Of a stretch of DNA of 64,000 nucleotides, positions 1-64,000 are shown piece after piece; positions within the stretch are counted from its first letter, which is position 1, and every line of letters starts with the position of its first letter. Location of the stretch: assembly GCA_028284365.1 (NCBI GenBank), contig JANQRW010000085.1, positions 1 to 64,000 of the forward strand. The letters run 5' to 3'. Both the position numbers and the translations under genes were made by a program. The notes under the pieces are model-generated. The model searched no databases. It worked only from the letters and a program-made list of their open reading frames with translations, and had not been told where the DNA came from. This DNA is from Marinicella sp. (GTDB taxonomy: Bacteria > Pseudomonadota > Gammaproteobacteria > Xanthomonadales > Marinicellaceae).

Positions 1-210
1 TTTTTTTAAATTAACTACAAATTAATTTTAAACACATCATCATGGCCCAATCCTTAAACCACAACAACAAAACGAGAGCGCATTATAACCACACAATCAC
101 CCTTGTAAATAACTTTTAACAATTTAATCAAATTATTTTATGAAGTTGATTTTGATATGACTGTATTTTTTCTTCGGAGTAATTTTTCAGGGTAAATAAA
201 AAACAAAAAA

Positions 211-741
211 TCACAGTCCGGAACGAACCAACCGAACCCTGTATTCATTGCCACGAAAGGCGTTACCAGAACTGCCGCTGCCGAAAAAGATTGTCCACGC
301 TTTATTGCCATCATAAGCATAAGGTGAGGAAGACCAATACAAATAGGGCACTGCCACATTTGGAAAAGCAGTTTCATTGATTGCAGGACTTACACAATTT
401 ATTGCTGCAATACTTCGCAACTCTTCGACATTAGGTAAGCGCCAATCGGTAAAACCTGCAAAGCCAGTTGTATTTTGGGCCGTAGGCAGCACTACTGCCT
501 GCTGCCAAGTGTATTTAGTTATTGCACCAGTCATACAATCCAAGCCAGTTAGGCCTTCGCTGCATTGTTTCCACATCAGTCCTGTTTTTTTATCTGTAAC
601 AACATTATCTCCAGATATGTCTTCAATTGTATAACGAGTATCAGGCCATTCATCGGCTATATAATCTTGACAGGTTCTTGCTGCGTTGAGAGATTGTGAA
701 ATAATTAAAGTAGATAATAGTAATGTTGTGATGATTTTCAT
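211..741 (-). CDS. Secreted DUF1566 (Lcl C-terminal domain) protein
   Basis: 176-residue exported protein of unknown function. A signal peptide (about residues 1-20, ending near LNAA) is followed by one DUF1566/Lcl C-terminal domain. The family marks are visible in order: GLMWKQC, a TW-Q-A segment, GFTDWRLPNVEEL, YWSSSPYA and a terminal YRVRLVRSG. The frame stays open upstream into the neighbouring gene, but ATG at 741 is directly preceded by a GGAGGCA ribosome-binding site, so that start was chosen. A paralogue of the same family lies just upstream on the same strand. DUF1566 domains occur in secreted and surface proteins, but no biochemical activity can be read from the sequence. The domain call is firm; the role is open. 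Confidence 0.82.
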   Translation of the reverse strand: MKIITTLLLSTLIISQSLNAARTCQDYIADEWPDTRYTIEDISGDNVVTDKKTGLMWKQCSEGLTGLDCMTGAITKYTWQQAVVLPTAQNTTGFAGFTDWRLPNVEELRSIAAINCVSPAINETAFPNVAVPYLYWSSSPYAYDGNKAWTIFFGSGSSGNAFRGNEYRVRLVRSGL

Positions 742-844
742 ATTGCCTCCTTTAAATTTATAATGCGATTTTAAGATAATTTTTTGAAACTTTACATGTC
801 TTGATTTATTGTTGAGATAACCTTGTTGATACAAAACCCTCTCA

Positions 845-1612
845 CTACTGTCCAGAGCGTACCAGCCGAACCCTATGGAAACCGGAGCGGCTGAGGGCAG
901 AATTATTGCCATTGATGAAATGAAGTAGCCTCGCTAAACTGCTGTTACTGGGGTCAGGTGAAGAAGACCAATACCGTGATGATTCTGTGTTTGGAAAATA
1001 GTTTGTATCTATTGAAGGCGTTGTTGTAGCACCTTTATTAACAATAGAAGAAAACTCTGCAACCGTAGGTACTCGCCAGTTATCAAAACCACATAATATG
1101 CTATCATTTGAACCCTGAACCAGTTCATTCCAACTTGGATCGTAGTATGTGCCTTGAGAATTTATGTGATCTCTGCCTATCGCTGTTAGCCCTCCCCATT
1201 GGTAAGTATTGTCTTTGTGATGGATACCCGTTGTAGTGGTTTTAACTTCCCAGACCAAGCCTGTGACATTGTCCCTTATACATGACCAAGGCTCGATGTT
1301 ATAATCAACGCTTTGGTCAAGCAACGGTGTACCTGTTGCGTCTAACTTGGTAAAGCTAAAGCCTGCATGACCATCTGAATCATCGTTATGGGTCAAATCA
1401 CGACCTACGTGACAATCCTGTGACCCTAAAAGAGTAGAACTGGTGCAATCCACATTATTATCTGCCGGATACTCACCAGCCCATGTAATACCCGTATCAT
1501 TGAGCTCTGGGGTGAACTCAAAGCCTGTTTTAAAAATTGAATCAGATTGTGCAGAAACCGAATGGAAAAACACAACAAACAAGAGTGTGGAGCAGATAAG
1601 TTTCATTGACAT
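845..1612 (-). CDS. Secreted DUF1566 protein with IFKTGFE segment
   Basis: 255-residue exported protein. The signal peptide covers about residues 1-21 (ending VSAQ), followed by the short segment SIFKTGFEF. The C-terminal half is a DUF1566/Lcl domain: GLVWEVK, a TYQWGG segment, FDNWRVPTVAEF, RYWSSSPD and a final FHRVRLVRSGQ. It is a paralogue of the downstream gene (about 100 bases apart, same strand), with an extra 70-80 residue N-terminal part that I do not recognise. Two ATG codons compete (1612 and 1606); neither has a strong ribosome-binding site, and both keep the signal peptide. The protein is probably periplasmic or surface-located. Function unknown. Confidence 0.8.
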   Translation of the reverse strand: MSMKLICSTLLFVVFFHSVSAQSDSIFKTGFEFTPELNDTGITWAGEYPADNNVDCTSSTLLGSQDCHVGRDLTHNDDSDGHAGFSFTKLDATGTPLLDQSVDYNIEPWSCIRDNVTGLVWEVKTTTTGIHHKDNTYQWGGLTAIGRDHINSQGTYYDPSWNELVQGSNDSILCGFDNWRVPTVAEFSSIVNKGATTTPSIDTNYFPNTESSRYWSSSPDPSNSSLARLLHFINGNNSALSRSGFHRVRLVRSGQ

Positions 1613-1754
1613 GACCCATTTGTCTACTTAATGATAAGCAAAAAATGGTATCATCTATCTATCAACCGATCAAGAGCCTACGCAGGAAAAATACTGACGA
1701 CTTTCTAGAGAAAAAAAGTGACCATTAAGCCACACCCTAACAGAATGCTCCATT

Positions 1755-4700
1755 TCAATGGTTGATTTTTTTATTAACCACTGGCAGCGCATATTGCATC
1801 CCTTCCATATTTTTTATAAACCTACCCGCCAATAATTCACCTTGGGCTTCCAAACGTTGTAATTCAAATGAAACATTGCGCCATTTAACCGGCATATCTT
1901 CCTGGTTCCAAATATCGTAACTGAGGATGCCGTAGCGATTGAGCATCAATTGAATGTAGTCAGATGGCCTGACATCTTTTTGCGGCAACAAACTCCAACG
2001 CCCCACCATTTCGAGATAACCTAGGTTATTGGCGTATTTTTTGGCTTTCCGTAATTGCCTTCGTCGTTCGGCTGGTGATTGACTGAATACTCGCAGAACC
2101 TGAAAACCATCAGCTGTAACTAAGCCTTGTTTTATCATTTGTATCAACACTTGTTCTAATTCAACTGGAATCAATCCACTGATCTCCAACAACTCCCTGA
2201 AAAATTTGGCACCATGATCAATCAGTATTTGCTGTACCATTTTCGCCTTTATGTTCAATCCATCCAGATTACCATTGATAGGAAAAAGATGTGAATATTC
2301 TCTCTCCAGAAAAGTAAATTGTGTTTTTTGGATGGTCATTTGGTTCAAATCAGTTGAAACAAACTTAGCTTTGGCTCGCTTCCAAATAAATTGACCACTC
2401 TGACATAACGTATCTAACATCATGTTATGATAATCCTTTACTCTTGGTTTCAGTATTTCTTCTTCCCATGAATTGACATTAGCAGCAAAGCCTTGCCATT
2501 GTTGCAACACTCGACTCAGACCCTCTATACCAACTGCTGGGTTGTTAATGAATTGCCACTCTTGCAGAAAATCCTGATAAGCATCGGTTGACATAATTTT
2601 AACCGCTCGTCTTGATTCGCTCAATTGTATTTTGCGGAGCTTGGCTAAATGATGCCTTTCAATCCATTGATCCTGATTAAATTGAAAAGCCAAGCCTTTG
2701 ACTTCTAACTGTATCAGTAGTTGTTGCAAAAAACTGGCTGCAACAGGAACCCTCCTCCTCAACTCATCAAAATCAATCAAACCACTGATGGTGAGTCGAT
2801 TGGCAACCAGCTGTTCAAATAAGTTAACTTCTACTTTTTCAGGTGATTGCAGCCACAACTCAATCAACTCAGCATACTTTATGCTGTAATAAACATCGCT
2901 GCCATTCAACGTGCCTTTCAGTATACGACCAACTTGTGTTAGATCATCCAACCCTGTTGCAAATTCTTCAGCTTCGTCCGGCCAAACCAATCCCATAAAA
3001 TAAACATATTCTTGCAGTTCATCCAAATCCCTTACTTTAGGTTTTAACTGTTGGTTAAACTGCTCAACATCACTTCGATTTAACTTGTGAACAGCAAATG
3101 ATTCATCTAATTTTTGTGAATGAATGGCCAAAGTCCTGCGTTCCTCTGCCGGCGCCTCATCTAAGAACGCATAATTTCTGGCATTGATAATGGCGAACGA
3201 AGTGGGTGATGGTGTGTGACTGTCCATATAATGTATATTGATCGAACCATCATCAATTGCAGTCAATATTTCACCTAGCTTATTCACATCCATAATACCT
3301 TGGGTACAATCAATAATGGTTTGCTTTACCAAAGGATGATCTGGCACAGAACGGTTTCCCACAATGTTCTCGGCACATGCGATTTGTTCTGGAAATATTT
3401 CAGCAACCAAATCTTCAGCTTCATTGCGTTGAAACTGAGGAATAACTTTTTTGCCCCCACGCCGTCTTTTAACTGCCAAAGCAATTGATGCATTCCATCG
3501 CCACTGCGTCACAAAAAACGGTGTGTCCAATAACGCTTGAATCAAAACATCTTTTACTGAATCTGCTTTCAGGTACCCTTCAATTGTTCTTAATTCAAAA
3601 CTGTGTGTAGCGCTTAATGACAGAATCAAAGCATCTTCAAGTGCTGCAGCCTGTAACTCAAAATTAAACTGACGACAAAACTTCTTACGTAAAGCCAGCC
3701 CCCAGGCTCGATTAACCCGCGAACCAAAGACCGAGTGAATAACAAGGTGCATGTCATTGTTACCATCAAAAAAACGTTCGACCACGATGTCGTGCTGCGA
3801 TGGTACAACGCCCAAAACATCTTTGGTCTTGGTGACATAATTAATCATTTGTGAGACACCAAATTCATTCACATTGAGGTTGGGAACCTCCTGGTTATCA
3901 ACAAGGTATTCATTAAACTCATGACGCAAGTCAGAAACAGCTGAACTTAACTCATCAGAACGCCACATTTGTACGCCGAACCAAAACGGTATGTTCGGTG
4001 GCTGCCCCGCTGCATCCTCAACAAAAACAGTCCCAGTTTGCACTTTAAGTATGCGGTAAGAATGATTACCCAGTTGGAAAATGTCGCCAGGTATACTTTC
4101 AAATGAAAAATCTTCATTCAAAGTCCCAATCTTTAAATCTTCAGGCATCAATCGAACATCATAATCAAACTGTTCGGGAATGGTGCCTCCATTAAGTAAA
4201 GCTGTCAATGAAGCGGCTTTTCGTGGTCTGATTTCATCCGTAACTTCATCAAAAAACACCAATGATTTCTGATAGCTCGAACGACCAGAATAACCTTCAG
4301 CCAACATGGTAACCACTTGTCTGAATTGATCCAGAGACATTTGTTGATAAATGGAAGCTTCTTTAAATAGGTGGTACAAACGTTCTGCCAACCAAGGTTG
4401 TTGTGAAACTTCTGCCACAATTTGTTGTGCGAGTACATCCAAAGGTTGATGAGGAAACTCTGTTAATTCTAGACAATCAGCATCAACTGCCCTGAATAAA
4501 GCACTGGCCTCCAATAAATCATCAATGGTCAGTGGATACAAGATACCCTTCGGTGTACGATCCACACCATGACCAGAGCGCCCCACACGTTGTAAAAAAG
4601 CTTGGATACTGCCCGGCGAACCCAACTGGCAGACCAAATCAACATCGCCAATATCGATACCTAACTCAAGTGAAGCTGTGGCAACAATCGCCCTCAGTTC

Positions 4701-5618
4701 TCCTGCTTTAAGCGCCTGTTCCGCTTTTAATCTGTGCTCTTTGGCCAAAGATCCATGATGTGCTGTGACCAGATTTTCACCCACCCGTTCTGCCAAATGC
4801 TTTGCTGCCCGTTCTGCCAATCTGCGGTTGTTTACAAAAATCAAAGTCGTTTGATGACTTTTTATTTGTTTGGTCAGCAGTTCATAAACATCTGTCCATT
4901 GTTCGTTAGACATGACAGCCGATAAATGCGTATCAGGAATTTCAATCGACAATTCCATGTCTCGTTTGTGTCCCAGATCAACCACTGTGGATTGTTCAGG
5001 GTGCAGGATGTAACGCTGCATCTTTTCTATTGGGCGTTGCGTAGCAGATATGGCTATTCGCTGTGGTCGCTTTATAGTCAACGCTTCCAAACGCATCAAG
5101 CTCAGTAACAAATGAGCACCACGTTTGTTGGATGCCAATGCATGTACCTCATCAATGATAACCGATTCCACCCATGCCAACATCGCCCGACCTGCTTTAG
5201 AAGTGAGGATGTTATACAATGACTCAGGTGTGGTCACCAATATATGCGGGGGTTGACTTTTGATTTTGTCGCGCTGGTAACTGAGTGTATCACCTGTCCA
5301 AACTGCGCTGGTTATATTGGCTCCCTTACCTAACTGATTAATCGCAACTAAAGGCTGTTGCAAATTGATATTGACGTCATTGGAAAGTGCTTTAAGCGGC
5401 GAAACATAAATCACCTTTAAGCCAGTGCGCTCATCAGCTCCCTCTTCATACAGTTGATTAATGGCACTCAGAAAAGCTGCCAGTGTCTTACCAGAGCCAG
5501 TCGGAGCCGCAACCAGAACGTCTTGCCCAAGTCCAATTTCTCTCCAGGCACCTTCTTGAATAGGTGTTGGGCTTTTAAACTGTTCTGTGAACCATTGGTT
5601 GATGACTGGATTAAACAT
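1755..5618 (-). CDS. lhr: Lhr-type ATP-dependent DNA helicase
   Basis: 1287-residue superfamily 2 helicase of the large-helicase-related family, which translocates on single-stranded DNA and unwinds duplexes, probably in repair. Visible motifs: Q-motif-like TPIQ (18-21), Walker A APTGSGKT (38-45), DEVH box (156-159), SAT (191-193), and further on the helicase motifs TLIFVNNRR, LELGIDIGDVDLV and QRVGRSGH. The middle carries the winged-helix and Lhr-specific core. A long C-terminal extension makes it larger than Lhr-core proteins (about 900 residues) but shorter than E. coli Lhr (about 1540). The gene stands alone. A perfect TATAAT (5640-5645 on the minus strand) lies about 22 bases upstream of the ATG, without a clear -35 or ribosome-binding site. 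No nuclease partner is adjacent. Confidence 0.92.
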   Translation of the reverse strand: MFNPVINQWFTEQFKSPTPIQEGAWREIGLGQDVLVAAPTGSGKTLAAFLSAINQLYEEGADERTGLKVIYVSPLKALSNDVNINLQQPLVAINQLGKGANITSAVWTGDTLSYQRDKIKSQPPHILVTTPESLYNILTSKAGRAMLAWVESVIIDEVHALASNKRGAHLLLSLMRLEALTIKRPQRIAISATQRPIEKMQRYILHPEQSTVVDLGHKRDMELSIEIPDTHLSAVMSNEQWTDVYELLTKQIKSHQTTLIFVNNRRLAERAAKHLAERVGENLVTAHHGSLAKEHRLKAEQALKAGELRAIVATASLELGIDIGDVDLVCQLGSPGSIQAFLQRVGRSGHGVDRTPKGILYPLTIDDLLEASALFRAVDADCLELTEFPHQPLDVLAQQIVAEVSQQPWLAERLYHLFKEASIYQQMSLDQFRQVVTMLAEGYSGRSSYQKSLVFFDEVTDEIRPRKAASLTALLNGGTIPEQFDYDVRLMPEDLKIGTLNEDFSFESIPGDIFQLGNHSYRILKVQTGTVFVEDAAGQPPNIPFWFGVQMWRSDELSSAVSDLRHEFNEYLVDNQEVPNLNVNEFGVSQMINYVTKTKDVLGVVPSQHDIVVERFFDGNNDMHLVIHSVFGSRVNRAWGLALRKKFCRQFNFELQAAALEDALILSLSATHSFELRTIEGYLKADSVKDVLIQALLDTPFFVTQWRWNASIALAVKRRRGGKKVIPQFQRNEAEDLVAEIFPEQIACAENIVGNRSVPDHPLVKQTIIDCTQGIMDVNKLGEILTAIDDGSINIHYMDSHTPSPTSFAIINARNYAFLDEAPAEERRTLAIHSQKLDESFAVHKLNRSDVEQFNQQLKPKVRDLDELQEYVYFMGLVWPDEAEEFATGLDDLTQVGRILKGTLNGSDVYYSIKYAELIELWLQSPEKVEVNLFEQLVANRLTISGLIDFDELRRRVPVAASFLQQLLIQLEVKGLAFQFNQDQWIERHHLAKLRKIQLSESRRAVKIMSTDAYQDFLQEWQFINNPAVGIEGLSRVLQQWQGFAANVNSWEEEILKPRVKDYHNMMLDTLCQSGQFIWKRAKAKFVSTDLNQMTIQKTQFTFLEREYSHLFPINGNLDGLNIKAKMVQQILIDHGAKFFRELLEISGLIPVELEQVLIQMIKQGLVTADGFQVLRVFSQSPAERRRQLRKAKKYANNLGYLEMVGRWSLLPQKDVRPSDYIQLMLNRYGILSYDIWNQEDMPVKWRNVSFELQRLEAQGELLAGRFIKNMEGMQYALPVVNKKINH

Positions 5619-5671
5619 TTGGCAAAGCGTGGCTTAACAATTATAATGCGGCGATTAAAGTTACATTAAGG

Positions 5672-5723
5672 GTCTTGCCTCCCCTTCTTTCATCATTTGA
5701 GATGAAAACTGGCTTCGCAAGAC
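5672..5723. other. Nested hairpin upstream of cytochrome c5
   Basis: Two nested perfect 7-bp stems are visible: outer GTCTTGC (5672-5678) with GCAAGAC (5717-5723), inner TTTCATC (5688-5694) with GATGAAA (5701-5707) around a 6-base loop. The structure lies between the divergent lhr and cytochrome c5 genes, about 95 bases upstream of the cytochrome ATG. There is no T-run, so it does not look like a simple terminator. It could be a structured 5' leader or a small RNA; nothing in the sequence decides between these. Confidence 0.4.
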
Positions 5724-5816
5724 AGCGTATTATCGAGCGCTCAACCTGTTGATTCGTTGGTATTCTCCAAGGCACATCAACCAGGTCGACTCGCTCCCGA
5801 GAGCACAGGATAATTC

Positions 5817-6314
5817 ATGAGTGATCAAGATTCGATATTTTTTAGAAATTTTTCTATCTTACTCGCCGCATTGGTGGTTTTAACCATTGTACTGGCATTG
5901 ATTGGTTTGGCCATGCAAAACAACTTGGTTGCTAACATCGAAGGTGAAGCTGATCGCAGTTCAATTCAAGAGTTAATCAAACCTGTAGCGGAAGTCAACA
6001 CTGATCCCAATGCTGCTGTTGAGGTTGCCGCACCTGTCGCCCAAACAGCAGCTTTTGACGGTTCTTTAGACGGTGAAATGATTTACAACAACGCATGTGC
6101 AGCCTGTCATGCTTCTGGCGCTGGCGGCGCACCTAAACTTGAAACAGCTGCTTGGGAACCACGATTAGCTCAAGGCGTCGATGTTTTAATTAAGCATGCC
6201 ATCGAAGGATTCACTGGCCAAGCTGGCATGATGCCTCCACGTGGTGGTAACATGGCTTTAACCGATGAGCAAATCAAAGCCACTGTTGAATATATGACTG
6301 CTCATATAGAATAA
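5817..6314 (+). CDS. Membrane-anchored cytochrome c5-like protein
   Basis: 165-residue monohaem c-type cytochrome for electron transfer on the periplasmic side of the inner membrane. An uncleaved N-terminal membrane helix (about residues 12-33) anchors it. An alanine- and proline-rich linker follows, then a cytochrome c5 domain with the haem-attachment motif CAACH (94-98). The probable axial methionine is in GMMPPRGG (M138 or M139). ATG 5817 has an AGGA ribosome-binding site 6 bases upstream. The gene is monocistronic, closed by a strong terminator. The cytochrome class is clear; its redox partners are not encoded nearby. Confidence 0.9.
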   Translation: MSDQDSIFFRNFSILLAALVVLTIVLALIGLAMQNNLVANIEGEADRSSIQELIKPVAEVNTDPNAAVEVAAPVAQTAAFDGSLDGEMIYNNACAACHASGAGGAPKLETAAWEPRLAQGVDVLIKHAIEGFTGQAGMMPPRGGNMALTDEQIKATVEYMTAHIE

Positions 6315-6332
6315 TAAGAACTAACGGTAACC

Positions 6333-6361
6333 AAAAGCGGCTCATAACAGCCGCTTTTTTT
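6333..6361 (+). terminator. Rho-independent terminator after cytochrome c5
   Basis: A perfect 10-bp stem AAAAGCGGCT / AGCCGCTTTT around the loop CATAAC ends in a run of seven T, 18 bases after the cytochrome stop codon. Confidence 0.92.
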
Positions 6362-6420
6362 GTATCAGGATTATTAACACACAAATCTAACAGCTATTTT
6401 TTTGGATGATTTAAAGTATC

Positions 6421-8580
6421 CTAACCGTCGACAGTTGCATGATGAATCACTCTTTGTGGGAACGGTACCTCAATGCCATACTTGTTAAATGCTGTATCCA
6501 GCTCCCAAAGGAAAGATGCCTTGATTCGATTGGGTCGCCTGACCCCGTATTTGGATACCCAAACCAACAGCACAAAGTCCAACGAATTATCCCCAAAACC
6601 AGTCATCCAGACTTCAGGCTCTTTGCCTTTCATATTAGTCAGGGTGTAGCTGACGTTTTCTGCTGCTTCAATCGCTGCTTTTTTGACCGCTTTTTTATCC
6701 GTACCATAAGCAACGCCAAAAGGTATTTTGACCCTTTTAATAGAATCACGTAAAGTCCAATTAATGATTTTGTTGGTTACCAAATCTGAGTTTGGAATCA
6801 CCACATCAATGTTATCATTGGTGTTGATACGAGTGCTGCGCGCATTGATTTCCATCACCGATCCAGTATAACCATCTTCCATTTCGATGTAGTCACCCAC
6901 TTTCAAGCTGCGCTCAAACATGATAGTCAAACCAGAAACAAAATTGCTGACTATATTTTGCAAACCAAAACCGATACCAACCGACAAAGCACCAGCAATC
7001 AAAGTTAAATTAGTAAAATCAATGCCCAAAGTGGTAAAGCCAGCTATGGTTGCTATAAAAATAATCAGGTAATGGATTAACTTATCAAGGATAAAAAACA
7101 CCGAAGATTTTTCAACCTTGCGACGTGATTCAACGCGATGCAAGATAAAACGTACCAGTTTTGATACCAAATAGCCAATAAGCACAATCACTATCAAACG
7201 CAACAACGGCATCAAAGTAATGGGGGTTTCATTGATCTTAAAAAGCGTTTGGTTGGCCATGCGTTCAAAACCAAACCATAAACCGCTGCTGTATGATTTG
7301 ACCTGTGCCCAAATTCGACTGATACCATCTTTACTGTCAATAACTTGTTTCGTTAACAGGCTTTCAATGAAGTCCATCTGCTCTTGTTGCCAATCCAATT
7401 CATTGATGCTCAACAACAGCTCTTGTGCCAATCGGGTTCTTTTATTGGAAGCTTCATTAACTTTTCGGTTGGATTTCAACTCAGACTTCAAAGCCGGTGA
7501 AATTAAGATATCTTGTGCCAATGATTTCCATTTATCATGATTGGCTTCTGATTGAGCCAAAAGTTGATTGGCTTTATTGACATGTTCAAGCACCAAGTCA
7601 TCATCCAGTTCCTCACCTGGTTGATTGCTGATAATCCAATCCAAATGCGCTTTCTTTTGCACTTGTTGTAACTCCAACACATTCAAATTCAGCATGTTGT
7701 TAGCCAGTTCAAGCTTTTTGATATCTGTTAACAAGCCACCTAAAAGATCATCGGACTCTGGCATGGTAATTCGAATATTTGCTGATTGAACTTTTTCATC
7801 GGCAGCCGTTATTCGTTGTTCAATTGTAGTCAGTTCTTGTTCTAAACCAACCAAATCTTCAGCGTTAGGTTCAATCAGCTTAACAGCATCTTTGAGGTGG
7901 TTCTTTAGATCAAGCAATTGTTGGTCTTCACTGTCTTGTTTAGCTTGTAGAATATCGGCCCGCCTCTCATACAACGCCATCCATGAGCGTGCCTCTATCC
8001 ACTGCAAACCAGCCTCCAAACGACCTAATGACTCTAAAGGCAAATTTCTGTGCCTAACGATCAAGGCATCAATCGCCTGGTACTGATTTTTGGCGTCAGC
8101 TCTTAAATCACCGATATCATCTTGTCGTTGACGCTTTTCTTGCTCAAAACCCATGATTTGTTTTTTGAACTCATAAATTTCGTTCAGTGAATAGGCTGCT
8201 TGGATTTCAAACTCAATGACTTCGGTTTCTGACTCAACCACCACCAATTTAGACAATTGATCTAGATTATTTTGAAACTGGGTGATGGATTTAAGTGCTG
8301 CATTGTTGATGGGGTAGGACTCTTGATCTTGATAAAGCAACAAAGACTGCCCCAACTCCTTAAGTTGCAAGAACGGCTCCTCTGGTGGTGAGTTTTTAAC
8401 TGCTTCCTGCCACCACTTAACCGTTAACTCATTGGGTTTAGGTATTTGATAAGTTGCATTTTGCTCAGAGCCTGTAAGTAAATCCAAAGGATTCTGTGCC
8501 TGCACAGAAGGTACAGACACATAAACCAACAAGGTCCATACCAGCAAAAATTGCTTAATGCCAATACGCATTGATCTCAT
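6421..8580 (-). CDS. Large MscS-family mechanosensitive channel with coiled-coil periplasmic domain
   Basis: 719-residue channel that would release solutes on hypo-osmotic shock. After a signal peptide (about 1-28, ending VQAQ) comes a roughly 400-residue, glutamine- and glutamate-rich, mostly helical periplasmic region. Membrane segments follow near 454-476 and 498-520, then the pore helix. The pore region GIGFGLQNIVSNFVSG (about 535-550) and FERSLKVGDYIE are the MscS signature, followed by the cytoplasmic beta and alpha/beta domains. The layout resembles MscK/MscM-type giants but is shorter. The ATG overlaps the upstream gene's stop codon (ATGA), so the two are translationally coupled. ATG 8580 gives the MRSMRIG start; ATG three codons later is also possible. 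Confidence 0.9.
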   Translation of the reverse strand: MRSMRIGIKQFLLVWTLLVYVSVPSVQAQNPLDLLTGSEQNATYQIPKPNELTVKWWQEAVKNSPPEEPFLQLKELGQSLLLYQDQESYPINNAALKSITQFQNNLDQLSKLVVVESETEVIEFEIQAAYSLNEIYEFKKQIMGFEQEKRQRQDDIGDLRADAKNQYQAIDALIVRHRNLPLESLGRLEAGLQWIEARSWMALYERRADILQAKQDSEDQQLLDLKNHLKDAVKLIEPNAEDLVGLEQELTTIEQRITAADEKVQSANIRITMPESDDLLGGLLTDIKKLELANNMLNLNVLELQQVQKKAHLDWIISNQPGEELDDDLVLEHVNKANQLLAQSEANHDKWKSLAQDILISPALKSELKSNRKVNEASNKRTRLAQELLLSINELDWQQEQMDFIESLLTKQVIDSKDGISRIWAQVKSYSSGLWFGFERMANQTLFKINETPITLMPLLRLIVIVLIGYLVSKLVRFILHRVESRRKVEKSSVFFILDKLIHYLIIFIATIAGFTTLGIDFTNLTLIAGALSVGIGFGLQNIVSNFVSGLTIMFERSLKVGDYIEMEDGYTGSVMEINARSTRINTNDNIDVVIPNSDLVTNKIINWTLRDSIKRVKIPFGVAYGTDKKAVKKAAIEAAENVSYTLTNMKGKEPEVWMTGFGDNSLDFVLLVWVSKYGVRRPNRIKASFLWELDTAFNKYGIEVPFPQRVIHHATVDG

Positions 8581-9236
8581 TCAGTCGTTTCAACATAGCT
8601 AAAGTCAACTTCATCGCCATAACGAGCACCATGCAAGAGTTGCAAGCCCTGACCAGCAGCATAACTGCCTGGTGAATAGCTGTTAATGATCGTATCTGAA
8701 GGCAGCAAATCAAGATGGACCAAGGTATCTGTGGCTAACTCACTACAAAACATTGTTTTTGTGCCTGTTGATATGCCCAACTTACCTGCAAAAAAATGCA
8801 AGGCCATCGCCTCAAGGCTGGGAAAAGCAGTACCATCAACCTGATGCATAAATTGTTCAAATTTTTCCATAAAATCTGCAGGCTTCTGATATTCAAGTTT
8901 ACGCCAGCAGTATTTGTAATGAGCACCTGTGCGACTGGTTTTGGTGCTGCAGAACTTCAAGACAGCACCCAAATCTAACAGATGTACACCCTTTTCTTTT
9001 TTTCCATCAAGTACATCTGAAATTGTGGTGATTTCATCGCTGGTCCACAGCAACGGTTTTGTATAACCATCTAATCGGATCACCATGGCCACATGAGAAA
9101 AAGGTGTGTGATCAATCACTTCTATCAACTCACTTTCAGGCCCAGGCCCATGAAAAAGAATTAAATCTCCGCTTTGAAAATTGTCTGCTATTGAATTGTA
9201 ATTTACCATATCTGCATTGCTTTTGAAGCTTTCCAT
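8577..9236 (-). CDS. YiiX/YebB-like permuted papain-type hydrolase
   Basis: About 219 residues of the circularly permuted NlpC/P60-papain superfamily. The family marks are an N-terminal GDLILFHG, the histidine motif TPFSHVAMV, and the cysteine motif MFCSELATD in the C-terminal half. In this fold the His precedes the Cys in sequence. Members act as thiol hydrolases or acyltransferases; the substrate cannot be read here. An in-frame TTG at 9314 would extend the protein by 26 residues without a ribosome-binding site. ATG 9236 was preferred because the extension has no family similarity; it also lacks a clear Shine-Dalgarno sequence. The gene is coupled by ATGA overlap to the mechanosensitive channel and divergent from the diguanylate cyclase. 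Confidence 0.78.
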   Translation of the reverse strand: MESFKSNADMVNYNSIADNFQSGDLILFHGPGPESELIEVIDHTPFSHVAMVIRLDGYTKPLLWTSDEITTISDVLDGKKEKGVHLLDLGAVLKFCSTKTSRTGAHYKYCWRKLEYQKPADFMEKFEQFMHQVDGTAFPSLEAMALHFFAGKLGISTGTKTMFCSELATDTLVHLDLLPSDTIINSYSPGSYAAGQGLQLLHGARYGDEVDFSYVETTE

Positions 9237-9350
9237 ATTTAATAATACTATGTTAACATGAATATGTTTAAGGTGTGAGGGCAAAGGGATTTTAAGAATT
9301 CTCGAAATGCACAAGCAAGTAATTTTTTATCAGACAGAGGACTCTGCAAA

Positions 9351-11582
9351 TTGATTGAAATGAAAGATGCCATAAAATCAAATTCGAAATCCAAATTTCA
9401 GTCCATTTTTCTATTGTCATTGGCTTTCATGCTAGCCGGCTGCCAGTTAAATTATCCAGCAAAACACAAAGGTGCCTTAACCATACAACAAACCACTGTA
9501 GAACAGGACTTACTGAGCCTAAATCCACAGCAAGCCATTGAAGTGATTGAATCACTTAACTTTTCTACATATGACCCATCTGAGCTGGTTAAATTAAGAA
9601 ACCAAAACCACCACACTATATATAAAATCTCAATCGATAATTTTCCAAGTGAGGTATCAGAGGCCACCCTCACTTTGCTACCCAAATACTTGGCCGAAGT
9701 CAGTTATGCCCAATACTCAGGAACCACCGGTTTAAGTCGCTGGAAAACCCAATACCGCCACAAAAGCGACAGTAACCGCTACTTCTCCAGTGAGAAATTT
9801 GCTTTTAATATCAATGACAACGAAATTCCTCATACCCATTACTTATTACTGCGGGGAACCAATAACCTACATTTACAGTTTGAGCTGGTTGATACCCAAT
9901 CATTCATCAAAGCTGATGCACAATTCAGTCACTTTCTAACGGTGGTTTACAGCATCGTATTGGCATTGATTTTATTCAATACAATTTTTTACCTATACAA
10001 CCGAGACACTTCTTACTTACTGTATATTATTTATTTGACTACAACACTTTATGCATTGTTGTGGCAAGAAGGAAAAATCAATCAATTACCTGCTTTGGCT
10101 TTTTACTTTCTGGGCGATAGAAGTGGTATTTTTTATTTTATGGTTTCAGACTTGGCAGCCATCGCTTTTTTCTATCACTTCATGCATTTGAGCATCAAAA
10201 ACAGTTGGTTAGCACGATTGGTGATACTGACGGTGTTATTCAAGATTGGCCTGTTGTTGACTTCACTGCTGCAATACCATGTTCTGGGCCATTTTTATTA
10301 TGAAACCATCAGCAGTTTATTCAATCTCAGTGTCATCATTAACTGCATTGCCATATGGATAATCTTGTTGCTTAAAACCTGGCAAAAATATCCGCAAGCC
10401 AAATACTTATTTTTTGCATGGTCGATTTTAATTGCTACCGTTTTTTTACGTATTTACTATATTCTTAATCCAAGGCCTGAGCTTATTTGGATGCCACACA
10501 GTTATGAAATAGGGGTAATGCTTGAAGGTCTGATATTGGCGTTTGCAATGGCCAACCGAACCATGAAATTTAAAACTGAGCGAGACCAAGCCATCAGTAA
10601 ATATGCAGCTGCTGAAAGGTCGGCTTTTGAACATCAGTTAATTACCGACTTTCAACTTGAAACTCAAGAGATAGCCAAAAACCCCACACTGAGCGAAGAT
10701 GAAGTTTTAGAAAAAATAAACATCAAATTTCATTTATTGATGAACAAAGCCTTCCCTATACAAAGTTCCTTGATCAAGGATGGGGACTTACTACAAACCA
10801 TTTGTGCCAATGGTTTAACTGATCAAGATATACCAGCTATTGAAAAAGAACTGGTCAAGTTAAGAAACCATCATAACCAAGTAAAAAGGTTCCAAATCAA
10901 CAGCACCAAACAAGAAAAGCAACAGTTTCTGATGGTACCTCTTGGCCAAGAAGCCAAAGATGTGCTGCTGATCTTCGGCCTAAAGCATAGCCAACCCATC
11001 AGTCAAGATTTAATCAACGACCTCAAATCATATAGTCAAATTTCTTACACAGCACTGTTACAGGCATTCAAGACACATAAAGTGGCATTGGCTGCTAATT
11101 TAGATTCCATGACTCAGATTCACAACCGTGGCAGCATAGAAAAGGTCATTGAAAGTTCTTTGAAAAATCACAGCCGTACCACAGTTGCTTATATAGATTT
11201 AGATGACTTAAAAGACATCAATGATAAATATGGACATCACATCGGTGATCAGTGCATCATTGAATTGGTGGAAACGTTGGCCAAGGAACTTGAATCAATG
11301 GCCAAACTTGGTCGCATTGGTGGTGACGAATTCATTGCTGTTTTTTCTGACATAGAGTTAGAGCGATCCGAAGCCATGTTCGAACATTTATTTGAAATAA
11401 TAAATACGGCAAAATTTTCTGAGTCCAGTTTGAAAATCACCCTAAGTATTGGACTGGCTGAATCACGAATCTATGAAACCAAAGAATCTTTATTAAAAAA
11501 AGCTGATGTGGCACTTTATCATGCCAAAAAACTTGGTAAAAACCAACTGGTAGAATATGAACCTCGATTAGAAACTGAATAA
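9351..11582 (+). CDS. 7TM-DISM diguanylate cyclase (GGDEF)
   Basis: 743-residue membrane sensor that would make cyclic di-GMP. Order of parts: an N-terminal hydrophobic segment with lipobox-like LAGC (28-31), a periplasmic 7TMR-DISMED2-type beta domain (about 50-190), seven membrane helices (about 195-400), a GAF-like linker domain, and a C-terminal GGDEF domain. The active-site GGDEF is at 657-661, within GRIGGDEF. The RxxD inhibitory site expected five residues before GGDEF is absent (ESMA in its place), so product inhibition through that site is unlikely. The start is TTG at 9351: AGAGGA (9336-9341) sits 9 bases upstream, whereas the next ATG (9360) would be 18 bases away. No EAL domain is fused. 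The inducing signal is unknown. Confidence 0.88.
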   Translation: MIEMKDAIKSNSKSKFQSIFLLSLAFMLAGCQLNYPAKHKGALTIQQTTVEQDLLSLNPQQAIEVIESLNFSTYDPSELVKLRNQNHHTIYKISIDNFPSEVSEATLTLLPKYLAEVSYAQYSGTTGLSRWKTQYRHKSDSNRYFSSEKFAFNINDNEIPHTHYLLLRGTNNLHLQFELVDTQSFIKADAQFSHFLTVVYSIVLALILFNTIFYLYNRDTSYLLYIIYLTTTLYALLWQEGKINQLPALAFYFLGDRSGIFYFMVSDLAAIAFFYHFMHLSIKNSWLARLVILTVLFKIGLLLTSLLQYHVLGHFYYETISSLFNLSVIINCIAIWIILLLKTWQKYPQAKYLFFAWSILIATVFLRIYYILNPRPELIWMPHSYEIGVMLEGLILAFAMANRTMKFKTERDQAISKYAAAERSAFEHQLITDFQLETQEIAKNPTLSEDEVLEKINIKFHLLMNKAFPIQSSLIKDGDLLQTICANGLTDQDIPAIEKELVKLRNHHNQVKRFQINSTKQEKQQFLMVPLGQEAKDVLLIFGLKHSQPISQDLINDLKSYSQISYTALLQAFKTHKVALAANLDSMTQIHNRGSIEKVIESSLKNHSRTTVAYIDLDDLKDINDKYGHHIGDQCIIELVETLAKELESMAKLGRIGGDEFIAVFSDIELERSEAMFEHLFEIINTAKFSESSLKITLSIGLAESRIYETKESLLKKADVALYHAKKLGKNQLVEYEPRLETE

Positions 11583-11680
11583 AGATTCAAGTGTTTATCA
11601 GATCGCTTACTCCAGCATAAATACAATAACTACCAAGATTTGTCGTTTTACACTCAATCTGAATAATTTTTGCTTCCTTC

Positions 11681-12673
11681 TTATAAACGCGAAGTCCAAG
11701 CCCACTGGTCTGTTGTCTTTCCAGTTTGGATGGCAGTCAATGCTGACCTGAGTTGCATGGTTTGTTCTCCTACATCACCATTGCCTCCCACCAAATATTC
11801 AATCCCCTCGTGAATCATTGATCCTACTGGTGATACCACTGCAGCAGTACCTGACATGAACGCTTCAGATTCCGGTAACCAACTCAACAATTCAGTAACC
11901 GTATAATTAAGTTCCTCAATTTCATAACCACTGCTGGCAGCAAGTTTTAACAACGAATCACGGGTGATGCCTGGTAGGATTGAACCATCCAGACTTTTGG
12001 TGATAATGGTCTTGTTTTTAATCATAATGAAATTAGCGGCTCCAGTTTCCTGCACCTGGCCATCAGGGCAAAATAAAACCTGATCCGCATTAAACTCAGC
12101 TCTTGCCTGTGTGACAGATTCTAAAGAAGCGGCGTAGTTCCCTCCTGTTTTCACCTGTCCAAACTTAGGGGTTGATCGCATATTTTCATCATCAATCAAC
12201 AGCTTCAAAGGCCTGATCCCACCAGAAAAATAATCACCAACTGGTGAAGTTATCACATACAAAATGGCTTCTGTAGAACCGCGCCCTGCGGCTCCAATAT
12301 TCAGTTCTGAACCAATCAAGGTTGGTCTGATGTACAAAGCACCCGGTAGGTTAGGAATTTCATCAACTACACTTTTAACTGCATCAATGATTGCACATTC
12401 AACCAATTCATATGACGGCACTGGCAAGCACAATGATCGAGCACTGTTACGCAGTCGTTTGATGTTTTCTGCATACCTGAATAAATGAATAGAACCATCT
12501 TCCCAACGGTAAGCTTTCAAACCCTCAAAACATGTACTTGAATAGTGTAATACATGAGTTGCTGGGTGTAAATTCAACGGTGCCAAGGGTTGTACTTGAA
12601 CCTCAGACCATTGTTCATCTTTGAAGTGAGCCACCGACATTTTAGTGGTAAAAGCTTGACCGAATTCAGGCAT
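11681..12673 (-). CDS. ilvE: Branched-chain amino acid aminotransferase
   Basis: 330-residue PLP-dependent class IV aminotransferase that interconverts valine, leucine and isoleucine with their 2-oxo acids. Recognisable segments are HYSSTCFEGLKAYR, RPTLIG, GQVKTGGNYAAS with the PLP lysine (K175), and a C-terminal ITRDSLL plus SGTAAVVSPVG. The sequence resembles the longer type II BCAT branch. ATG 12673 was chosen; an in-frame TTG four codons upstream (12685) is possible, and neither has a good ribosome-binding site. It is monocistronic, convergent with the diguanylate cyclase gene and divergent from the NTase gene. Its product 2-oxoisovalerate is the PanB substrate made for the pantothenate operon 5 kb away, though the two are not co-transcribed. 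Confidence 0.93.
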   Translation of the reverse strand: MPEFGQAFTTKMSVAHFKDEQWSEVQVQPLAPLNLHPATHVLHYSSTCFEGLKAYRWEDGSIHLFRYAENIKRLRNSARSLCLPVPSYELVECAIIDAVKSVVDEIPNLPGALYIRPTLIGSELNIGAAGRGSTEAILYVITSPVGDYFSGGIRPLKLLIDDENMRSTPKFGQVKTGGNYAASLESVTQARAEFNADQVLFCPDGQVQETGAANFIMIKNKTIITKSLDGSILPGITRDSLLKLAASSGYEIEELNYTVTELLSWLPESEAFMSGTAAVVSPVGSMIHEGIEYLVGGNGDVGEQTMQLRSALTAIQTGKTTDQWAWTSRL

Positions 12674-12774
12674 TTTTTTGACCAAAGTAAAAGGGGTTGC
12701 TTATTGTAACTGATGCTCAAATTTTGATGTAGATGAATGTTGGTTATTTTTTGATACCATGCAGAAAAATATCT

Positions 12775-12802
12775 TTGTTAATTTGTATATACAGTATATA
12801 CT
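12775..12802 (+). promoter_or_regulatory. Leaderless promoter with palindromic operator for NTase/RHH pair
   Basis: TTGTTA (12775-12780), a 16-base spacer and TATACT (12797-12802) form a good sigma70-like promoter. Predicted transcription start is about 12809, next to the ATG at 12810, so the message would be leaderless. The spacer contains the perfect palindrome TGTATATACA (12784-12793), followed by a second GTATATAC (12794-12801) that overlaps the -10. This is the layout expected for an autorepressor, here probably the ribbon-helix-helix protein encoded downstream. The motifs are seen; the repressor assignment is inference. Confidence 0.6.
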
Positions 12803-12809
12803 TATACTT

Positions 12810-13271
12810 ATGTTTCTTTTAGATGTTTGTCAAGCCTTGGACGATTCTGAAGTCAACTATGCTGTGGTTGGTGGTTATGCTGTCGCACTTCATGGTGCAG
12901 TCAGGGGAACAGTTGATATAGATTTAATTGTCAAATGGCAGAAACAACAATTAATTCAGTTAGAAGAAGCCATGCAAAATCTGGGACTTGTGTCCAGACT
13001 GCCTGTTGATGCTGAAACCATGTATGCATTCAGAGATGAATACACCAACAACCGAAACTTAATCGCTTGGAATTTCTATCACCCGAACGATGCCTCAAAA
13101 CAAATTGATGTCATCATCAATTATGAACTCAAGAGGCAGCCCCTCATTGAAAAAAAAATCAATGCTCAAAACATAAAAATTCTTAATCGAAAAGATCTGA
13201 TTCTAATGAAACAAGCCGCTAACCGCCCTCAAGATATCGAAGACATCAAAGCATTAAAAAGCATAAAATGA
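12810..13271 (+). CDS. Small minimal nucleotidyltransferase (possible toxin-antitoxin component)
   Basis: 153-residue stand-alone polymerase-beta-type nucleotidyltransferase related to AbiEii/MNT-like families. The motif GGYAVALHG followed by the DID pair in GTVDIDLIV supplies the glycine turn and metal-binding aspartates. A further acidic residue in KQIDVIINYE probably completes the site. An upstream in-frame ATG (12759) would add 17 hydrophobic residues and would start before the predicted -35, so ATG 12810 was chosen; it also lines up the fold as in related proteins. The gene overlaps the next by ATGA, so the two form a coupled pair. Either NTase-as-toxin or NTase-as-antitoxin arrangements are known in other modules; which applies here cannot be told. 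Confidence 0.72.
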   Translation: MFLLDVCQALDDSEVNYAVVGGYAVALHGAVRGTVDIDLIVKWQKQQLIQLEEAMQNLGLVSRLPVDAETMYAFRDEYTNNRNLIAWNFYHPNDASKQIDVIINYELKRQPLIEKKINAQNIKILNRKDLILMKQAANRPQDIEDIKALKSIK

Positions 13272-13519
13272 AAACATTACAAATTCACAAACCTGAAATG
13301 ATTGAAATAGGCCAACAAATGAGCCCTGAACAAATCGCACGCTTTTTAGAAGACTTCAGGTTGCTTCATAGCAAAACCATGACCGAAAAAACCACACCCA
13401 TCAGCATCAGAATTCCTGAGAATTTGTTACGCCTGTTCAAAGCTCAATGTAAACAGCAAGGTTTAAAGTACCAAACTCAGATTAAAGAACTTATGAAATC
13501 TTGGATTAAAATCAATTAA
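13268..13519 (+). CDS. Ribbon-helix-helix (CopG/BrnA-like) DNA-binding protein
   Basis: 83 residues. The C-terminal half has the ribbon-helix-helix pattern: a beta strand PISIRIPENLL, a helix with KAQCKQQGLKYQT and a second helix QIKELMKSWI. The N-terminal 45 residues are helical and charged, as in the toxin-binding arms of RHH antitoxins. It overlaps the NTase gene by four bases (ATGA), and only 8 bases separate its stop from the convergent panD stop. The likely operator lies in the promoter of the pair. Its role as antitoxin and autorepressor is inferred from gene organisation. Confidence 0.7.
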   Translation: MKTLQIHKPEMIEIGQQMSPEQIARFLEDFRLLHSKTMTEKTTPISIRIPENLLRLFKAQCKQQGLKYQTQIKELMKSWIKIN

Positions 13520-13527
13520 CCACATTG

Positions 13528-13920
13528 CTAAGCGGCATGCTCAAAATTTTCTTTTCTATGGGTTTCGGCACTTTTCAAGCTGCTGATGTTATTCTCACTA
13601 TCAACAAAAACCAAATTGGGTTGATGCATTTTGGCTTCTTCTGCATCCATTGAACAATAGGCAGCTAAGATCACCAAATCACCTGGCTGATTATGTCGTG
13701 CTGCTGCACCATTAAGACAGATCTCACCTTTACTACCTTCGATTACATAAGTGGTTAAGCGTGAACCACTGTTGCAATTCAATACGTCAATTTGCTGATT
13801 GATTAATAATCCTGCCGCTTTGATTAAATCCGGGCAGATCGACACTGAACCTTCGTAATTGAGGTTGGCGTCGGTCACCGTAGCACGGTGAATTTTGCTG
13901 TGCAGCATGGTTAAGTTCAT
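13528..13920 (-). CDS. panD: Aspartate 1-decarboxylase proenzyme
   Basis: 130-residue pyruvoyl enzyme that makes beta-alanine from aspartate for pantothenate synthesis. It self-cleaves between Gly24 and Ser25 in the motif YEGSVSI to form the pyruvoyl group; both residues are present, as are the following Y-IEG and NGAAAR segments. Length is close to the usual 126. It is the last gene of the seven-gene pan/coa operon, 5 bases downstream of coaX. Confidence 0.96.
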   Translation of the reverse strand: MNLTMLHSKIHRATVTDANLNYEGSVSICPDLIKAAGLLINQQIDVLNCNSGSRLTTYVIEGSKGEICLNGAAARHNQPGDLVILAAYCSMDAEEAKMHQPNLVFVDSENNISSLKSAETHRKENFEHAA

Positions 13921-13925
13921 AAAAA

Positions 13926-14699
13926 TTACTCCTGATTGATTTTGTATGCCAGATACAGTCCTTTGAGGACCAAATCTGGAATGATTTCGTTAAAGATACC
14001 GGCATTTCTGAATATTGAAGTGAAACCGCCAGTGCCTATGATAAGTGGTTGATTACCTTTGAAAGACTTCTGCTTAAGTCCATGAATGATTTCTTTGATC
14101 GCTCCACGGGCACCATAAAACAAACCTGATTGAATGCTTTCATTGGTGTTGCGCCCCAAGACTTCCTCGCGTTCAACTATTTCCACTGAACCAAGCTTGG
14201 ACGCCCCTGATTCCAGTGCTTTCATTGACATTTTCATGCCAGGCATGATGACCCCACCCAGGTATTTTTTTTGTGCTGAGATGGCACAAAATGTGGTTGC
14301 TGTACCCAAATCGATTACGATCGCATCCTGGTTAGGAAACAGATGGGTAATTGCAATGGCATTGGCGATTCTGTCAGCCCCCACTTCCAGCGGGTTGCGA
14401 TAGCCAATTTGTAAACCAGTTTTAACGCCTGCTTGAAGTACGAATGGTTCTATACCAAAGTATTTTTGACAACAGGCATTGATAGGGTACAACACTTCAG
14501 GCACCACCGAACATAATGATATGGCTTCAATATCAACGTGGTTGATATTGTTTTCTCGCAACACACTTCGAAGAAAAACCCCGTATTCATCAGATGAAGC
14601 ACCTGTTTTGGAAGCCATTCTAAATTGAACTTTTAATTCATCTCCATCAAATACACCACCATGCATGTGGCTGTTTCCAATATCCAAACATAAAATCAC
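13926..14699 (-). CDS. coaX: Type III pantothenate kinase
   Basis: 257-residue ASKHA-fold kinase that phosphorylates pantothenate, the first step from vitamin B5 to CoA. Visible motifs are the N-terminal DIGNSH nucleotide loop, GADRIANA, IDLGTATTF and GGVIMPG. This is the CoaX type, not the CoaA of enterics. Its ATG overlaps the coaB stop by four bases, and panD follows after 5 bases. Confidence 0.95.
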   Translation of the reverse strand: MILCLDIGNSHMHGGVFDGDELKVQFRMASKTGASSDEYGVFLRSVLRENNINHVDIEAISLCSVVPEVLYPINACCQKYFGIEPFVLQAGVKTGLQIGYRNPLEVGADRIANAIAITHLFPNQDAIVIDLGTATTFCAISAQKKYLGGVIMPGMKMSMKALESGASKLGSVEIVEREEVLGRNTNESIQSGLFYGARGAIKEIIHGLKQKSFKGNQPLIIGTGGFTSIFRNAGIFNEIIPDLVLKGLYLAYKINQE

Positions 14700-15355
14700 G
14701 CGGCCACCTCCTGCTGTTTCACAATCTCATCCGAGAGGTGTTGAATGTGATCACATTGGATAGAGGTAACCTTTGAATGCAATTCAAAAGTGTGGATTTT
14801 ATCGCAAATATCATTGAGGTCGTTATGAGCCACAAAATCTATGGCTTCTTGTTTGATCAATTTATCAACAGCAGCTTGACGAACAGCCTGCTCCTTTGAA
14901 TTGGTGAGTTTGAAAGCCACCACCAACAATTCTGAGTTTTTCGACCAATGCTTTAAATTTGAAACTAACTTGGGCTGTTTCATCAGCTGTAATTGCACAT
15001 CATCTGCAGTTGGCAGTTTAACTCCCCTACCGGCTTGAAATTCCTTACCATCTAATAAAACCGAAGAAACTTTAAAATCACTCACCGCTGCTGCCTGAAA
15101 GACCACGTCAAATGGTTCACTGGATAAAACTTGTTTTAATTCTCTGGCCAAATCCTCAAAAGTCTCATAACTTATTTGCTCTACTTTACTTGCAGGCTTT
15201 ACCGCAGTTTTTGCACCTAACCAAGTAACTTCATGACCCTGTGCCGACAGGTGGTCACACAACACTGCTCCAGTGTTGCCACTGCTACAATTACCAATAT
15301 AGCGTACCCCATCTATGTATTCTTTGGTTCCCCCCGCAGTCACTAATACTTTCAT
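14696..15355 (-). CDS. coaB: Phosphopantothenate-cysteine ligase, stand-alone CoaB
   Basis: 219 residues matching only the CoaB half of the usual CoaBC fusion. It joins 4'-phosphopantothenate to cysteine with nucleotide activation. Family marks are LVTAGGTKEYIDGVR, NCSSGNTG (the nucleotide-binding N-x-SSG loop), FQAAAVSDF, VVAFKLT and the conserved asparagine of FVAHNDL. The GNTG and FKLT variants differ from the enterobacterial fusion form (SSGKMG and FAAET). It overlaps coaC upstream and coaX downstream by four bases each. Separate genes imply that the ligase and decarboxylase assemble as two polypeptides. Confidence 0.9.
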   Translation of the reverse strand: MKVLVTAGGTKEYIDGVRYIGNCSSGNTGAVLCDHLSAQGHEVTWLGAKTAVKPASKVEQISYETFEDLARELKQVLSSEPFDVVFQAAAVSDFKVSSVLLDGKEFQAGRGVKLPTADDVQLQLMKQPKLVSNLKHWSKNSELLVVAFKLTNSKEQAVRQAAVDKLIKQEAIDFVAHNDLNDICDKIHTFELHSKVTSIQCDHIQHLSDEIVKQQEVAA

Positions 15356-15882
15356 ACGTGTTGCTCCACAACTGTTAATATATCTTCAATTTCTGGCATC
15401 CGCCCAGCACCACGTTCTCCACAGGCTAAATCCCCCTGTGCAGGCGGCATGATGTTGATACCCCATGCTTTCAATGCATTAATGGCTGACTGTGTGGCAG
15501 GGTATTGCCACATCATGGTGTTCATCGCTGGTACAATCACCAAAGGTTTTTTCAATCCATATGCCGCCACAAAAACGGTGGTAACTACATCATCAGCAAT
15601 GCCCGCAGCTAGTTTGTTGATCACATTAGCTGTTGCTGGACAGAGGATAATTTGATCAGCCCAGCGGCTCACATGTATATGATCCATCATGGCACCCGAT
15701 TCATACACTGAAGTCATTACTGGGTTTTGGCTTAATCCTTCTAAAGTGGCTTCACCAACAAAATTCAATGTAGCAGGCGTACATACCACCTTGACTTCAT
15801 CACCTTGTTTAACCCAAGTCGAGATCAATTGGGTGGCTTTGGCACAGGCAATTGACCCTGACATCATCAGTAACCGTTTCAC
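15352..15882 (-). CDS. coaC: Phosphopantothenoylcysteine decarboxylase, stand-alone CoaC
   Basis: 176-residue flavoprotein that decarboxylates 4'-phosphopantothenoylcysteine to 4'-phosphopantetheine. Visible marks are GSIACAKA at the N-terminus, the catalytic-histidine segment HIHVSRWAD, the FMN-binding LCPATANVINKLA, the PAMNTMMW clamp and ACGERGAGRMPE with the active-site cysteine. It ends where the CoaC domain ends in fused CoaBC, and the ligase follows as a separate gene with an ATGA overlap. Confidence 0.92.
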   Translation of the reverse strand: MKRLLMMSGSIACAKATQLISTWVKQGDEVKVVCTPATLNFVGEATLEGLSQNPVMTSVYESGAMMDHIHVSRWADQIILCPATANVINKLAAGIADDVVTTVFVAAYGLKKPLVIVPAMNTMMWQYPATQSAINALKAWGINIMPPAQGDLACGERGAGRMPEIEDILTVVEQHV

Positions 15883-16652
15883 ACTTCTGCTCCAACTCGA
15901 TACGGTACATTATCAATCAAACGAATCTCACCTAATTTCACGGCCCCTAACAAACGGTCACCAAATACTTCCAGATAGTCCACCTCAAATCCAATATCAG
16001 CTAAATGATTTTTCTTCTCCCTTATGGTTAATTCATTGATCAAGGTGGCATAAAACTCCGGCGCAATCTTCCTTTCAATAGCAGATAACCGCCTGTTCCT
16101 TGAACTCATGGCCAAACCATCAGCTTCTCTGATGATTGGGCAAGCAAAAATCTCAACCGGTACAAAAAACGCCTTCACCATTCCCTTAATCAACTGCAAC
16201 TGTTGGTAATCCTTTTCACCAAAATAAGCTTTATCGGCTTGCACCACATTCAATAGCTTCATCACTACAGATAACACACCATCGAAATGACCAGGCCTAT
16301 GGGCACCACAAAATTTCTGGCTCAACTGATTTTCACTCACCTGGTAAACATAATCATCTGGATACAAGATACCAAAATCAGGTAAAAATACTGCCGTAAC
16401 CTCAGCATCTTCTAGCACCCTTAAGTCTTCAGCCAAGGTATCAGGATAGTTGTCCAAATCTGCTTGTTGATCGAACTGGGTTGGGTTAACAAAAATACTA
16501 ACCACCACATAATCATTTTCAGCTTTAGCAGCCTCAATCAATGACATGTGACCAGCATGTAGCGCTCCCATGGTAGGGACGAAACCAATGCTTCCTCTTA
16601 ATTCTGACCGATAACTCTGAAAAGCTTCTATTTGTTTAATTTGATGCATCAA
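15879..16652 (-). CDS. panC: Pantothenate synthetase
   Basis: 257-residue ATP-dependent ligase joining pantoate and beta-alanine. The nucleotidyltransferase marks are clear: FVPTMGALHAGHMSLI (HxGH), FVNPTQF, FCGAHRPGHFDGV, YFGEKDYQQL and the KMSKS-like MSSRNRRL. It is slightly shorter than E. coli PanC (283). It overlaps panB upstream and coaC downstream by four bases each. Confidence 0.96.
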   Translation of the reverse strand: MMHQIKQIEAFQSYRSELRGSIGFVPTMGALHAGHMSLIEAAKAENDYVVVSIFVNPTQFDQQADLDNYPDTLAEDLRVLEDAEVTAVFLPDFGILYPDDYVYQVSENQLSQKFCGAHRPGHFDGVLSVVMKLLNVVQADKAYFGEKDYQQLQLIKGMVKAFFVPVEIFACPIIREADGLAMSSRNRRLSAIERKIAPEFYATLINELTIREKKNHLADIGFEVDYLEVFGDRLLGAVKLGEIRLIDNVPYRVGAEV

Positions 16653-17437
16653 TACTGCTCCGATTCATCTGGATATTGCTGGTTTTTGGTGTCTTTAGCA
16701 AAAGCGTTGAAAGCATCAAGAAATAACTGCTCGGTGTTTAAGTAACGTCGCAAAAACTTAGGACTAAACTGTGATGAAAAACCCAACATATCCTGCATGA
16801 CCAAAACCTGACCATCAGTGGCCGCACCTGCACCAATTCCAATTGAAATCATATCAATTTGCTGCACCAGTTCTTGCGTGAGTTCATTTGGTACACACTC
16901 GAGTACCACGGCAAAACATCCAAGTGATTCCAGCATCTTTGCCTCTGCTATGATTCTGGTTTGCTCGTCATTTGATTTACCTTGAACCTTAAAACCACCA
17001 AATTGGTTAACCGATTGTGGAGTTAGCCCCAAATGGCCCATGACTGGTACACCAGACTCAACAATGTGCTGGATCAAACCTTCATTACCAGCCACACCTT
17101 CCAATTTAATCGCATGTGCACCTGCTTTCATTAATGCTTCAACTGCAGCCATGTTTTCATCCAATGACTTGCGGTATGAAAGAAACGGCATGTCACCAAC
17201 AATGAACTTATCTGGTGCTCCTTTGGCCACAGCTTTGACGTGTTGTGCCATGGTTGACACATCAATAGGTAAAGTTGAATTTTCACCATGCATGACCATC
17301 GCGGCAGAGTCTCCAACCAGAATCATCTCTACATCCGATTGATTCATGATACGCGCCGAAGAAAAATCATAGCAGGTTAACATCGTTAGTTTTTCACCTG
17401 TCTTTTGTTTGGCATATAAATGGTTGATGGTGATCAT
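16649..17437 (-). CDS. panB: 3-methyl-2-oxobutanoate hydroxymethyltransferase
   Basis: 262-residue TIM-barrel enzyme that adds a hydroxymethyl group from methylene-tetrahydrofolate to 2-oxoisovalerate, giving ketopantoate. Family marks: LTCYDFSSARI, ILVGDSAAMVMHG, VGDMPFLSY, IKLEG, VMGHLGLTPQS and IGIGAG. It overlaps the upstream DUF2520 gene and the downstream panC by four bases each. Confidence 0.96.
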   Translation of the reverse strand: MITINHLYAKQKTGEKLTMLTCYDFSSARIMNQSDVEMILVGDSAAMVMHGENSTLPIDVSTMAQHVKAVAKGAPDKFIVGDMPFLSYRKSLDENMAAVEALMKAGAHAIKLEGVAGNEGLIQHIVESGVPVMGHLGLTPQSVNQFGGFKVQGKSNDEQTRIIAEAKMLESLGCFAVVLECVPNELTQELVQQIDMISIGIGAGAATDGQVLVMQDMLGFSSQFSPKFLRRYLNTEQLFLDAFNAFAKDTKNQQYPDESEQY

Positions 17438-18261
17438 AACTTTTTCATTTTTTCTTGTTGATCAACAGCATGATGTGACTCCAAAAATGTTTCATATATC
17501 ACCGCCAATGGATGTTTGTCCAAAGCCAATAAATGCTTTTGGATGGTTTGATAATCACCACGAACCAAAGGTCCGGTGGCCGCATTCTGCGGGTTGGCAA
17601 CAAAATTAGCCGTATTTTGCATCAGATATTGAGACATGATTTCTGATGGTAAACCTATACCTGGCAACTGTGTATTAATTGATTGCCAAAGCATTTGGCT
17701 GAAATTACCAGCCATCACACAATAAGCATGATAAATGGCTTTGTGTTCAGCTTTTATCTTATACACGGGGTTTCTAAACAGTGGCAACAGCTCACTGAAA
17801 TTAACACCTTCATCTATTACAAATGGAATACTCTGATATGCTTTCAATTCGTATAATTCTGAACCAAAAGTCATTAAAGGATGGCACCCAACAGCTAAAT
17901 TGGAGTGCAATGAACCGGAAAAATGGATGCAGGTTTTATGTGAAAGTATTGGATTCGAATCTATGAATCGTTCAATCTGATCATCAGGAATTAAAATCAA
18001 AACTTTATCGATATTCTGAATCACTTCACGTAGTTCGGAATGCTTGGTTTGAAATTGTTGTGATAACTTATGTTTAAACCGAGCCAGTCTGGAACGACTT
18101 TCTGTCTGGTTTGGTGATTTGTTATTTCGAAACCAATGAACATAAGGCTGTCCCACCAATTCAAAATAATGAATCATGTGTTGAGCCACTCTGCCATTAC
18201 CCACAACGGCAACCACCTCATGGTTCTGGGGATTATTTATATCGGGTACCTGTCGATTCAC
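17434..18261 (-). CDS. Rossmann/DUF2520 protein, candidate ketopantoate reductase
   Basis: 275 residues: an N-terminal Rossmann domain with the dinucleotide loop VVGNGRVAQ (about 18-26), the strand-end KVLILIPDDQIERF, and a C-terminal helical DUF2520 domain with HPLMTFG, HAYCVMAGNF and GPLVRGD. It is first in the pan/coa operon and overlaps panB. The step between PanB and PanC, reduction of ketopantoate to pantoate, has no other gene here. Francisella uses a non-PanE reductase named PanG for this step, so this is the obvious candidate; the assignment is inference. The start is GTG at 18261 with GAGGA (18270-18274) 8 bases upstream. Confidence 0.72.
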   Translation of the reverse strand: MNRQVPDINNPQNHEVVAVVGNGRVAQHMIHYFELVGQPYVHWFRNNKSPNQTESRSRLARFKHKLSQQFQTKHSELREVIQNIDKVLILIPDDQIERFIDSNPILSHKTCIHFSGSLHSNLAVGCHPLMTFGSELYELKAYQSIPFVIDEGVNFSELLPLFRNPVYKIKAEHKAIYHAYCVMAGNFSQMLWQSINTQLPGIGLPSEIMSQYLMQNTANFVANPQNAATGPLVRGDYQTIQKHLLALDKHPLAVIYETFLESHHAVDQQEKMKKL

Positions 18262-18280
18262 AGATCAAGTCCTCATAATC

Positions 18281-18295
18281 ATGGGCTGAACCCAT
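18281..18295 (-). promoter_or_regulatory. Hairpin in pan/coa operon leader
   Basis: ATGGG-TTCAG-CCCAT (minus strand) forms a perfect 5-bp hairpin in the leader, just upstream of the GAGGA ribosome-binding site of the first gene. Its first three bases are an ATG that opens a 20-codon reading frame running into the first gene (18233-18295). The structure is seen; any control function is inference. Confidence 0.35.
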
Positions 18296-18348
18296 AAAAG
18301 CTCAACCAATTAAAAAGTCACCGTTCGCAATGAATCAGTGCTGTTTGA

Positions 18349-18376
18349 ATTATAAGTGCCTTTAGCTGAATATCAA
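18349..18376 (-). promoter_or_regulatory. Promoter of pan/coa operon
   Basis: On the minus strand, TTGATA (18376-18371), a 16-base spacer and a perfect TATAAT (18354-18349) form a near-consensus sigma70 promoter. Transcription would start near 18342, leaving a leader of about 80 bases before the GTG start at 18261. Confidence 0.75.
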
Positions 18377-18407
18377 GTGAATATCCACAACATCAAAGGT
18401 GTTTTAA

Positions 18408-18998
18408 TCAGCCATTAACTGATAATAAAAAAGCCCTAATAGCATCTAAGAACATTTGTACAGCAATCGCAATCAAAATCATGCCCATCAACCGTTCAAT
18501 GGCTATCATGCCATTCTTGCCCAGATATTTCTGCATCGCAGTGGCGGAAAACAAGATAATCGCTGACAACAACCAAGCAATAAACAGTGCAATGGCTAAA
18601 ACATTAAATTGATCAGGATGCTTACTGGCCAAAAGAATCAGCGTAGCCAAGATTGAGGGTCCAGCCACCAATGGGATAGCTAAAGGGACAATAAACGGTT
18701 CATCGCCCATCTCCTCCTCCCCATATTGTTTACTTACGGGAAAGATCATCCGCAAAGCGATGATGAACAAAATAATGGCACCAGCCAGTGAAACTGAAGT
18801 TTGTTCCAAATGTAAAAACTCCAGCATTTGTTTTCCAAAGAACAAGAACAAAAACAGAATGGCCAGAGCCAATAACAGTTCTCGAGCCAAAACCTTAAAA
18901 CGATTTTCACATTTTTCTAAATGTGATAAAAAAATTGGCACATTACCCAATGGGTCTAAAATTAAAAACAACAATATGGTGGCTGACAAAATATCCAT
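18408..18998 (-). CDS. MarC/YhgN-family inner membrane protein
   Basis: 196-residue protein with six predicted membrane helices and the UPF0056 (MarC) marks LDPLGNVPIFL near the N-terminus and PLAIPLVAGPSILATL in the middle. Physiological function is unsettled for the whole family. Two adjacent ATG codons are possible: 18998 has AGGAG at 6 bases, 19001 at only 3 bases, so 18998 was taken. It lies downstream of bamD but is separated from it by a strong terminator, so it is probably transcribed separately. Confidence 0.88.
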   Translation of the reverse strand: MDILSATILLFLILDPLGNVPIFLSHLEKCENRFKVLARELLLALAILFLFLFFGKQMLEFLHLEQTSVSLAGAIILFIIALRMIFPVSKQYGEEEMGDEPFIVPLAIPLVAGPSILATLILLASKHPDQFNVLAIALFIAWLLSAIILFSATAMQKYLGKNGMIAIERLMGMILIAIAVQMFLDAIRAFLLSVNG

Positions 18999-19026
18999 CA
19001 TGTTCTCCTTATATTTTAATAAAGTT

Positions 19027-19064
19027 AAAAAAAAGGCCAGTTGCTGTTTAACATACTGGCCTTT
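19027..19064 (-). terminator. Rho-independent terminator after bamD
   Basis: Minus strand: a perfect 10-bp stem AAAGGCCAGT / ACTGGCCTTT around a 13-base loop runs into eight T (plus-strand A-run 19027-19034), 21 bases after the bamD stop. Confidence 0.93.
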
Positions 19065-19084
19065 GAATCAATCTGTAATCTGAG

Positions 19085-19921
19085 TCAGAAAGGCCAAATA
19101 TCTTCCCACTTAAGCACATCGGTGCTTAAATCCAACTCACCATCATTTAAATAACTGTGATTGGGAAAGTTCGCAGTCAACATCTCTTTACTTTGCGTGG
19201 CCAATTCCACTTCATCCAGTTTCTTATAAGATTCAACCATTAAAGCCAAAGCATCTGGTACTGATGGTGTGTCCTGAAACGATTCCAATACAAATTTTGC
19301 ACGATTAACAGCAGCAATCGGCGCACCACGACGCAAGTAATAACGTGCCACCTGAACTTCATAAGCAGCCAATTGGTTCTTCAAATGAATCATGCGTTTT
19401 TGTGCATCTGCAGCGTAAGAACTTTCAGGATAGCGCTCAATGAAATTTTTAAAGGCAGTGAAAGCATTTCGGATGTTATCTTGATTTCTGTCAGCTGCTT
19501 TATCTGGATTTATGCGCTGCATCAAACCACGATCAGAATCAAAGTAAATCAACCCTTTCAAATAGTAAGCATAATCCAGATTTTTATGCGCAGGGTAATT
19601 TTTAATGAAACGATCGACACTTGAAATGGCCTGTTCCATTTGAAACATTTTATACTGAGCATAAGCCAGTTCCAGCGAACCTTGTTCAGTGTAATGGCCA
19701 AAAGGATAATGCGAACGCAGGGCTTTGTATTTATCTGCTGCTGTAGACCAGGCACCAGCATCCAAAGACCTCTTACCCGCCAGATACATTTCTAAGGCAC
19801 TGAGTTTGGTGACTTCAACTTCTCTGATGTCATCCTTCTTACCACAACCTTGTAACAGAGCCATGCCCATAAACAGTACGATTAAGGGTTTGACCCACTG
19901 TGCTTTGTTGTTTTGCAACAT
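19085..19921 (-). CDS. bamD: Outer membrane assembly lipoprotein BamD
   Basis: 278-residue lipoprotein of the BAM complex, which inserts beta-barrel proteins into the outer membrane. A signal peptide with lipobox LLQGC is followed by five TPR-like repeats. Typical segments are AADKYKALRSHYPFGHYTEQ, AISSVDRFIKNYP, YYLKGLIYF and ARYYLRRGAPIAAVNR. ATG 19921 (AGG about 8 bases upstream) was chosen over an upstream non-ATG codon at 19945. Divergent from rluD, as is usual in gammaproteobacteria, and closed by a strong terminator. Confidence 0.95.
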   Translation of the reverse strand: MLQNNKAQWVKPLIVLFMGMALLQGCGKKDDIREVEVTKLSALEMYLAGKRSLDAGAWSTAADKYKALRSHYPFGHYTEQGSLELAYAQYKMFQMEQAISSVDRFIKNYPAHKNLDYAYYLKGLIYFDSDRGLMQRINPDKAADRNQDNIRNAFTAFKNFIERYPESSYAADAQKRMIHLKNQLAAYEVQVARYYLRRGAPIAAVNRAKFVLESFQDTPSVPDALALMVESYKKLDEVELATQSKEMLTANFPNHSYLNDGELDLSTDVLKWEDIWPF

Positions 19922-20061
19922 ATAAATACCTGTCGTTCTCACCACTGTACGAGTTGATTCACCAAAAGTGGCAATAGATTAACGTTTAGGTGTGTAAGGA
20001 TTAGTTAAATCATCCAGATTTTCTTTAGTTAAACATAAATAACTCAAGGTAAAATACCCCA

Positions 20062-21063
20062 ATGACTAAAACCACACACTTCATAAAAAAAACAATCAAT
20101 GTGAGCGCCGATGCTCAAGGCACCCGCATTGATCAATTTTTGACTCAACTTTTTCCAGATCATTCCAGAGGAACAATACAACAATGGATTAAACAAGGTG
20201 ACGTCAAAATCAGCGGCCATAATACCAAAAGCAAAACCCTTTTAAAAGGATTTGAAGTGATTGACCTTGATATTCAATTGGAACAAGCCGTAGATGACCA
20301 ACCTGAGCCTATGGATTTGAACATAAAATATGAGGATCAATACCTGTTAATTCTGGACAAACCTGCTGGCTTGGTGGTTCACCCAGGAAGCGGTAATCCA
20401 GATGGTACATTACTCAATGGTTTGCTGGCTTTGAGTGAGCATCAAGCCATGTTGCATCGGGCAGGTATTGTTCATCGACTTGACAAAGGCACTTCTGGGT
20501 TAATGGTGGTGGCTAAAACCTCTGAATGTCAGTTGAAGTTGATTGATTTGTTAAAAACTCACGACATCAAAAGACAATATTTTTGTGCAGTTAAAGGGTG
20601 TATAGCCTCTCCCGGCCATATCCAAAATCAAATCGGTCGGCACAAAACCCAAAGAATCAAAATGTCAGTGGTAATGAACGGCAAAGAAGCAATTACCCAC
20701 TATGAGCCAGTAGAACACTTTAAACATTACACCAGCCTCAAAGTTAACTTAGAAACCGGCCGCACTCATCAGATCAGAGTCCACATGCATCATATGGGAC
20801 ATCCACTGATTGGTGATCCAATTTATGGCAACCCCAAACGTGTTGATGCAACAGTTAACAGAGAATTAAAAGAAGTTGTCAGGGCATTTCCTCGTCAGGC
20901 TTTGCATGCTCAAAAACTTGAATTTGTACATCCAATCACAAGAAAAAACATATCTATTGTCTCAGAAACACCTGACGATTTATGTCAATTAATTGATGAT
21001 TTGGCTTTTTATGATGAGAAAACTCAGGAAAATAACGGTTTTGAGGTCGAATATGTCGAATAA
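20062..21063 (+). CDS. rluD: 23S rRNA pseudouridine synthase RluD
   Basis: 333-residue enzyme expected to convert helix 69 uridines (1911, 1915, 1917) of 23S rRNA to pseudouridine. An N-terminal S4 RNA-binding domain (about 15-80) is followed by the RsuA/RluABCD catalytic domain with HRLDKGTSG holding the catalytic aspartate, plus GRTHQIRVH and HPLIGDPIYG. Position, divergent from bamD and followed by pgeF, supports RluD over RluC or RluA. No ribosome-binding site precedes the ATG; TAAAAT at 20050-20055 sits about 7 bases before it, so a leaderless or very short-leader message is possible. Confidence 0.93.
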   Translation: MTKTTHFIKKTINVSADAQGTRIDQFLTQLFPDHSRGTIQQWIKQGDVKISGHNTKSKTLLKGFEVIDLDIQLEQAVDDQPEPMDLNIKYEDQYLLILDKPAGLVVHPGSGNPDGTLLNGLLALSEHQAMLHRAGIVHRLDKGTSGLMVVAKTSECQLKLIDLLKTHDIKRQYFCAVKGCIASPGHIQNQIGRHKTQRIKMSVVMNGKEAITHYEPVEHFKHYTSLKVNLETGRTHQIRVHMHHMGHPLIGDPIYGNPKRVDATVNRELKEVVRAFPRQALHAQKLEFVHPITRKNISIVSETPDDLCQLIDDLAFYDEKTQENNGFEVEYVE

Positions 21064-21123
21064 TTCACAAAACATGAGCAATTGTTCGCATTTTTGGTTA
21101 ATATTAGAAAATCGGAATATTCC

Positions 21124-21203
21124 AAAGGGGTCAATTATTCAATTCCTAGATTCATGTGGCTTTACTCCCTCTTCCACATAATTACTTAAAATTGACCCTT
21201 CTT
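21124..21203. repeat. Nested inverted repeat, MITE/REPIN-like
   Basis: Outer arms GGGTCAATT (21128-21136) and AATTGACCC (21190-21198) enclose an inner perfect 6-bp stem ATGTGG (21154-21159) / CCACAT (21174-21179). The right arm is followed by TTCTTTTTTT, directly abutting the pgeF start codon. The layout (short GGGTC-type terminal arms with an inner palindrome, no coding capacity) resembles the non-coding REP/MITE-type elements mobilised by RAYT or IS200-like enzymes. It could also act as a terminator or attenuator between rluD and pgeF. No second copy was noticed in the window. Confidence 0.55.
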
Positions 21204-21208
21204 TTTTT

Positions 21209-21919
21209 ATGACTGACTTGATTGATAACTGGCCAGCATCGCAGGAACGTATATTATCTTTGCAAACCAGTCGTAAATTAGCACAGGAAACAGCTTTTTG
21301 TGTCCACCCAGACCATAACCATTTAAACCACTTAACTCAATTAGTACAAAATTTCCACCTTCCACACCCGCCAAGGTTCCTAAATCAAGTCCATGGCAAT
21401 GAAATCATAGAATACCAACAACAACCACAAGCAGATTTTCAATATGAAGCAGATGCCTGTTTTACCAAAGTAAAGGGAGTTATCTGTGCGGTAATGACAG
21501 CTGATTGTTTGCCGGTCTTGTTAACCGATATTGATGGCACATTTGTTGCAGCTGTTCACTGCGGTTGGCGCAGTTTATATGCCGATATTTTGACCTTAAC
21601 TTTAGCAAAGATAAATCCACAACATGAGGTTTTAGCCTGGTTTGGGCCTTGTATCCAACAAGCACAATATGAGGTGAGCATGGATTTTGTGACAAATTAC
21701 CTGGCAAAACATCCAGACTGCAAAGCTGCCTTTACGCCAATGAAAAATGGTAAAAGCAAAGCCGACTTATGTCATATGGCTGCACAACAGCTTCAAAATA
21801 ACAACGTCACTCAAATCAGCAAATATGACAAATGCACTTACCTCAGTCATAATTACTATTCATGGCGCCAAGACCAAACACCACACCGCATGGGAAGTAT
21901 GATCTGGCTTAACCTATAA
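21209..21919 (+). CDS. pgeF: Peptidoglycan editing factor PgeF (YfiH/laccase-domain)
   Basis: 236-residue cytoplasmic zinc protein of the YfiH family, which in E. coli prevents misincorporation in peptidoglycan precursors and has purine nucleoside phosphorylase relatives. Marks: NQVHGNEI, MTADCLPVLLTD and AVHCGWRSLYADI with the metal-binding His and Cys, and GPCIQQAQYEV. The start is forced: a stop codon lies ten codons upstream, the next Met is deep in the domain, and the N-terminus fits the family. It has no Shine-Dalgarno sequence; the ten bases before ATG are TTCTTTTTTT from the adjoining repeat. Confidence 0.92.
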   Translation: MTDLIDNWPASQERILSLQTSRKLAQETAFCVHPDHNHLNHLTQLVQNFHLPHPPRFLNQVHGNEIIEYQQQPQADFQYEADACFTKVKGVICAVMTADCLPVLLTDIDGTFVAAVHCGWRSLYADILTLTLAKINPQHEVLAWFGPCIQQAQYEVSMDFVTNYLAKHPDCKAAFTPMKNGKSKADLCHMAAQQLQNNNVTQISKYDKCTYLSHNYYSWRQDQTPHRMGSMIWLNL

Positions 21920-22033
21920 ATTTAAGCCACAAAACAACCAAATAATCGTGTTATCAGCGCCGAGTACGAAAGAGAGATCAAAAATTCAGCAACACTCCTT
22001 CACAATAACTTACTTTTCGCTCCATGACTTCCG

Positions 22034-22066
22034 GCACAGACAGGCTGTGCTGTCAATTGTTAAAAT
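22034..22066 (+). promoter_or_regulatory. Hairpin and extended -10 upstream of RND operon
   Basis: A perfect 6-bp stem GCACAG (22034-22039) / CTGTGC (22045-22050) is followed by TGTTAAAAT, an extended -10 (TAAAAT 22061-22066). No good -35 is visible, and the hairpin lies where it would be. Transcription could start near 22073, ahead of the GTG start of the permease. Regulator unknown. Confidence 0.35.
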
Positions 22067-22096
22067 TAGGACTTTCTAGTTGAACCCATAAATCTT

Positions 22097-25000
22097 GTGA
22101 AATTAACCGAAGCATCCTTATCAAATCGAGTTGCAGTGATGGTTGCTATTATCTTGGTGACTATATTTGGCATAATCAGCTTGACTCGTTTGCCAGTGCA
22201 AATGGCGCCTAACGTAGAACGGCCCATCATCACTGTCACCACAGGTTGGCCTGGGGCTGCACCAGAAGAAGTGGAAGCCGAAATCCTAGAACAACAAGAG
22301 AATGTGTTCCGAGGCATGCCTGGTGTTGAACGGATGGCGGCCAATGCCAGCTTTTCTCAAGCGAGCATCAACATCGAATTTGATATTGAAGTGGATATGC
22401 AACGTGCTTTAATTGATGTGATCAACCGCCTCAATCAAGTACCCAGTTATCCGATTGATGCCAACGAGCCAACCTTACTGATTGGTGGAAATCAATTCGG
22501 CAACACCATAGCCTGGTTTGCGATTAGACCCGCTCCGGGCAATGATCGCCCCATCGCCACCTACCAGGATTTTGTTAATGATAATGTGTTACCTAGATTT
22601 GAACAAATCAATGGCGTTTCCTCCTCTAACGCTTTTGGCGGGCGCGGTTACGAAGTACGCATCACATACGACCCTTACAAGGCGGCATCTTTAGGTATCG
22701 ATTTAACCCAGCTTAATGGCTTGGGTGGTAATTTCAGCAACACCTCCATGGGAACCAAAGATGTAGGAAAACGCAAATACACCATGCGTTTTCAAAGTAA
22801 ATATGATTACCAATCATTATCTGATTATGTGATTGAATGGCGAGATGGCAACCCCATTTACCTCAAAGACATTGCCACCATCGACGTGGTGATGCAAGAT
22901 GCCAATGGCCTGATCAATCAAAATGGCGGCCCATCTATTGCCGCTAACATCATCCCCGAAGCCGGGGTTAACTTACTGGATGTTATGGAAGACATCAAAA
23001 CCAAAGTCGTAGAACTACGAGAAACCGTATTTACACCAGCAGGTCTGACCATAGTTCAGGTTTACGATGAGTCAATATACACCAAAGCTTCCGTCACTAT
23101 GGTCAGAAACAACCTGATTTTAGGAATGTGTTTAGCCATCTTTATTTTGTGGGTGTTCTTACGCAAGGTCACACCTGCACTGATTGTAGCGGTCGCTATA
23201 CCAATCTGTTTGCTGGGTTCATTTATTATTTTAGATGCTTTTGGGAGAACCTTAAACATCATTTCTTTGGCCGGGCTGGCTTTTGCCACAGGCATGGTTC
23301 TGGATGCAGCCATTGTGGTCTTAGAAAACATTGTCCGACATAGAGAGATGGGTAAATCTGCCAATGAAGCAGCACTCATTGGTACGAAGCAGGTCTGGGG
23401 AGCACTGCTCGCATCAACCGCCACCACCGTAGCTATTTTCTTGCCAGTGGTTTTCCTGAAAGACGAAGCAGGGCAGTTATTTACCGATTTGGCATTAACC
23501 ATTTCTATCGCGGTAATCTTTTCGCTTATTGTTGCAGTGACGGTATTACCAGCAGCCACCATTAAATTAATCAAGAGCAATGATTTTGATGACAAGCACC
23601 AAAGTATGTGGCGACGCATTACTGACTTTTTAGACCGTCGCACATACAGCCGCACACAACAAATCAGCTGGATAGCATTCTTGATCATCATTCCAGCGGC
23701 GTTGGCCTATTTACTTAAGCCTGCCGCTGATTATTTACCTGAAGGTAAACGTAATTTTGCTTTTGGCGTGGTTTTTCCTCAACCTGGGATCTCCATTGAA
23801 AACGCCCAAACAGAATTGGCTGATGTGGTAGCTGAGCGCTTTATGCCACATCTGAATGGCGAAGTAGAACCAGCGTTGGAAAACTACTTCTTTGGTGTAT
23901 TTGGCAGCTCCAGCTTTTTTGGTTTTCGTGCCGCCGATGTGAGCCAGATGGATGAGTTACTGGGCATCGTAAATGGCCAGATCCTACAGGGCATTCCTGA
24001 TACTTTTGGCTTTGCTGGGCGTGCACCAGTGTTCGGTGGGGCCAGAGGTGGGCGCAGTATTAACGTGGATTTACAAGCTGATGACTTTGAGTCTCTGCTG
24101 ACTGCCGGTCAAGTAGGCTTTGGACTGATTCAACAACTGATTCCTGACTCACGTGTTCAACCACAACCCAGTCTCGAACTTGGTGCTCCAGAACTGCGGC
24201 TCTCACCCAATGACCGCGCTATTGCAGAGGCTGGTTGGTCCAGAAACCAATTAAATACCATTCTCAGATCAATGGGCACTGGTGCTTTTGTTGGTGAATA
24301 TTTTGATGGTAATAGGCGTATGAATGTGGTGCTCAGGGCCCAGGAATGGGATACGCCTGAAGAACTGGCTGCCATGCCTTTGTACACCAATCACGGGGAT
24401 GTTGTTTCATTAGATCAACTGGTAAATTTAGAGCGCACCGCTGGACCAACACAAATTCTGCGTGTTGATCGAACCCGAACCTTAACCTTGCAAGTAACTC
24501 CTCCCGAGGACATTCCGCTGGAGTCAGCCATCAATTTACTGAAGACAGAATTGACTCCTCAGCTCACTGAGCTCCTGCCAGAAGGTGGAACCATCAGATA
24601 CCGCGGCACAGCCGAAGCACTGGATACGGCTTTATCAAGTCTGTTGGGTACATTTGCTTTGGCGATTGTCATCTTGTATTTATTAATCAGCGCCATGTTC
24701 CAATCATTCAAGGATGCACTGCTGGTGATAACTACCTTACCAATGGCCACTGTTGGGGGGATCATTGGCTTGCGATTATTGGATTGGATTTTAAGAACCT
24801 TTGGGCAATCCAGCCAATCCATGGATCTATTAACTATGATAGGCTTTGTGATACTTTTGGGTTTGGTAGTGAACAATGCCATCCTATTGGTACTGCGTGC
24901 TCGTGATGCCGAAAAACTGGGCATGACCACCAACGAAGCAGTATCTAATGCCGTACGCTTACGCTTGCGCCCTATATTCATGAGTACATTCACCAGTATC

Positions 25001-25177
25001 TTTGGTATGCTGCCACTGTTACTGATGCCAGGTTCAGGCACTGAGCTGTACCGAGGCCTAGCTGCTGTCATAGTCGGGGGCATGCTGGTCAGCACCTTAT
25101 TTACCTTGGTTTTACTACCAAGCTTGTTAAAATTAACTGGAAAGAACCAACAGGAGCAAAACCTTGCAACCGTTTAA
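22097..25177 (+). CDS. RND efflux permease (AcrB-type)
   Basis: 1026-residue inner-membrane proton antiporter of the hydrophobe/amphiphile efflux (HAE) type. It shows the usual twofold pattern: TM1, a large periplasmic loop (about 40-330), TM2-6, a central loop, TM7, a second periplasmic loop and TM8-12. Start is GTG 22097 with no good ribosome-binding site, but the KLTEASLSNRVAV N-terminus fits the family. Proton-relay positions differ from AcrB: TM4 reads LDAAIVVLEN where AcrB has VDDA, and TM10 reads LVVNNAILLV where AcrB has the lysine of AKNAI. The adaptor gene overlaps its 3' end by 14 bases; no outer-membrane channel is encoded nearby. Substrate unknown. Confidence 0.9.
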   Translation: MKLTEASLSNRVAVMVAIILVTIFGIISLTRLPVQMAPNVERPIITVTTGWPGAAPEEVEAEILEQQENVFRGMPGVERMAANASFSQASINIEFDIEVDMQRALIDVINRLNQVPSYPIDANEPTLLIGGNQFGNTIAWFAIRPAPGNDRPIATYQDFVNDNVLPRFEQINGVSSSNAFGGRGYEVRITYDPYKAASLGIDLTQLNGLGGNFSNTSMGTKDVGKRKYTMRFQSKYDYQSLSDYVIEWRDGNPIYLKDIATIDVVMQDANGLINQNGGPSIAANIIPEAGVNLLDVMEDIKTKVVELRETVFTPAGLTIVQVYDESIYTKASVTMVRNNLILGMCLAIFILWVFLRKVTPALIVAVAIPICLLGSFIILDAFGRTLNIISLAGLAFATGMVLDAAIVVLENIVRHREMGKSANEAALIGTKQVWGALLASTATTVAIFLPVVFLKDEAGQLFTDLALTISIAVIFSLIVAVTVLPAATIKLIKSNDFDDKHQSMWRRITDFLDRRTYSRTQQISWIAFLIIIPAALAYLLKPAADYLPEGKRNFAFGVVFPQPGISIENAQTELADVVAERFMPHLNGEVEPALENYFFGVFGSSSFFGFRAADVSQMDELLGIVNGQILQGIPDTFGFAGRAPVFGGARGGRSINVDLQADDFESLLTAGQVGFGLIQQLIPDSRVQPQPSLELGAPELRLSPNDRAIAEAGWSRNQLNTILRSMGTGAFVGEYFDGNRRMNVVLRAQEWDTPEELAAMPLYTNHGDVVSLDQLVNLERTAGPTQILRVDRTRTLTLQVTPPEDIPLESAINLLKTELTPQLTELLPEGGTIRYRGTAEALDTALSSLLGTFALAIVILYLLISAMFQSFKDALLVITTLPMATVGGIIGLRLLDWILRTFGQSSQSMDLLTMIGFVILLGLVVNNAILLVLRARDAEKLGMTTNEAVSNAVRLRLRPIFMSTFTSIFGMLPLLLMPGSGTELYRGLAAVIVGGMLVSTLFTLVLLPSLLKLTGKNQQEQNLATV

Positions 25178-26213
25178 ATCAAAATTTGCATTCAGCTTAT
25201 TGATGCTTATCATGACTTCACAATTAACCTGGGCCCAACAAGGACCGCCACCAGCCTTGGTTAAGACCGCTCCAGCCACAGCTACCGAAATGGCACCTAC
25301 CCGTGCGGTCGCAGCCTACTCAAAATCCAAATACATCACCACCATCAAAGCCCAATCCAGCGGCCAGGTAATAAAAATTGCCAACCTTGGTCAGGTGGTT
25401 GAACAGGGTGAACCTTTGGGGTTGATTGCTGATGAGGAATATACACTGCGCCTGGATGAATTGCGCAACGCAATCGCCAGCCAACAAGCTCAGGTTGATT
25501 TTCTGAAGTCGGAATCATTACGACTAAAATCTTTGGAAACCCAAAACTTGACTTCGCGAACCGCTTTAGAAAAAAATGCAGCCGAGCTGAAAGCCGGTAA
25601 AGCTGATTTGGCTCAAGCCAGATCGCGTTTACAACAAATTGAGAACGACATCAGTAACCTCACTCCTAAAGCACCTTATCAAGGTTTTGTCACCGAACAG
25701 TTAGCTCAACCAGGCCAGTTTCTTATTGAAGGTCAGGACTTCTTACAAATCATGTCAGCCGACGAAACAGAAATCCTGGCACAGTTACCTTACAAACTAA
25801 AATCTGTATTACAGGTAGGTGCCCAATGGCAATTCATTGATCAGGCTGGTAACAGCCACCAAGCAGAAGTAGAACGCTTCATCCCTGCAGCCACCTCTAA
25901 CAGTCGCCAAATACAGGTTCATCTCAAAGACCTGTCAGCACAATTGTTGCCTGGCGAGCCAGTTCAGTTAATGGTCCCAGAGAGCCAGCCACAAACGATC
26001 ATAGCAGTACCAAGAGATGCACTGGTACTCAGACGCCAAGGCGCCTATATTTTTACCATCAAAGACAACATCGCCACCAAGGTCAATGTCACAACTGGTT
26101 TAGCTTCTGGCAACCTAATCGCTGTTCAAGGTAATGTGGCAGCCGGCGACCAAGTTGTGATTAGAGGCAACGAACGGCTGCGAGACCAACAAGCTGTACA
26201 ATTGATGGAGTGA
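25164..26213 (+). CDS. RND efflux periplasmic adaptor (membrane fusion protein)
   Basis: 349-residue HlyD/AcrA-type adaptor linking the permease to an outer-membrane channel. It has a signal peptide (about 1-24, ending TWAQ), a lipoyl half-motif with SSGQVIKIANLGQVVEQGEPL, a coiled-coil hairpin (about 90-160), the second lipoyl half (PYQGFVTEQLAQPGQFL), then beta-barrel and membrane-proximal domains. The start is TTG 25164: CAGGAG (25151-25156) sits 7 bases before it, and the next ATG is inside the signal peptide. The order permease then adaptor is the reverse of acrAB. Confidence 0.9.
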   Translation: MQPFKSKFAFSLLMLIMTSQLTWAQQGPPPALVKTAPATATEMAPTRAVAAYSKSKYITTIKAQSSGQVIKIANLGQVVEQGEPLGLIADEEYTLRLDELRNAIASQQAQVDFLKSESLRLKSLETQNLTSRTALEKNAAELKAGKADLAQARSRLQQIENDISNLTPKAPYQGFVTEQLAQPGQFLIEGQDFLQIMSADETEILAQLPYKLKSVLQVGAQWQFIDQAGNSHQAEVERFIPAATSNSRQIQVHLKDLSAQLLPGEPVQLMVPESQPQTIIAVPRDALVLRRQGAYIFTIKDNIATKVNVTTGLASGNLIAVQGNVAAGDQVVIRGNERLRDQQAVQLME

Positions 26214-26221
26214 GTTTAATG

Positions 26222-26248
26222 CTGGAGAACTGGTAACCAGTTCTCCAG
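26222..26248. terminator. Perfect hairpin between RND adaptor and oxyR
   Basis: A 12-bp perfect stem CTGGAGAACTGG / CCAGTTCTCCAG with a TAA loop lies between two convergent stop codons. There is no clear T-run on either side, so bidirectional termination is likely but not certain. Confidence 0.65.
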
Positions 26249-26271
26249 TCTATGCATCTAGTTATACTTAT

Positions 26272-27183
26272 TTAATATAAAGTAATTTTATCCTCAATCG
26301 AATCCATCAGACAATCGCCCAGCATTTGAAACTCCTTAGCACGCGTACTGCCTTTGCGCCAAGCCAGGCCAATTTCGCGATAGGCATCGAACTCTAAAGC
26401 ATCTACTTTGATTTCATCCCCACTGAACATAGGTAATTTCAACGCCATTTCAGGAATGAAACTGACACCCAAGTCTTGTTTAACCATTTCAACCAAAGTT
26501 AATAAGCTGCTGGCTGTGAACTGACTGACTTTATCAACGTGTTTGATGTGACAGGCGCTGATGGCATGATCACGTAAACAATGGCCATCATCCAATAGCA
26601 ACACTGAGCCATCACCAATGTCATCAATATCAAATTTTCGCCCTTTGAGCCAGTGATTCTTTGCCGAGCTGATCAGTCTGAATCGGTCTTTGAATAAAGT
26701 CAGTGTTTCTACACTTCGCATTTCATAAGGCAGTGCCAATAAGATCACATCTAATTGACCTCGCATCAACTGATCATAAATATCGGCTGACTTACCTTCA
26801 TGAATTTCTAAATCCAAATCCGGGTAATTGCGGTTGAGTGCAGGTAACAGTTCTGGCATCACAAAAGGACCTATGGTTGGGATGATGCCCAATGATAATT
26901 GTCCGGATAATGGCATTAAATTACCTTGTGCTAAATCAAGCATTTTTTTCATCTCACTCATCACAGTCAATGACTGTTGATATATCTCTCGCCCCAGATT
27001 AGTGACTGTTACACTCTTGTTGGTACGATCGACCAAGCGTCCACCCAAAGCATTTTCAAGCTCTTTAATCGCAACACTGAAAGCCGATTGAGAAACAAAA
27101 CAGCTTTCAGCTGCCTTACCAAAGTGATTGTGCTCGATCAGCGCATTAAAATACTTAAGTTGTTTTATAGTTGGGAAGTGCAT
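26272..27183 (-). CDS. oxyR: LysR-type peroxide sensor OxyR
   Basis: 303-residue LysR-family regulator. An N-terminal winged helix-turn-helix (HFPTIKQLKYFNALIEHNHF onward, QSAFSVAIKELE recognition helix) is followed by the effector domain. The redox pair Cys202 and Cys211 in DDGHCLRDHAISAC has the same nine-residue spacing as Cys199/Cys208 of E. coli OxyR, so it should activate peroxide defence genes when the disulphide forms. ATG 27183 was chosen; an upstream TTG at 27210 would add nine residues unlike the family. No catalase or peroxiredoxin gene is adjacent. It is convergent with the RND operon, so it is not that operon's divergent local regulator. Confidence 0.9.
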   Translation of the reverse strand: MHFPTIKQLKYFNALIEHNHFGKAAESCFVSQSAFSVAIKELENALGGRLVDRTNKSVTVTNLGREIYQQSLTVMSEMKKMLDLAQGNLMPLSGQLSLGIIPTIGPFVMPELLPALNRNYPDLDLEIHEGKSADIYDQLMRGQLDVILLALPYEMRSVETLTLFKDRFRLISSAKNHWLKGRKFDIDDIGDGSVLLLDDGHCLRDHAISACHIKHVDKVSQFTASSLLTLVEMVKQDLGVSFIPEMALKLPMFSGDEIKVDALEFDAYREIGLAWRKGSTRAKEFQMLGDCLMDSIEDKITLY

Positions 27184-27386
27184 GACTTGTTCGATTATTT
27201 GAAATACCAAAAGGATTTTAATCTTTTTAATCGATAATGCAATATCTGAGTCATAAACTTAATAACACCCCTGCACAAGCAGTGTTTCAGTAAAAAAAAT
27301 GCCACAGAAAGGTTAGCGACCAACTCGCAAGAAAGGCTTTCATGGCTCATGCGCATTAACAATACAGCCATTATTTCTTATGAAGA

Positions 27387-30044
27387 TTATTGAGCCTGTT
27401 CTACCAGTTTCATTGAACGATCAATGATCTCAAACACATTAGCTGATAAGTTTTCAGTGTCGTGGATGCGTTTCATTTCAAGCAACATTTTGCTTTGGAT
27501 CGATTCATTGAATTGTTGGAAATCATTGAATATACCAACCATGCGCGCAGCCACCTGTGGATTAATACCATCCAAAGCAATGACTTGATCCGCTAAAAAA
27601 GCATAACCGCTGGCATCTTTAGCATGAAACTGAGTGATGTTACCGGCACAAAATGCCCCAATCAAACTACGCACAACATTAGGGTTTTTCATCGAGAAAA
27701 TGGGCAGTTCCATCAACTGTTTAACCCGCTCCAGAGTGTCATCTGCAGGGATGGTCGCCTGAATTGATAACCACTTGTTAATAACCAAAGCATTGTCTTG
27801 CCACTGAGTAAAATATTCGCCCAATAAATCTTCATAACCATCAACTTGTTGATGAGTTAAGGCGGTCAAGGCTGATATTTTATCTGTGTAGTTGTCGGCT
27901 GTTTGGTATTGTTGTTGTGCCAACTGTGCCATCTCTTTGAAGCTTTTGGTGTTCTTATCAGTTTGCAATAAGTACCATAAACAACGGTTCTTTAAACTTC
28001 TTTTACCTACTTGTTCGGCGTTAACCTGGTAATCATCGGCCACGTAATTTTGATTATAGACTGACATTAACTCAACAGAAAATTCTTTACTGATGATATC
28101 AATCAACCATTCTTTGGCTTGGTTCAACCGCTGAATATCAACTTCTGAGAGTGACAACATCATGGACTTCAATGCTGGTAAAGTGATGGTTTCAGCAATC
28201 AAAGCCGGATCAGTGGTACTGTCCAACAACACGTGCCTGAATGAATCCAAAAAATAATCTGGACAAGTATAGTCCGTACCATTCAACAGCGCATGATATT
28301 TGTTCTTTATAATGGTTGACTGCATTTGTTGTGCTGCATCCCAACGATTAAATGAATCAACATCATGCTTCATCAAAAACGCCAGATGATTACTGTTGAT
28401 TTCCTGATTCACTATCACTGGTGCAGAAAACCCTTGAAACAAAGAGCTCAATGGTTGTTCCTTGATGTTCTCAAACACCCATGTTTGGGTCATTTCTTTA
28501 AGCTCTATAACAAGCTGTTTATTGTCATCATCATCTAAAACAAATGGTTCACCATCTTGACCATACAAACTTAATTTAACTGGCATGTGCATGGCTTGCC
28601 AAGCACCTGAGCCTTGGAAATTAGGGGGTGCTTTTTGGGTCAGCGTGATGGCATGTTTTTGGTTGGCTGCATCATACGTCTCCTGAACATCAACCTGCGG
28701 CGTACCATTTTGTGAGTACCACAACTCAAACTGATCTAAATTAACTTGGTTGGCATCAGCCATCGCTCGCCGGAAGTCATTACAACTGACAGCCTTACCA
28801 TCATGTCTTTCAAAATACAGTTGCATTCCTTTTTGGAAGCCACCTTCACTCAGCAAGGTGTGGTACATGCGCACCACCTCTGAGCCTTTCTCATAAACTG
28901 TCAGGGTATAGAAATTATTGATTTCAATATATGAATCCGGACGGACTGAATGTGACATCGGTGAAGCATCTTCAGCAAATTGTACAGCCCGTAAATAACG
29001 CACATCTTCAATACGTTTCACAGCTCGGGATTGTAAATCAGCAGTAAACTCTTGATCCCTGAATACTGTTAGCCCCTCTTTGAGTGACAATTGAAACCAA
29101 TCTTTGCAGGTCACTCGATTACCAGTCCAATTATGGAAATACTCATGTCCGATGACTGCTTCGACATTGATGAAATCAACATCAGTGGCTGTGTCTTGTT
29201 TAGCCAGAACATATTTCGAGTTAAAAATATTCAACCCTTTGTTTTCCATCGCACCCATGTTGAAATCGTCGGTGGCAACAATGTTATACACGTCTAAATC
29301 ATAGGCCAAGCCAAAACGTTCTTCATCCCAGCGCATTGAGTTAATCAGCGATTGCATGGCAAAATCACAAGCATCAATGTTATTTTGTTCAGTATAAATG
29401 TTCAAAGTGACCTCACGTCCCTGTGAAGTTCGGTACGAGTTTGAAATTACTGACAAGTTTCCCGCCACCAAGGCAAACAAATAACTCGGTTTAGGATGCG
29501 GGTCCATCCACTTCGCATAGTGTTTGCCACCTCCTAACTCCCCTTGTGACAAAGGATTACCGTTTGAAAGCAGCACTGGATATTTGTTTTTGTCAGCAAT
29601 GATGGTCACCATAAAAGGTGCCAATACATCTGGTCGGTCTAAATAGTAAGTGATTTTTCTGAAACCTTCTGCTTCGCATTGTGTTAGGAAAAAATCCCCT
29701 GATTGATACAAGCCTTCTAGTGCTGTATTTTTTGCTGGGAAAATTTTAACCGTAGTTTTCAACTCAAAATCAGCTGCTAAACCTGACAATTGCAAACCTG
29801 ATTTTGATACTTTATATTCATCCCCTACCAAAGCTTTACCATTGATCTGTATGGCCTCTAGTTCTAAATCCACACCATTTAAGAACAAGTCGTTAGCAAG
29901 AATTTCGGTGTTTTGGGTAAAACTGATTCTGGTTTTAACCAGCGTGTATTCAGCTTCAACCATAAAAGCCATATCAACCGATTTAACCCAGTAATTAGGT
30001 GCCTGGTAGTCCTTACGAAAGATAACTTGTTTTTGCGAACTCAT
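27387..30044 (-). CDS. pepN: Aminopeptidase N (M1 family)
   Basis: 885-residue zinc exopeptidase that removes N-terminal amino acids from peptides in the cytoplasm. The exopeptidase motif GAMEN (264-268), the zinc motif HEYFH (300-304) and the third ligand E323 in LKEG are all intact. Length matches E. coli PepN (870). ATG 30044 has AGGAA 5 bases upstream. It lies 37 bases downstream of tatC on the same strand and may be co-transcribed with the tat genes. Confidence 0.96.
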   Translation of the reverse strand: MSSQKQVIFRKDYQAPNYWVKSVDMAFMVEAEYTLVKTRISFTQNTEILANDLFLNGVDLELEAIQINGKALVGDEYKVSKSGLQLSGLAADFELKTTVKIFPAKNTALEGLYQSGDFFLTQCEAEGFRKITYYLDRPDVLAPFMVTIIADKNKYPVLLSNGNPLSQGELGGGKHYAKWMDPHPKPSYLFALVAGNLSVISNSYRTSQGREVTLNIYTEQNNIDACDFAMQSLINSMRWDEERFGLAYDLDVYNIVATDDFNMGAMENKGLNIFNSKYVLAKQDTATDVDFINVEAVIGHEYFHNWTGNRVTCKDWFQLSLKEGLTVFRDQEFTADLQSRAVKRIEDVRYLRAVQFAEDASPMSHSVRPDSYIEINNFYTLTVYEKGSEVVRMYHTLLSEGGFQKGMQLYFERHDGKAVSCNDFRRAMADANQVNLDQFELWYSQNGTPQVDVQETYDAANQKHAITLTQKAPPNFQGSGAWQAMHMPVKLSLYGQDGEPFVLDDDDNKQLVIELKEMTQTWVFENIKEQPLSSLFQGFSAPVIVNQEINSNHLAFLMKHDVDSFNRWDAAQQMQSTIIKNKYHALLNGTDYTCPDYFLDSFRHVLLDSTTDPALIAETITLPALKSMMLSLSEVDIQRLNQAKEWLIDIISKEFSVELMSVYNQNYVADDYQVNAEQVGKRSLKNRCLWYLLQTDKNTKSFKEMAQLAQQQYQTADNYTDKISALTALTHQQVDGYEDLLGEYFTQWQDNALVINKWLSIQATIPADDTLERVKQLMELPIFSMKNPNVVRSLIGAFCAGNITQFHAKDASGYAFLADQVIALDGINPQVAARMVGIFNDFQQFNESIQSKMLLEMKRIHDTENLSANVFEIIDRSMKLVEQAQ

Positions 30045-30081
30045 ATAATTCCTTAACGATTAATAATGTCATTCAGTGAAG

Positions 30082-30828
30082 TCACTCTTTACTGTTTTTT
30101 TCCTGTTCCTGGCTTCTGTTGCGTAAGAACTTACCCATCATGATACCAAATTCAAACAGAATCCACATCGGAATAGCCAACAGTACTTGTGAACTTGGGT
30201 CCGGTGGTGTCAACAACATGGCCACCACTAAAATACCAATGATGACAAATGGCCTGAGATTAGCTAACTTTTCAGCTGAAGTCACGCCCAATGAAATCAA
30301 AATGACCACGGCTACTGGTATTTCAAAAGCCAAACCAAAGGCAAAAAACAACCTCACGACAATGTCTAAATATGAATTGATGTCAGGCATATAAGTCACG
30401 CCTTCTGGTGCAATGCCAGGTAAAAACACAAACAATATAGGGAAAACCACAAAAAATGCAAAAGCACAGCCCAGATAGAACAACACTATGCTTGAGATTA
30501 ATATAGGCATGGCCACCCTTTTTTCACTTTTATACAAACCCGGTGCCACAAAAGCCCAAATCTGATAAATAATGATTGGCATGCTGATAATCACCGCCAA
30601 AATAATTATCATTTTAAATGGCGTTAAGAATGGTGAAAGCACTCCCGTGGCAATCATTGCTGTCCCTTGACTTAGGTTATCCAACACTGGCTTGGCTATC
30701 AACGTATAAATTTCGCCAGCAAAAGGAAACATAATGACCACCAATATCAAAACTGAAAAAACTGCTTTGAGTAAGCGACTTCTTAGCTCCACTAAATGTG
30801 AAACCAATGACTGTTCTTGATCACTCAT
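30082..30828 (-). CDS. tatC: Sec-independent translocase subunit TatC
   Basis: 248-residue inner-membrane receptor of twin-arginine signal peptides. Six helices and the typical N-terminus SLVSHLVELRSRLLKAV, PIIIYQIWAFVAPGLY and a conserved glutamate in FGLAFEIPV are visible. Its start overlaps tatB by 8 bases. Substrates with twin-arginine signals exist in this window (the TRAP-type binding protein, MNRRKILK). Confidence 0.96.
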   Translation of the reverse strand: MSDQEQSLVSHLVELRSRLLKAVFSVLILVVIMFPFAGEIYTLIAKPVLDNLSQGTAMIATGVLSPFLTPFKMIIILAVIISMPIIIYQIWAFVAPGLYKSEKRVAMPILISSIVLFYLGCAFAFFVVFPILFVFLPGIAPEGVTYMPDINSYLDIVVRLFFAFGLAFEIPVAVVILISLGVTSAEKLANLRPFVIIGILVVAMLLTPPDPSSQVLLAIPMWILFEFGIMMGKFLRNRSQEQEKNSKE

Positions 30829-31132
30829 TTAGATTTTTTGAATCTTCTGATTGGGGTTTTTCAGTTTCTCCACTGTTATTGCCAATGGTTTGTGCCATTT
30901 GTTCTTCTAACTCCTTGGCCTCAGCCAGCAAAGCATTCTCCTTAAGTTGAGCTTTAACAGCCTCAAGTTCCAATTCCTGCTCAACTTCATCCTTAATTGA
31001 TTGAAAAGAACGGCGCATTTTGCCCACATATAAACCAAGTTTGCGCGCCACGGCAGGCAAGCGCTCTGGTCCCACCACCAATAAGGCCACCACGAAGATA
31101 ACCAAAAGCTCGGTGAATCCAACGTCAAACAT
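30821..31132 (-). CDS. tatB: Tat translocase subunit TatB
   Basis: 103 residues: an N-terminal membrane helix with FDVGFTELLVIFVVALLVVGPERLP, an amphipathic helix, then an acidic coiled tail. The glutamate in the membrane segment (FTELL) and the GPERLP hinge are the TatB marks. It partners TatC in recognising folded Tat substrates. Its ATG overlaps the tatA stop by one base. Confidence 0.94.
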   Translation of the reverse strand: MFDVGFTELLVIFVVALLVVGPERLPAVARKLGLYVGKMRRSFQSIKDEVEQELELEAVKAQLKENALLAEAKELEEQMAQTIGNNSGETEKPQSEDSKNLNE

Positions 31133-31350
31133 TATTTTTGAACAGGATCTTCTTTGTTTGAATTGGCCTGGCTGATTTCATCGTCAGCAGTTTTATCCTT
31201 GATCTCTTGGGTCTCATCATCGGAAATACCTTTCTTAAAGCCTTTGACAGCACTGCCTAAGTCATCACCGATGTTTCTGAGTTTTTTGGTTCCAAAAATT
31301 AAAGCCACCACCAATAAAATGATAAGCAATTGCGACATACTGATTCCCAT
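31132..31350 (-). CDS. tatA: Tat translocase pore subunit TatA
   Basis: 72 residues: one membrane helix ([20 protein letters not shown]), the amphipathic helix with [11 protein letters not shown], and an acidic tail. The FGTKKL hinge is typical of TatA. ATG 31350 has GGAG 8 bases upstream. First gene of tatABC, possibly running on into pepN. Confidence 0.95.
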
Positions 31351-31505
31351 GATGGATTCTCCAATAGGTTGAATGAAGACACATTATAACTGTTAACTGT
31401 TATCCAAAACACTGCACTGGTTCAATAAAATACCATTCTACAGAAACAGTAATATAGTGTAAATGTTAAGCAATTCAAGCGCCCAATGGCACTCATAGTA
31501 AGAAT

Positions 31506-32405
31506 TTAGCCTTTAAGACGCGTTGCAATGACACCGACAGACATTATTGAAACCAACATCAATAATAAAACCAGTGGATTATTGATAGGAACTGGCTCAA
31601 CGCCAGAACCACCATGACCAAGCCCACAACCCCCAGGGCTGGTTATAGCCAATGATTCTATACCAACCAAGGTTTCAGAAACCAGTGTAGCCTGTCCAGT
31701 TGTGGTATCAATTTTAAATACGCGTGATGGGAATGGGTTCAAAGGATCTGATAATCGCAAGTTAACCACCATCCATAAATCACCTGCTTCATCAAAAGCC
31801 ATACCAGAACCAGCCAGTTCAATATCTCCACCTAAATCACCCAATGAACCAACGGCTGTTGCCGCAGCGGTTTCTTGGTCAATTTGATATAAAATAAACT
31901 CACCTGATGCGATTGAATATAAGTTTTCTCCCCATGATGCCAAAGAGGTAAAATTATGCCCGGTGTTACCAATCAAACTTGCTTTACCAGTGGTGGTATT
32001 AACTTCATACAGTTCTTGCGTATCTTTGACCACCATATGAAGCTTGTCATTACAGCTAAAAGTCATGCCAAAATCATAACTGGCAGGAATGGCTCCGAAA
32101 CCTAGATTTTGATTGATGTTATTAACCGGGAATGCCCGCGCCTCTGCAGTGTTGATTTGAACCAATGTCTTGGTATTGTCATCTGCACCGTATAATACTC
32201 CATTAGGCGAAATAGCCAGTCCTTCAAGAGCGATATAAGGATCAGCAATCTGCCCTTTACTTTCATACTCGCCAGTTTCCAAATCAATGAGAACCAGATG
32301 ATCTGGCATTTCAAAGTTATCATCGGCCACAGAATAAGCCATAACTGCCGCAAAGTTACTTGTGCAGAACGTCGTGAGCATGACTGTGATTATGAGACGA
32401 AACAT
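31506..32405 (-). CDS. Secreted beta-propeller-like protein with C-terminal sorting-like tail
   Basis: 299 residues: a signal peptide (about 1-20), then repeats of the kind LVLIDLETGEY, LYGADDNTKTLVQINT, LYEVNTTTGKASLIGNTG and VFKIDTTTGQATLVSET, which indicate a beta-propeller (DUF4394/WD-like). The C-terminus reads PVPINNPLVLLLM, more hydrophobic residues, then TRLKG. This proline-containing hydrophobic helix plus basic end resembles PEP-CTERM and IPTL-CTERM sorting tails. No exosortase or rhombosortase is in the window. Probably a surface or envelope protein; function unknown. It stands alone between tatA and a TetR gene. Confidence 0.75.
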   Translation of the reverse strand: MFRLIITVMLTTFCTSNFAAVMAYSVADDNFEMPDHLVLIDLETGEYESKGQIADPYIALEGLAISPNGVLYGADDNTKTLVQINTAEARAFPVNNINQNLGFGAIPASYDFGMTFSCNDKLHMVVKDTQELYEVNTTTGKASLIGNTGHNFTSLASWGENLYSIASGEFILYQIDQETAAATAVGSLGDLGGDIELAGSGMAFDEAGDLWMVVNLRLSDPLNPFPSRVFKIDTTTGQATLVSETLVGIESLAITSPGGCGLGHGGSGVEPVPINNPLVLLLMLVSIMSVGVIATRLKG

Positions 32406-32511
32406 GGCTTCTTATAGTGGTTTTTATGGTATTAATATCGCATTTATACAAATGTTAGCAAAACTATACCTTATAAACAACTTTATTTTGAGGACTTTTC
32501 TTTCAAGCCCA

Positions 32512-33093
32512 CTATGCTTTGGGCTCATTTATGAGTTGAGAGGCTACGTATTTGGCATAATTTTCAATATTTTCTGTGTCCTTAAACTTGCCGTGTAGGG
32601 TTTTTGCCATGTGCAGATAACCCACATAAACTGAATAAGATAATAAAGCCTGCTGCTTGGAACGACTTTCATCATAGCCAATACCTTGATACGATTTCTG
32701 CAAATAAGACAAACGCTCCAAAGTCACCTCCTTCAGCACTTTAGCGACAAAATCATGCTGCCTATCGGCTAATAAAGTGGCATAAATCAAATGACTCTGC
32801 AATGGCTCAGCACTGAGTAAAAACCAAGCTTTCAAACGTTCATGTGCATCTGGTAATGACCAAATTTTCTCCTTTATCACAGCTCGATCATCTTCTTGCC
32901 AACGCTTCAATGCCGCCACAATCAGATCTTTGCGATTGGTAAAATGCCAATAAAAACTACCTTTGGTTACCCCTAAATTTTTAGCAATATTTTCAACAGC
33001 AACTGCACTGACGCCTTGATGGGCAATGACATCTAAAGTCGCCAGTTCCCAATCAGCTGGGTTCAAAGATTTCTTTTTTGTACTATTTTTCAT
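32512..33093 (-). CDS. TetR-family transcriptional regulator
   Basis: 193 residues. The N-terminal helix-turn-helix is clear: VIAHQGVSAVAVENIAKNLGVTKGSFYWHFTNRKDLI (about 23-59, read in parts). The C-terminal domain is all-helical and variable, with the ligand unknown. It is divergent from fadE across 168 bases that hold two palindromes, so it is probably a repressor of fadE and of itself, perhaps responding to acyl-CoA or fatty acid. That link is inference from position. Confidence 0.85.
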   Translation of the reverse strand: MKNSTKKKSLNPADWELATLDVIAHQGVSAVAVENIAKNLGVTKGSFYWHFTNRKDLIVAALKRWQEDDRAVIKEKIWSLPDAHERLKAWFLLSAEPLQSHLIYATLLADRQHDFVAKVLKEVTLERLSYLQKSYQGIGYDESRSKQQALLSYSVYVGYLHMAKTLHGKFKDTENIENYAKYVASQLINEPKA

Positions 33094-33185
33094 ATCTCTT
33101 TTACAGTTAGCGTAGTGAAATGTATACTTGATGGTATTATCATAACGACAAATTTTGTGGGGTCAATCAGATTTTTGCATTTTCC

Positions 33186-33237
33186 ATACGCTTGCGTATT
33201 GACAAATTCAAAGACTGCCGCCATACTATACCGTATG
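33186..33237 (+). promoter_or_regulatory. fadE promoter with two operator-like palindromes
   Basis: A perfect TTGACA (33199-33204), a 17-base spacer and CATACT (33222-33227) form the promoter. The palindrome ATACGC-TT-GCGTAT (33186-33199) touches the -35, and CATAC-N6-GTATG (33222-33237) covers the -10. Such flanking of both hexamers suits a TetR-type repressor, most simply the divergent TetR gene product. Confidence 0.6.
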
Positions 33238-33261
33238 TTACTAAAAACTTAGGATACAAGC

Positions 33262-35733
33262 ATGACTTTTTTGACTTTATTAGGGCTGATGTTAGCAGCC
33301 ACATTAATCGCCGGATACTTCCGCATGAGCGTAAGAGGCTGGACAGTTTTAACTGCTTTAATGCTGGTTGGTGGCATTTGGTATTTTGATGGCGGATTCC
33401 TAACTACCTTTTTCGCAGTTATTGTTTTTGCAGTACCTGCACTGTTTTTAAACCTGAAAAATGTCCGACAACAGTATTTCACCGAAGGCTTTTTAAAGTT
33501 TTATCGCAAAGCCTTACCTGAACTGTCTGAAACTGAGAAAGTTGCTTTAGAAGCAGGCACTGTTTATTGGGATGCTGAATTATTCTCGGGCAAACCAGAT
33601 TTTAAGAAGCTACATGCCATCAATAAACCTGAATTAAGCAGTGATGAAAAGGAGTTTTTGGCTGGTCCAGTGGCTGAACTGTGTGGCATGCTGAATGAGC
33701 ATGAATATAATCACGAAAAAGGTGATATGCCTAAAGAAGTTTGGGATTTCATGATGAAAAATAAATTCTTTGCCATGATTATTCCAAAACAATACGGTGG
33801 CTTGGGTTTCAGCGCATTGGGACATTCTGCGGTATTACAAAAAGTATCCTCACGCAGTGCGGTAGCGGCGGCAACTGTTGCTGTACCCAATTCATTAGGC
33901 CCTGCCGAACTGTTACTTGAATATGGCACTGAAGAGCAAAAGAACCACTATCTACCTCGCCTTTCACAAGGTTTAGAGATTCCATGTTTCGGTTTGACTG
34001 GACCAAGTGCAGGTTCAGATGCCACTTCAATACCAGATACAGGTGTGGTGTGTAAGAAAAAGATTAACGGCAAAGAAGTGCTCGGCATGAAGTTGAACTT
34101 TGATAAACGTTACATCACGCTGGCACCAGTTGCGACCGTGGTTGGTTTGGCGTTCCAAATGATGGATCCAGATGGGTTACTCGGTGATAAAAAACAATTA
34201 GGTATCACTCTGGCATTGATTCCAAGAGACACCAAAGGCATGGACATAGGCAGGCGTCATTTACCATTAGACGTGATGTTCATGAACGGCCCCATTCGTG
34301 GCAAAGATGTATTCATACCAATGGATTACATCATCGGTGGTCAGGACATGATTGGTCATGGTTGGCGTATGTTAGTAGAATGTTTATCAGTAGGTCGTGC
34401 CATTTCATTACCTTCATGTTCAACTGGTGGCGCTAAGATGAACGCATTTGCCACTGGTGCATACGCCAGAATTCGCAAACAATTCAACTTACCCATTGGT
34501 CGCTTTGAAGGCATTGAAGAAGCCCTGTGTCGCATTGCAGGGAAGACTTACATTTCTGCTGCCACTTCTACCATGACAGCCCTTGCAGTGGACCGCGGTG
34601 AACGACCTGCTGTACCATCAGCCATCGCTAAAATGCACGTCACCGATATGGCGCGAGATATGATTTCAGATGCCATGGACATTCATGGCGGTAAAGGGAT
34701 TATCATGGGACCTAAAAATTATCTGGGTCGCGCTTGGATGGGAGCACCGATCTGGATTACTGTTGAAGGTGCAAACATCTTAACCAGAAGCATGATTATC
34801 TTTGGCCAGGGCGCCATCAGATGCCACCCTTATGTTTTAAAGGAAATGGAAGCCGCTTATCTCCCAGACATGGATGAATCTTTGAAACAATTTGACAAAT
34901 ACCTGTTCCAGCATATGGGCTACACCTTCCAAAATGGTGTACGTTCATTCTTCCAAGGATTAGGTACTTGGCGTTTAGAACGCAGTCCAGGCGACAAATT
35001 CACCAAGAAGTTTTATTCAAAAATTACCCGCTATAGTGCAGCATTTGGTTTTGCTGCTGACATATCAATGTTAACTTTAGGTGGCTCATTGAAAAAACGT
35101 GAAAAAACCTCTGCTCGCTTGGGTGATGTATTGAGTCATTTGTACATGGCTTCAGCTGTGTTGAAAAGGTACCTCGATCAGGGCGAACAAAGTGCTGATC
35201 AACCCATTGTGGCTTGGGCAATGCATCATCACTTTTATGAAATCGAACAAGCTTTGAAAATGTTGTCTTACAACTTTCCAAGCAAAGGTGTTGGTATCTT
35301 CTTGCGTCGAGTACTGTTTCCATTGGGTACACATGAATTACCTCCTGGAGATCGTTTGGGTCACAAGGCAGCAAGCCTACTGTTATCACCAAATGAAACT
35401 CGCCAACGTTTGACTGATGGTATCGACAAAGAAGAATCTGAACATCATTTTATTGCCAAGATGAATCATGTGTTGGCTAAAGTGATTGATACTGAACCCT
35501 TAGAAAGGCGTATCTTAAAAGCCATTAAGAGCGGCGAAATCAATGAAATTAATCCGCACAAACAATTGGCACAGGCATTAGACAAAGAAATCATCAATAA
35601 AAGTGAATTCAACTCTCTAACCAAAGTCAGGGCTGAAGTTGCAGAAATCATAGCCGTCGATGATTTTCCTTTTGATGCTTTTGATCGCAGCAAAGCACAA
35701 CTTCAAGAGGACGAGCAAACTAAAGTCGCTTAA
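33262..35733 (+). CDS. fadE: FadE-type acyl-CoA dehydrogenase
   Basis: 823-residue flavoenzyme for the first step of fatty-acid beta-oxidation (acyl-CoA to trans-2-enoyl-CoA). As in E. coli FadE (814), it has an N-terminal membrane segment region (about 1-60), an acyl-CoA dehydrogenase core with IPKQYGGLGFSALGHS, CFGLTGPSAGSDATS and IHGGKGIIMG, and a long C-terminal domain (DUF1974). ATG 33262 has AGGA 7 bases upstream. It is monocistronic, controlled by the palindromic promoter facing the TetR gene, and ends at a hairpin shared with glnE. Confidence 0.95.
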   Translation: MTFLTLLGLMLAATLIAGYFRMSVRGWTVLTALMLVGGIWYFDGGFLTTFFAVIVFAVPALFLNLKNVRQQYFTEGFLKFYRKALPELSETEKVALEAGTVYWDAELFSGKPDFKKLHAINKPELSSDEKEFLAGPVAELCGMLNEHEYNHEKGDMPKEVWDFMMKNKFFAMIIPKQYGGLGFSALGHSAVLQKVSSRSAVAAATVAVPNSLGPAELLLEYGTEEQKNHYLPRLSQGLEIPCFGLTGPSAGSDATSIPDTGVVCKKKINGKEVLGMKLNFDKRYITLAPVATVVGLAFQMMDPDGLLGDKKQLGITLALIPRDTKGMDIGRRHLPLDVMFMNGPIRGKDVFIPMDYIIGGQDMIGHGWRMLVECLSVGRAISLPSCSTGGAKMNAFATGAYARIRKQFNLPIGRFEGIEEALCRIAGKTYISAATSTMTALAVDRGERPAVPSAIAKMHVTDMARDMISDAMDIHGGKGIIMGPKNYLGRAWMGAPIWITVEGANILTRSMIIFGQGAIRCHPYVLKEMEAAYLPDMDESLKQFDKYLFQHMGYTFQNGVRSFFQGLGTWRLERSPGDKFTKKFYSKITRYSAAFGFAADISMLTLGGSLKKREKTSARLGDVLSHLYMASAVLKRYLDQGEQSADQPIVAWAMHHHFYEIEQALKMLSYNFPSKGVGIFLRRVLFPLGTHELPPGDRLGHKAASLLLSPNETRQRLTDGIDKEESEHHFIAKMNHVLAKVIDTEPLERRILKAIKSGEINEINPHKQLAQALDKEIINKSEFNSLTKVRAEVAEIIAVDDFPFDAFDRSKAQLQEDEQTKVA

Positions 35734-35760
35734 CAAGAGAAAACCTTTATTGAGACCATA

Positions 35761-35794
35761 AAGGCCCTTTTGGTTCAACCAATCGGGCCTTTTC
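35761..35794. terminator. Hairpin terminator shared by fadE and glnE
   Basis: AAGGCCC (35761-35767) pairs with GGGCCTT (35785-35791), enclosing a further TTGGTT/ACCAA-type stem. The plus strand then runs TTCTCTT, and an outer AAGAGAAAA (35735-35743) can pair with TTTTCTCTT (35790-35798). The right arm lies inside the last codons of glnE, so the same bases encode GlnE residues and form the fadE terminator. Confidence 0.8.
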
Positions 35795-38207
35795 TCTTGA
35801 GTTTACTATCGATTGTTGACTGGTTTAACAACCCCAACTTTAATAAATGCTGTTGTAGCTTGTGAATGCTGCAATGACTTAACAACTGAGGGTGGTTAAG
35901 GGTATTTTTCAACACAGTCCCCAGAACTTGAAATTCAGCTTGGTGGTTTTTTTCTGGATTGCTCTCTGATAACTTCGTAGCCATTTCAGCCAGAGCCTTA
36001 TCAACCTCATCATTATTTCGAGCTTGAGTCAGCACTTCTTTTCTTAACATTTGGTGCCATTCCATTTGATGTTCAGAACCAAATATTGCCTTTGATTTAA
36101 TCATCGCCACATGTTCCCAAACCCAAGCACTTTGGCGCTGATATCTTGAAAACTCATCGCATGTAGTTATCAATGTCCCAGAATTACCGTTGGGACGTAG
36201 TTGCATGTCTAAGTCATATAGCTTGCCGTTGTACATGTGGCTGCTCAAATGATGCATAATCCGCTTAATCCATTTTTGTGCAAACACCCGATCTTGACTA
36301 TTTAACTCCTTCACATCTAAAACAAAAACCAAGTCCAAATCAGAATCAACTGTCATCTCATCTGTCGCTGCTGAACCATAAGCAACCACTATTAAATCAT
36401 TGATTTTTATTTTTGTTCCTTGATACTTGGAAACCAGATCTGCATAAGTAAAGCTCACAACTTGTCGCAACAGAAACTTAGCCAACACCGTTAACTGTTG
36501 ACAAGCTTTCGAATCACTCACCTCACCATTTGACCAAGCCATCATCAGATTAAATTGTCCTACATTTTTAAAATGCCTGACAGACTCCATCCACAGCTCA
36601 ACATCTGTCTCCTCCTTGTGCTGCAAGTTCCATTTCTGTAGCAAACCCATTTCATTAAAACCAACAAAAGTTTCGTATTCAAATAATTGTTCTAACAACA
36701 CGGGATGTTGTTGCAAAACTTGAGCAAAATAGGCTTGTTTACCAATCAGCTCAAGCACGGCTGACAATAAATTAGGTTCTTTTAACAACATCAAAATATA
36801 GGCTGGACGGGTTACAATTTTTTTAACCATTTCAATAAAACGAACCAGCGCCAAATCATCACTTGTTTTAGCAACAGCAGCAGCAACCAGTTGTTTTATT
36901 TGTTCAGCTCTTTTTTGAGGCATGCGTGATAAGGGCAAAGACTCCAGTAGCTTCTGGCTCATTTGTTGTTGCTTCAGATTAGTTTCTTCATCAATGTGAT
37001 CCGTGCTGAATATGGCCTCGAAGATATGTGCTATGTGATTGCGGCAATCTGTTATTTTAGTAAGTGCTTGCTCCCAGTCATTGAATTGGAGCGCTTCACT
37101 CACGATTTGCTGAACAGCAGCTTTTTTAGGGTAAGTATGATTGGCCTGATCATCAACAATTTGCACAACATTTTCTACTTTTCTTAACATCAACCAAGTG
37201 ACTCTCAGAGTTCTTGCTTCGTTGATGTCGAGTTTTTTCATGTTCAGAAGGTTATTGATTTGTGGATACAGCTCCGTCCCTTGAAAGTGGTTATATCGAC
37301 CCCCAAAAACCAACTGTAAGCTTTGCACAATAAACTCAATCACCCTGATGCCGCCATGACCCAGCTTGATGTGTTCGGTCTCAGCCTGAGTATGTATTGA
37401 GATCTCAGATTTGATGGCTGCCAAAGCATCAAAGACTTGATAGTCAAGATGGCGTCGATAAATAAACGGCAGCAATACAGCCATAACACTTGATGCTGAA
37501 TGACCACATACCATTCGCGCACGCATCCAGGCAAACCGCTCCCAATCGCGACCTTCTTGCACCAAATAACTCTGTAAAGCTGCCAAAGAACAAGCCAAGG
37601 GTCCAGCAGAACCAAAAGGCCGTAAACGCATGTCTACCCGGTATACTTGCCCATCTGGGCTGAAAAAATCTAATAATTTGATTATTTTTTGCCCCATACG
37701 AATAAAATAATCCGTAGCGGCCAATGGACGTTTGCCATCAGATTGGCCATCGTTCTCATACAAAAAAACCAAATCAACATCAGAAGAATAATTTAACTCA
37801 AGGGTTCCCAGCTTGCCCAAAGCAAAAACCATTAAATCAACAGGTTCACCCTGCCCATCAATAACCCGGCCATGTCGGTTTAGCATTTCCGCCTGTACAA
37901 CCGCATAAGCCACACTAATCAGATGATCTGCCAAAGCCGAAACCAGGTGCATGGTTTCCAAATGCATGTCCAGAGGCTGTCTCAAATCCAAATAAGCGAT
38001 GAAAGCCAAGCGGGATTTTCTGTACTCACGCAAAGCTTTAAACCAGTCAATCGTGGTGTGATTACTTTGATGCTGTTTTATGTAAACTTGCCAATCAGAT
38101 TCAAGATCGAACTGATCTAACTCGGCATATGAATTGAGTAACTTCACAATCTCTTGCCAATGATTGGTTAAGAAAGGAAACTCTGCCAACCACTCAGGTG
38201 CTTTCAC
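35775..38207 (-). CDS. glnE: Glutamine synthetase adenylyltransferase/deadenylase, short form
   Basis: 810-residue bifunctional enzyme that adds AMP to, and removes it from, glutamine synthetase. Two nucleotidyltransferase centres are seen: LGKLGTLELNYSSDVDLVF (metal aspartates 143, 145) in the deadenylase half, with KLGHGGIRVIEF after it, and VVAYGSAATDEMTVDSDLDLVF (623, 625) in the adenylyltransferase half. E. coli GlnE has 946 residues. The deficit here is partly N-terminal (about 30 residues) and mostly C-terminal, where a GG-x-x-DIEF motif and the last helical domain are missing. The second centre's GKLGG turn is also replaced. It follows the DUF4124 and TRAP-type genes at short distance, so probably shares their transcript. 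Confidence 0.88.
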   Translation of the reverse strand: MKAPEWLAEFPFLTNHWQEIVKLLNSYAELDQFDLESDWQVYIKQHQSNHTTIDWFKALREYRKSRLAFIAYLDLRQPLDMHLETMHLVSALADHLISVAYAVVQAEMLNRHGRVIDGQGEPVDLMVFALGKLGTLELNYSSDVDLVFLYENDGQSDGKRPLAATDYFIRMGQKIIKLLDFFSPDGQVYRVDMRLRPFGSAGPLACSLAALQSYLVQEGRDWERFAWMRARMVCGHSASSVMAVLLPFIYRRHLDYQVFDALAAIKSEISIHTQAETEHIKLGHGGIRVIEFIVQSLQLVFGGRYNHFQGTELYPQINNLLNMKKLDINEARTLRVTWLMLRKVENVVQIVDDQANHTYPKKAAVQQIVSEALQFNDWEQALTKITDCRNHIAHIFEAIFSTDHIDEETNLKQQQMSQKLLESLPLSRMPQKRAEQIKQLVAAAVAKTSDDLALVRFIEMVKKIVTRPAYILMLLKEPNLLSAVLELIGKQAYFAQVLQQHPVLLEQLFEYETFVGFNEMGLLQKWNLQHKEETDVELWMESVRHFKNVGQFNLMMAWSNGEVSDSKACQQLTVLAKFLLRQVVSFTYADLVSKYQGTKIKINDLIVVAYGSAATDEMTVDSDLDLVFVLDVKELNSQDRVFAQKWIKRIMHHLSSHMYNGKLYDLDMQLRPNGNSGTLITTCDEFSRYQRQSAWVWEHVAMIKSKAIFGSEHQMEWHQMLRKEVLTQARNNDEVDKALAEMATKLSESNPEKNHQAEFQVLGTVLKNTLNHPQLLSHCSIHKLQQHLLKLGLLNQSTIDSKLKRKGPIG

Positions 38208-38231
38208 AACATTTACTCAACAACAATCCAA

Positions 38232-39326
38232 TCAGCGTGCTTGTAAATAAGCCAAATCTGAAATTTGTAACCAATTTCTGGTTTGTTTGGCAAATGATTT
38301 ATATGAATTATAAATCTCTGTAGCCAATGTGCTTTGTTGTCCCAGTTCTGATAAAACCTCATCTGCATAAGATTTGAATTCTGCCAAAACTTCAGCTGGA
38401 AACTGCCTTATTTTAACCTGATGCTCTGTTTGTAAAGTTTCAAGAGCACGTTGATTGTTGGCAGTAAACTCAGCCAGCATGTTCTGATTGGCTGCCATCG
38501 CCGCCAATTCAACAATTGATTGTAAATCATCTGGCAAAGCGTCAAAAGCCTCTTGATTGATCATTGCTTCTAAACATGCAGTTGGTTCATGCCAGCCTGG
38601 ATAGTAGTAAAACTGCGCTGCTTGATACAGACCAAAGGCCAGATCATTATATGGCCCAACCCATTCCGTAGCATCAATGGTTCCAGTTTGCAAAGCCGTA
38701 AATAATTCAGCTCCAGGCAATGCTTGTGGCGTACCACCCGCTCTGGCGAGAATTTCTCCACCCATACCTGGCATACGCATAACCAAGCCCTTGATGTCCT
38801 CTTTAGAATTAATTTGCTTGTTAAACCAACCACCCATTTGCACCCCGGATTGACCAGCCGGCAGTGGTTTCAAGCCAAATGGCGCATAAGTTTTTTCCCA
38901 CAATGCCAAACCACCACCATGATACAACCAGGCATTCATCTCATTGGCATTCATGCCAAAAGGCACCGCACCAAAAAATTGTGCTTCAGGCACTTTACCT
39001 TTCCAATAATAGGCAGCACTGTGGCCAATTTGTGCCGTTCCGGCTGATACGGCATCAAAAACCTCAAACGCAGGTACTAATTCACCACTGCCATAAACCT
39101 CAACCGTTAAACGACCACCTGACATGGCATTGATTGCATCCGCCATAAACTGCGCACCCGTGCCTAAGCCTGGAAAATTCTTAGGCCATGCTGTAACCAT
39201 TTTCCAAGTTATCCTGGCTTTTGACTTGTTAGCAGTTGCAGTAGGATTTTCCTTAGGTTTACAAGCTGCCAAACCTACAGCGGTGGTTGCCAAAGCTGCG
39301 GTTTTAAGTATTTTTCTGCGATTCAT
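38232..39326 (-). CDS. TRAP-type (DctP-like) substrate-binding protein, orphan
   Basis: 364-residue periplasmic solute-binding protein of the TRAP DctP family, closest in type to the 2-oxo-acid/TakP group. It begins MNRRKILKTAALATT with a twin-arginine pair and continues to a lipobox-like LAAC (19-22), so it may be a Tat-exported lipoprotein. Typical segments are KMVTAWPKNFPGLG, AYYWKGKVPEAQFFGAVPFGM, VMRMPGMGGEILARAGG and GTIDATEWVGPYND. No DctQ or DctM membrane subunits are nearby. It is placed 6 bases after the DUF4124 gene and 24 bases before glnE on the same strand. Confidence 0.88.
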   Translation of the reverse strand: MNRRKILKTAALATTAVGLAACKPKENPTATANKSKARITWKMVTAWPKNFPGLGTGAQFMADAINAMSGGRLTVEVYGSGELVPAFEVFDAVSAGTAQIGHSAAYYWKGKVPEAQFFGAVPFGMNANEMNAWLYHGGGLALWEKTYAPFGLKPLPAGQSGVQMGGWFNKQINSKEDIKGLVMRMPGMGGEILARAGGTPQALPGAELFTALQTGTIDATEWVGPYNDLAFGLYQAAQFYYYPGWHEPTACLEAMINQEAFDALPDDLQSIVELAAMAANQNMLAEFTANNQRALETLQTEHQVKIRQFPAEVLAEFKSYADEVLSELGQQSTLATEIYNSYKSFAKQTRNWLQISDLAYLQAR

Positions 39327-39332
39327 GACTGA

Positions 39333-39812
39333 TTAATTACAATATTGATCAATACCTTTTTGCGCAGTTGCCAGTGCCTTAACTCGCTCATCATCTGACA
39401 TCCGCACCTTTTCGCCTTTTTCATTGGTTCTTAAAACCCTGACTGTGGCATTCAATGCACTGTAATTATTTCTGGCCATATCACATTGCTTCTTACGATT
39501 GACTTTATCTGCAGCTGCTAATTTTTGCTTGGCTGCAGCTTCAGCCACCGCATCTGTCTGCGCTGTATTCTGCTCACCTGCCTCAGCAGCATTTTCTGTG
39601 GTGTTATCAGTGACCGCTGTTACTTTTGCTTTAACTTTAGGCCCTTTACGAACCTTGACAGTTTCAACTTCCTGATTATCCGGTTTTTTAGACGAATAAT
39701 GGATTTGACCATCCTCATCCACCCATTTATATATCTTCTCAGCCATTATTTGACTCGAAAACAGTAACAACATTGCCACTAAAGTGATTCGGAACATTTT
39801 TATCTCCAACAT
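39333..39812 (-). CDS. DUF4124 periplasmic protein
   Basis: 159 residues: signal peptide ending MAEK, then the DUF4124 core KIYKWVDEDGQIHYSSKKP, then an alanine-, lysine- and threonine-rich stretch and a helical end with two Cys. Function unknown for the family. Two starts have ribosome-binding sites: ATG 39812 (GAGG, 5 bases) and ATG 39797 (GGAG, 6 bases). A perfect TATAAT on the minus strand (39836-39831) would start transcription near 39824, just ahead of the first site, so 39812 was chosen. First gene of a probable DUF4124 / TRAP-type binding protein / glnE operon, divergent from pssA. Confidence 0.8.
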   Translation of the reverse strand: MLEIKMFRITLVAMLLLFSSQIMAEKIYKWVDEDGQIHYSSKKPDNQEVETVKVRKGPKVKAKVTAVTDNTTENAAEAGEQNTAQTDAVAEAAAKQKLAAADKVNRKKQCDMARNNYSALNATVRVLRTNEKGEKVRMSDDERVKALATAQKGIDQYCN

Positions 39813-39904
39813 TTTTACCTCATCATAAAAATTATAACAGTAAATTTCAAGCGGCTTAAACAGCAAATCTAGTACAATAAACAACAATAAACAGATAAAA
39901 CATT

Positions 39905-40705
39905 ATGAGTAAAACTGATCAAGCACAACATAAAGGCATTTACTTATTGCCTAATTTGTTTACCACAGGTGCACTGTTCGCCGGATATTATTCGATCATC
40001 GCTGGCATTCAAGGCAAGTTTGAGATGGCCAGTGTCTGCATTTTTATCGCTGCGCTGTTGGATGCACTTGATGGCCGAGTGGCTCGTTTAACCAACACAC
40101 AATCTGAGTTTGGAGAACAATACGACTCATTATCTGATTTGGTCTCTTTTGGTGTTGCTCCGTCACTGTTGATGTTTAACTGGTCACTCTATTACCTCAA
40201 TGCCGTACACCCGGTTTTAGGTAAGCTGGGCTGGCTGGCTGCCTTTATTTTTGCCGTTTCCGGAGCGTTAAGATTGGCCCGATTCAATACCCAAATTGGC
40301 GTGGCAGATAAAGCCTATTTTCAAGGCTTACCCTCACCTGCCGCTGCTGCAGTACTCAGCTCATTTGTCTGGGTGTGTGTAGAACTGGAATTAAGTGGGG
40401 CAGATTTGAAATACATTGCTTTACCTCTAACTGTTACCAGCGGTTTATTAATGGTTTCAAGGTTTCGTTATTATTCCTTCAAAACCATACCATTCAAAGA
40501 AAATGTATCTTTTGTTTGGATTTTAATATTGGTGCTGATCTTTGTGCTGTTAACCATCAAGACCGCCTGGGTTTTATTCGTGGTTTTCACAGGCTATGCG
40601 CTGTCCGGGATCATCATCACCTTGTTAAGTATAAAGCGCCAGCGCGCCAACAAAAAAGTCAAAGCCGAAAAAACAACCCTAAATAAAGAAACTGATGAAA
40701 GCTGA
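39905..40705 (+). CDS. pssA: CDP-diacylglycerol-serine O-phosphatidyltransferase
   Basis: 266-residue membrane enzyme that makes phosphatidylserine, the precursor of phosphatidylethanolamine. The CDP-alcohol phosphotransferase motif DALDGRVARLTNTQSEFGEQYDSLSD is complete: DG, AR, G and two D at the required spacing (residues about 52-77). Around it are seven to eight membrane helices. This is the integral-membrane type II PssA, not the E. coli phospholipase-D-like form. Its 3' end overlaps the following regulator gene by 11 bases. Confidence 0.94.
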   Translation: MSKTDQAQHKGIYLLPNLFTTGALFAGYYSIIAGIQGKFEMASVCIFIAALLDALDGRVARLTNTQSEFGEQYDSLSDLVSFGVAPSLLMFNWSLYYLNAVHPVLGKLGWLAAFIFAVSGALRLARFNTQIGVADKAYFQGLPSPAAAAVLSSFVWVCVELELSGADLKYIALPLTVTSGLLMVSRFRYYSFKTIPFKENVSFVWILILVLIFVLLTIKTAWVLFVVFTGYALSGIIITLLSIKRQRANKKVKAEKTTLNKETDES

Positions 40706-42395
40706 CAACAACCTCTTCACCAATAGCCAATCAGACCCGGCACAACAATCAGCGGGCACCTTAGAACAACTGACGCTACTGGCTGACTTGAGCCAGGATT
40801 TTGTTAAATCAATGGATATTAACGACATCCTTTTACGGGCAGTCAAACGCATCAAAAGCTACATGGACGCTGAAGCCGCAAGTATTTTTTTGGTTGATCG
40901 AGAACATGAGAATTTAATTTGTCGAGCCAGTGCTGGCCCAGTTGATGTGACCGATATGGCCATCAAAACAGATAACGGCATCATTGGTAGAACTTTTACT
41001 ACTGGCGAAAGCCAAATGATTATTGATGCACAAAAAGATGCTGACTTTATCTGCCACGTGGATACATTAACCGGTTTTCAAACCAAATCCGTTTTATGCA
41101 CACCATTAATCATTCAAAGTAAAACCATTGGTGTTTTACAGGTACTTAATAAGCTGGATGAGGAGCTGTTCCAAACCCGTGACAGTGATATATTACGATT
41201 ATTGGCTACCCCAATCTCTCTGGCCGTACAAAATGCACGTTTCACCTTAAATTATGTTGAACAAAAACGCATAAAAAAAGAATTGACACTCGCTAGAAAA
41301 CTACAGCGTTCCTTATTACCTGGCCGCCTGAAACCGCCCTTTCCTGTGGTAGGTACTAATATTTCAGCCAATGAAGTATCGGGTGATTTTTATGATTACT
41401 TTAAACTTAATGATGGCACTGTTGGCTTTATCATTGGCGATGTCTCAGGTAAAGGTATTGATGCCTCAATGTTGATGGTCAGAGCCAGCAGCCTGTTGCG
41501 CTGGATTGGTAAAGACCATTTACCACCTGGCCAATGGCTGGCAAAGGCCAATAAAGAATTGTGTGAGAAAGCTTCACGTGGCCTGTTTGTCTGTGCTGCC
41601 GTGGGCTATTACAACCCCAAAACCGATGTTGCGACTTGGTCAAATGCAGGCTTACCACCAGTCATATACAAGTGCCCCAAATGCACCATCCAAACTTGGA
41701 ATGCTGATGCACCACCCTTAGGAATCAAGGCCAGTGAACTGTCCTTCGATCAACAATCAACCCGACTCAATCAGGGTGGACTGTATTTCCTCACCGATGG
41801 CTTAACCGATGCCCGCAACAATGATAATCAACGCCGTGAATTAGAAGGTATTATCGAAGACATCAAACACATTGAATCTGAGTCTCCCGAAGTCAGAATC
41901 GGTAAGCTCATCACCTCAGCCAGACGCCACACTCTAAATGATGATGCCACTGTCTTGTTGATAGAAAAACGTGATCATCTACAAGAAAAAGTTTTGGTGG
42001 CTGAACAGTTCAAAGCCAGTGCATGCCAGCTAAAACAAATCAGACACAAAATCCACCAAGTGGCTGTTGAAGTCGGTTTCAGTGACCAGTGTTGCCAAGA
42101 GCTAATCCTCAGCATGGACGAAGCCATCACTAACATCATCCGACACGCTTACAAAGGTATGAATGATGGAGAAATTGAGCTGGAAATCAAACAACAAAAT
42201 AAAACGTTGGTATTCTACTTGCGCGATTTTGCTCCTGAAGTCTATGACAGCAGCATCAAACCGCGCGATTTATCCAATCCACTGCCCGGCCAAATGGGCA
42301 TCAATTTTATTGACAGTGTGATGGATACCTGGGAATTCGCCACCCCCAAAGATGGCTATGGTAATCTTTTGATTATGAAAAAAGAAATATCTTGA
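40695..42395 (+). CDS. GAF - PP2C (SpoIIE/RsbU) phosphatase - HATPase fusion
   Basis: 566-residue soluble signalling protein in three parts. A GAF domain (about 20-185) is followed by a SpoIIE/RsbU-type PP2C phosphatase (about 195-425, with GDFYDYF and GDVSGKGIDASM carrying metal aspartates). Last is an RsbW-like ATPase/kinase domain (about 430-566, N-box MDEAITNIIRHAYKG and G-box GQMGINFIDSVMD). Such fusions act in partner-switching, dephosphorylating an anti-sigma antagonist and binding or phosphorylating partners. No STAS antagonist or sigma factor is adjacent. The gene begins inside pssA, suggesting translational coupling. The signal sensed by the GAF domain is unknown. Confidence 0.9.
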   Translation: MKADNNLFTNSQSDPAQQSAGTLEQLTLLADLSQDFVKSMDINDILLRAVKRIKSYMDAEAASIFLVDREHENLICRASAGPVDVTDMAIKTDNGIIGRTFTTGESQMIIDAQKDADFICHVDTLTGFQTKSVLCTPLIIQSKTIGVLQVLNKLDEELFQTRDSDILRLLATPISLAVQNARFTLNYVEQKRIKKELTLARKLQRSLLPGRLKPPFPVVGTNISANEVSGDFYDYFKLNDGTVGFIIGDVSGKGIDASMLMVRASSLLRWIGKDHLPPGQWLAKANKELCEKASRGLFVCAAVGYYNPKTDVATWSNAGLPPVIYKCPKCTIQTWNADAPPLGIKASELSFDQQSTRLNQGGLYFLTDGLTDARNNDNQRRELEGIIEDIKHIESESPEVRIGKLITSARRHTLNDDATVLLIEKRDHLQEKVLVAEQFKASACQLKQIRHKIHQVAVEVGFSDQCCQELILSMDEAITNIIRHAYKGMNDGEIELEIKQQNKTLVFYLRDFAPEVYDSSIKPRDLSNPLPGQMGINFIDSVMDTWEFATPKDGYGNLLIMKKEIS

Positions 42396-42442
42396 TTCAA
42401 TCTTTTTCATCTAATAATATGTTCAGATCGAAGTAATCTATT

Positions 42443-44425
42443 ATGTTCATGAAGAACACTATGCCAATGAAACTGCTGCTTATTTTAGTCGTAACTTTTT
42501 CTTCAAATATTTTTGCAAAACCAATTCCTGTTGAACATTATGCTCAAAAAAGCCAGTTCAAATTGATGAAAATATCACCAGATGGAAAGCACCTGGCATT
42601 CACATATGAAGATGGCTCTGAAACCAAATTAGGTACCATGCGATTAGCGGATCAAAAACCCATCTACTCGTTTGACGTGGGTCCTGATAGGATAGTTACA
42701 GATTTTTGGTGGGCAACCGATCAGCGTTTAATATTAATCGGCCAAAATAATGTAGGTTATTTAGATGGGCAATATTCGCACCCAGAATTATACGCCGTTG
42801 ACTACGATGGCAAAGATCGAGTTCATCTGGGACATGGTGGTGGGGTTCGGGTAACTTCTATGCTAAGGTCTGACCCAAAACACATTATTACTTCTAAATA
42901 CAGATACAACCAGGATGTGAAATTACAGCGTCGCAATATCTACCACAATGAAAGTGAAAAAGATGCTCGAGTAATGACTGGGATGCCCAAACTACAAGGC
43001 TCTATGAATTCTACATTATGGTATGTTGTACTGGACAATGAAGACCATATACGCGTTGCTGTTGAATACGATAAAAATAAAGATGATAATCGTGATGATG
43101 ACAAAATTTACCTTCATGTTAAAGAAGAAGGTGGCCAATGGGAAAAATTGGAATTGGTGGTAAAAAACCCAGATAATCTTAACTTCAAAAGATTGGGATT
43201 TGATGCTTCTGGAGATAAGTTTTATTTCTCCTCAAATCACGACCTAGCAAATAAAGGTACTACAGGCTTATTCGAATACAACTTCAAGAGCAAACAAACA
43301 AAACTACTCTTCAGACATCCAGATGTTGACATTAACCATCCGATTAAAAGTGCTGATAAAGACATCATTGGTGTTTACTTAGAACCAGGTTACCCACAAT
43401 ACCACTACCTCAAAGATGAAGCACTAGAAGCAAAAATCAAACAGCATAAGTCACTGCGTGCAAGCTTTAAAAATTTGGACATTGCAGTGGGTCAATACAC
43501 TGATAATAAAAAATTAACGGTAATCAGAACTTACAGTGACAAACAGCCCAATACTTTCTACTTATTCGATCAAACCAATAATAAAGTTACTTTTTTAGCA
43601 AACTCAAAGCCACAAATCAATCCTAAAGAAATGGCTAGCGTAGAGCCTTTCACCCTTCAAGCACGAGATGGTTTAAAGATGTACGGACAAATGACCTTGC
43701 CACCTGGAAAAGCCCTTGAAAAATTACCACTTGTGATCCATCCACACGGAGGACCTTACGGAGTCAGAGACTATTGGGAATGGGACCCATTACCTCAACT
43801 CCTGGCCAATCGAGGCTATCTGGTGATTCAACTCAATTTTCGGGGCTCTGGCGGATATGGCCTAAACTTCGAAGAAGCTGGTCATCATGAATGGGGCGGC
43901 AAAATGCAAGACGACTTAACGGATGTGACAAAGTGGGCCATCAATCAAGGTTATGCAGATGAGAACAAAATTTGTATCTATGGTGTGAGTTATGGTGGTT
44001 ATGCAGCACTACAAGGCGTAATCAAAGAACCAGAGCTGTACCAATGCGCCATAGCAGAAGCTGGTACCTATGACATCCCTTATCACATGAAATCCACCGA
44101 CTCTTTTAAAGGGGATGGCAAATACAAAAAATGGTATTTGAATCGCATGTTTGGTGAAAACTATGAGCAACTTATGATTGAGCGATCACCTACTAACTAT
44201 TTAGATAAGCTCAAAGCAAACTTAATGATTGTGCATGGAAAGAAAGACGTTAGAGTCAGTATTGGTAATGCCAAGTTGTTAGAAAAAAAACTAAAAGAAC
44301 ACAATAAACCATACGAAACACTCTACAATAAAAAAGAAGGTCACGGGTTTCTTGAAGTATCCAGTAAAGTTGAACTGTATCAACGAATTTTGGATTTCCT
44401 TAACAAAAATATCAGTCAACCCTAG
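42443..44425 (+). CDS. Secreted S9 (prolyl oligopeptidase) family peptidase
   Basis: 660-residue exported serine peptidase. A signal peptide (ending IFAKP) is followed by a beta-propeller-like region (about 40-400) and a C-terminal alpha/beta-hydrolase domain. The catalytic triad is Ser516 in GVSYGGY, Asp602 in GKKDVRVS and His634 in KEGHGFLE; HPHGGPYG forms the oxyanion region. It resembles the dipeptidyl/acylaminoacyl peptidases numerous in marine gammaproteobacteria. Four in-frame ATG codons lie in the first nine codons; the first was taken, and none has a strong ribosome-binding site. A small membrane protein gene follows after 16 bases. Confidence 0.9.
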   Translation: MFMKNTMPMKLLLILVVTFSSNIFAKPIPVEHYAQKSQFKLMKISPDGKHLAFTYEDGSETKLGTMRLADQKPIYSFDVGPDRIVTDFWWATDQRLILIGQNNVGYLDGQYSHPELYAVDYDGKDRVHLGHGGGVRVTSMLRSDPKHIITSKYRYNQDVKLQRRNIYHNESEKDARVMTGMPKLQGSMNSTLWYVVLDNEDHIRVAVEYDKNKDDNRDDDKIYLHVKEEGGQWEKLELVVKNPDNLNFKRLGFDASGDKFYFSSNHDLANKGTTGLFEYNFKSKQTKLLFRHPDVDINHPIKSADKDIIGVYLEPGYPQYHYLKDEALEAKIKQHKSLRASFKNLDIAVGQYTDNKKLTVIRTYSDKQPNTFYLFDQTNNKVTFLANSKPQINPKEMASVEPFTLQARDGLKMYGQMTLPPGKALEKLPLVIHPHGGPYGVRDYWEWDPLPQLLANRGYLVIQLNFRGSGGYGLNFEEAGHHEWGGKMQDDLTDVTKWAINQGYADENKICIYGVSYGGYAALQGVIKEPELYQCAIAEAGTYDIPYHMKSTDSFKGDGKYKKWYLNRMFGENYEQLMIERSPTNYLDKLKANLMIVHGKKDVRVSIGNAKLLEKKLKEHNKPYETLYNKKEGHGFLEVSSKVELYQRILDFLNKNISQP

Positions 44426-44441
44426 TCAAGTAGTTTTCTAG

Positions 44442-44678
44442 ATGGAGATCATTCTTTCAATCGCGGCAGGGTTAATGGCATTGCGTGTTTCGTTCAAATA
44501 CTTTTTTCAAGACTGGGAAACATTTAGTGAATGTATCAGACACTGGTTCACACCTGAAATCATTGCCATATTCCGTGGAGAATGGGATCATAATCTGTGG
44601 GCTGAATTGAAAATCTTTTTCTGGCTATTATTGGGATTTGCCAGCGGTTACGGTGTACACCAATTTCTGATCAGCTAA
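44442..44678 (+). CDS. Small two-helix membrane protein
   Basis: 78 residues with an N-terminal hydrophobic segment (about 1-15), a central aromatic- and charge-rich stretch (DWETFSECIRHWFTPEIIA, FRGEWDHNLWAEL) and a C-terminal membrane helix (about 55-76). The composition (many Trp and Phe, no antisense counterpart) and the tight 16-base spacing after the peptidase gene suggest a real gene. I do not assign a function. No clear ribosome-binding site is visible. Confidence 0.6.
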   Translation: MEIILSIAAGLMALRVSFKYFFQDWETFSECIRHWFTPEIIAIFRGEWDHNLWAELKIFFWLLLGFASGYGVHQFLIS

Positions 44679-44770
44679 AACTTCCAAATCACATCACAAA
44701 AACCAACAAACATAGACCTTTGGCGGGTCTCATGAGATAATATGGCGCTTTAAAAATATTGTGCCAAAAC

Positions 44771-46822
44771 ATGGATAAAACCTCTTCGTCAAAGCGAAAT
44801 ATTCTGATTACTTCAGCCTTGCCCTATGCCAGTGGTTCACTACATTTGGGGCATTTTGTTGAACACAGTCAATCGGATATTTGGGCACGAATGTTGCGCT
44901 CACAAGGACATGAAGTGAAGTTTTTATGTGCAGATGACGCGCACGGTACACCCATCATGCTGAATGCCGAGAAACAAGGTTTAACACCTGAGGCTATGGT
45001 TGATGCCATACGCGAAGAGCACTGGCGCGACTTACAGGCTTTTGGGGTTTCATATGATCACTACCATTCAACTCACTCTCAAGAAAATCAAGAGCTGGTC
45101 TCTGAGGTTTATTTAAAATTAAAGGCAGCTGGTCATATTGAAAGTAAAATTGTTGAACAATATTTTGACCCTGAACGTGAAATGTTCTTACCTGACCGTT
45201 TTGTCAAAGGCACTTGCCCTAAATGTGATACCCCAGGCCAATACAGTGATGGTTGTGAGTCATGTGGTTCCACTTATGACTCCACTGAAATCAAAAACCC
45301 AGTTTCCGTGGTCAGTGGCACCACACCGGTGATGAAAGAATCAAAACATTTATTTGTCAACTTGAAGAATTTCGAACCCATGCTCAAAGAATGGGTGGCA
45401 TCTGGTTCACTACAAGAAGAAGTCACCAATAAATTGGCTGAGTGGTTTGAAGCAGGTCTACAGTCCTGGGACATATCCCGCGATGCACCCTACTTTGGTT
45501 TTCAGATTCCAGAAGAAGATAATAAATATTTTTATGTGTGGATGGATGCGCCAGTTGGCTATTTGGCTTGTTTGAAATATGTATGTGAGCAAAATGGTGA
45601 AAATTTTGGTCCTTGGATTGATCCAGATACTGATCATGAAATGTATCATTTCATCGGTAAAGATATTTTGTACTTTCATTCATTGTTTTGGCCCGCCATG
45701 TTGCATGGTGCCAACATGAAACTACCCAACGCGGTCTATGTACATGGCTTTTTAACCGTTAATGGTACTAAGATGAGTAAATCACGAGGTACTTTCATCA
45801 AGGCCTCAACTTACCTTGAACATTTGAATCCAGATTACCTGCGCTATTATTTTGCTGCCAAACTATCTGATGGCTTGGTAGATATCGACTTAAACATGGA
45901 AGACTTCCGTCAACGAGTCAACTCAGACTTGGTAGGTAAAGTGGTTAACATCGCATCTCGCTGTGCTGGTTTTGTCAAGAAAAAATTCAATTCAACGCTA
46001 TCAGAATCCTTACACAACCAAGCACTTTATGATGAGTTTTTAAGTCATTCAGGTGCCATTGCCCAATTATTTGAGGCACGCAAGTACAATGCCGCCATTC
46101 GTCAGATTATGGCATTGGCTGATAAAGCCAATCAATACATAGCCGACATGGCACCATGGGTGGCAATCAAAGATGAAGCGAGACTGGGGGAAGTGCACCA
46201 AGTCTGTTCAACAGGCATCAATTTATTCAGAGTACTGATGAACTGGCTGGCACCAGTCATTCCATTCACTGCCAGTAAAGCAGAAGACTTTTTGAATGTT
46301 AAATTGGATGATTGGTATGCCATCAACAAACCGTTACTCGGCCATACTATTAATAAATTCAAACCTCTAATCAGGCGTATTGAATCCGAAACTTTAGATA
46401 AAATTATTGAACAAAGTAAACAGGATTTAGCCGCGACTCAAGCCACTTTAGAACAGCCAAAATCAAACGGTCAACTGGAAGCTGATCCAATCGGCGATGA
46501 GATTGATTTTGATACCTTTGCCAAAGTGGACTTGCGCGTGGCTAAAATCATTGATGCACAACATGTTGAAAAAGCCGATAAATTATTGCAACTGACATTG
46601 GATTTAGGTGGAGAAACCCGCCATGTTTTTGCTGGCATCAAGTCTGCCTACCAACCTGAAGATTTAGTGGGCAAGCACACCGTTATGGTGGCCAATTTAG
46701 CACCCAGAAAAATGCGCTTGGGGGTATCTGAAGGTATGGTCCTGGCTGCTGGCCCAGGTGGTGATGAACTGTATATTCTAGAACCACATGTAGGCGCTCA
46801 ACCAGGTATGCGGGTTAAATAA
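44771..46822 (+). CDS. metG: Methionine-tRNA ligase
   Basis: 683-residue class I aminoacyl-tRNA synthetase charging tRNA-Met. The HIGH-type motif HLGH (25-28), a zinc knuckle with two Cys pairs ([17 protein letters not shown]), the signature KMSKS, and a C-terminal tRNA-binding/dimerisation domain ([15 protein letters not shown] onward) are all present. ATG 44771 was chosen over an in-frame TTG at 44759 that would add four residues. It is followed after 12 bases by rnfA and may be co-transcribed with the rnf genes. Confidence 0.96.
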
Positions 46823-46834
46823 ACTGTTGAAGTT

Positions 46835-47413
46835 ATGACTGACATTTTCCTCATTTTTATCAGCGCAGCCTTTGTTAATAACTTCGTGCTGGTGCGGTTT
46901 TTGGGTCTGTGTCCGTTTATGGGGGTTTCCACTCAATATAAATCAGCCCTGGGCATGAGTTTTGCGACTGCTTTTGTATTGACCATGTCATCAATCGTCA
47001 GTTATTTGGTGAATGAATACTTGTTGCAACCTTTGGGTTTGGAATACCTTAAAACATTGAGTTTTATTTTAGTGATAGCTGTCACTGTACAAATCACCGA
47101 AATGATTTTACACAAATCATCACCATTACTTTACCAGGTTTTGGGTTTGTTCTTACCCTTGATCACCACTAATTGTGCGGTACTTGGTGTGGCCTTGCTT
47201 AACGTACAACAACAAAACTCATTACTGGAATCAGCCTTTTTTGGCTTTGGGGCAGCAGTCGGTTTTGGCTTGGTGTTGGTGTTATTTTCGGCCATTCGAG
47301 AACGTTTGGAAATGGCCAATATACCAGCTTCATTTCGTGGCTTGCCAATTGCTTTGATCACCGCGGGCATCATGTCATTGGCCTTTATGGGCTTTTCGGG
47401 AATGGCCTCATGA
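46835..47413 (+). CDS. rnfA: Rnf complex subunit A
   Basis: 192-residue inner-membrane subunit with six helices. Typical segments are [20 protein letters not shown] and [17 protein letters not shown]; each carries the conserved Cys that together hold an iron-sulphur centre within the membrane. The Rnf complex couples ferredoxin:NAD+ electron transfer to ion movement; in enterics (Rsx) it also keeps SoxR reduced. Overlaps rnfB by four bases. Confidence 0.95.
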
Positions 47414-48009
47414 TGGCATGGGTTAATCATTGGGTGGTGGCTTTAGGAGGCATGGTGACCTTGGCCGCTGTTTTTGGTGTATTGATTCTGTGGGTTTCAA
47501 AAAAATTCAAAGTTGAAGGCAATCCGATTGTTGAACAAATCAATGCCATCTTACCGCAAACCCAGTGTGGTCAATGCAATTATCCAGGCTGCAAACCTTA
47601 TGCTGAAGCCATAGCTGCTGGCGATGCCCCCATTAACCAATGCCCACCAGGTGGTCAAGAAGGTATCAAAAAGTTAGCAGAGCTACTGGATGTAGAAGTC
47701 TTAGAACTGAATCCAGAAAACGGTGCTGAACAGGAGGATCAGGTGGTTGAAATCATAGAACCTGACTGTATTGGATGTACAAAGTGCATCCAAGTCTGTC
47801 CGGTCGACGCCATCGTAGGCGCCGCAAAACAAATGCACACGGTCATTCTCAATGAATGCACTGGTTGTGATTTATGCATACCAGCCTGTCCGGTAGATTG
47901 CATCATCAAAATACCTGCCCCCATGCCAGCCCGTGTTAAAAGACAGCCTAAGCCAGCCTTAATGTATACCATCAAAGAAGCCCAAGGCGTTCCAGGAGCA
48001 CTGTCATGA
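47410..48009 (+). CDS. rnfB: Rnf complex iron-sulphur subunit B
   Basis: 199 residues: N-terminal membrane anchor (about 5-27), a Fis-type four-cysteine cluster domain ([11 protein letters not shown], with later Cys in NQCPPGG), then two ferredoxin [4Fe-4S] motifs ([12 protein letters not shown] and [12 protein letters not shown]). It accepts electrons from the soluble donor and passes them into the complex. Its ATGATG start overlaps the rnfA stop, and its end overlaps rnfC. Confidence 0.95.
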
Positions 48010-49556
48010 GTCAGGATCGTTTATCACATTTCCATGGTGGCTTGGTGTTACGGCACCATAAAAAAATGTCTTGTGAACACAGTTTGGCCAACGCTGGTAT
48101 CCCTGAAAAACTAATCATCGCCATCAAAGCCAATCGAGGACATGCCTCTGAACCAACTGTTGAAATTGGTGATGTGGTACTAAAAGGGCAAGTGATTGCT
48201 CAGCCAACCCACCCTTTGGGTACTGTTTATCATGCACCCACTTCTGGCCAGATTATCGCTATAGAGACCAACGATACCGCCAGTCCAGACGCTGAACCAG
48301 CCACGTGCATCATCGTCAAGACTGATGGCAAAGATGAATGGCCACCAAGGCCAGATCCACCAAAACTGCCTGAAACCGCTCAACAAATCATCACCCAAAT
48401 TAGCGCGGCGGGCATTATTGGCATGGGAGGCGCTGGTTTTCCTACGCATGTCAAATACAACACGGCACAAACAGACAAAACAATCACACTGATCATCAAC
48501 GGTGCCGAATGTGAGCCTTATATTTCTTGTGATGAACGTTTGATGCTGGATCAACCAGCAGCCATAGTCAAAGGCACAGTTTGGTTACTCAAAGCTGCTC
48601 AAGCCAGCAAGGCGATCATTGCCATTGAAGACAATATTGGTGGTGTTAAAAAGCGCCTTGATGCCGAAATTAAACAACAGGGTTTATTGGCCCAAGGGTA
48701 TGAGCTGACTGTAGTTAAAGTGCCTACAATATATCCTACTGGTGGTGAAAAACAATTGATCAAAGTTTTGACTGGACTGGAAGTACCGAGTGGGTTAACG
48801 CCATTATCGTTGGGTTTGATCATGCAAAATGTAGCCACTGCCAAAGCGGTCTATGATGCCATTGAATTAGATGAGCCATTAATGAAGCGTGTGGTGACAG
48901 TCACCGGTGATGCCATCAATGCGCCACGCAACTATGAAGCCATGATTGGCACGCCCTTTGAACACTTGCTCAATTTAGCTGATTGTGATTTTGTTGCGCT
49001 GGATAAGCTGATTATAGGTGGCCCCATGATGGGTTACGCGATGCCACATGAACACATTGGCATAGAAAAAACCACCAATTGTCTGTTGGCATTGCCAAGC
49101 GATTGCACCAAGCCTGAAATCAAGGCCATGCCCTGTATTCGCTGTGGTGATTGCGTCAAAGTCTGTCCACAAGAATTATTACCACAACAACTGCTGTGGT
49201 ACATCAATGGTAGCGACCAACACAATGATTTAGAAAAAGCCCGCGAACATCATGTGTTTGATTGCATAGAATGTGGCGCCTGTTCTTGGGTTTGCCCAAG
49301 TCACATCAACCTGGTGGATTTTTATCGCTTTGCAAAATCTGAATTAACTTATTTGGATCATAAAAAAGACAAAGCCCAACAAGCCAAACTACGCCACGAT
49401 GAACGCGAAGCTCGATTAAAACGCATCAAAGCAGAAAGACAAGCCAAACGCCGACGGAAAACCTCCAAATTAACAGATAAAAAAGGGGCAAAAGCAGAAA
49501 TCTCGGCTGTGTTAGCGCGAATCAAAGAACAGGAAAAGGCCAAGGTCGATGAGTAA
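48006..49556 (+). CDS. rnfC: Rnf complex NADH-interacting subunit C
   Basis: 516-residue peripheral subunit with a complex I NuoF-like domain that binds NADH and [19 protein letters not shown] is the nucleotide-site signature, followed by [13 protein letters not shown]. Two [4Fe-4S] motifs are [12 protein letters not shown] and [13 protein letters not shown] basic lysine- and arginine-rich tail (about 450-516) ends the protein, but the long alanine-rich repeats of E. coli RsxC (740 residues) are lacking. Confidence 0.95.
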
Positions 49557-50625
49557 TCCAACGATCAATAAACTCAATATCAGTGGCGCGCCACACATTC
49601 CACCACGTATCAGTGTACAAAAGGTGATGCTGTGGGTTTGTTTGGCTCTGCTACCAGCCACTTTAGCGCATGTCTATTATTTTGGCCTGGGAATTTTACT
49701 GCAAATGGTACTGGCAATCGGTAGTGCTTATTTATTTGAATGGTGGTGCCTGAAATGGCGCCACCAACCGGTTCGACCTTTTATCACTGACCTCAGTGCT
49801 TTGGTCACGGCCTGGTTGTTTGTGCTCTGCATCTCACCAGTTGCTCCTTGGTATGTATCAGTGGTGGGGATGTTCTTTGCTGTTGTCGTGGCCAAACACT
49901 TATTTGGAGGACTTGGACACAACATATTCAACCCTGCCATGGTGGGTTTCTGTGTCATTCTGGTCGCATTTCCTCAGTCCATGTCATTGTGGTTACCTCC
50001 AGTGGGCTTAATGGAAGTCATGGATTCCATCAAAACCTTAAGTATACTCGAAATAATCGACTGGGTTTTCACTGGAGGAGCCAATGAACACATTGATGCC
50101 GTGACTGCAGCAACACCCTTATCAGCGGTACAAACCGGGCTACAACAAGGTTTCAGTTTAAGTGAAGTGACAGCACAGCCCATTTTTGGAGATTTGGGTG
50201 GAATGGGGTGGGAATGGATTGCCAATTGGTTATTTATCGGGGGTGCAGTGTTGTTATACAAACGCATCATTACATGGCACATTCCAGCAGCAGTTTTGAT
50301 GACCACAATTGCAGCAGCTACACCTTTCTATCTGTTTAATGCTGATGTCTTTATGTCACCACAACAACATGTGTTTTCTGGCGGTATCATGTTGGCAGCT
50401 TTCTTTGTTGCTACCGATCCAACATCTGGCTGTTCATCATTCCGTGGCAAAATTATTTTTGGGGCCGGTGTCGCTATATTAACAGTGTTGATTCGTAATT
50501 TTGGGGCGTTCCCTGATGGCGTAGCCTTTGCCGTTTTATTGATGAACATGTCTGCACCTTTGATTGACAGATTAACCATTCCCAACCCTTACGGCAAAAA
50601 ACCAAAGGTCAATGATCATGGCTGA
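49549..50625 (+). CDS. rnfD: Rnf complex flavin-bearing membrane subunit D
   Basis: 358-residue polytopic protein related to NqrB. The covalent-FMN site is recognisable as DAVTAATPLSAV; the usual wording is SGATPL, so the Thr acceptor is kept while the preceding SG reads TA. Further family segments are FGGLGHNIFNPAMVG and FVATDPTSGC. It overlaps rnfC by 8 bases and rnfG at its 3' end. Confidence 0.94.
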   Translation: MSNPTINKLNISGAPHIPPRISVQKVMLWVCLALLPATLAHVYYFGLGILLQMVLAIGSAYLFEWWCLKWRHQPVRPFITDLSALVTAWLFVLCISPVAPWYVSVVGMFFAVVVAKHLFGGLGHNIFNPAMVGFCVILVAFPQSMSLWLPPVGLMEVMDSIKTLSILEIIDWVFTGGANEHIDAVTAATPLSAVQTGLQQGFSLSEVTAQPIFGDLGGMGWEWIANWLFIGGAVLLYKRIITWHIPAAVLMTTIAAATPFYLFNADVFMSPQQHVFSGGIMLAAFFVATDPTSGCSSFRGKIIFGAGVAILTVLIRNFGAFPDGVAFAVLLMNMSAPLIDRLTIPNPYGKKPKVNDHG

Positions 50626-51280
50626 TGAATCGGTGAAACAGCAAACCAAACCATTAGATAAAAAATGGTTATTGCCAGTTATTCTGAGCATAATGACGCT
50701 ATTCACCAGTGGTTTATTGATGCTCAGCCATGCGCTCACTGCTGCAAAAATTACTGCCATTAAGTTGGAGAACAAACTGGCATCCTTGCACCGGATTATC
50801 CCAAGTGAACTCATCAACAACGACCTGTTAGCAGATGCCGTTGATGTATATGAACCCACCAAACTTGGTCACAGACGAACTGAACAACTTTATTTAGGTA
50901 CACTCAATGGCCAACTTAAACTGCTGGCGATACCTGTCACCGCCCGCAATGGTTATTCAGGTGATATTGAACTACTGGTCGGAGTACACGTTGGTGGTGA
51001 GCTCAATGGCCAAATCACTGCAGTAGAAATCATTGCCCACAAAGAAACACCTGGGTTGGGCGATTTGATTGAACCGGGAAAAAGTGATTGGATACAACAA
51101 TTCCCCAATAAATCTCTACAACAACCAGATATAAAAAACTGGAAAGTCAAAAAAGATCAAGGTGAGTTTGACCAAATCACTGCTGCCACCATCACACCAC
51201 GAGCAGTGGTAAACGCGGTTAAACAAGCCTTGTTGTTCTACCAAGAATACACCCAGAAAAAGGATACAGGACATGAGTGA
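50618..51280 (+). CDS. rnfG: Rnf complex flavin-bearing periplasmic subunit G
   Basis: 220-residue protein related to NqrC, with one N-terminal membrane helix (about 15-38) and a periplasmic FMN-binding domain. Marks are HKETPGLGDLI and the flavinylation motif DQITAATITPRAVV, whose threonine takes FMN by ApbE action; as in RnfD, the usual SGAT reads TAAT. ATG 50618 was preferred over 50612 because AGG (50606-50608) is 9 rather than 3 bases away. No apbE is in the window. Confidence 0.93.
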   Translation: MADESVKQQTKPLDKKWLLPVILSIMTLFTSGLLMLSHALTAAKITAIKLENKLASLHRIIPSELINNDLLADAVDVYEPTKLGHRRTEQLYLGTLNGQLKLLAIPVTARNGYSGDIELLVGVHVGGELNGQITAVEIIAHKETPGLGDLIEPGKSDWIQQFPNKSLQQPDIKNWKVKKDQGEFDQITAATITPRAVVNAVKQALLFYQEYTQKKDTGHE

Positions 51281-51929
51281 ATTCATCCGCACAAGGTTAT
51301 TCGATAACAATGCTGCTTTGGTACAAATGCTTGGCTTGTGCCCACTGTTGGCCGTTTCAAACACTGCCATCAATGCCTTGGGTATGGGCTTGGCCACCAT
51401 TGCAGTCGTGGTGGTTACCAACTTTTTAGTCTCAATCATTCAGCCCATCACCAAAAAGGAAATTCGTATTCCCTTATTCGTGTTACTCATAGCCAGTGTA
51501 GTCACCACCCTAGAAATGATGATGAATGCGTATTTTCATCAATTGTATTTAACCCTGGGGATATTCATTCCCTTGATCGTAACCAATTGTTTAATTATGG
51601 CTCGAGCTGAAGCTTTTGCTTCAAAAAACCCTTGGTGGATTTCAATTAAAGATGGTTTTTTTGTCGGTTTGGGTTTTGCACTGGTGATGTTTGTGATCGG
51701 CATCATGCGTGAAGTCATCGGCCAGGGCACCCTATTCAGCCAAGCACATTTACTGTTTGGCGATTTAGGCCATTACATTGAATTGACGTTAATTTCTAAC
51801 TATAACGGTTTTCTGATAGCCATTTTACCGCCAGGAGCATTCTTCGCTCTGGGTATATTAGTTGCTATCAAGAACAGATCAGATCAAAAAGTTGCCTCCA
51901 GCCAAAAACAAACAGCTGTTAATGACTGA
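51273..51929 (+). CDS. rnfE: Rnf complex subunit E
   Basis: 218-residue membrane subunit, paralogous to RnfA. It has six helices, the conserved LGLCPLLAVSNTAINALGMG and FIPLIVTNCLIMARAEAFAS with membrane Cys, and GFALVMFVIGIMREVIGQG. It is the last rnf gene, and its stop overlaps the start of the GIY-YIG gene by 8 bases. Confidence 0.95.
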   Translation: MSEFIRTRLFDNNAALVQMLGLCPLLAVSNTAINALGMGLATIAVVVVTNFLVSIIQPITKKEIRIPLFVLLIASVVTTLEMMMNAYFHQLYLTLGIFIPLIVTNCLIMARAEAFASKNPWWISIKDGFFVGLGFALVMFVIGIMREVIGQGTLFSQAHLLFGDLGHYIELTLISNYNGFLIAILPPGAFFALGILVAIKNRSDQKVASSQKQTAVND

Positions 51930-52221
51930 AGCCAAAGACTATTTTCTATATGTGTTATTGTGCGATCAAAAGATTCTGTATACAGGTATTGCCATCGACC
52001 CCAAAACACGTTTAGCTCAACACCAACAAGGACATCCTTATGGTGCTAAATTCACCCGTCGTTTTAAAAAGCTTGAAATCGTTTATCAAGTCAAAGTTGG
52101 CAACCGCGCCACTGCTCAATCAATTGAAACTAAAGTAAAGAAATGTAGCTCATCAGCCAAACAAACCATCATTTCAAAACAGTTTGATTTTGATCAGCTA
52201 GTTCAATTCATTCAACGCTAG
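51922..52221 (+). CDS. GIY-YIG domain protein (YhbQ/UPF0213-like)
   Basis: 99-residue single-domain protein of the GIY-YIG superfamily. The segment YFLYVLLCDQKILYTGIAID carries the GIY and YIG equivalents, KTRLAQHQQG the catalytic arginine, and QSIETKVKK the metal-binding glutamate. Members of this small type are thought to act on DNA, but roles are poorly defined. ATG 51922 overlaps the rnfE stop; a longer open frame upstream (to 51862) lies wholly inside rnfE. Its last 24 bases overlap the end of the convergent metallopeptidase-like gene. Confidence 0.85.
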   Translation: MTEAKDYFLYVLLCDQKILYTGIAIDPKTRLAQHQQGHPYGAKFTRRFKKLEIVYQVKVGNRATAQSIETKVKKCSSSAKQTIISKQFDFDQLVQFIQR

Positions 52222-53604
52222 AGCACTGCTTGCAATGACCTTTCTGGTAGCCGCCAACGGTGCTTCGTCGTTTAATACAATCTGTCCACTGGCATTTTTT
52301 TCCACCCCTAAATTAAGCAACAGCGATTGGTATTCAGGGAACGATTTTCGCAACGCTTCTTGTTGATACAATTCAGAAAAAACATTCGTTTTTGTGATGG
52401 TGTCAAGCTTGGAAAAAAGTTGTTTCGCTGACCAACTTCGCCCTTTTCCCAAACAACAACCCTGTAAGCCACTCAGCGCATCAGATAAAGTTACTTGACC
52501 GTGGGTTTGTTGTTGCAAAGCCACTTCTGCTTTCAAGGCAATTACAGCACCACCCCAATACATTTGCATGTTATGACGGCGGTTTGATTTTTTTAAAACA
52601 GGTGCACTACTCTTAGCCGCAGACTTACTGCCACGTTCAAAACCTGCCACTAATTTGCGCCACGCTGTTTTCTCATCCAACAACCCTGTTTTTAGCCTGC
52701 TTATGTTTTGATGATAACTCGCGAAACCTTCTGATAACCACCGATCATAAGGCAAGTAAGGCGTTAACAGGTCGCTGAACTCATGTGGTGCCGTCCAATC
52801 AGCCATCAGTTGTGCTTCACTTTTATTGGCATTCACTACAAATAAGACGCCTTGACCACCACCGCGGTTCACTTGTCCCCAAGGAACCACACCACCGTGA
52901 CCATTAACCAAAATGACCAATATCTGAACATCATCCAAAGGAAAACCACCTGCCACATGAGCAACTGAACTGGCCATGGTTTTAATCCAGTGACTTAACT
53001 TTTTTTGCTTGTGCCGATAAGCTCCTGGCATGATGGCCAATCGAAGTTTAGCATCGCCCAGAGTAATCTCTTCTAATTGTAGTTCTCCAATAGCAATATA
53101 ACCATCTGAATATCGAGGACTGGGTTTCTGTTGATATGAAGTTTGCTGAACGGTTCGGTTTAACAATCGCCAAGGAGTGGATATTTTGATGTGTGAAGGG
53201 TGCTTAAAATCAACTCTTGGCATGATCCGCACACTCAAGTCATTGGGCTGCCACAACATGGCATCAATTTTTATCAGAAGCTGTTCCCCGTGCTGTTTTA
53301 ACTGTCTGGAATTAACACTTTTGGCTCTGATATCATAAGACAGACAACCGGCCTGACCATCAGCTAGTTCAATATAGCCACGATAAACCTGGGCTCTTTG
53401 GTTTTGCCATTTGATGTTGGATGAAGCTGCTTGTAACTGTCGATCATTGGCTTCAACATAATCTGGAGCTGAAACAAAACAATGTTTGACCTGAAAAATT
53501 TGTTGATCTGATAAATAATTGATGGTTATCTGGTCTGCAATCGCATTCGAGGTGATAGCAGTCAATATCGGCAGAACCAAAGTACAGTACTTTCTTTCTT
53601 GCAT
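52198..53604 (-). CDS. Gluzincin-like (M61/M1-type) periplasmic protein with altered zinc motif
   Basis: 468-residue exported protein: signal peptide (about 1-23), a beta-rich N-terminal half, and a gluzincin-type C-terminal region with TAPHEFSDLLTPYLPYDRWLSEGFASY. In M61- and M1-like peptidases the first motif is HExxH and the third ligand is the Glu of WLSEG. Here it reads HEFSD (274-278), the second histidine being an aspartate (codon GAC, one base from CAC); Glu292 is kept. It may still bind zinc through Asp, or be an inactive relative. Monocistronic; it overlaps the convergent GIY-YIG gene by 24 bases. Confidence 0.75.
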   Translation of the reverse strand: MQERKYCTLVLPILTAITSNAIADQITINYLSDQQIFQVKHCFVSAPDYVEANDRQLQAASSNIKWQNQRAQVYRGYIELADGQAGCLSYDIRAKSVNSRQLKQHGEQLLIKIDAMLWQPNDLSVRIMPRVDFKHPSHIKISTPWRLLNRTVQQTSYQQKPSPRYSDGYIAIGELQLEEITLGDAKLRLAIMPGAYRHKQKKLSHWIKTMASSVAHVAGGFPLDDVQILVILVNGHGGVVPWGQVNRGGGQGVLFVVNANKSEAQLMADWTAPHEFSDLLTPYLPYDRWLSEGFASYHQNISRLKTGLLDEKTAWRKLVAGFERGSKSAAKSSAPVLKKSNRRHNMQMYWGGAVIALKAEVALQQQTHGQVTLSDALSGLQGCCLGKGRSWSAKQLFSKLDTITKTNVFSELYQQEALRKSFPEYQSLLLNLGVEKNASGQIVLNDEAPLAATRKVIASSALALNELN

Positions 53605-53691
53605 GGTATGTTTTTATAAAGTTGCTGCCCCATAACGCTCAACCTGATAATCAGACTATAAAACTTGAAAATAATTCAATGTTTCACGATT

Positions 53692-54171
53692 TTAATCAAT
53701 AGCGCATCGATAAGCCGTGAAATACCAGACATTGATGATCAACTCATCTTGCAGTTCATAGACCGATAAACTGCATTGAGTTTGAGTCTTGCCTTCTTGG
53801 TTCTTCCAAATGGCTCGTTCAACCTGATGAATAAACTTTGCTTCTTGCTTAGATGATACGACTTCTGATTGAGCCGACGTATTTTGTATGAAATAAGTTC
53901 CAAGAAACTCAGCCAAGGCATTTTTACCTACCGTTTCCGTATAAATCTGATCATTATTGATGAACATATAGCGCACATCTTGATGAACCATGGTTAACAT
54001 GGCATCAGCATCATGTGCATTATAAGCATTAACAAATTTAACGGCCAGATTACCTGTTTTACCTTGCTGCTCCTTTTTAGTTACATTGAAATTAATGTGA
54101 CAAGCACTTAATGAGCTTAAAATAGCAAACCCCAATGTGATGGCCAAAAATACTTTAATCCGTATATTCAA
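53692..54171 (-). CDS. NTF2/SnoaL-like lipoprotein
   Basis: 159 residues: lipoprotein signal peptide with lipobox LSAC (about 21-24), then an NTF2-like alpha+beta domain (AVKFVNAYNAHDADAMLTMVHQDVRYMF, read in parts, through to VWYFTAYRCAID). This fold is used for small-molecule binding or as an enzyme core; no catalytic residues can be assigned. The start must be TTG 54171: a stop codon lies three codons upstream, and later starts would lose the basic n-region of the signal. It begins 17 bases inside dolP, so it belongs to that operon. Confidence 0.75.
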   Translation of the reverse strand: MNIRIKVFLAITLGFAILSSLSACHINFNVTKKEQQGKTGNLAVKFVNAYNAHDADAMLTMVHQDVRYMFINNDQIYTETVGKNALAEFLGTYFIQNTSAQSEVVSSKQEAKFIHQVERAIWKNQEGKTQTQCSLSVYELQDELIINVWYFTAYRCAID

Positions 54172-54745
54172 AAATCTTTACCACTCTATCAACGCCACGT
54201 AAGTGTCTGATTCGCTCAACCACTGCATCTGCCTCATCGCGACTTACTATACCCATCAAGTACACTTCACGATTTGCGGTAGTGATGTGCACACGAGTTG
54301 GATCAAAACCTTCCATATTAATTTTCAACAAAGATGCTTTGGCTTTTGAACCTAAATAACTGTCTTTACTGCGTTTACCAATGTGTGGAATTTCATCAAC
54401 CAATTTCAACTCATTGACCACATTGATCACACCATCCTTGATCGCGGCAGCATCTTCCGCCTTGATGCGATCATCTTGGCTTTTAACTTCACCAGCCAAC
54501 AAAACCACACCGTTGTATGATTCAACTTTGATGCGGCTATCGTCCACCAGTGATTTTCTGATTTCATTTTTAACACTTGCCATAATGATTTTATCATCTA
54601 AAACCTGGCCGGCAGTGCGGCGATCGTGAGCAATATTAACACCGGTGACTATAGCACCCCCGATTAAAACTGGTGCACAAGCAGTTAAACCACTCAGTAA
54701 AAATAAGCCCAAGATGCCAGCTTTGATGATTTGGGTAGGTTTCAT
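54155..54745 (-). CDS. dolP: Dual BON-domain outer-membrane lipoprotein DolP
   Basis: 196-residue lipoprotein: signal peptide with lipobox LTAC, then two BON domains (about 45-115 and 120-190) with VESYNGVVLLAGEVKSQDD and VHITTANREVYLMGIV. DolP (formerly YraP) supports outer-membrane integrity and the BAM complex in enterics. ATG 54745 has GAGGA 8 bases upstream; the in-frame ATG at 54760 has none. It follows yraN as in E. coli, but the diaA gene usually between them is missing. Confidence 0.9.
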   Translation of the reverse strand: MKPTQIIKAGILGLFLLSGLTACAPVLIGGAIVTGVNIAHDRRTAGQVLDDKIIMASVKNEIRKSLVDDSRIKVESYNGVVLLAGEVKSQDDRIKAEDAAAIKDGVINVVNELKLVDEIPHIGKRSKDSYLGSKAKASLLKINMEGFDPTRVHITTANREVYLMGIVSRDEADAVVERIRHLRGVDRVVKIFEYTD

Positions 54746-54799
54746 TGTTTCATTCCTCATTGATATATATTGTATTTGACACTTTGGACAAACAAGAAT

Positions 54800-55207
54800 T
54801 CAGTAAAAAGCGTGTTTTAACCAAGTAACCTGATTATCGTTTAAATGTTGATCAATAGCGACCACATCAAAACGTAAATCCACTTGATCTGATAATTGTT
54901 GTCGTTGTAGATACAACTGCGCTGTTCTAATGATTTTTTGCTGCTTGCTTTTGGTAACTGTCTCAGCAGCATGTGCCCAATCATTACGGGCCCTGTATTT
55001 CACTTCAACAAACACCAATGTTTGCTCATCACGCATAATTAAATCAATTTCACCCAACCTGGTGTTGTAATTTTTTTGTAATAACTTCAACCCTTGATGC
55101 TTCAAGTATTTTGCGGCAAAAGTCTCTGCTTTTAAGCCTTGATTCAACTTATCGTCAGATTTAACTAAGGTAAGGCAACGATAGAGCCATTGTTGTATTG
55201 TGCCCAC
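54800..55207 (-). CDS. yraN: YraN/UPF0102 endonuclease-like protein
   Basis: 135 residues with the restriction-endonuclease-like core of UPF0102: LKAETFAAKYLKHQG, NYNTRLGEIDLIMRDE and LVFVEVKYRARN, which supply the E/D-ExK-type acidic residues and lysine. Cellular role unproven; recombination functions have been suggested for relatives. The start is GTG 55207 with GAGG 6 bases upstream; the first 43 bases lie inside the lpoA 3' end. Confidence 0.9.
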   Translation of the reverse strand: MGTIQQWLYRCLTLVKSDDKLNQGLKAETFAAKYLKHQGLKLLQKNYNTRLGEIDLIMRDEQTLVFVEVKYRARNDWAHAAETVTKSKQQKIIRTAQLYLQRQQLSDQVDLRFDVVAIDQHLNDNQVTWLKHAFY

Positions 55208-56934
55208 TTAAGACCTCTTCTGAATTGTCCATCAAAACCTAAATTAATCTTTCCGGTTAAACCATCTATAACACCTGTGTTCAAACGACTCATCCACTGT
55301 AACCGAGTAATTAATTGATAAGCATCAAAACCAAGTGCAAATAATTTTTTACTGGAAGTTATTCGATTCAAGTCAAAAGGTAGAATTTCCATGAGTTGAC
55401 TGCTGGGCAATTCTATTGGGCTGATGGCAAATTTCACCCCTTGTAAATCACGGTTGTGTTGCTCATTGTTCAGGCCATTAAACACATGCGAAGTGGCATA
55501 AACTGGCACCTCACCTGCATGGTGAAATTTTAATTGTGGCACTATCAGGCGTGCGAATTCAGGTCGTGCCGCCAAAAAGATTGCATCCATATCAGACCGA
55601 ACCACTTCATCCGATGACAAATCTGTTTTCAAGAAGCCTTGTAAGTTCTTGGCCCTGAGTTGACTCTCAATCAAGCCCAAAGATTTTCTGAGTTGAGCAG
55701 AGTAATCATTTTGTTCAGCCTGGAAGTAGCTGTTATCAATGATCTGGCCTCCCAAGTCCACAAAACGCTGTGCAAAAGCCTGAGTCATGCGCTCTCCCCA
55801 AGGTTCATTCGGGGCTATAATAAAAACGCGTCTTTGGCCATCCTCATACATGCGCTCAGCAGCTTGCTGTGCTTCACCTTCGGGAGACAGGGTAAACTGA
55901 AAATGATCGGACTCTGATTGGTTCAGCAAAACCACTGGTATCGCTGGCGCGGGCATCTGCTCCACCATCCCAATTGAAGCTTTGTCCAATGGCCCAATGA
56001 TCATATCGACCCCATTTTCCTGTGCGGCATACCATGCAGTCGATAAGTTCTCAGCCTGGCTACCTGTGTCATAAAATTGCAACTCATATTCGTTAAGTTC
56101 ATCCGCCACTGATGCTGTAAGCATGCCTCTTTGGACTGCCTTTGCTGCGGATGAAAACCGGCCTGATAGTGGCAATAGCACAGCCACAGTCTGTTGTGTT
56201 TTCACCTCGTTCATATCGAGGAAATACTGTCCCGCAGGGTGTTCAGGCCATTGCAAACTCCAATTGGCACCTGAGATACCATCAGCGCCAAAATTGACAT
56301 AAGCAGCTTCAAGCCAACCTTGAGTAATGGTATCGTAAGTGGCATCACCAATCGCTAAAATCAAATCATCTTCCTTGATGCGAATTAAGTTGTTAACAAT
56401 TTGATTACGCCAAACCTGATTCATTAATTCATCATCAGCCAAACGTTCCAATTGCACCAAAGCTGCAACAGACTCTAAATACTTTTTATTGGTTTGTAAG
56501 CATTGGGCACGTATTTGCCAATACCTGTGTTGCCAAGCGGCGTTCAGATTATGAATGTCAACTTGGTCAGTTTGTGCAATCGCTTGGGCACAATGATCCT
56601 CCTCTGCTGACAATTCAGCCTCAATTATTTTAACTTCAGAGGCTTGTGTATTTGGTTCATTCAATAATTTCCACACTTGAGTCACTTCACCCAAGTGTTT
56701 CCAGGAATCCAGCAAAGCGATATAAACTTCAACATCGTTATTATTGCGGTTCCATGCTTGTGTCAACAAGTCGGTAGCAGCAAAGTAATCTTGCTGTTCA
56801 TACAGGGCCAAGCCGGCCATCTTGGCCTTGTCATTCGTTGGTTTCACCCTTGGCCCTGATGGACCAGATCCACATGCAGCCAAAATCAAGGCAAAAACAC
56901 AAAATAACGACGTATTTTTAATAAATCTATTCAT
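55165..56934 (-). CDS. lpoA: Penicillin-binding protein activator LpoA
   Basis: 589-residue outer-membrane lipoprotein that activates the peptidoglycan synthase PBP1A. It has lipobox LAAC (18-21), an N-terminal TPR-like helical region (about 30-235), and a C-terminal periplasmic-binding-protein fold (VAVLLPLSGRFSSAAKAVQRG, MIIGPLDKAS, VFIIAPNEPWGERM). It is divergent from rsmI and leads an lpoA-yraN-dolP-lipoprotein operon, the enterobacterial arrangement minus diaA. Confidence 0.92.
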   Translation of the reverse strand: MNRFIKNTSLFCVFALILAACGSGPSGPRVKPTNDKAKMAGLALYEQQDYFAATDLLTQAWNRNNNDVEVYIALLDSWKHLGEVTQVWKLLNEPNTQASEVKIIEAELSAEEDHCAQAIAQTDQVDIHNLNAAWQHRYWQIRAQCLQTNKKYLESVAALVQLERLADDELMNQVWRNQIVNNLIRIKEDDLILAIGDATYDTITQGWLEAAYVNFGADGISGANWSLQWPEHPAGQYFLDMNEVKTQQTVAVLLPLSGRFSSAAKAVQRGMLTASVADELNEYELQFYDTGSQAENLSTAWYAAQENGVDMIIGPLDKASIGMVEQMPAPAIPVVLLNQSESDHFQFTLSPEGEAQQAAERMYEDGQRRVFIIAPNEPWGERMTQAFAQRFVDLGGQIIDNSYFQAEQNDYSAQLRKSLGLIESQLRAKNLQGFLKTDLSSDEVVRSDMDAIFLAARPEFARLIVPQLKFHHAGEVPVYATSHVFNGLNNEQHNRDLQGVKFAISPIELPSSQLMEILPFDLNRITSSKKLFALGFDAYQLITRLQWMSRLNTGVIDGLTGKINLGFDGQFRRGLKWAQYNNGSIVALP

Positions 56935-56974
56935 AGTTAGGATTTTAACCCAGAAATCATTAAAATACTGTTCG

Positions 56975-57829
56975 ATGAATCAATCTTGTGCAACAGAATC
57001 TGGTACGCTGTATGTTATTGCCACCCCTATTGGTAACCTCAAAGACATTACTATACGTGCCTTAGAGGTCCTAAAACAGTGTGATTTAGTGGCTTGTGAA
57101 GATACCCGCCACAGCCAACGGTTGTTCCAAGCACACAACATCCATACCAAAACTGTGGCTTTACATCAGCACAATGAAAACCATCAATCACAAAAATTCA
57201 TTGATCAATTACTGGATGGTAAGAACCTTGCCTTAGTTTCTGACGCTGGTACACCACTGATCAGTGACCCAGGTTTCCCACTGTTGCTGTTGGCGCATGA
57301 AAACCACATCAAAGTGGTACCTATTCCAGGGCCATCAGCACTGATTGCACTGCTTTCGGTAGCTGCCATCAACACCCAACCTTTTGTGTTTCATGGTTTT
57401 TTACCAGCCAAACCGAAACAACGATTGGCTGAGTATGAATCATGGTTAGATACCAACGCTACCCATGTTTTTTATGAATCATCCCATCGAATCGTTGGTT
57501 CAATCAAACAATTGGTTACTGTGTTTGGCGTTGATGCCGAAATCGCCATGGGTCGTGAACTCACCAAAACCTATGAACAAATATTCAAAGGCCAGGCAGC
57601 TGAGTTGTTGCAACTAATTGAAGATAACAACCACCACCAGAAAGGCGAGTTCGTACTTGCAGTACACAATAAAATCAAACCATCAACAAATGAGATCGGA
57701 AAAAAACCTGCAGAACTTATACAACACCTTCAACCACTGTTACCACCAAAAACTGTGGCTAAAATAGTCGCTGACCATTACCAACTCAATAAAAAGCTGG
57801 TTTATCAATTTATTTTGAACCTAGAATAA
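56975..57829 (+). CDS. rsmI: 16S rRNA (cytidine1402-2'-O)-methyltransferase
   Basis: 284-residue SAM-dependent methyltransferase of the tetrapyrrole-methylase fold. Marks: LYVIATPIGNLKDITIRAL, CEDTRHSQRL, LVSDAGTPLISDPGF and IPGPSALIALLSVA. It methylates C1402 of 16S rRNA together with RsmH. The frame is open for 51 codons upstream, but that stretch is antisense to the lpoA start; ATG 56975 fits the family. Its 3' end overlaps the convergent glycosyltransferase gene by 20 bases. Confidence 0.95.
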   Translation: MNQSCATESGTLYVIATPIGNLKDITIRALEVLKQCDLVACEDTRHSQRLFQAHNIHTKTVALHQHNENHQSQKFIDQLLDGKNLALVSDAGTPLISDPGFPLLLLAHENHIKVVPIPGPSALIALLSVAAINTQPFVFHGFLPAKPKQRLAEYESWLDTNATHVFYESSHRIVGSIKQLVTVFGVDAEIAMGRELTKTYEQIFKGQAAELLQLIEDNNHHQKGEFVLAVHNKIKPSTNEIGKKPAELIQHLQPLLPPKTVAKIVADHYQLNKKLVYQFILNLE

Positions 57830-58625
57830 ACCGAGCAATCTGGTATTCCCAATGAGGGCGATGCTTTAACAAATAGCGCAACAACCCTCTTCGCTTCCAA
57901 GCCGTTACTTGTTTGGTGTCGACTGATGACTGGCCTTTCAAATGTTTAACTTCAATGTTAGGTGCATAAAGCACATCTAGATCTTGTGCCTTGATCCTGG
58001 CAAATAAGTCTAAATCCTCAAAATGTAATGGAAAACCTTCATCATAACCACCTAACTGTTCGAAATGCTGTCGCTTAATGACCACGCAAGCCCCATTGAC
58101 CGCTTCAACGTTTTGTACCTCAGCAAATAAGCCATCATCATTGATATTGATACCTCGCAAGCCCGGGACTTTACTGAGCTTTGTCATATGGAAAAAAATT
58201 CGCCAGAATGTCGGTAGACGTCGACGTGTTGCAGCCTGAATAGAACCATCTTCATTCATAACACGACAACCAATCAATGCTGCTGCTTTATGATTGAGTA
58301 AGGTATTGCTTAATTCTTGAAGTTGTTGCGAACTGACAAAACAATCTGGATTAACAAAAGCGAGGCAATCTGCCTCACCTAGTTCAGCACCTTGATTACA
58401 GGCTTTAGCAAATCCTACATTGGTAGGGTTCCTAACAACAGTCAATTGTGAAAAAGCATTTGATTTTTCGATGTCAGCTAATGAATCATCTGTTGAATTG
58501 TTGTCAACAACCACAGTTTGAAATACTTCTTCACCAGCAGAAGTAAACATTGAGAGACATTGTTTTAAAGCATCACCAGCGTTGTAATTAACAACCACCA
58601 CATCTAATGCTTTAGCTGAATTCAT
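57810..58625 (-). CDS. Family 2 glycosyltransferase (rhamnosyltransferase-like)
   Basis: 271 residues of GT-A fold: VVVVNYNAGDALKQCL, VVVDNNSTDDS and FVNPDCF (DxD equivalent NPDC), GGYDEGFPLHFEDLDLFAR with the catalytic-base region, and ATRRRLPT. It resembles WbbL-type rhamnosyltransferases of O-antigen clusters; the sugar is not readable. ATG 58625 overlaps the stop of the 604-residue gene by four bases. Last gene of the polysaccharide cluster. Confidence 0.9.
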   Translation of the reverse strand: MNSAKALDVVVVNYNAGDALKQCLSMFTSAGEEVFQTVVVDNNSTDDSLADIEKSNAFSQLTVVRNPTNVGFAKACNQGAELGEADCLAFVNPDCFVSSQQLQELSNTLLNHKAAALIGCRVMNEDGSIQAATRRRLPTFWRIFFHMTKLSKVPGLRGININDDGLFAEVQNVEAVNGACVVIKRQHFEQLGGYDEGFPLHFEDLDLFARIKAQDLDVLYAPNIEVKHLKGQSSVDTKQVTAWKRRGLLRYLLKHRPHWEYQIARFILGSK

Positions 58626-60436
58626 TGTCCCAAACAAAATGCCCACAGTTTTGGCCACACTTCCATAGCAACAACCACTTCTTTCAAATCATGTCGAACT
58701 TTAGCAATACAAGATTCCAGATCCATGGTTTCATCCCAGTCACTGAGCACTGGAGACTGGTTTGACTTGATCGCTTTACCATTGGCCTGAATGATTTCAC
58801 GCACATCAGCTTGCCAGTAAATTGGGGCATCAGGAACCTGATCGGTGATGTTTTGTAATGACATCACTAAATCCGAACGGGTTTTGGTCATGTACTCTTG
58901 CAAACGATTGGCCAAAGCTTGGTCAGAACCAGTCCTTAAATCCTCGATCGATGCTTTTATGCTTGCATAACGGGCATTAACATCACGCGAGTAAATATTA
59001 CTGAAAATAGAGGACACATAATCTGCTACAAAGCTATTAAAATTAGGCCTCCTGGCTATGTGATTGAAACTGCTTCGATCACGTTTACTCACTTGGATGT
59101 GCCCCATCATAAAAGGAAAATGCAACGACACCTGATCCGGGTAACAACCCATCATCATACAGTTAAAAAAATGATCTTCATTTTTATTGATGGGCATGAC
59201 AAAAGGAGTCAAGGTACTGTTGTCTATGGTGGATGGTGAAAAATTAGACAAATGCAAGGCTTGATAACTGGGTGAATAGTGCATCAAATGTGATGCTTCG
59301 ATATTTTCTAAATAAGTTTCACGGTCTTGCCAGAACTCTTCCCTTTGTTCACCTTCAAGCAAATACAACCAGTAATTACTCTCAGCACGTGGACTGCCCC
59401 AGGTACCGTTACAAGTAGATTTGACCATTGAGTTTTCATTTAAACGATCTAAATCCATCAAACGCCAACCATACAATGAAGTTGGTTTGACTGTTTCCTC
59501 TTGTGCTAACCAATGACCAAAATGATTGCCACAAGCTGCAATCATTTGCTCCAAAACTGGTTCTCCTATGACTTCGCTTTTTGCTTTGATATCACGCACT
59601 GATAATGCAAAACCAACATCCAAACTGGAGTGATCTGCTAAGTTAATTTGCTGGTCATCATATTTCGATGCTTTGCGTGGCTGGATCAAATAGTCATCGT
59701 CATAAAACGAGAATTTTTTACCCGCCAATACTAGCAATGCCAAATTCCAAACACGACCACCAGTAAATCCCTCTCGTTCTGATAGCAACCAATCAATCGT
59801 TGATTGATCTTGTTCGAATTCATCCTTGAGCATGTTAACAAACTGTTTTTGCCAAGAGTGGCCGTGATATTTCACATTCAATTGTGAATTTTGACAGATT
59901 TTTTGATTGGCTTCTTGTGATTTGGTATCAGGGGAGTCATCAAATACCAACACTGTTTCATTAGTGCTTTCTTGATTATTGCTTGATTCATTATAAGCAA
60001 CCAATGATTCTAATAAACGCTGTAAATTATCAGGTCTCTGACAAGTTCTGATAACCATTCCAGCATAAGAAACATTTCTGGGGTTACTGTGTTGCTGTTT
60101 AATTTTAGTTAACCAATCATCTGCGCTAATTAGTAAACCTTTATCTTTTAAAAAACCCAGCACTTTTTCAATGGCTGCTTTTTGGCCTTTTAAATCTGGC
60201 AGATTGGCTTCAATTGCGCCGACATGTTCATGCATGGGTTTAAACTGCTGTGTTAATCCCATGGCCTGTAAAACTTGCATGGTCATCACATGATTCTCAC
60301 CATTTTGATGATCCATGAACACCAATTCTTCTTTTGATAGTTGTTGAACCGTACCAGAAACAGAAGCATACAGTGTCGGGTCTAACGGCTCAGCTTTACT
60401 GATTTGTTGTTCACCAAAATTAAATTCAAATTCCAT
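58622..60436 (-). CDS. 604-residue winged-helix/glycosyltransferase-like protein of surface-polysaccharide cluster
   Basis: I do not recognise an assigned family. The N-terminal 110 residues look like a small winged-helix domain (VMTMQVLQAMGLTQQF, then KAAIEKVLGFLKDKGLLIS). The next part begins like a GT-A glycosyltransferase: MVIRTCQRPDNLQRLLESL (127-145), VFDDSPD (164-170), GFTGGRVWNLALLVLAGKK and FSFYDDDYL (acidic triplet 246-248) as a possible metal-binding DxD. The rest is long, with many Asn, Trp and Tyr and no repeats. No membrane helix or signal peptide. Position between a methyltransferase and a GT2 gene, with a 2-base gap on one side and ATGA overlap on the other, ties it to polysaccharide synthesis. 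Confidence 0.65.
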   Translation of the reverse strand: MEFEFNFGEQQISKAEPLDPTLYASVSGTVQQLSKEELVFMDHQNGENHVMTMQVLQAMGLTQQFKPMHEHVGAIEANLPDLKGQKAAIEKVLGFLKDKGLLISADDWLTKIKQQHSNPRNVSYAGMVIRTCQRPDNLQRLLESLVAYNESSNNQESTNETVLVFDDSPDTKSQEANQKICQNSQLNVKYHGHSWQKQFVNMLKDEFEQDQSTIDWLLSEREGFTGGRVWNLALLVLAGKKFSFYDDDYLIQPRKASKYDDQQINLADHSSLDVGFALSVRDIKAKSEVIGEPVLEQMIAACGNHFGHWLAQEETVKPTSLYGWRLMDLDRLNENSMVKSTCNGTWGSPRAESNYWLYLLEGEQREEFWQDRETYLENIEASHLMHYSPSYQALHLSNFSPSTIDNSTLTPFVMPINKNEDHFFNCMMMGCYPDQVSLHFPFMMGHIQVSKRDRSSFNHIARRPNFNSFVADYVSSIFSNIYSRDVNARYASIKASIEDLRTGSDQALANRLQEYMTKTRSDLVMSLQNITDQVPDAPIYWQADVREIIQANGKAIKSNQSPVLSDWDETMDLESCIAKVRHDLKEVVVAMEVWPKLWAFCLGQ

Positions 60437-60438
60437 GA

Positions 60439-61329
60439 TTATTTCCTACCAAACCATTTGATGCATCGACCAATGATTGGATGTTTCAGCCAGTCTTGTT
60501 GTTGTTGAGTCAACGCTTTACAATTATTTTCAGCTTTGATATGAGCCCGAATAACTGCATTGTAATGCCCATATATTTGTTCAGATTGCTCAGCAAAATT
60601 GTAAAAGTCATGTCCAGCCTGTTGCTCAAGTTCAACATCACTGGCAGCTACTATCAGATATATGGGGTTGAACAGAGGTTTATTAAACACTTGATTGGCA
60701 TCATTAAGAAAATCAAACTGCAAGGTTTTAGGCTCAATATTTAAGCGCCAAATCGCTGATGAAAACATCAACTTCTGACCGAAATATTGGCTGTGTTTAA
60801 ACGTCTTTGAAATCAGCTGTTTAAATTCATCTACATACAACTCTTTCACATGGTATTCATTGTTAAAACCTGTTTTATCAGAGTATTCAAGTTTGTCTGG
60901 GGTAGAGATTAACAGCACCCCTTCCGGTTTCAAAACACGTTTGAATTCTGCCACCAATTGATCGTGTTGGGCTAAATGTTCCAGCGTCTCAAAAGAAACC
61001 ACCACATCAAAGGTGTCATCTGCAAATTTAAGTTTCAGTACATCACTTTTTTGGTAGCTGAGGTTGTCTTCTTGATATGTGTTGGCAGCATGTTTAATGG
61101 CAGCTTCATCAATGTCTACCCCAACAACTGCCTGGGCTTTTTGTGACAACAGATGTGTACCATATCCTTCACCACAAGCAGCATCTAATACTTTTTTACC
61201 TGCCACCCAATCCAAAGCCATGGTATAGCGATGGTAATGCTCATACCAAATTTCTCGCTCACAGTCCGGCAAGAACCGTTCGCCTGTAAAAGTTAAACCA
61301 CTTTCTGACATCTCTTCTGGGCTTTTCAA
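60439..61329 (-). CDS. SAM-dependent methyltransferase of surface-polysaccharide cluster
   Basis: 296 residues, class I methyltransferase. Motif I is VLDAACGEGYGTHLL, motif II VVGVDIDE, motif IV FDVVVSFETLEHL, with LKPEGVLLISTPDK after it. It may cap or modify a glycan chain, as methyltransferases in ABC-exported O-antigen clusters do; the target is inferred from context only. ATG 61329 overlaps the upstream GT2 stop by four bases; an in-frame ATG six codons later is also possible. Confidence 0.87.
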   Translation of the reverse strand: MKSPEEMSESGLTFTGERFLPDCEREIWYEHYHRYTMALDWVAGKKVLDAACGEGYGTHLLSQKAQAVVGVDIDEAAIKHAANTYQEDNLSYQKSDVLKLKFADDTFDVVVSFETLEHLAQHDQLVAEFKRVLKPEGVLLISTPDKLEYSDKTGFNNEYHVKELYVDEFKQLISKTFKHSQYFGQKLMFSSAIWRLNIEPKTLQFDFLNDANQVFNKPLFNPIYLIVAASDVELEQQAGHDFYNFAEQSEQIYGHYNAVIRAHIKAENNCKALTQQQQDWLKHPIIGRCIKWFGRK

Positions 61330-62126
61330 AAAGCGCTTATTTTAGCAATGATTGATGCCCTTAATGCCGCTAACGGGTCTTTTTCGATAAATTTTTGAAT
61401 TAATTGCATGTAAGCTGGATGTTTTTTTAACAGTCTTAGCATGGTTTTTTCATTGGGTTTTAAGCCAACTTCTTGAAAAGATTGGTTACCTACATGCACC
61501 ACATAGCAATTATCAACCAAAATATTCTTTAAATTTTGCATGCGAACCCGCATTGAATAATCATTCTCTTCACCATAACCAATACCAAATGTCGCCTCAT
61601 CAAAATAACCTACTTGTTTTTTTGCTCTGGCAGTTATGAGCATACAAAACCCAACCGCCGTTGGTAATTCTGGATAACAAGGCTGATGCCTGGTAAATAG
61701 TTCATGTGCTAACTGGTTGATATCATTGGGAAGAGAATTAGGTTGCAATGTTTTAGGAAGTGAACAAATTTCTGCATTATTTGACCAAGGAGTGGCCGTA
61801 CCAATGTCAGAGTCCGCCTCAATGGCTTGTTCAAACCTGGCTAACCAATTTGCTGTCACAACCGCATCTGAATTTAATAATATGCTGTGTCCAGTCGTGT
61901 TTCTAAGACCTATATTTGCTGTTTTTACAAAGCCCAAGTTTTGATGGTTCTCTATCACACGCCAGCATTCTGGAACATCACCTAATAATTTACTGATTCT
62001 TTGATCTGTTGATGCATCATTAATGAATAGTACATCATCATTGAGGTTATGAGACTTCAGTGCACTTAAGGCATCGCTGAAAACAGGGTATGCGTTATAT
62101 ACTGGAACAACAATTTGTATGTTCAA
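61326..62126 (-). CDS. Family 2 glycosyltransferase
   Basis: 266 residues of GT-A fold: IVVPVYNAYPVFSDAL, FINDASTD, NLGFVKTANIGLRNT and ILLNSDAVVTANWL (DxD equivalent NSDA), GYFDEATFGIGYGEENDYSMR. Resembles glycan-polymer glycosyltransferases of the GT2 family. It starts one base after the wzt stop and overlaps the methyltransferase gene. Confidence 0.9.
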   Translation of the reverse strand: MNIQIVVPVYNAYPVFSDALSALKSHNLNDDVLFINDASTDQRISKLLGDVPECWRVIENHQNLGFVKTANIGLRNTTGHSILLNSDAVVTANWLARFEQAIEADSDIGTATPWSNNAEICSLPKTLQPNSLPNDINQLAHELFTRHQPCYPELPTAVGFCMLITARAKKQVGYFDEATFGIGYGEENDYSMRVRMQNLKNILVDNCYVVHVGNQSFQEVGLKPNEKTMLRLLKKHPAYMQLIQKFIEKDPLAALRASIIAKISAF

Positions 62127-62127
62127 T

Positions 62128-63285
62128 TTATTGCCACCTGGTTGTTAATTGACAAACACCTAACTCACGACTTTTACCTTTGACCCTCAGGTTTTGCTCA
62201 AATGTATCGATCATCTGAATGTTATCCGGTGTCATGGTATGAAACCTGAATTCATACATACCTGGAATCAGCTTCAACGATGGCATAGATACTTTATATA
62301 CAACGAAACCATCATCAATATATGGATTGGTTTGATGAAGTTCTGAATATGTCCCATAGACAGGTTGCCCTTGTTGGGTAACAATGCCAATGCCAATGCC
62401 TGGGATTTTACCATCTGGCGAATAAACCTTAACCAGCAAATCAATGTCACTACCGAAAGCCACTTCTTCACAAGCGGTACTGTTTTGTAGTATCTGTGCA
62501 TCGTGTATATGATAGGTTGACCTGTTAACGCCATCCCCTGATGGCATTGAATTGGAGTCTGTAATTGATTCTTGATATGCCTGGGTCACATCAAAGACAT
62601 CGCCATATGCCCGAACTAAACCTTGTTCCAACCACAGCGCCTTAGTGCATAGCTTTTGTACGTGATAAACACTGTGAGAAACCAGCAACAATGTTCCACC
62701 TGTTTTCAAATAATCATCAATCCAGTTTAAACATTTCAACTGAAAACCTTCATCACCAACTGCCAACACCTCATCAGTTATTAACAGTTCAGGTTTGGTT
62801 TGAGTGATTACTGAAAAACCAAGTCGAACCACCATACCTGATGAATAATTTTTAACAGGCTCATAGATGTAATCCCCAATATCAGCAAATGCCACCATTT
62901 TCTCTATCTTTGAAGCCGCATTTTTCCCTCTCAGGCCATGCATAGCAGCCGACATTTTGAGGTTTTCGATACCAGTATATTCTGGGTCGAAGCCTGAACC
63001 CAGCTCCAATAACGCGCCAACGGCGCCGTTAATCTCAAATGAACCTGAAGTTGGCTGAATCACACCAGATAAAATTTTAAGTAAGGTGCTTTTACCAGCT
63101 CCATTTTTCCCAATGATTGCTAATGACTCGCCTTTGTTAACAGTTATACTGATGTCATTCAAAACATGTTTTCCACTGTCATCATTGCGATTAAGTAATA
63201 TGTTGAACATGCTTTTGACACGTTGTTTATTATTAGCAACATGTGGATAAAACTTATTAATTTTATTGGTTTTGATTAAATTCAT
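62128..63285 (-). CDS. wzt: O-antigen/polysaccharide ABC exporter ATPase with C-terminal glycan-binding domain
   Basis: 385 residues. The nucleotide-binding domain has Walker A GKNGAGKST (59-67), signature YSSGM (147-151) and Walker B LLITDEVLAVGD (171-172 DE). A C-terminal beta-sandwich (about 255-385) matches the Wzt carbohydrate-binding domain that recognises the non-reducing end of the finished chain. With Wzm it moves lipid-linked polysaccharide across the inner membrane. It starts 12 bases after wzm. Confidence 0.93.
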   Translation of the reverse strand: MNLIKTNKINKFYPHVANNKQRVKSMFNILLNRNDDSGKHVLNDISITVNKGESLAIIGKNGAGKSTLLKILSGVIQPTSGSFEINGAVGALLELGSGFDPEYTGIENLKMSAAMHGLRGKNAASKIEKMVAFADIGDYIYEPVKNYSSGMVVRLGFSVITQTKPELLITDEVLAVGDEGFQLKCLNWIDDYLKTGGTLLLVSHSVYHVQKLCTKALWLEQGLVRAYGDVFDVTQAYQESITDSNSMPSGDGVNRSTYHIHDAQILQNSTACEEVAFGSDIDLLVKVYSPDGKIPGIGIGIVTQQGQPVYGTYSELHQTNPYIDDGFVVYKVSMPSLKLIPGMYEFRFHTMTPDNIQMIDTFEQNLRVKGKSRELGVCQLTTRWQ

Positions 63286-63297
63286 ATGACTGATATT

Positions 63298-64000
63298 TTA
63301 AGCAAAATCATCAAAACGCGGGGCCAGTTTTTTAAAAAACCAATGACTGAAAACCAACACCACCACAGAGATCATAAATACAGTCAACAAATTCAACCAG
63401 TTCAACTGATTCAAACCAAAGGTGACATCGTGGATAAAATTGAAAATTGGCAACAGAGGGTTTAAAGAAAAATATGGTTTGAAATGATCTGGAATGATTG
63501 TCCAGGAATATATGATAGGTGTACAGAAAAACAATAAGGGCAATAATGCTGAAACGATTTGTTTTAAGTCACGATAAAACACATAAAAGGCCGAGAATAA
63601 CAAGCTTAACGCAATTGCCAAAACATACAACACCAACAAAGGGACAGTCAACAAAATTAAATCAATAGAAAGTGTCAACCGACCCATAGCAGCAAGTAAT
63701 AACAAGATAGCCAAGAACCCAATACCGTGTAAAACAAAATTTGCTGTTGTTCCAGCGATAACGATACTTCTTAAATCGATTTTCACTTTGCCTAACAGAT
63801 CTTTGCGATTAAGCACAGCAGTGATTGAGCCAAGAACCGATTCAGAAAATGCCATCCAAGGCCACAAACCAACGGCAAGATATGTAATAAATGCATTTTC
63901 TGGAAGATCAGGCACCCTGGCTTTGAAAAGAAGTCCAAAAACCAAATTATAGATAAGCAATGTAATTAAGGGGTGAACAACGATCCAAACAATGGCTGAA
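63298..64000 (-). CDS. wzm: Polysaccharide ABC exporter permease, 5' end beyond window
   Basis: ABC-2 type permease of about six helices, the membrane partner of Wzt. The visible part ends at 63298; the reading frame stays open to the last base of the window, giving SAIVWIVVHPLITLLIYNLV before the first internal Met. That is the usual TM1 region, so the true start lies outside and the gene is partial. Family segments include GLWPWMAFSESV and FYVFYRDLKQIVSALLPLLFF. Confidence 0.9.
   Translation of the reverse strand, partial: SAIVWIVVHPLITLLIYNLVFGLLFKARVPDLPENAFITYLAVGLWPWMAFSESVLGSITAVLNRKDLLGKVKIDLRSIVIAGTTANFVLHGIGFLAILLLLAAMGRLTLSIDLILLTVPLLVLYVLAIALSLLFSAFYVFYRDLKQIVSALLPLLFFCTPIIYSWTIIPDHFKPYFSLNPLLPIFNFIHDVTFGLNQLNWLNLLTVFMISVVVLVFSHWFFKKLAPRFDDFA

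Follow-up and report, generated by a model that had tools for sequence, protein, structure and literature searches.

Among described bacterial systems, the closest to the gene pair considered here is MenAT1 of Mycobacterium tuberculosis (Rv0078B-Rv0078A), in which a small antitoxin acts on the toxin through its N-terminal helix (PMC10435456, PMC11375011); residues T39, D41, K137 and D152 of the toxin, MenT1, have been studied (PMC11375011). In the type IV AbiE system (AbiEi-AbiEii), an NTase-fold toxin is combined with an autorepressing antitoxin that binds inverted repeats in the promoter (PMC3985639, PMC7319586). Minimal nucleotidyltransferases (NTases) are also found in the mobile two-gene MNT-HEPN units (PMC2701414), and toxin-first operons with a ribbon-helix-helix (RHH) antitoxin are represented by BrnTA and other type II pairs with CopG antitoxins.

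The pair described here lies in a 64,000-nucleotide stretch of Marinicella DNA (the window) and, in our assessment, probably constitutes a mobile chromosomal toxin-antitoxin module with a MenT1-like NTase toxin, an RHH antitoxin, autoregulation and a leaderless transcript. Its small NTase shares the core fold and the aligned active-site residues of MenT1 (T39, D41, K137 and D152 there), but MenA1 reportedly has no DNA-binding domain and is encoded before the toxin, whereas the predicted antitoxin here carries an RHH domain, is encoded after the NTase and has its own conserved operator. With AbiE it shares an NTase-fold predicted toxin and a putative autorepressing antitoxin with repeats in the promoter; AbiEi, in contrast, is a larger two-domain protein and not an RHH protein, whereas the partner here is short, and the match of our NTase to the AbiEii/DUF1814 model, which is also that of the MenT toxins, stays below the Pfam cutoff (PF08843; 13.2 versus 22.5 bits). 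The toxin-first order and RHH antitoxin recall BrnTA, except that the predicted toxin is a nucleotidyltransferase of the DUF6036 family rather than the RelE-like RNase BrnT, while MNT-HEPN units differ in that there is no HEPN partner here and the roles of the two genes appear reversed. The components are of known kinds, and their combination was not found in the non-subscription literature searched: no paper in it named DUF6036, and none joined nucleotidyltransferase, 'CopG family' and toxin-antitoxin.

The nucleotidyltransferase and its ribbon-helix-helix partner

The NTase is encoded at positions 12810-13271 of the forward strand (153 aa) and the RHH protein at 13268-13519 of the same strand (83 aa), with ATGA as the overlap; both reading frames and the overlap are as given in the initial annotation. 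An alternative in-frame ATG at 12759 would extend the NTase to 170 aa, but in several related loci (e.g. L005, L007 and L010) the frame is closed just 5' of the aligned start, which supports the start at 12810. The RHH protein, predicted to be both antitoxin and autorepressor, falls into an N-terminal helical part (approximately residues 1-35, SPEQIARFLEDFRLLH; 13268-13372, forward strand), which is the predicted NTase-neutralising element, and a predicted C-terminal DNA-binding domain (approximately residues 43-83; 13394-13519, forward strand).

The NTase passes the curated DUF6036 cutoff (PF19502; 40.3 versus 23.6 bits), and all ten members of set A1 match this family. Its AlphaFold2 model (pLDDT 90.6) has MenT1 structures as the best PDB matches in Foldseek, followed by LnuA and ANT(2'')-Ia, and a family profile finds MenT1 at an E-value of 9e-6. 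Hemagglutinin segments, the top PDB matches when the single NTase sequence was searched, were chance similarities over about 23 residues and were gone in the profile search. The aligned catalytic residues are T34, D36, D38, D100, K134 and D145, among which T34, D36, D38, K134 and D145 correspond to T39, D41, D43, K137 and D152 of MenT1, on the assumption that the deposited chain starts one residue late. All 37 clade members have T34, D38, K134 and D145; D36 and D100 are each replaced in two of the 37, and a few NTase copies may therefore be inactive. The NTase is most likely a MenT1-like toxin, predicted to transfer nucleotides, perhaps to the 3' ends of tRNA, and thereby to stop growth, with tRNA ends being the best guess for the target by analogy with MenT1.

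The partner is modelled with moderate confidence (72) and has no significant structural match, but the top ones are all to RHH proteins (MatP, ParG, Arc, PutA and CopG). At E-values up to 0.1, all 14 partners tested match Pfam CopG_antitoxin and 13 of the 14 match BrnA; the window protein itself reaches 28.5 bits against the CopG_antitoxin cutoff of 28 and stays below that of BrnA. A HEPN match to the partner was not found. Distant DUF6036 NTases (L047-L060) are mostly followed by a helical-looking protein of 55-90 aa with an 'LTP..RL.W.E'-like motif and no RHH domain, and such pairs possibly represent a wider, uncharacterised toxin-antitoxin superfamily. The FLEDFR helix may be homologous to the small proteins, lacking an RHH domain, that accompany these more distant NTases, but the signal is no more than suggestive (hhalign E-value 0.0089, probability 4.6%).

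A predicted promoter with an embedded putative operator

The predicted operator consists of palindromic 8-mers arranged as GTATATAC-A-GTATATAC at positions 12785-12801 (GTATATACAGTATATAC) and spans the promoter spacer and the -10 element, just as the initial annotation had described palindromes filling both. It is the sole match in the window at two or fewer mismatches (none in 100 shuffles), occurs once in the whole 3.1-Mb genome and is conserved in the NTase-RHH clade. The half-sites are separated by 1 nt in the window and by 2 nt in most relatives, corresponding to centre-to-centre distances of 9 bp in the window genus and 10 bp in most loci; the 2-nt-spacer form has no match in the window genome, since its genus uses the 1-nt spacer. 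Such half-site spacing would allow two RHH dimers to bind the same face of the DNA, as is known of RHH repressors. One viral contig contains an exact match to the operator, situated between reading frames of phage structural type and with no NTase; we set it aside, since by our estimate one such match is within chance for a collection of that size.

The -10 element TATACT (12797-12802, forward strand) is made of the second half-site plus one base and ends 7 nt before the ATG; in most loci it likewise equals the second half-site plus T. A weak -35-like hexamer, TTGTTA (12775-12780, forward strand), lies 16 nt before the -10, and matches to a -35 across homologs are barely above the control (3.32 versus 2.92 of 6). 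By consensus alone, promoters of this quality occur at chance level (3 found, 3.6 expected). What raises this one above chance is conservation: in 22 of 26 related upstream regions the -10 is fused to the operator and sits exactly 6 nt (16 regions) or 7 nt (6 regions) before the start codon, the spacing being absent at L044/L045, L030 and L033. With sigma-70 geometry, a gap of 6-7 nt places +1 on or beside the A of the ATG, in agreement with the earlier prediction that transcription starts at the ATG. Ribosome-binding motifs are mostly absent at the module loci. Because of the conserved position of the -10, we regard a leaderless, toxin-first transcript as a putative conserved feature of the family, its start being predicted from the -10 spacing.

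Across relatives, the operator is present at two or fewer mismatches in 16 bases at all 23 loci of the first set that have a full NTase, a full RHH gene and upstream sequence (the window locus included), and at each of them none of 500 shuffles of the same 90 bases reached such a match. The consensus was derived from this first set, and 13 later loci then served as a test; the NTase of L123 is identical to that of L029 and was treated as a duplicate, leaving 12 independent further loci. Five of these, all RHH-bearing, carry the operator at two or fewer mismatches (L115, L121, L129, L130 and L132), and a subclade of five (L124-L128) has one or two half-sites at wider spacing, a degenerate variant assigned by eye that fits the canonical pattern poorly (3-4 mismatches). 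The operator is absent at L131 and L133. As far as sequence comparison goes, the operator appears to track the RHH domain, both being lost together on two branches, in keeping with the autoregulated module suggested in the initial annotation. The Leptospiraceae NTase copies L031 and L032 are internally deleted or frameshifted and have no operator.

Distribution and genomic setting

The partner gene lies directly 3' of every complete clade NTase that is readable downstream, and the expectation of co-occurring pairs in other genomes was borne out in this way. At a loose threshold the NTase is matched in 19 of 61 relatives, some of these matches being distant; among 18 genomes of the window genus it is intact in three (the window genome, G012 and G004) and interrupted in G001 and G002. 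Close relatives of the NTase also turned up in scans of the class, order, phylum and database, and in other proteobacteria, as in Myxococcota, related NTases come with the same RHH partner and operator in unrelated flanks. In a maximum-likelihood tree the paired NTases form one clade (100/100), apart from the DUF6036 NTases with RHH-less small partners. One clade member comes from a Myxococcota record, and for this reason the NTase-RHH pair has probably crossed phyla, to judge from the sequences.

In the window genome the module sits between an ilvE-type aminotransferase gene and panD. The core metabolic neighbourhood noted earlier therefore holds in this genome, but it is no fixed setting of the module: the flanks differ in nearly every genome except sister species. 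Two close relatives preserve the empty site, with ilvE and panD adjacent and about 100 bp apart in G003 and the ilvE end beside panD in G016. The patchiness agrees with the variable presence that had been anticipated, and universal conservation among relatives, as of housekeeping genes, which would have spoken against a toxin-antitoxin module, was looked for and is not the case. A bicistronic unit of two small overlapping genes that is patchy and mobile is what characterises type II toxin-antitoxin systems, and the pair is of this kind. Many toxin-antitoxin pairs occur on plasmids, in phages and in viral contigs; no relative of the module was found in tblastn searches of plasmids and phages or in two scans of viral contigs, a point against the toxin-antitoxin reading. 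At the module, neither a transposase nor a target duplication was seen.

Two features of the neighbourhood deserve mention in their own right. At 14696-15882 of the window, CoaB-like and CoaC-like halves are encoded by separate overlapping genes that adjoin a type III pantothenate kinase gene and panD, while CoaB and CoaC usually form one CoaBC fusion. In two species of the window genus, panD is matched twice per genome (L074/L083 in G010 and L070/L082 in G011).

Short partners, unequal loss and a proposed mechanism

At three loci with an intact NTase the operator is gone and the RHH half of the partner is lost, leaving short partners of 48-58 aa. The partners at L131 and L133 are about 50 aa long and end after QYFSPEYL..C..LTP.QIV.FLEDFR, whereas at L003, in the window genus, the partner is cut to 58 aa, with the helix kept. 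According to the tree, this RHH-less, operator-less state must have arisen twice independently. L131 and L133 belong to different genera and have both retained the short partner, which speaks against simple decay. The joint loss of RHH domain and operator beside an intact NTase would place neutralisation in the N-terminal helix and autorepression in the RHH domain. On the simplest reading of these sequences, the N-terminal 'FLEDFR' helix would be sufficient for the NTase to be tolerated, and the operator would be retained only while an RHH domain is present to read it. Neutralisation by direct binding of the partner is likewise suggested, indirectly, by the short RHH-less partners. Directly after the short partner, L131 and L133 carry a gene that by eye resembles the HIT family (MSDCLFCKIIEGEIP...), whose enzymes can take off nucleotide adducts.

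Loss of the two genes is unequal. RHH genes persist without an NTase in G005, G023 and G027, the last having two copies of which one contains an internal stop. An operator was not found in the vicinity of these genes. Conversely, no intact clade NTase was seen without the N-terminal part of the partner. That the RHH gene survives without the NTase, and never an intact NTase without the helix, is the asymmetry that a toxin and its antidote predict. Wherever close pairs allowed dN/dS to be calculated, it is low for both genes. A lone RHH antitoxin-like gene lies directly after a GGDEF gene near panD at L110 (G005) and L111 (G015; a remnant), and this GGDEF gene is a distant homologue (31-33%) of that at 9351-11582 of the window.

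In G001 and G002 the NTase is interrupted at the same site by a 265-bp element (L020:1636-1900 and L021:1636-1900, respectively), and the RHH gene is open. The element is multicopy with inverted ends of about 35 bp and is 97% identical between the two species, as against 84% for the upstream flank; 13 matches to it are listed for G002, some of which are the element against its own reverse strand. An intron was considered and dropped, given a multicopy inverted-end element with several copies per genome for which Rfam gave nothing convincing. The C-terminal fragment of the interrupted NTase is still at low dN/dS, which simple inactivation of a toxin does not account for.

Several other accounts of the pair need to be weighed. 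The NTase could be a resistance-type enzyme that modifies small molecules, similar to ANT(2'') or LnuA, with the RHH protein merely its transcriptional repressor. It does pass the curated Pfam cutoff for ANT(2'')-type enzymes (Aminoglyc_resit; 24 versus 21 bits), and both LnuA and ANT(2'')-Ia are among its next fold matches; but DUF6036 and MenT1 match more strongly, the protein lacks a second domain that could take a drug-like substrate, and a pure repressor leaves the helix-only, operator-less partners on two branches unexplained. We therefore consider this unlikely. That the NTase is instead the antitoxin, modifying and silencing a toxic partner as in MNT-HEPN, has a precedent in the minimal NTase antitoxins of HEPN toxins (PMC4621449), yet the partner here is a predicted DNA-binding RHH protein and not HEPN, and its genes persist without an intact NTase, which is unexpected of a toxin; the reversed assignment strikes us as highly improbable.

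We give just as little credence to the idea that the pair has been domesticated for regulation, with NTase and RHH protein setting the expression of neighbouring pantothenate or amino-acid genes. Its appeal lies in the position between ilvE and panD in the window genome, against which stand the single operator in that genome, located at the module's own promoter, the changing flanks, and the intact panD of relatives that lack the module. The pair may also derive from a toxin-antitoxin module and have been kept for some other function.

Returning to the toxin-antitoxin module, the sequences themselves show the pairing, the operator, the distance from -10 to ATG, the patchy occurrence and the joint loss of RHH domain and operator; we infer the toxicity and its target, the protein complex, the repression and the transcript start in the following scheme. 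RHH dimers would occupy both GTATATAC half-sites, which are roughly a helical turn apart and lie on the -10, and so block RNA polymerase. The transcript would begin at the toxin ATG or within about 1 nt of it, which would make the toxin mRNA leaderless, and the antitoxin would be translated by coupling through the ATGA overlap. Its N-terminal helix (FLEDFR) would bind and inhibit the NTase, either by covering the active site or, MenT1-like, by promoting phosphorylation of the conserved threonine. When the antitoxin falls, the promoter would open and the toxin would be made first.

A bolder proposal, which is possible but which we hold to be somewhat doubtful, is that these loci form a separate cross-phylum family with a leaderless toxin-first message and separable antitoxin helix and DNA-binding modules, the latter lost together with the operator, in which an antitoxin of about 50 residues still controls an active NTase, perhaps by inducing phosphorylation of T34, as MenA1 does with T39 of MenT1.

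If the module is what it appears to be, the repertoire of NTase toxins would gain an antitoxin of RHH type together with a leaderless operator-promoter that is complete in itself. Natural pairs with and without the RHH domain and operator would separate neutralisation from autoregulation with no need for mutagenesis, and the operator could be used as a handle for finding further members. Finally, the toxin-first leaderless layout would offer a direct way to test what leaderless translation contributes to the release of toxin.

Follow-up and report, generated by a model that had tools for sequence, protein, structure and literature searches.

A probable PanG-type ketopantoate reductase of Marinicella whose gene starts within a candidate pan-like RNA hairpin

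The stretch of DNA analysed here, referred to below as the window, comprises 64,000 nucleotides of a Marinicella sp. contig (NCBI GenBank assembly GCA_028284365.1, contig JANQRW010000085.1, positions 1 to 64,000) and carries a pantothenate operon in the order panG-panB-panC-coaC-coaB-coaX-panD. All of its genes are on the minus strand and panG is the first of them:

17434..18261, minus strand: panG, coding for a DUF2520 protein of 275 aa with a GTG start (called from PF10728, the tree, the phyletic pattern and an AlphaFold2 model)
16649..17437, minus strand: panB, ketopantoate hydroxymethyltransferase (PF02548, E 4.8e-99; TIGR00222 over cut-off)
15879..16652, minus strand: panC, pantoate--beta-alanine ligase (PF02569; TIGR00018 over cut-off)
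15352..15882, minus strand: coaC, phosphopantothenoylcysteine decarboxylase, a separate gene (PF02441 over cut-off)
14696..15355, minus strand: coaB, phosphopantothenate--cysteine ligase, a separate gene (PF04127 over cut-off)
13926..14699, minus strand: coaX, type III pantothenate kinase (PF03309; NF009855 over cut-off)
13528..13920, minus strand: panD, aspartate 1-decarboxylase (TIGR00223, 150.4 bits against a cut-off of 106)

The panG and panB genes overlap by 4 nt and the later neighbours are joined by 4-nt overlaps as well, but a 5-nt gap stands ahead of panD. The coaC and coaB products align to the N-terminal and C-terminal halves, respectively, of the TIGR00521 coaBC model, the first falling below the whole-protein cut-off of that model and the second likewise scoring below its cut-off. 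An earlier note on this DNA had described an operon, headed by the gene for a DUF2520 protein that overlaps panB, in which ketopantoate reductase is the one pantothenate enzyme not recognised. The Pfam and NCBIfam identification of panB, panC, panD and the other genes, the PF10728 match and the 4-nt overlap bear this description out. Downstream of the operon and on the same strand (11681-12685, minus) we observed an ilvE-type branched-chain aminotransferase gene, whose product could provide PanB with its substrate, ketoisovalerate. Between panD and ilvE, on the plus strand (12759-13519), a DUF6036 nucleotidyltransferase gene precedes a CopG-antitoxin-like gene, and the two look like a toxin-antitoxin-type pair.

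The panG product matches PF10728 (DUF2520) with an E-value of 2.5e-17 and 63.2 bits against a cut-off of 25, and this is the sole Pfam family over its cut-off. No NCBIfam family was over its cut-off for this protein, no Pfam Rossmann model matched it, and neither of the PanE/ApbA domains (PF02558 and PF08546) matched it at E ≤ 1. The expectation that databases would label the protein only as DUF2520 proved right, as annotated records of such proteins carry just that name. There is accordingly a gap in naming, in that Pfam gives the scanned proteins just DUF2520 (some with generic Rossmann models in addition) and none of the NCBIfam models passes its cut-off for them. We also searched the genome to which the window belongs (3.11 Mb in 91 contigs, 99.84% complete) and found one DUF2520 gene and an ilvC gene. 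PF08546, the C-terminal domain of PanE, gave no match in this genome, and the same search was positive in 8 of 14 control genomes. We considered whether the four weak PF02558 matches in the genome might be PanE and rejected this, since their ORFs, judged by reading the ORFs alone, look like a UDP-sugar dehydrogenase, GpsA, TrkA and TcdA/ThiF, and PF08546 is absent. A panE elsewhere in the genome would have spoken against the proposal of the earlier note, namely that the DUF2520 gene is probably PanG, and no PanE was found in this assembly.

Scanning the contigs of named records confirmed 97 relatives of the window protein, of which the best 80 were kept. In 78 of these best 80 of 97 loci panB lies directly downstream of the homologue, the exceptions being L105 and L106, so the link between DUF2520 and panB is not a matter of chance. 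The nearest named relative among the best 80 of 97 is from Marinicella marina (59% identity), and the record titles include, among others, Gamma- and Alphaproteobacteria, Bdellovibrionota, Acidobacteria, Neomarinimicrobiota, Riflebacteria and Myxococcota. Most of the relatives are MAGs, and the title of at least one, L093 (Streptomyces griseus), seems doubtful.

PanG (FTT1388) of Francisella was reportedly identified as a ketopantoate reductase by Miller and colleagues in 2013. As far as the available text of the papers goes, panG encodes a ketopantoate reductase able to substitute for panE (PMC5449765, PMC4494066), and one paper connects homologues of FTT1388 to a DUF2520 protein (PMC4572677). 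A DUF2520 gene was found in 25 of 30 genomes from the family to which a named Francisellaceae record belongs, and at these 25 loci panB adjoins the DUF2520 gene, whose product is 32-37% identical to the window protein (the gene at L141 looks truncated). The proposal that the window gene is PanG hung on homology to PanG, and these panB-adjacent Francisellaceae genes are homologous to it; together with the phyletic pattern described below they support that proposal. The homologue at L130 is 36% identical to the window protein (E 7e-41). L130 carries panG-panB-panC, and the PDB entries nearest to its PanC are 3n8h/3qtt/5hg0 (E 2e-115), presumably entries for F. tularensis PanC. Loci of the L130 type would then belong to Francisella, judging by the similarity of their PanC to 3n8h. 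Like Francisella PanG, the window protein is encoded directly upstream of panB and has the conserved residues in common with it; unlike Francisella PanG, it is 37 aa longer than the L130 protein, with an insert at about residues 47-75, and its genome has ilvC.

In a tree of 43 rows, the window protein, the Francisella-like proteins and the other panB-linked proteins, together with L105 and L106, fall on one side (33 rows), and a branch with 100/100 support separates them from the DUF2520 proteins encoded away from panB and a protein of Enterococcus faecium. The tree is rooted at its midpoint, and the long Enterococcus branch is possibly misplaced. Despite its side of the tree, the E. faecium DUF2520 gene adjoins panB; its product is 22% identical to the window protein. 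On one E. faecium plasmid (L163, NZ_AP019409.1) we observed a DUF2520-panB-panC-panD arrangement with a pan leader, flanked by IS256 and ISL3 transposase genes, and PanB matches occur in 106 Enterococcus plasmid records. The name PanG now covers two families, the DUF2520 PanG and, since 2024, the PanE-type YkpB of B. subtilis. According to the available text of the paper that named it (PMC11487621), YkpB shares the name and the reaction, but it belongs to the same family as YlbQ/PanE and not to the DUF2520 PanG.

An AlphaFold2 model of the window PanG has a pLDDT of 85.2, with low confidence in the insert at about residues 47-75. The nearest PDB entries to the model are 3d1l (Z 16.3, rmsd 3.2, 233 aligned residues), annotated as a putative NADP oxidoreductase, and 2i76 (Z 15.4), both of them presumably DUF2520 proteins. 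Prephenate dehydrogenases and imine reductases are the next structural neighbours, and Foldseek also returned ketol-acid reductoisomerases, the IlvC fold. PanG would have a Rossmann domain at the N-terminus and a helical domain at the C-terminus. Conservation was counted over 102 panB-linked rows, with identical rows used once and the short row from the truncated-looking L141 gene dropped. The GxG motif of the Rossmann domain is kept throughout (G21 and G23 in 102 of 102 rows), the invariant positions further include D93, H127, P128, Y177, H178, G230, P231, R234 and D236, and H113 and N186 are each kept in 101 rows. Most conserved positions are common to the nine unlinked rows and the E. faecium protein. 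We did not find a lysine among the positions kept in at least 93% of the 102 rows. PanE catalysis uses a lysine, and we infer from the conserved residues that PanG may instead rely on His and Asn (H127, H178 and N186). Similarly, a W43-x-R45 motif after strand 2 suggests a preference for NADPH. The window protein thus shares with PanE/ApbA (PF02558 plus PF08546) its probable reaction and broadly the same two-domain oxidoreductase architecture, but differs in having neither domain and no lysine among its well-kept positions.

The phyletic pattern was drawn from 81 genomes (the window's own and 80 relatives) searched for DUF2520, PF08546, panB and ilvC, where a gene was scored as present only if it was over its curated cut-off. 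Among the 33 genomes of the window's own family, DUF2520 and panB occur together in 25 and are both missing from 8, with no mixed case. Neither PanE nor IlvC was found in 9 of the 25 panB-positive family genomes; the completeness of these nine is 87-99%, and because several of them are drafts in this range, single absences may be gaps. PanG would close the pantothenate pathway in this family, in which these nine genomes show no match to another known reductase. Marinicella gelatinilytica (L057) and M. pacifica (L100) both have panG-panB, and neither PanE nor IlvC was found in them. Across the full set, 71 of the 81 genomes are panB-positive, with DUF2520 in 37 of them, PanE in 17, both in 1 and neither in 18 (Fisher p about 1e-5 for DUF2520 against PanE, with relatedness ignored), and 14 panB-positive genomes have DUF2520 with neither PanE nor IlvC. 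PanG and PanE were found together in G057, in G092 and in 5 of 29 Francisellaceae. The DUF2520 gene adjoins panB in 29 of the 37 genomes and lies elsewhere in the other 8; these 8, and L105 and L106, where it likewise lies apart from panB, show that DUF2520 is not tied exclusively to pan loci. Three genomes (G045, G054 and G056) are panB-positive and have no match to PanE, IlvC or DUF2520 over cut-off, which points either to a fourth route or to genes overlooked in the searches or lacking from the assemblies. Of these, G045 and G054, whose panB regions are L142 and L143, possibly harbor a fourth ketopantoate reductase.

Homology, operon, fold, phyletic pattern and the absence of PanE all point to the 275-aa DUF2520 protein being a PanG-type ketopantoate reductase, which we consider very probable, and it is then a new member of an already known enzyme family. 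PanG would take the place of PanE, reducing ketopantoate made by PanB, the product of the next gene, to pantoate in an NAD(P)H-dependent reaction, and the pantoate would then be used by PanC. As ilvC is present in the genome, it might be supposed that IlvC is the working ketopantoate reductase and that the DUF2520 protein serves the operon in some other, perhaps auxiliary, way; the available text of PMC11487621 indeed describes IlvC as a third ketopantoate reductase of B. subtilis, and reports that it reduces ketopantoate there. However, of the 25 family genomes that are panB-positive, the nine in which IlvC and PanE were not found keep DUF2520 beside panB, and where panB is gone and ilvC is retained (for instance, in G021 and G027) DUF2520 is absent, so we regard this division of labor as quite unlikely. 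It is less likely still that the DUF2520 protein reduces a different substrate and was drawn into the operon while an unseen enzyme reduces ketopantoate. The closest solved structures carry no assigned substrate, and the three panB-positive genomes with no match to the three known reductases would fit such an enzyme, but the window protein falls on the side of the tree that holds the Francisella-like genes, a group with PanG activity reported in the literature as partly available to us.

Upstream of this probable PanG gene lies a leader with three features:

18349..18376, minus strand: sigma-70-like promoter, TTGATA-16-TATAAT, with 11 of 12 consensus matches and (nearly) invariant TATAAT columns in 23 leaders
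18316..18342, minus strand: hairpin H1, pan-like, a stem with two bulged A's (RNAalifold, covariation; 25.8 bits with the hairpin model R1 described below)
18245..18272, minus strand: hairpin H2, pan-like, a stem with two bulged A's (RNAalifold; 26.8 bits with R1)

The promoter search found one promoter against 0.5 expected in shuffles. The promoter ends 6 nt ahead of H1, which places the probable transcript start at H1 or close to it. H1 and H2 stand in tandem, 43 nt apart, ahead of panG-panB-panC...panD. The GTG start codon of panG (18261-18259) lies in the loop of H2, and an AGGA Shine-Dalgarno sequence overlaps the 5' arm of H2.

We aligned 23 leaders of the Marinicella family by sequence, and RNAalifold predicted both hairpins from this alignment unprompted. 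The four bulged A's, two per hairpin, are invariant in the 23 leaders. H1 has both-sided changes in 6 of its 10 pairs, with 98.3% of cells paired, and 99.1% of cells are paired in the named leader structure. The covariation score of the 23 leaders is 0.197 compared to 0.094 in shuffles, a value reached in none of 500, and does not exceed 0.061 when the structure is slid. In the same 23 leaders H2 shows no double changes and 8 of its 9 pairs are fixed; it gains no support from covariation in this set because it hardly varies there. In a wider set, H2 changes from G-C to A-U at its second pair (L118 and L124) and from U-G to C-G (L086). A further alignment of 50 hairpins (37 H1 and 13 H2 rows, from 59 and 46 listed) has both-sided changes in 9 of 9 pairs, a result that leans towards structure because the H1 rows from beyond the Marinicella family were located through their pairing and selected by eye. 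The 23-leader alignment, made by sequence, is the cleaner test of covariation.

Among the best 80 of 97 named loci, H2 was found at the panG start in 72, using a search pattern that permits limited variants only. An in-frame ATG or GTG lies in the loop in 47 of these 72 loci, and in the other 25 the first in-frame start is 0-7 nt past the 3' arm. The single-sequence minimum-energy fold of the window leader contains H1 and a different 3' part with no H2 (z -1.9; 8 of 200 shuffles fold as well), and since this other 3' structure is favored, H2 may depend on a partner or represent one of two states. The structural score of H1 beats all 20 shuffles in just 71 of 110 leaders, so this score supports H1 in part of the leaders rather than in all. 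Many panG proteins carry an N-terminal (R)QVP, encoded within GGACTTGATC-n-GACARGTACC. We considered this as a feature of the protein, for instance a docking tail, and rejected it, as the same nucleotides precede the start codon in 25 of the 72 loci (best 80 of 97); the occurrence of this DNA ahead of the start codon in other loci marks it as a nucleic-acid element.

The available text of Weinberg et al. 2010 (PMC2864571) describes the pan motif as tandem hairpins with two conserved bulged A's per stem, located upstream of pan genes, and the pan motif literature, as partly available, names no ligand or partner. The window leader resembles this motif (RF01749) in having two-bulged-A stems, in tandem, upstream of a panB/panC/panD operon. 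It differs in that the Rfam model does not recognise it, in that a downstream hairpin of the window type encloses or touches the start codon, and in that the H2-type sequence GGACUUGAUC..GACARGUACC is nearly fixed. RF01749 gave no match in the window, where the leader was absent even at E ≤ 10, none at the gathering score in 19 loci, and none at E ≤ 10 in L089, L086, L144, L098 and L112. The same model matched the control leaders of Listeria panBCD (63.1 bits) and E. faecium DUF2520-panBCD (41.7 bits). Rfam was set aside as a route to the leader element, having returned nothing relevant in the window or the loci, and as the gathering score is not reached we call the leader pan-like.

We also built a hairpin model, R1, without the Listeria and Enterococcus leaders; its E-values are rough. 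Of the Listeria pan hairpins, R1 matches the second, at 20.1 bits (E 9e-4 in 15 kb); it gave no match to the Enterococcus leader. In the 64-kb window it finds H1 and H2 only, both of which belong to its training set. In 57 further loci it matched 42 at E ≤ 1, and the matches fall almost without exception on the start of panG; many of the R1 matches repeat training sequences, and some of the loci are training rows. The idea that the element accompanies panB in general was rejected, as 28 loci with no linked panG (8 unlinked DUF2520 loci and 20 panB regions) yielded one clear match, at L144 (28.7 bits); L151 gave a weak one (14.3 bits, E 0.47). We class the leader as a pan-like RNA, which most likely represents a divergent branch of the pan motif. 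In a literature covered partially and mainly by title, we found no paper title reporting a pan-like element for these lineages, and as far as that coverage goes a pan-like RNA placed on the start codon is a new variant of the pan motif.

The H2-type hairpin around the panG start probably controls the operon. H1 lies near the probable 5' end of the transcript, and H2, if it folds in the cell, would wrap the Shine-Dalgarno sequence and start codon of panG. In the likely mechanism some factor, be it a protein or a small molecule belonging to the pathway, would stabilise the hairpins and block translation of panG, and this block would lower the coupled genes through the 4-nt overlaps. What the data show is the conserved element, the covariation in H1 and the position of the hairpins. 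On balance, we incline to see here a widespread branch of pan RNA, missed by Rfam in the scanned loci, that is written into the panG start and gates the access of ribosomes to panG and the coupled pantothenate and CoA genes, in which case (R)QVP would be imposed by the RNA and not by the enzyme. The same element might act instead as a DNA operator for a transcription factor, given that H1 is an inverted repeat just past the -10 box, a common position for operators, and that the window leader, folded as RNA to its minimum energy, lacks H2. We think this unlikely. G-U pairs occur in the stem (14 U-G cells at pair 5-23), and both arms retain an unpaired A for which a DNA palindrome would have no need. 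H2 also keeps its place at the start of translation both where its loop holds the start codon and where the codon follows shortly, and the same architecture is that of Rfam's pan motif in Listeria and Enterococcus. The leader matters more than the enzyme, as one pan hairpin on a start codon gives a direct and testable mechanism. This mechanism would apply to Marinicella as well as to the Francisella-like, Legionellales, Bdellovibrio and other loci in which Rfam reports nothing.

Two further arrangements of these hairpins were observed. The leaders of the Francisella-like loci L130 and L137-L141 contain a candidate pan-like hairpin further upstream, found in the pairing search, and another between that one and H2, seen by eye, and may thus hold three hairpins. 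In the genome G056, which has no PanE, IlvC or DUF2520 match, a panB operon (L144:3359-4287) has a pan hairpin just upstream with no panG between, and here the RNA seems to have outlived the panG gene.
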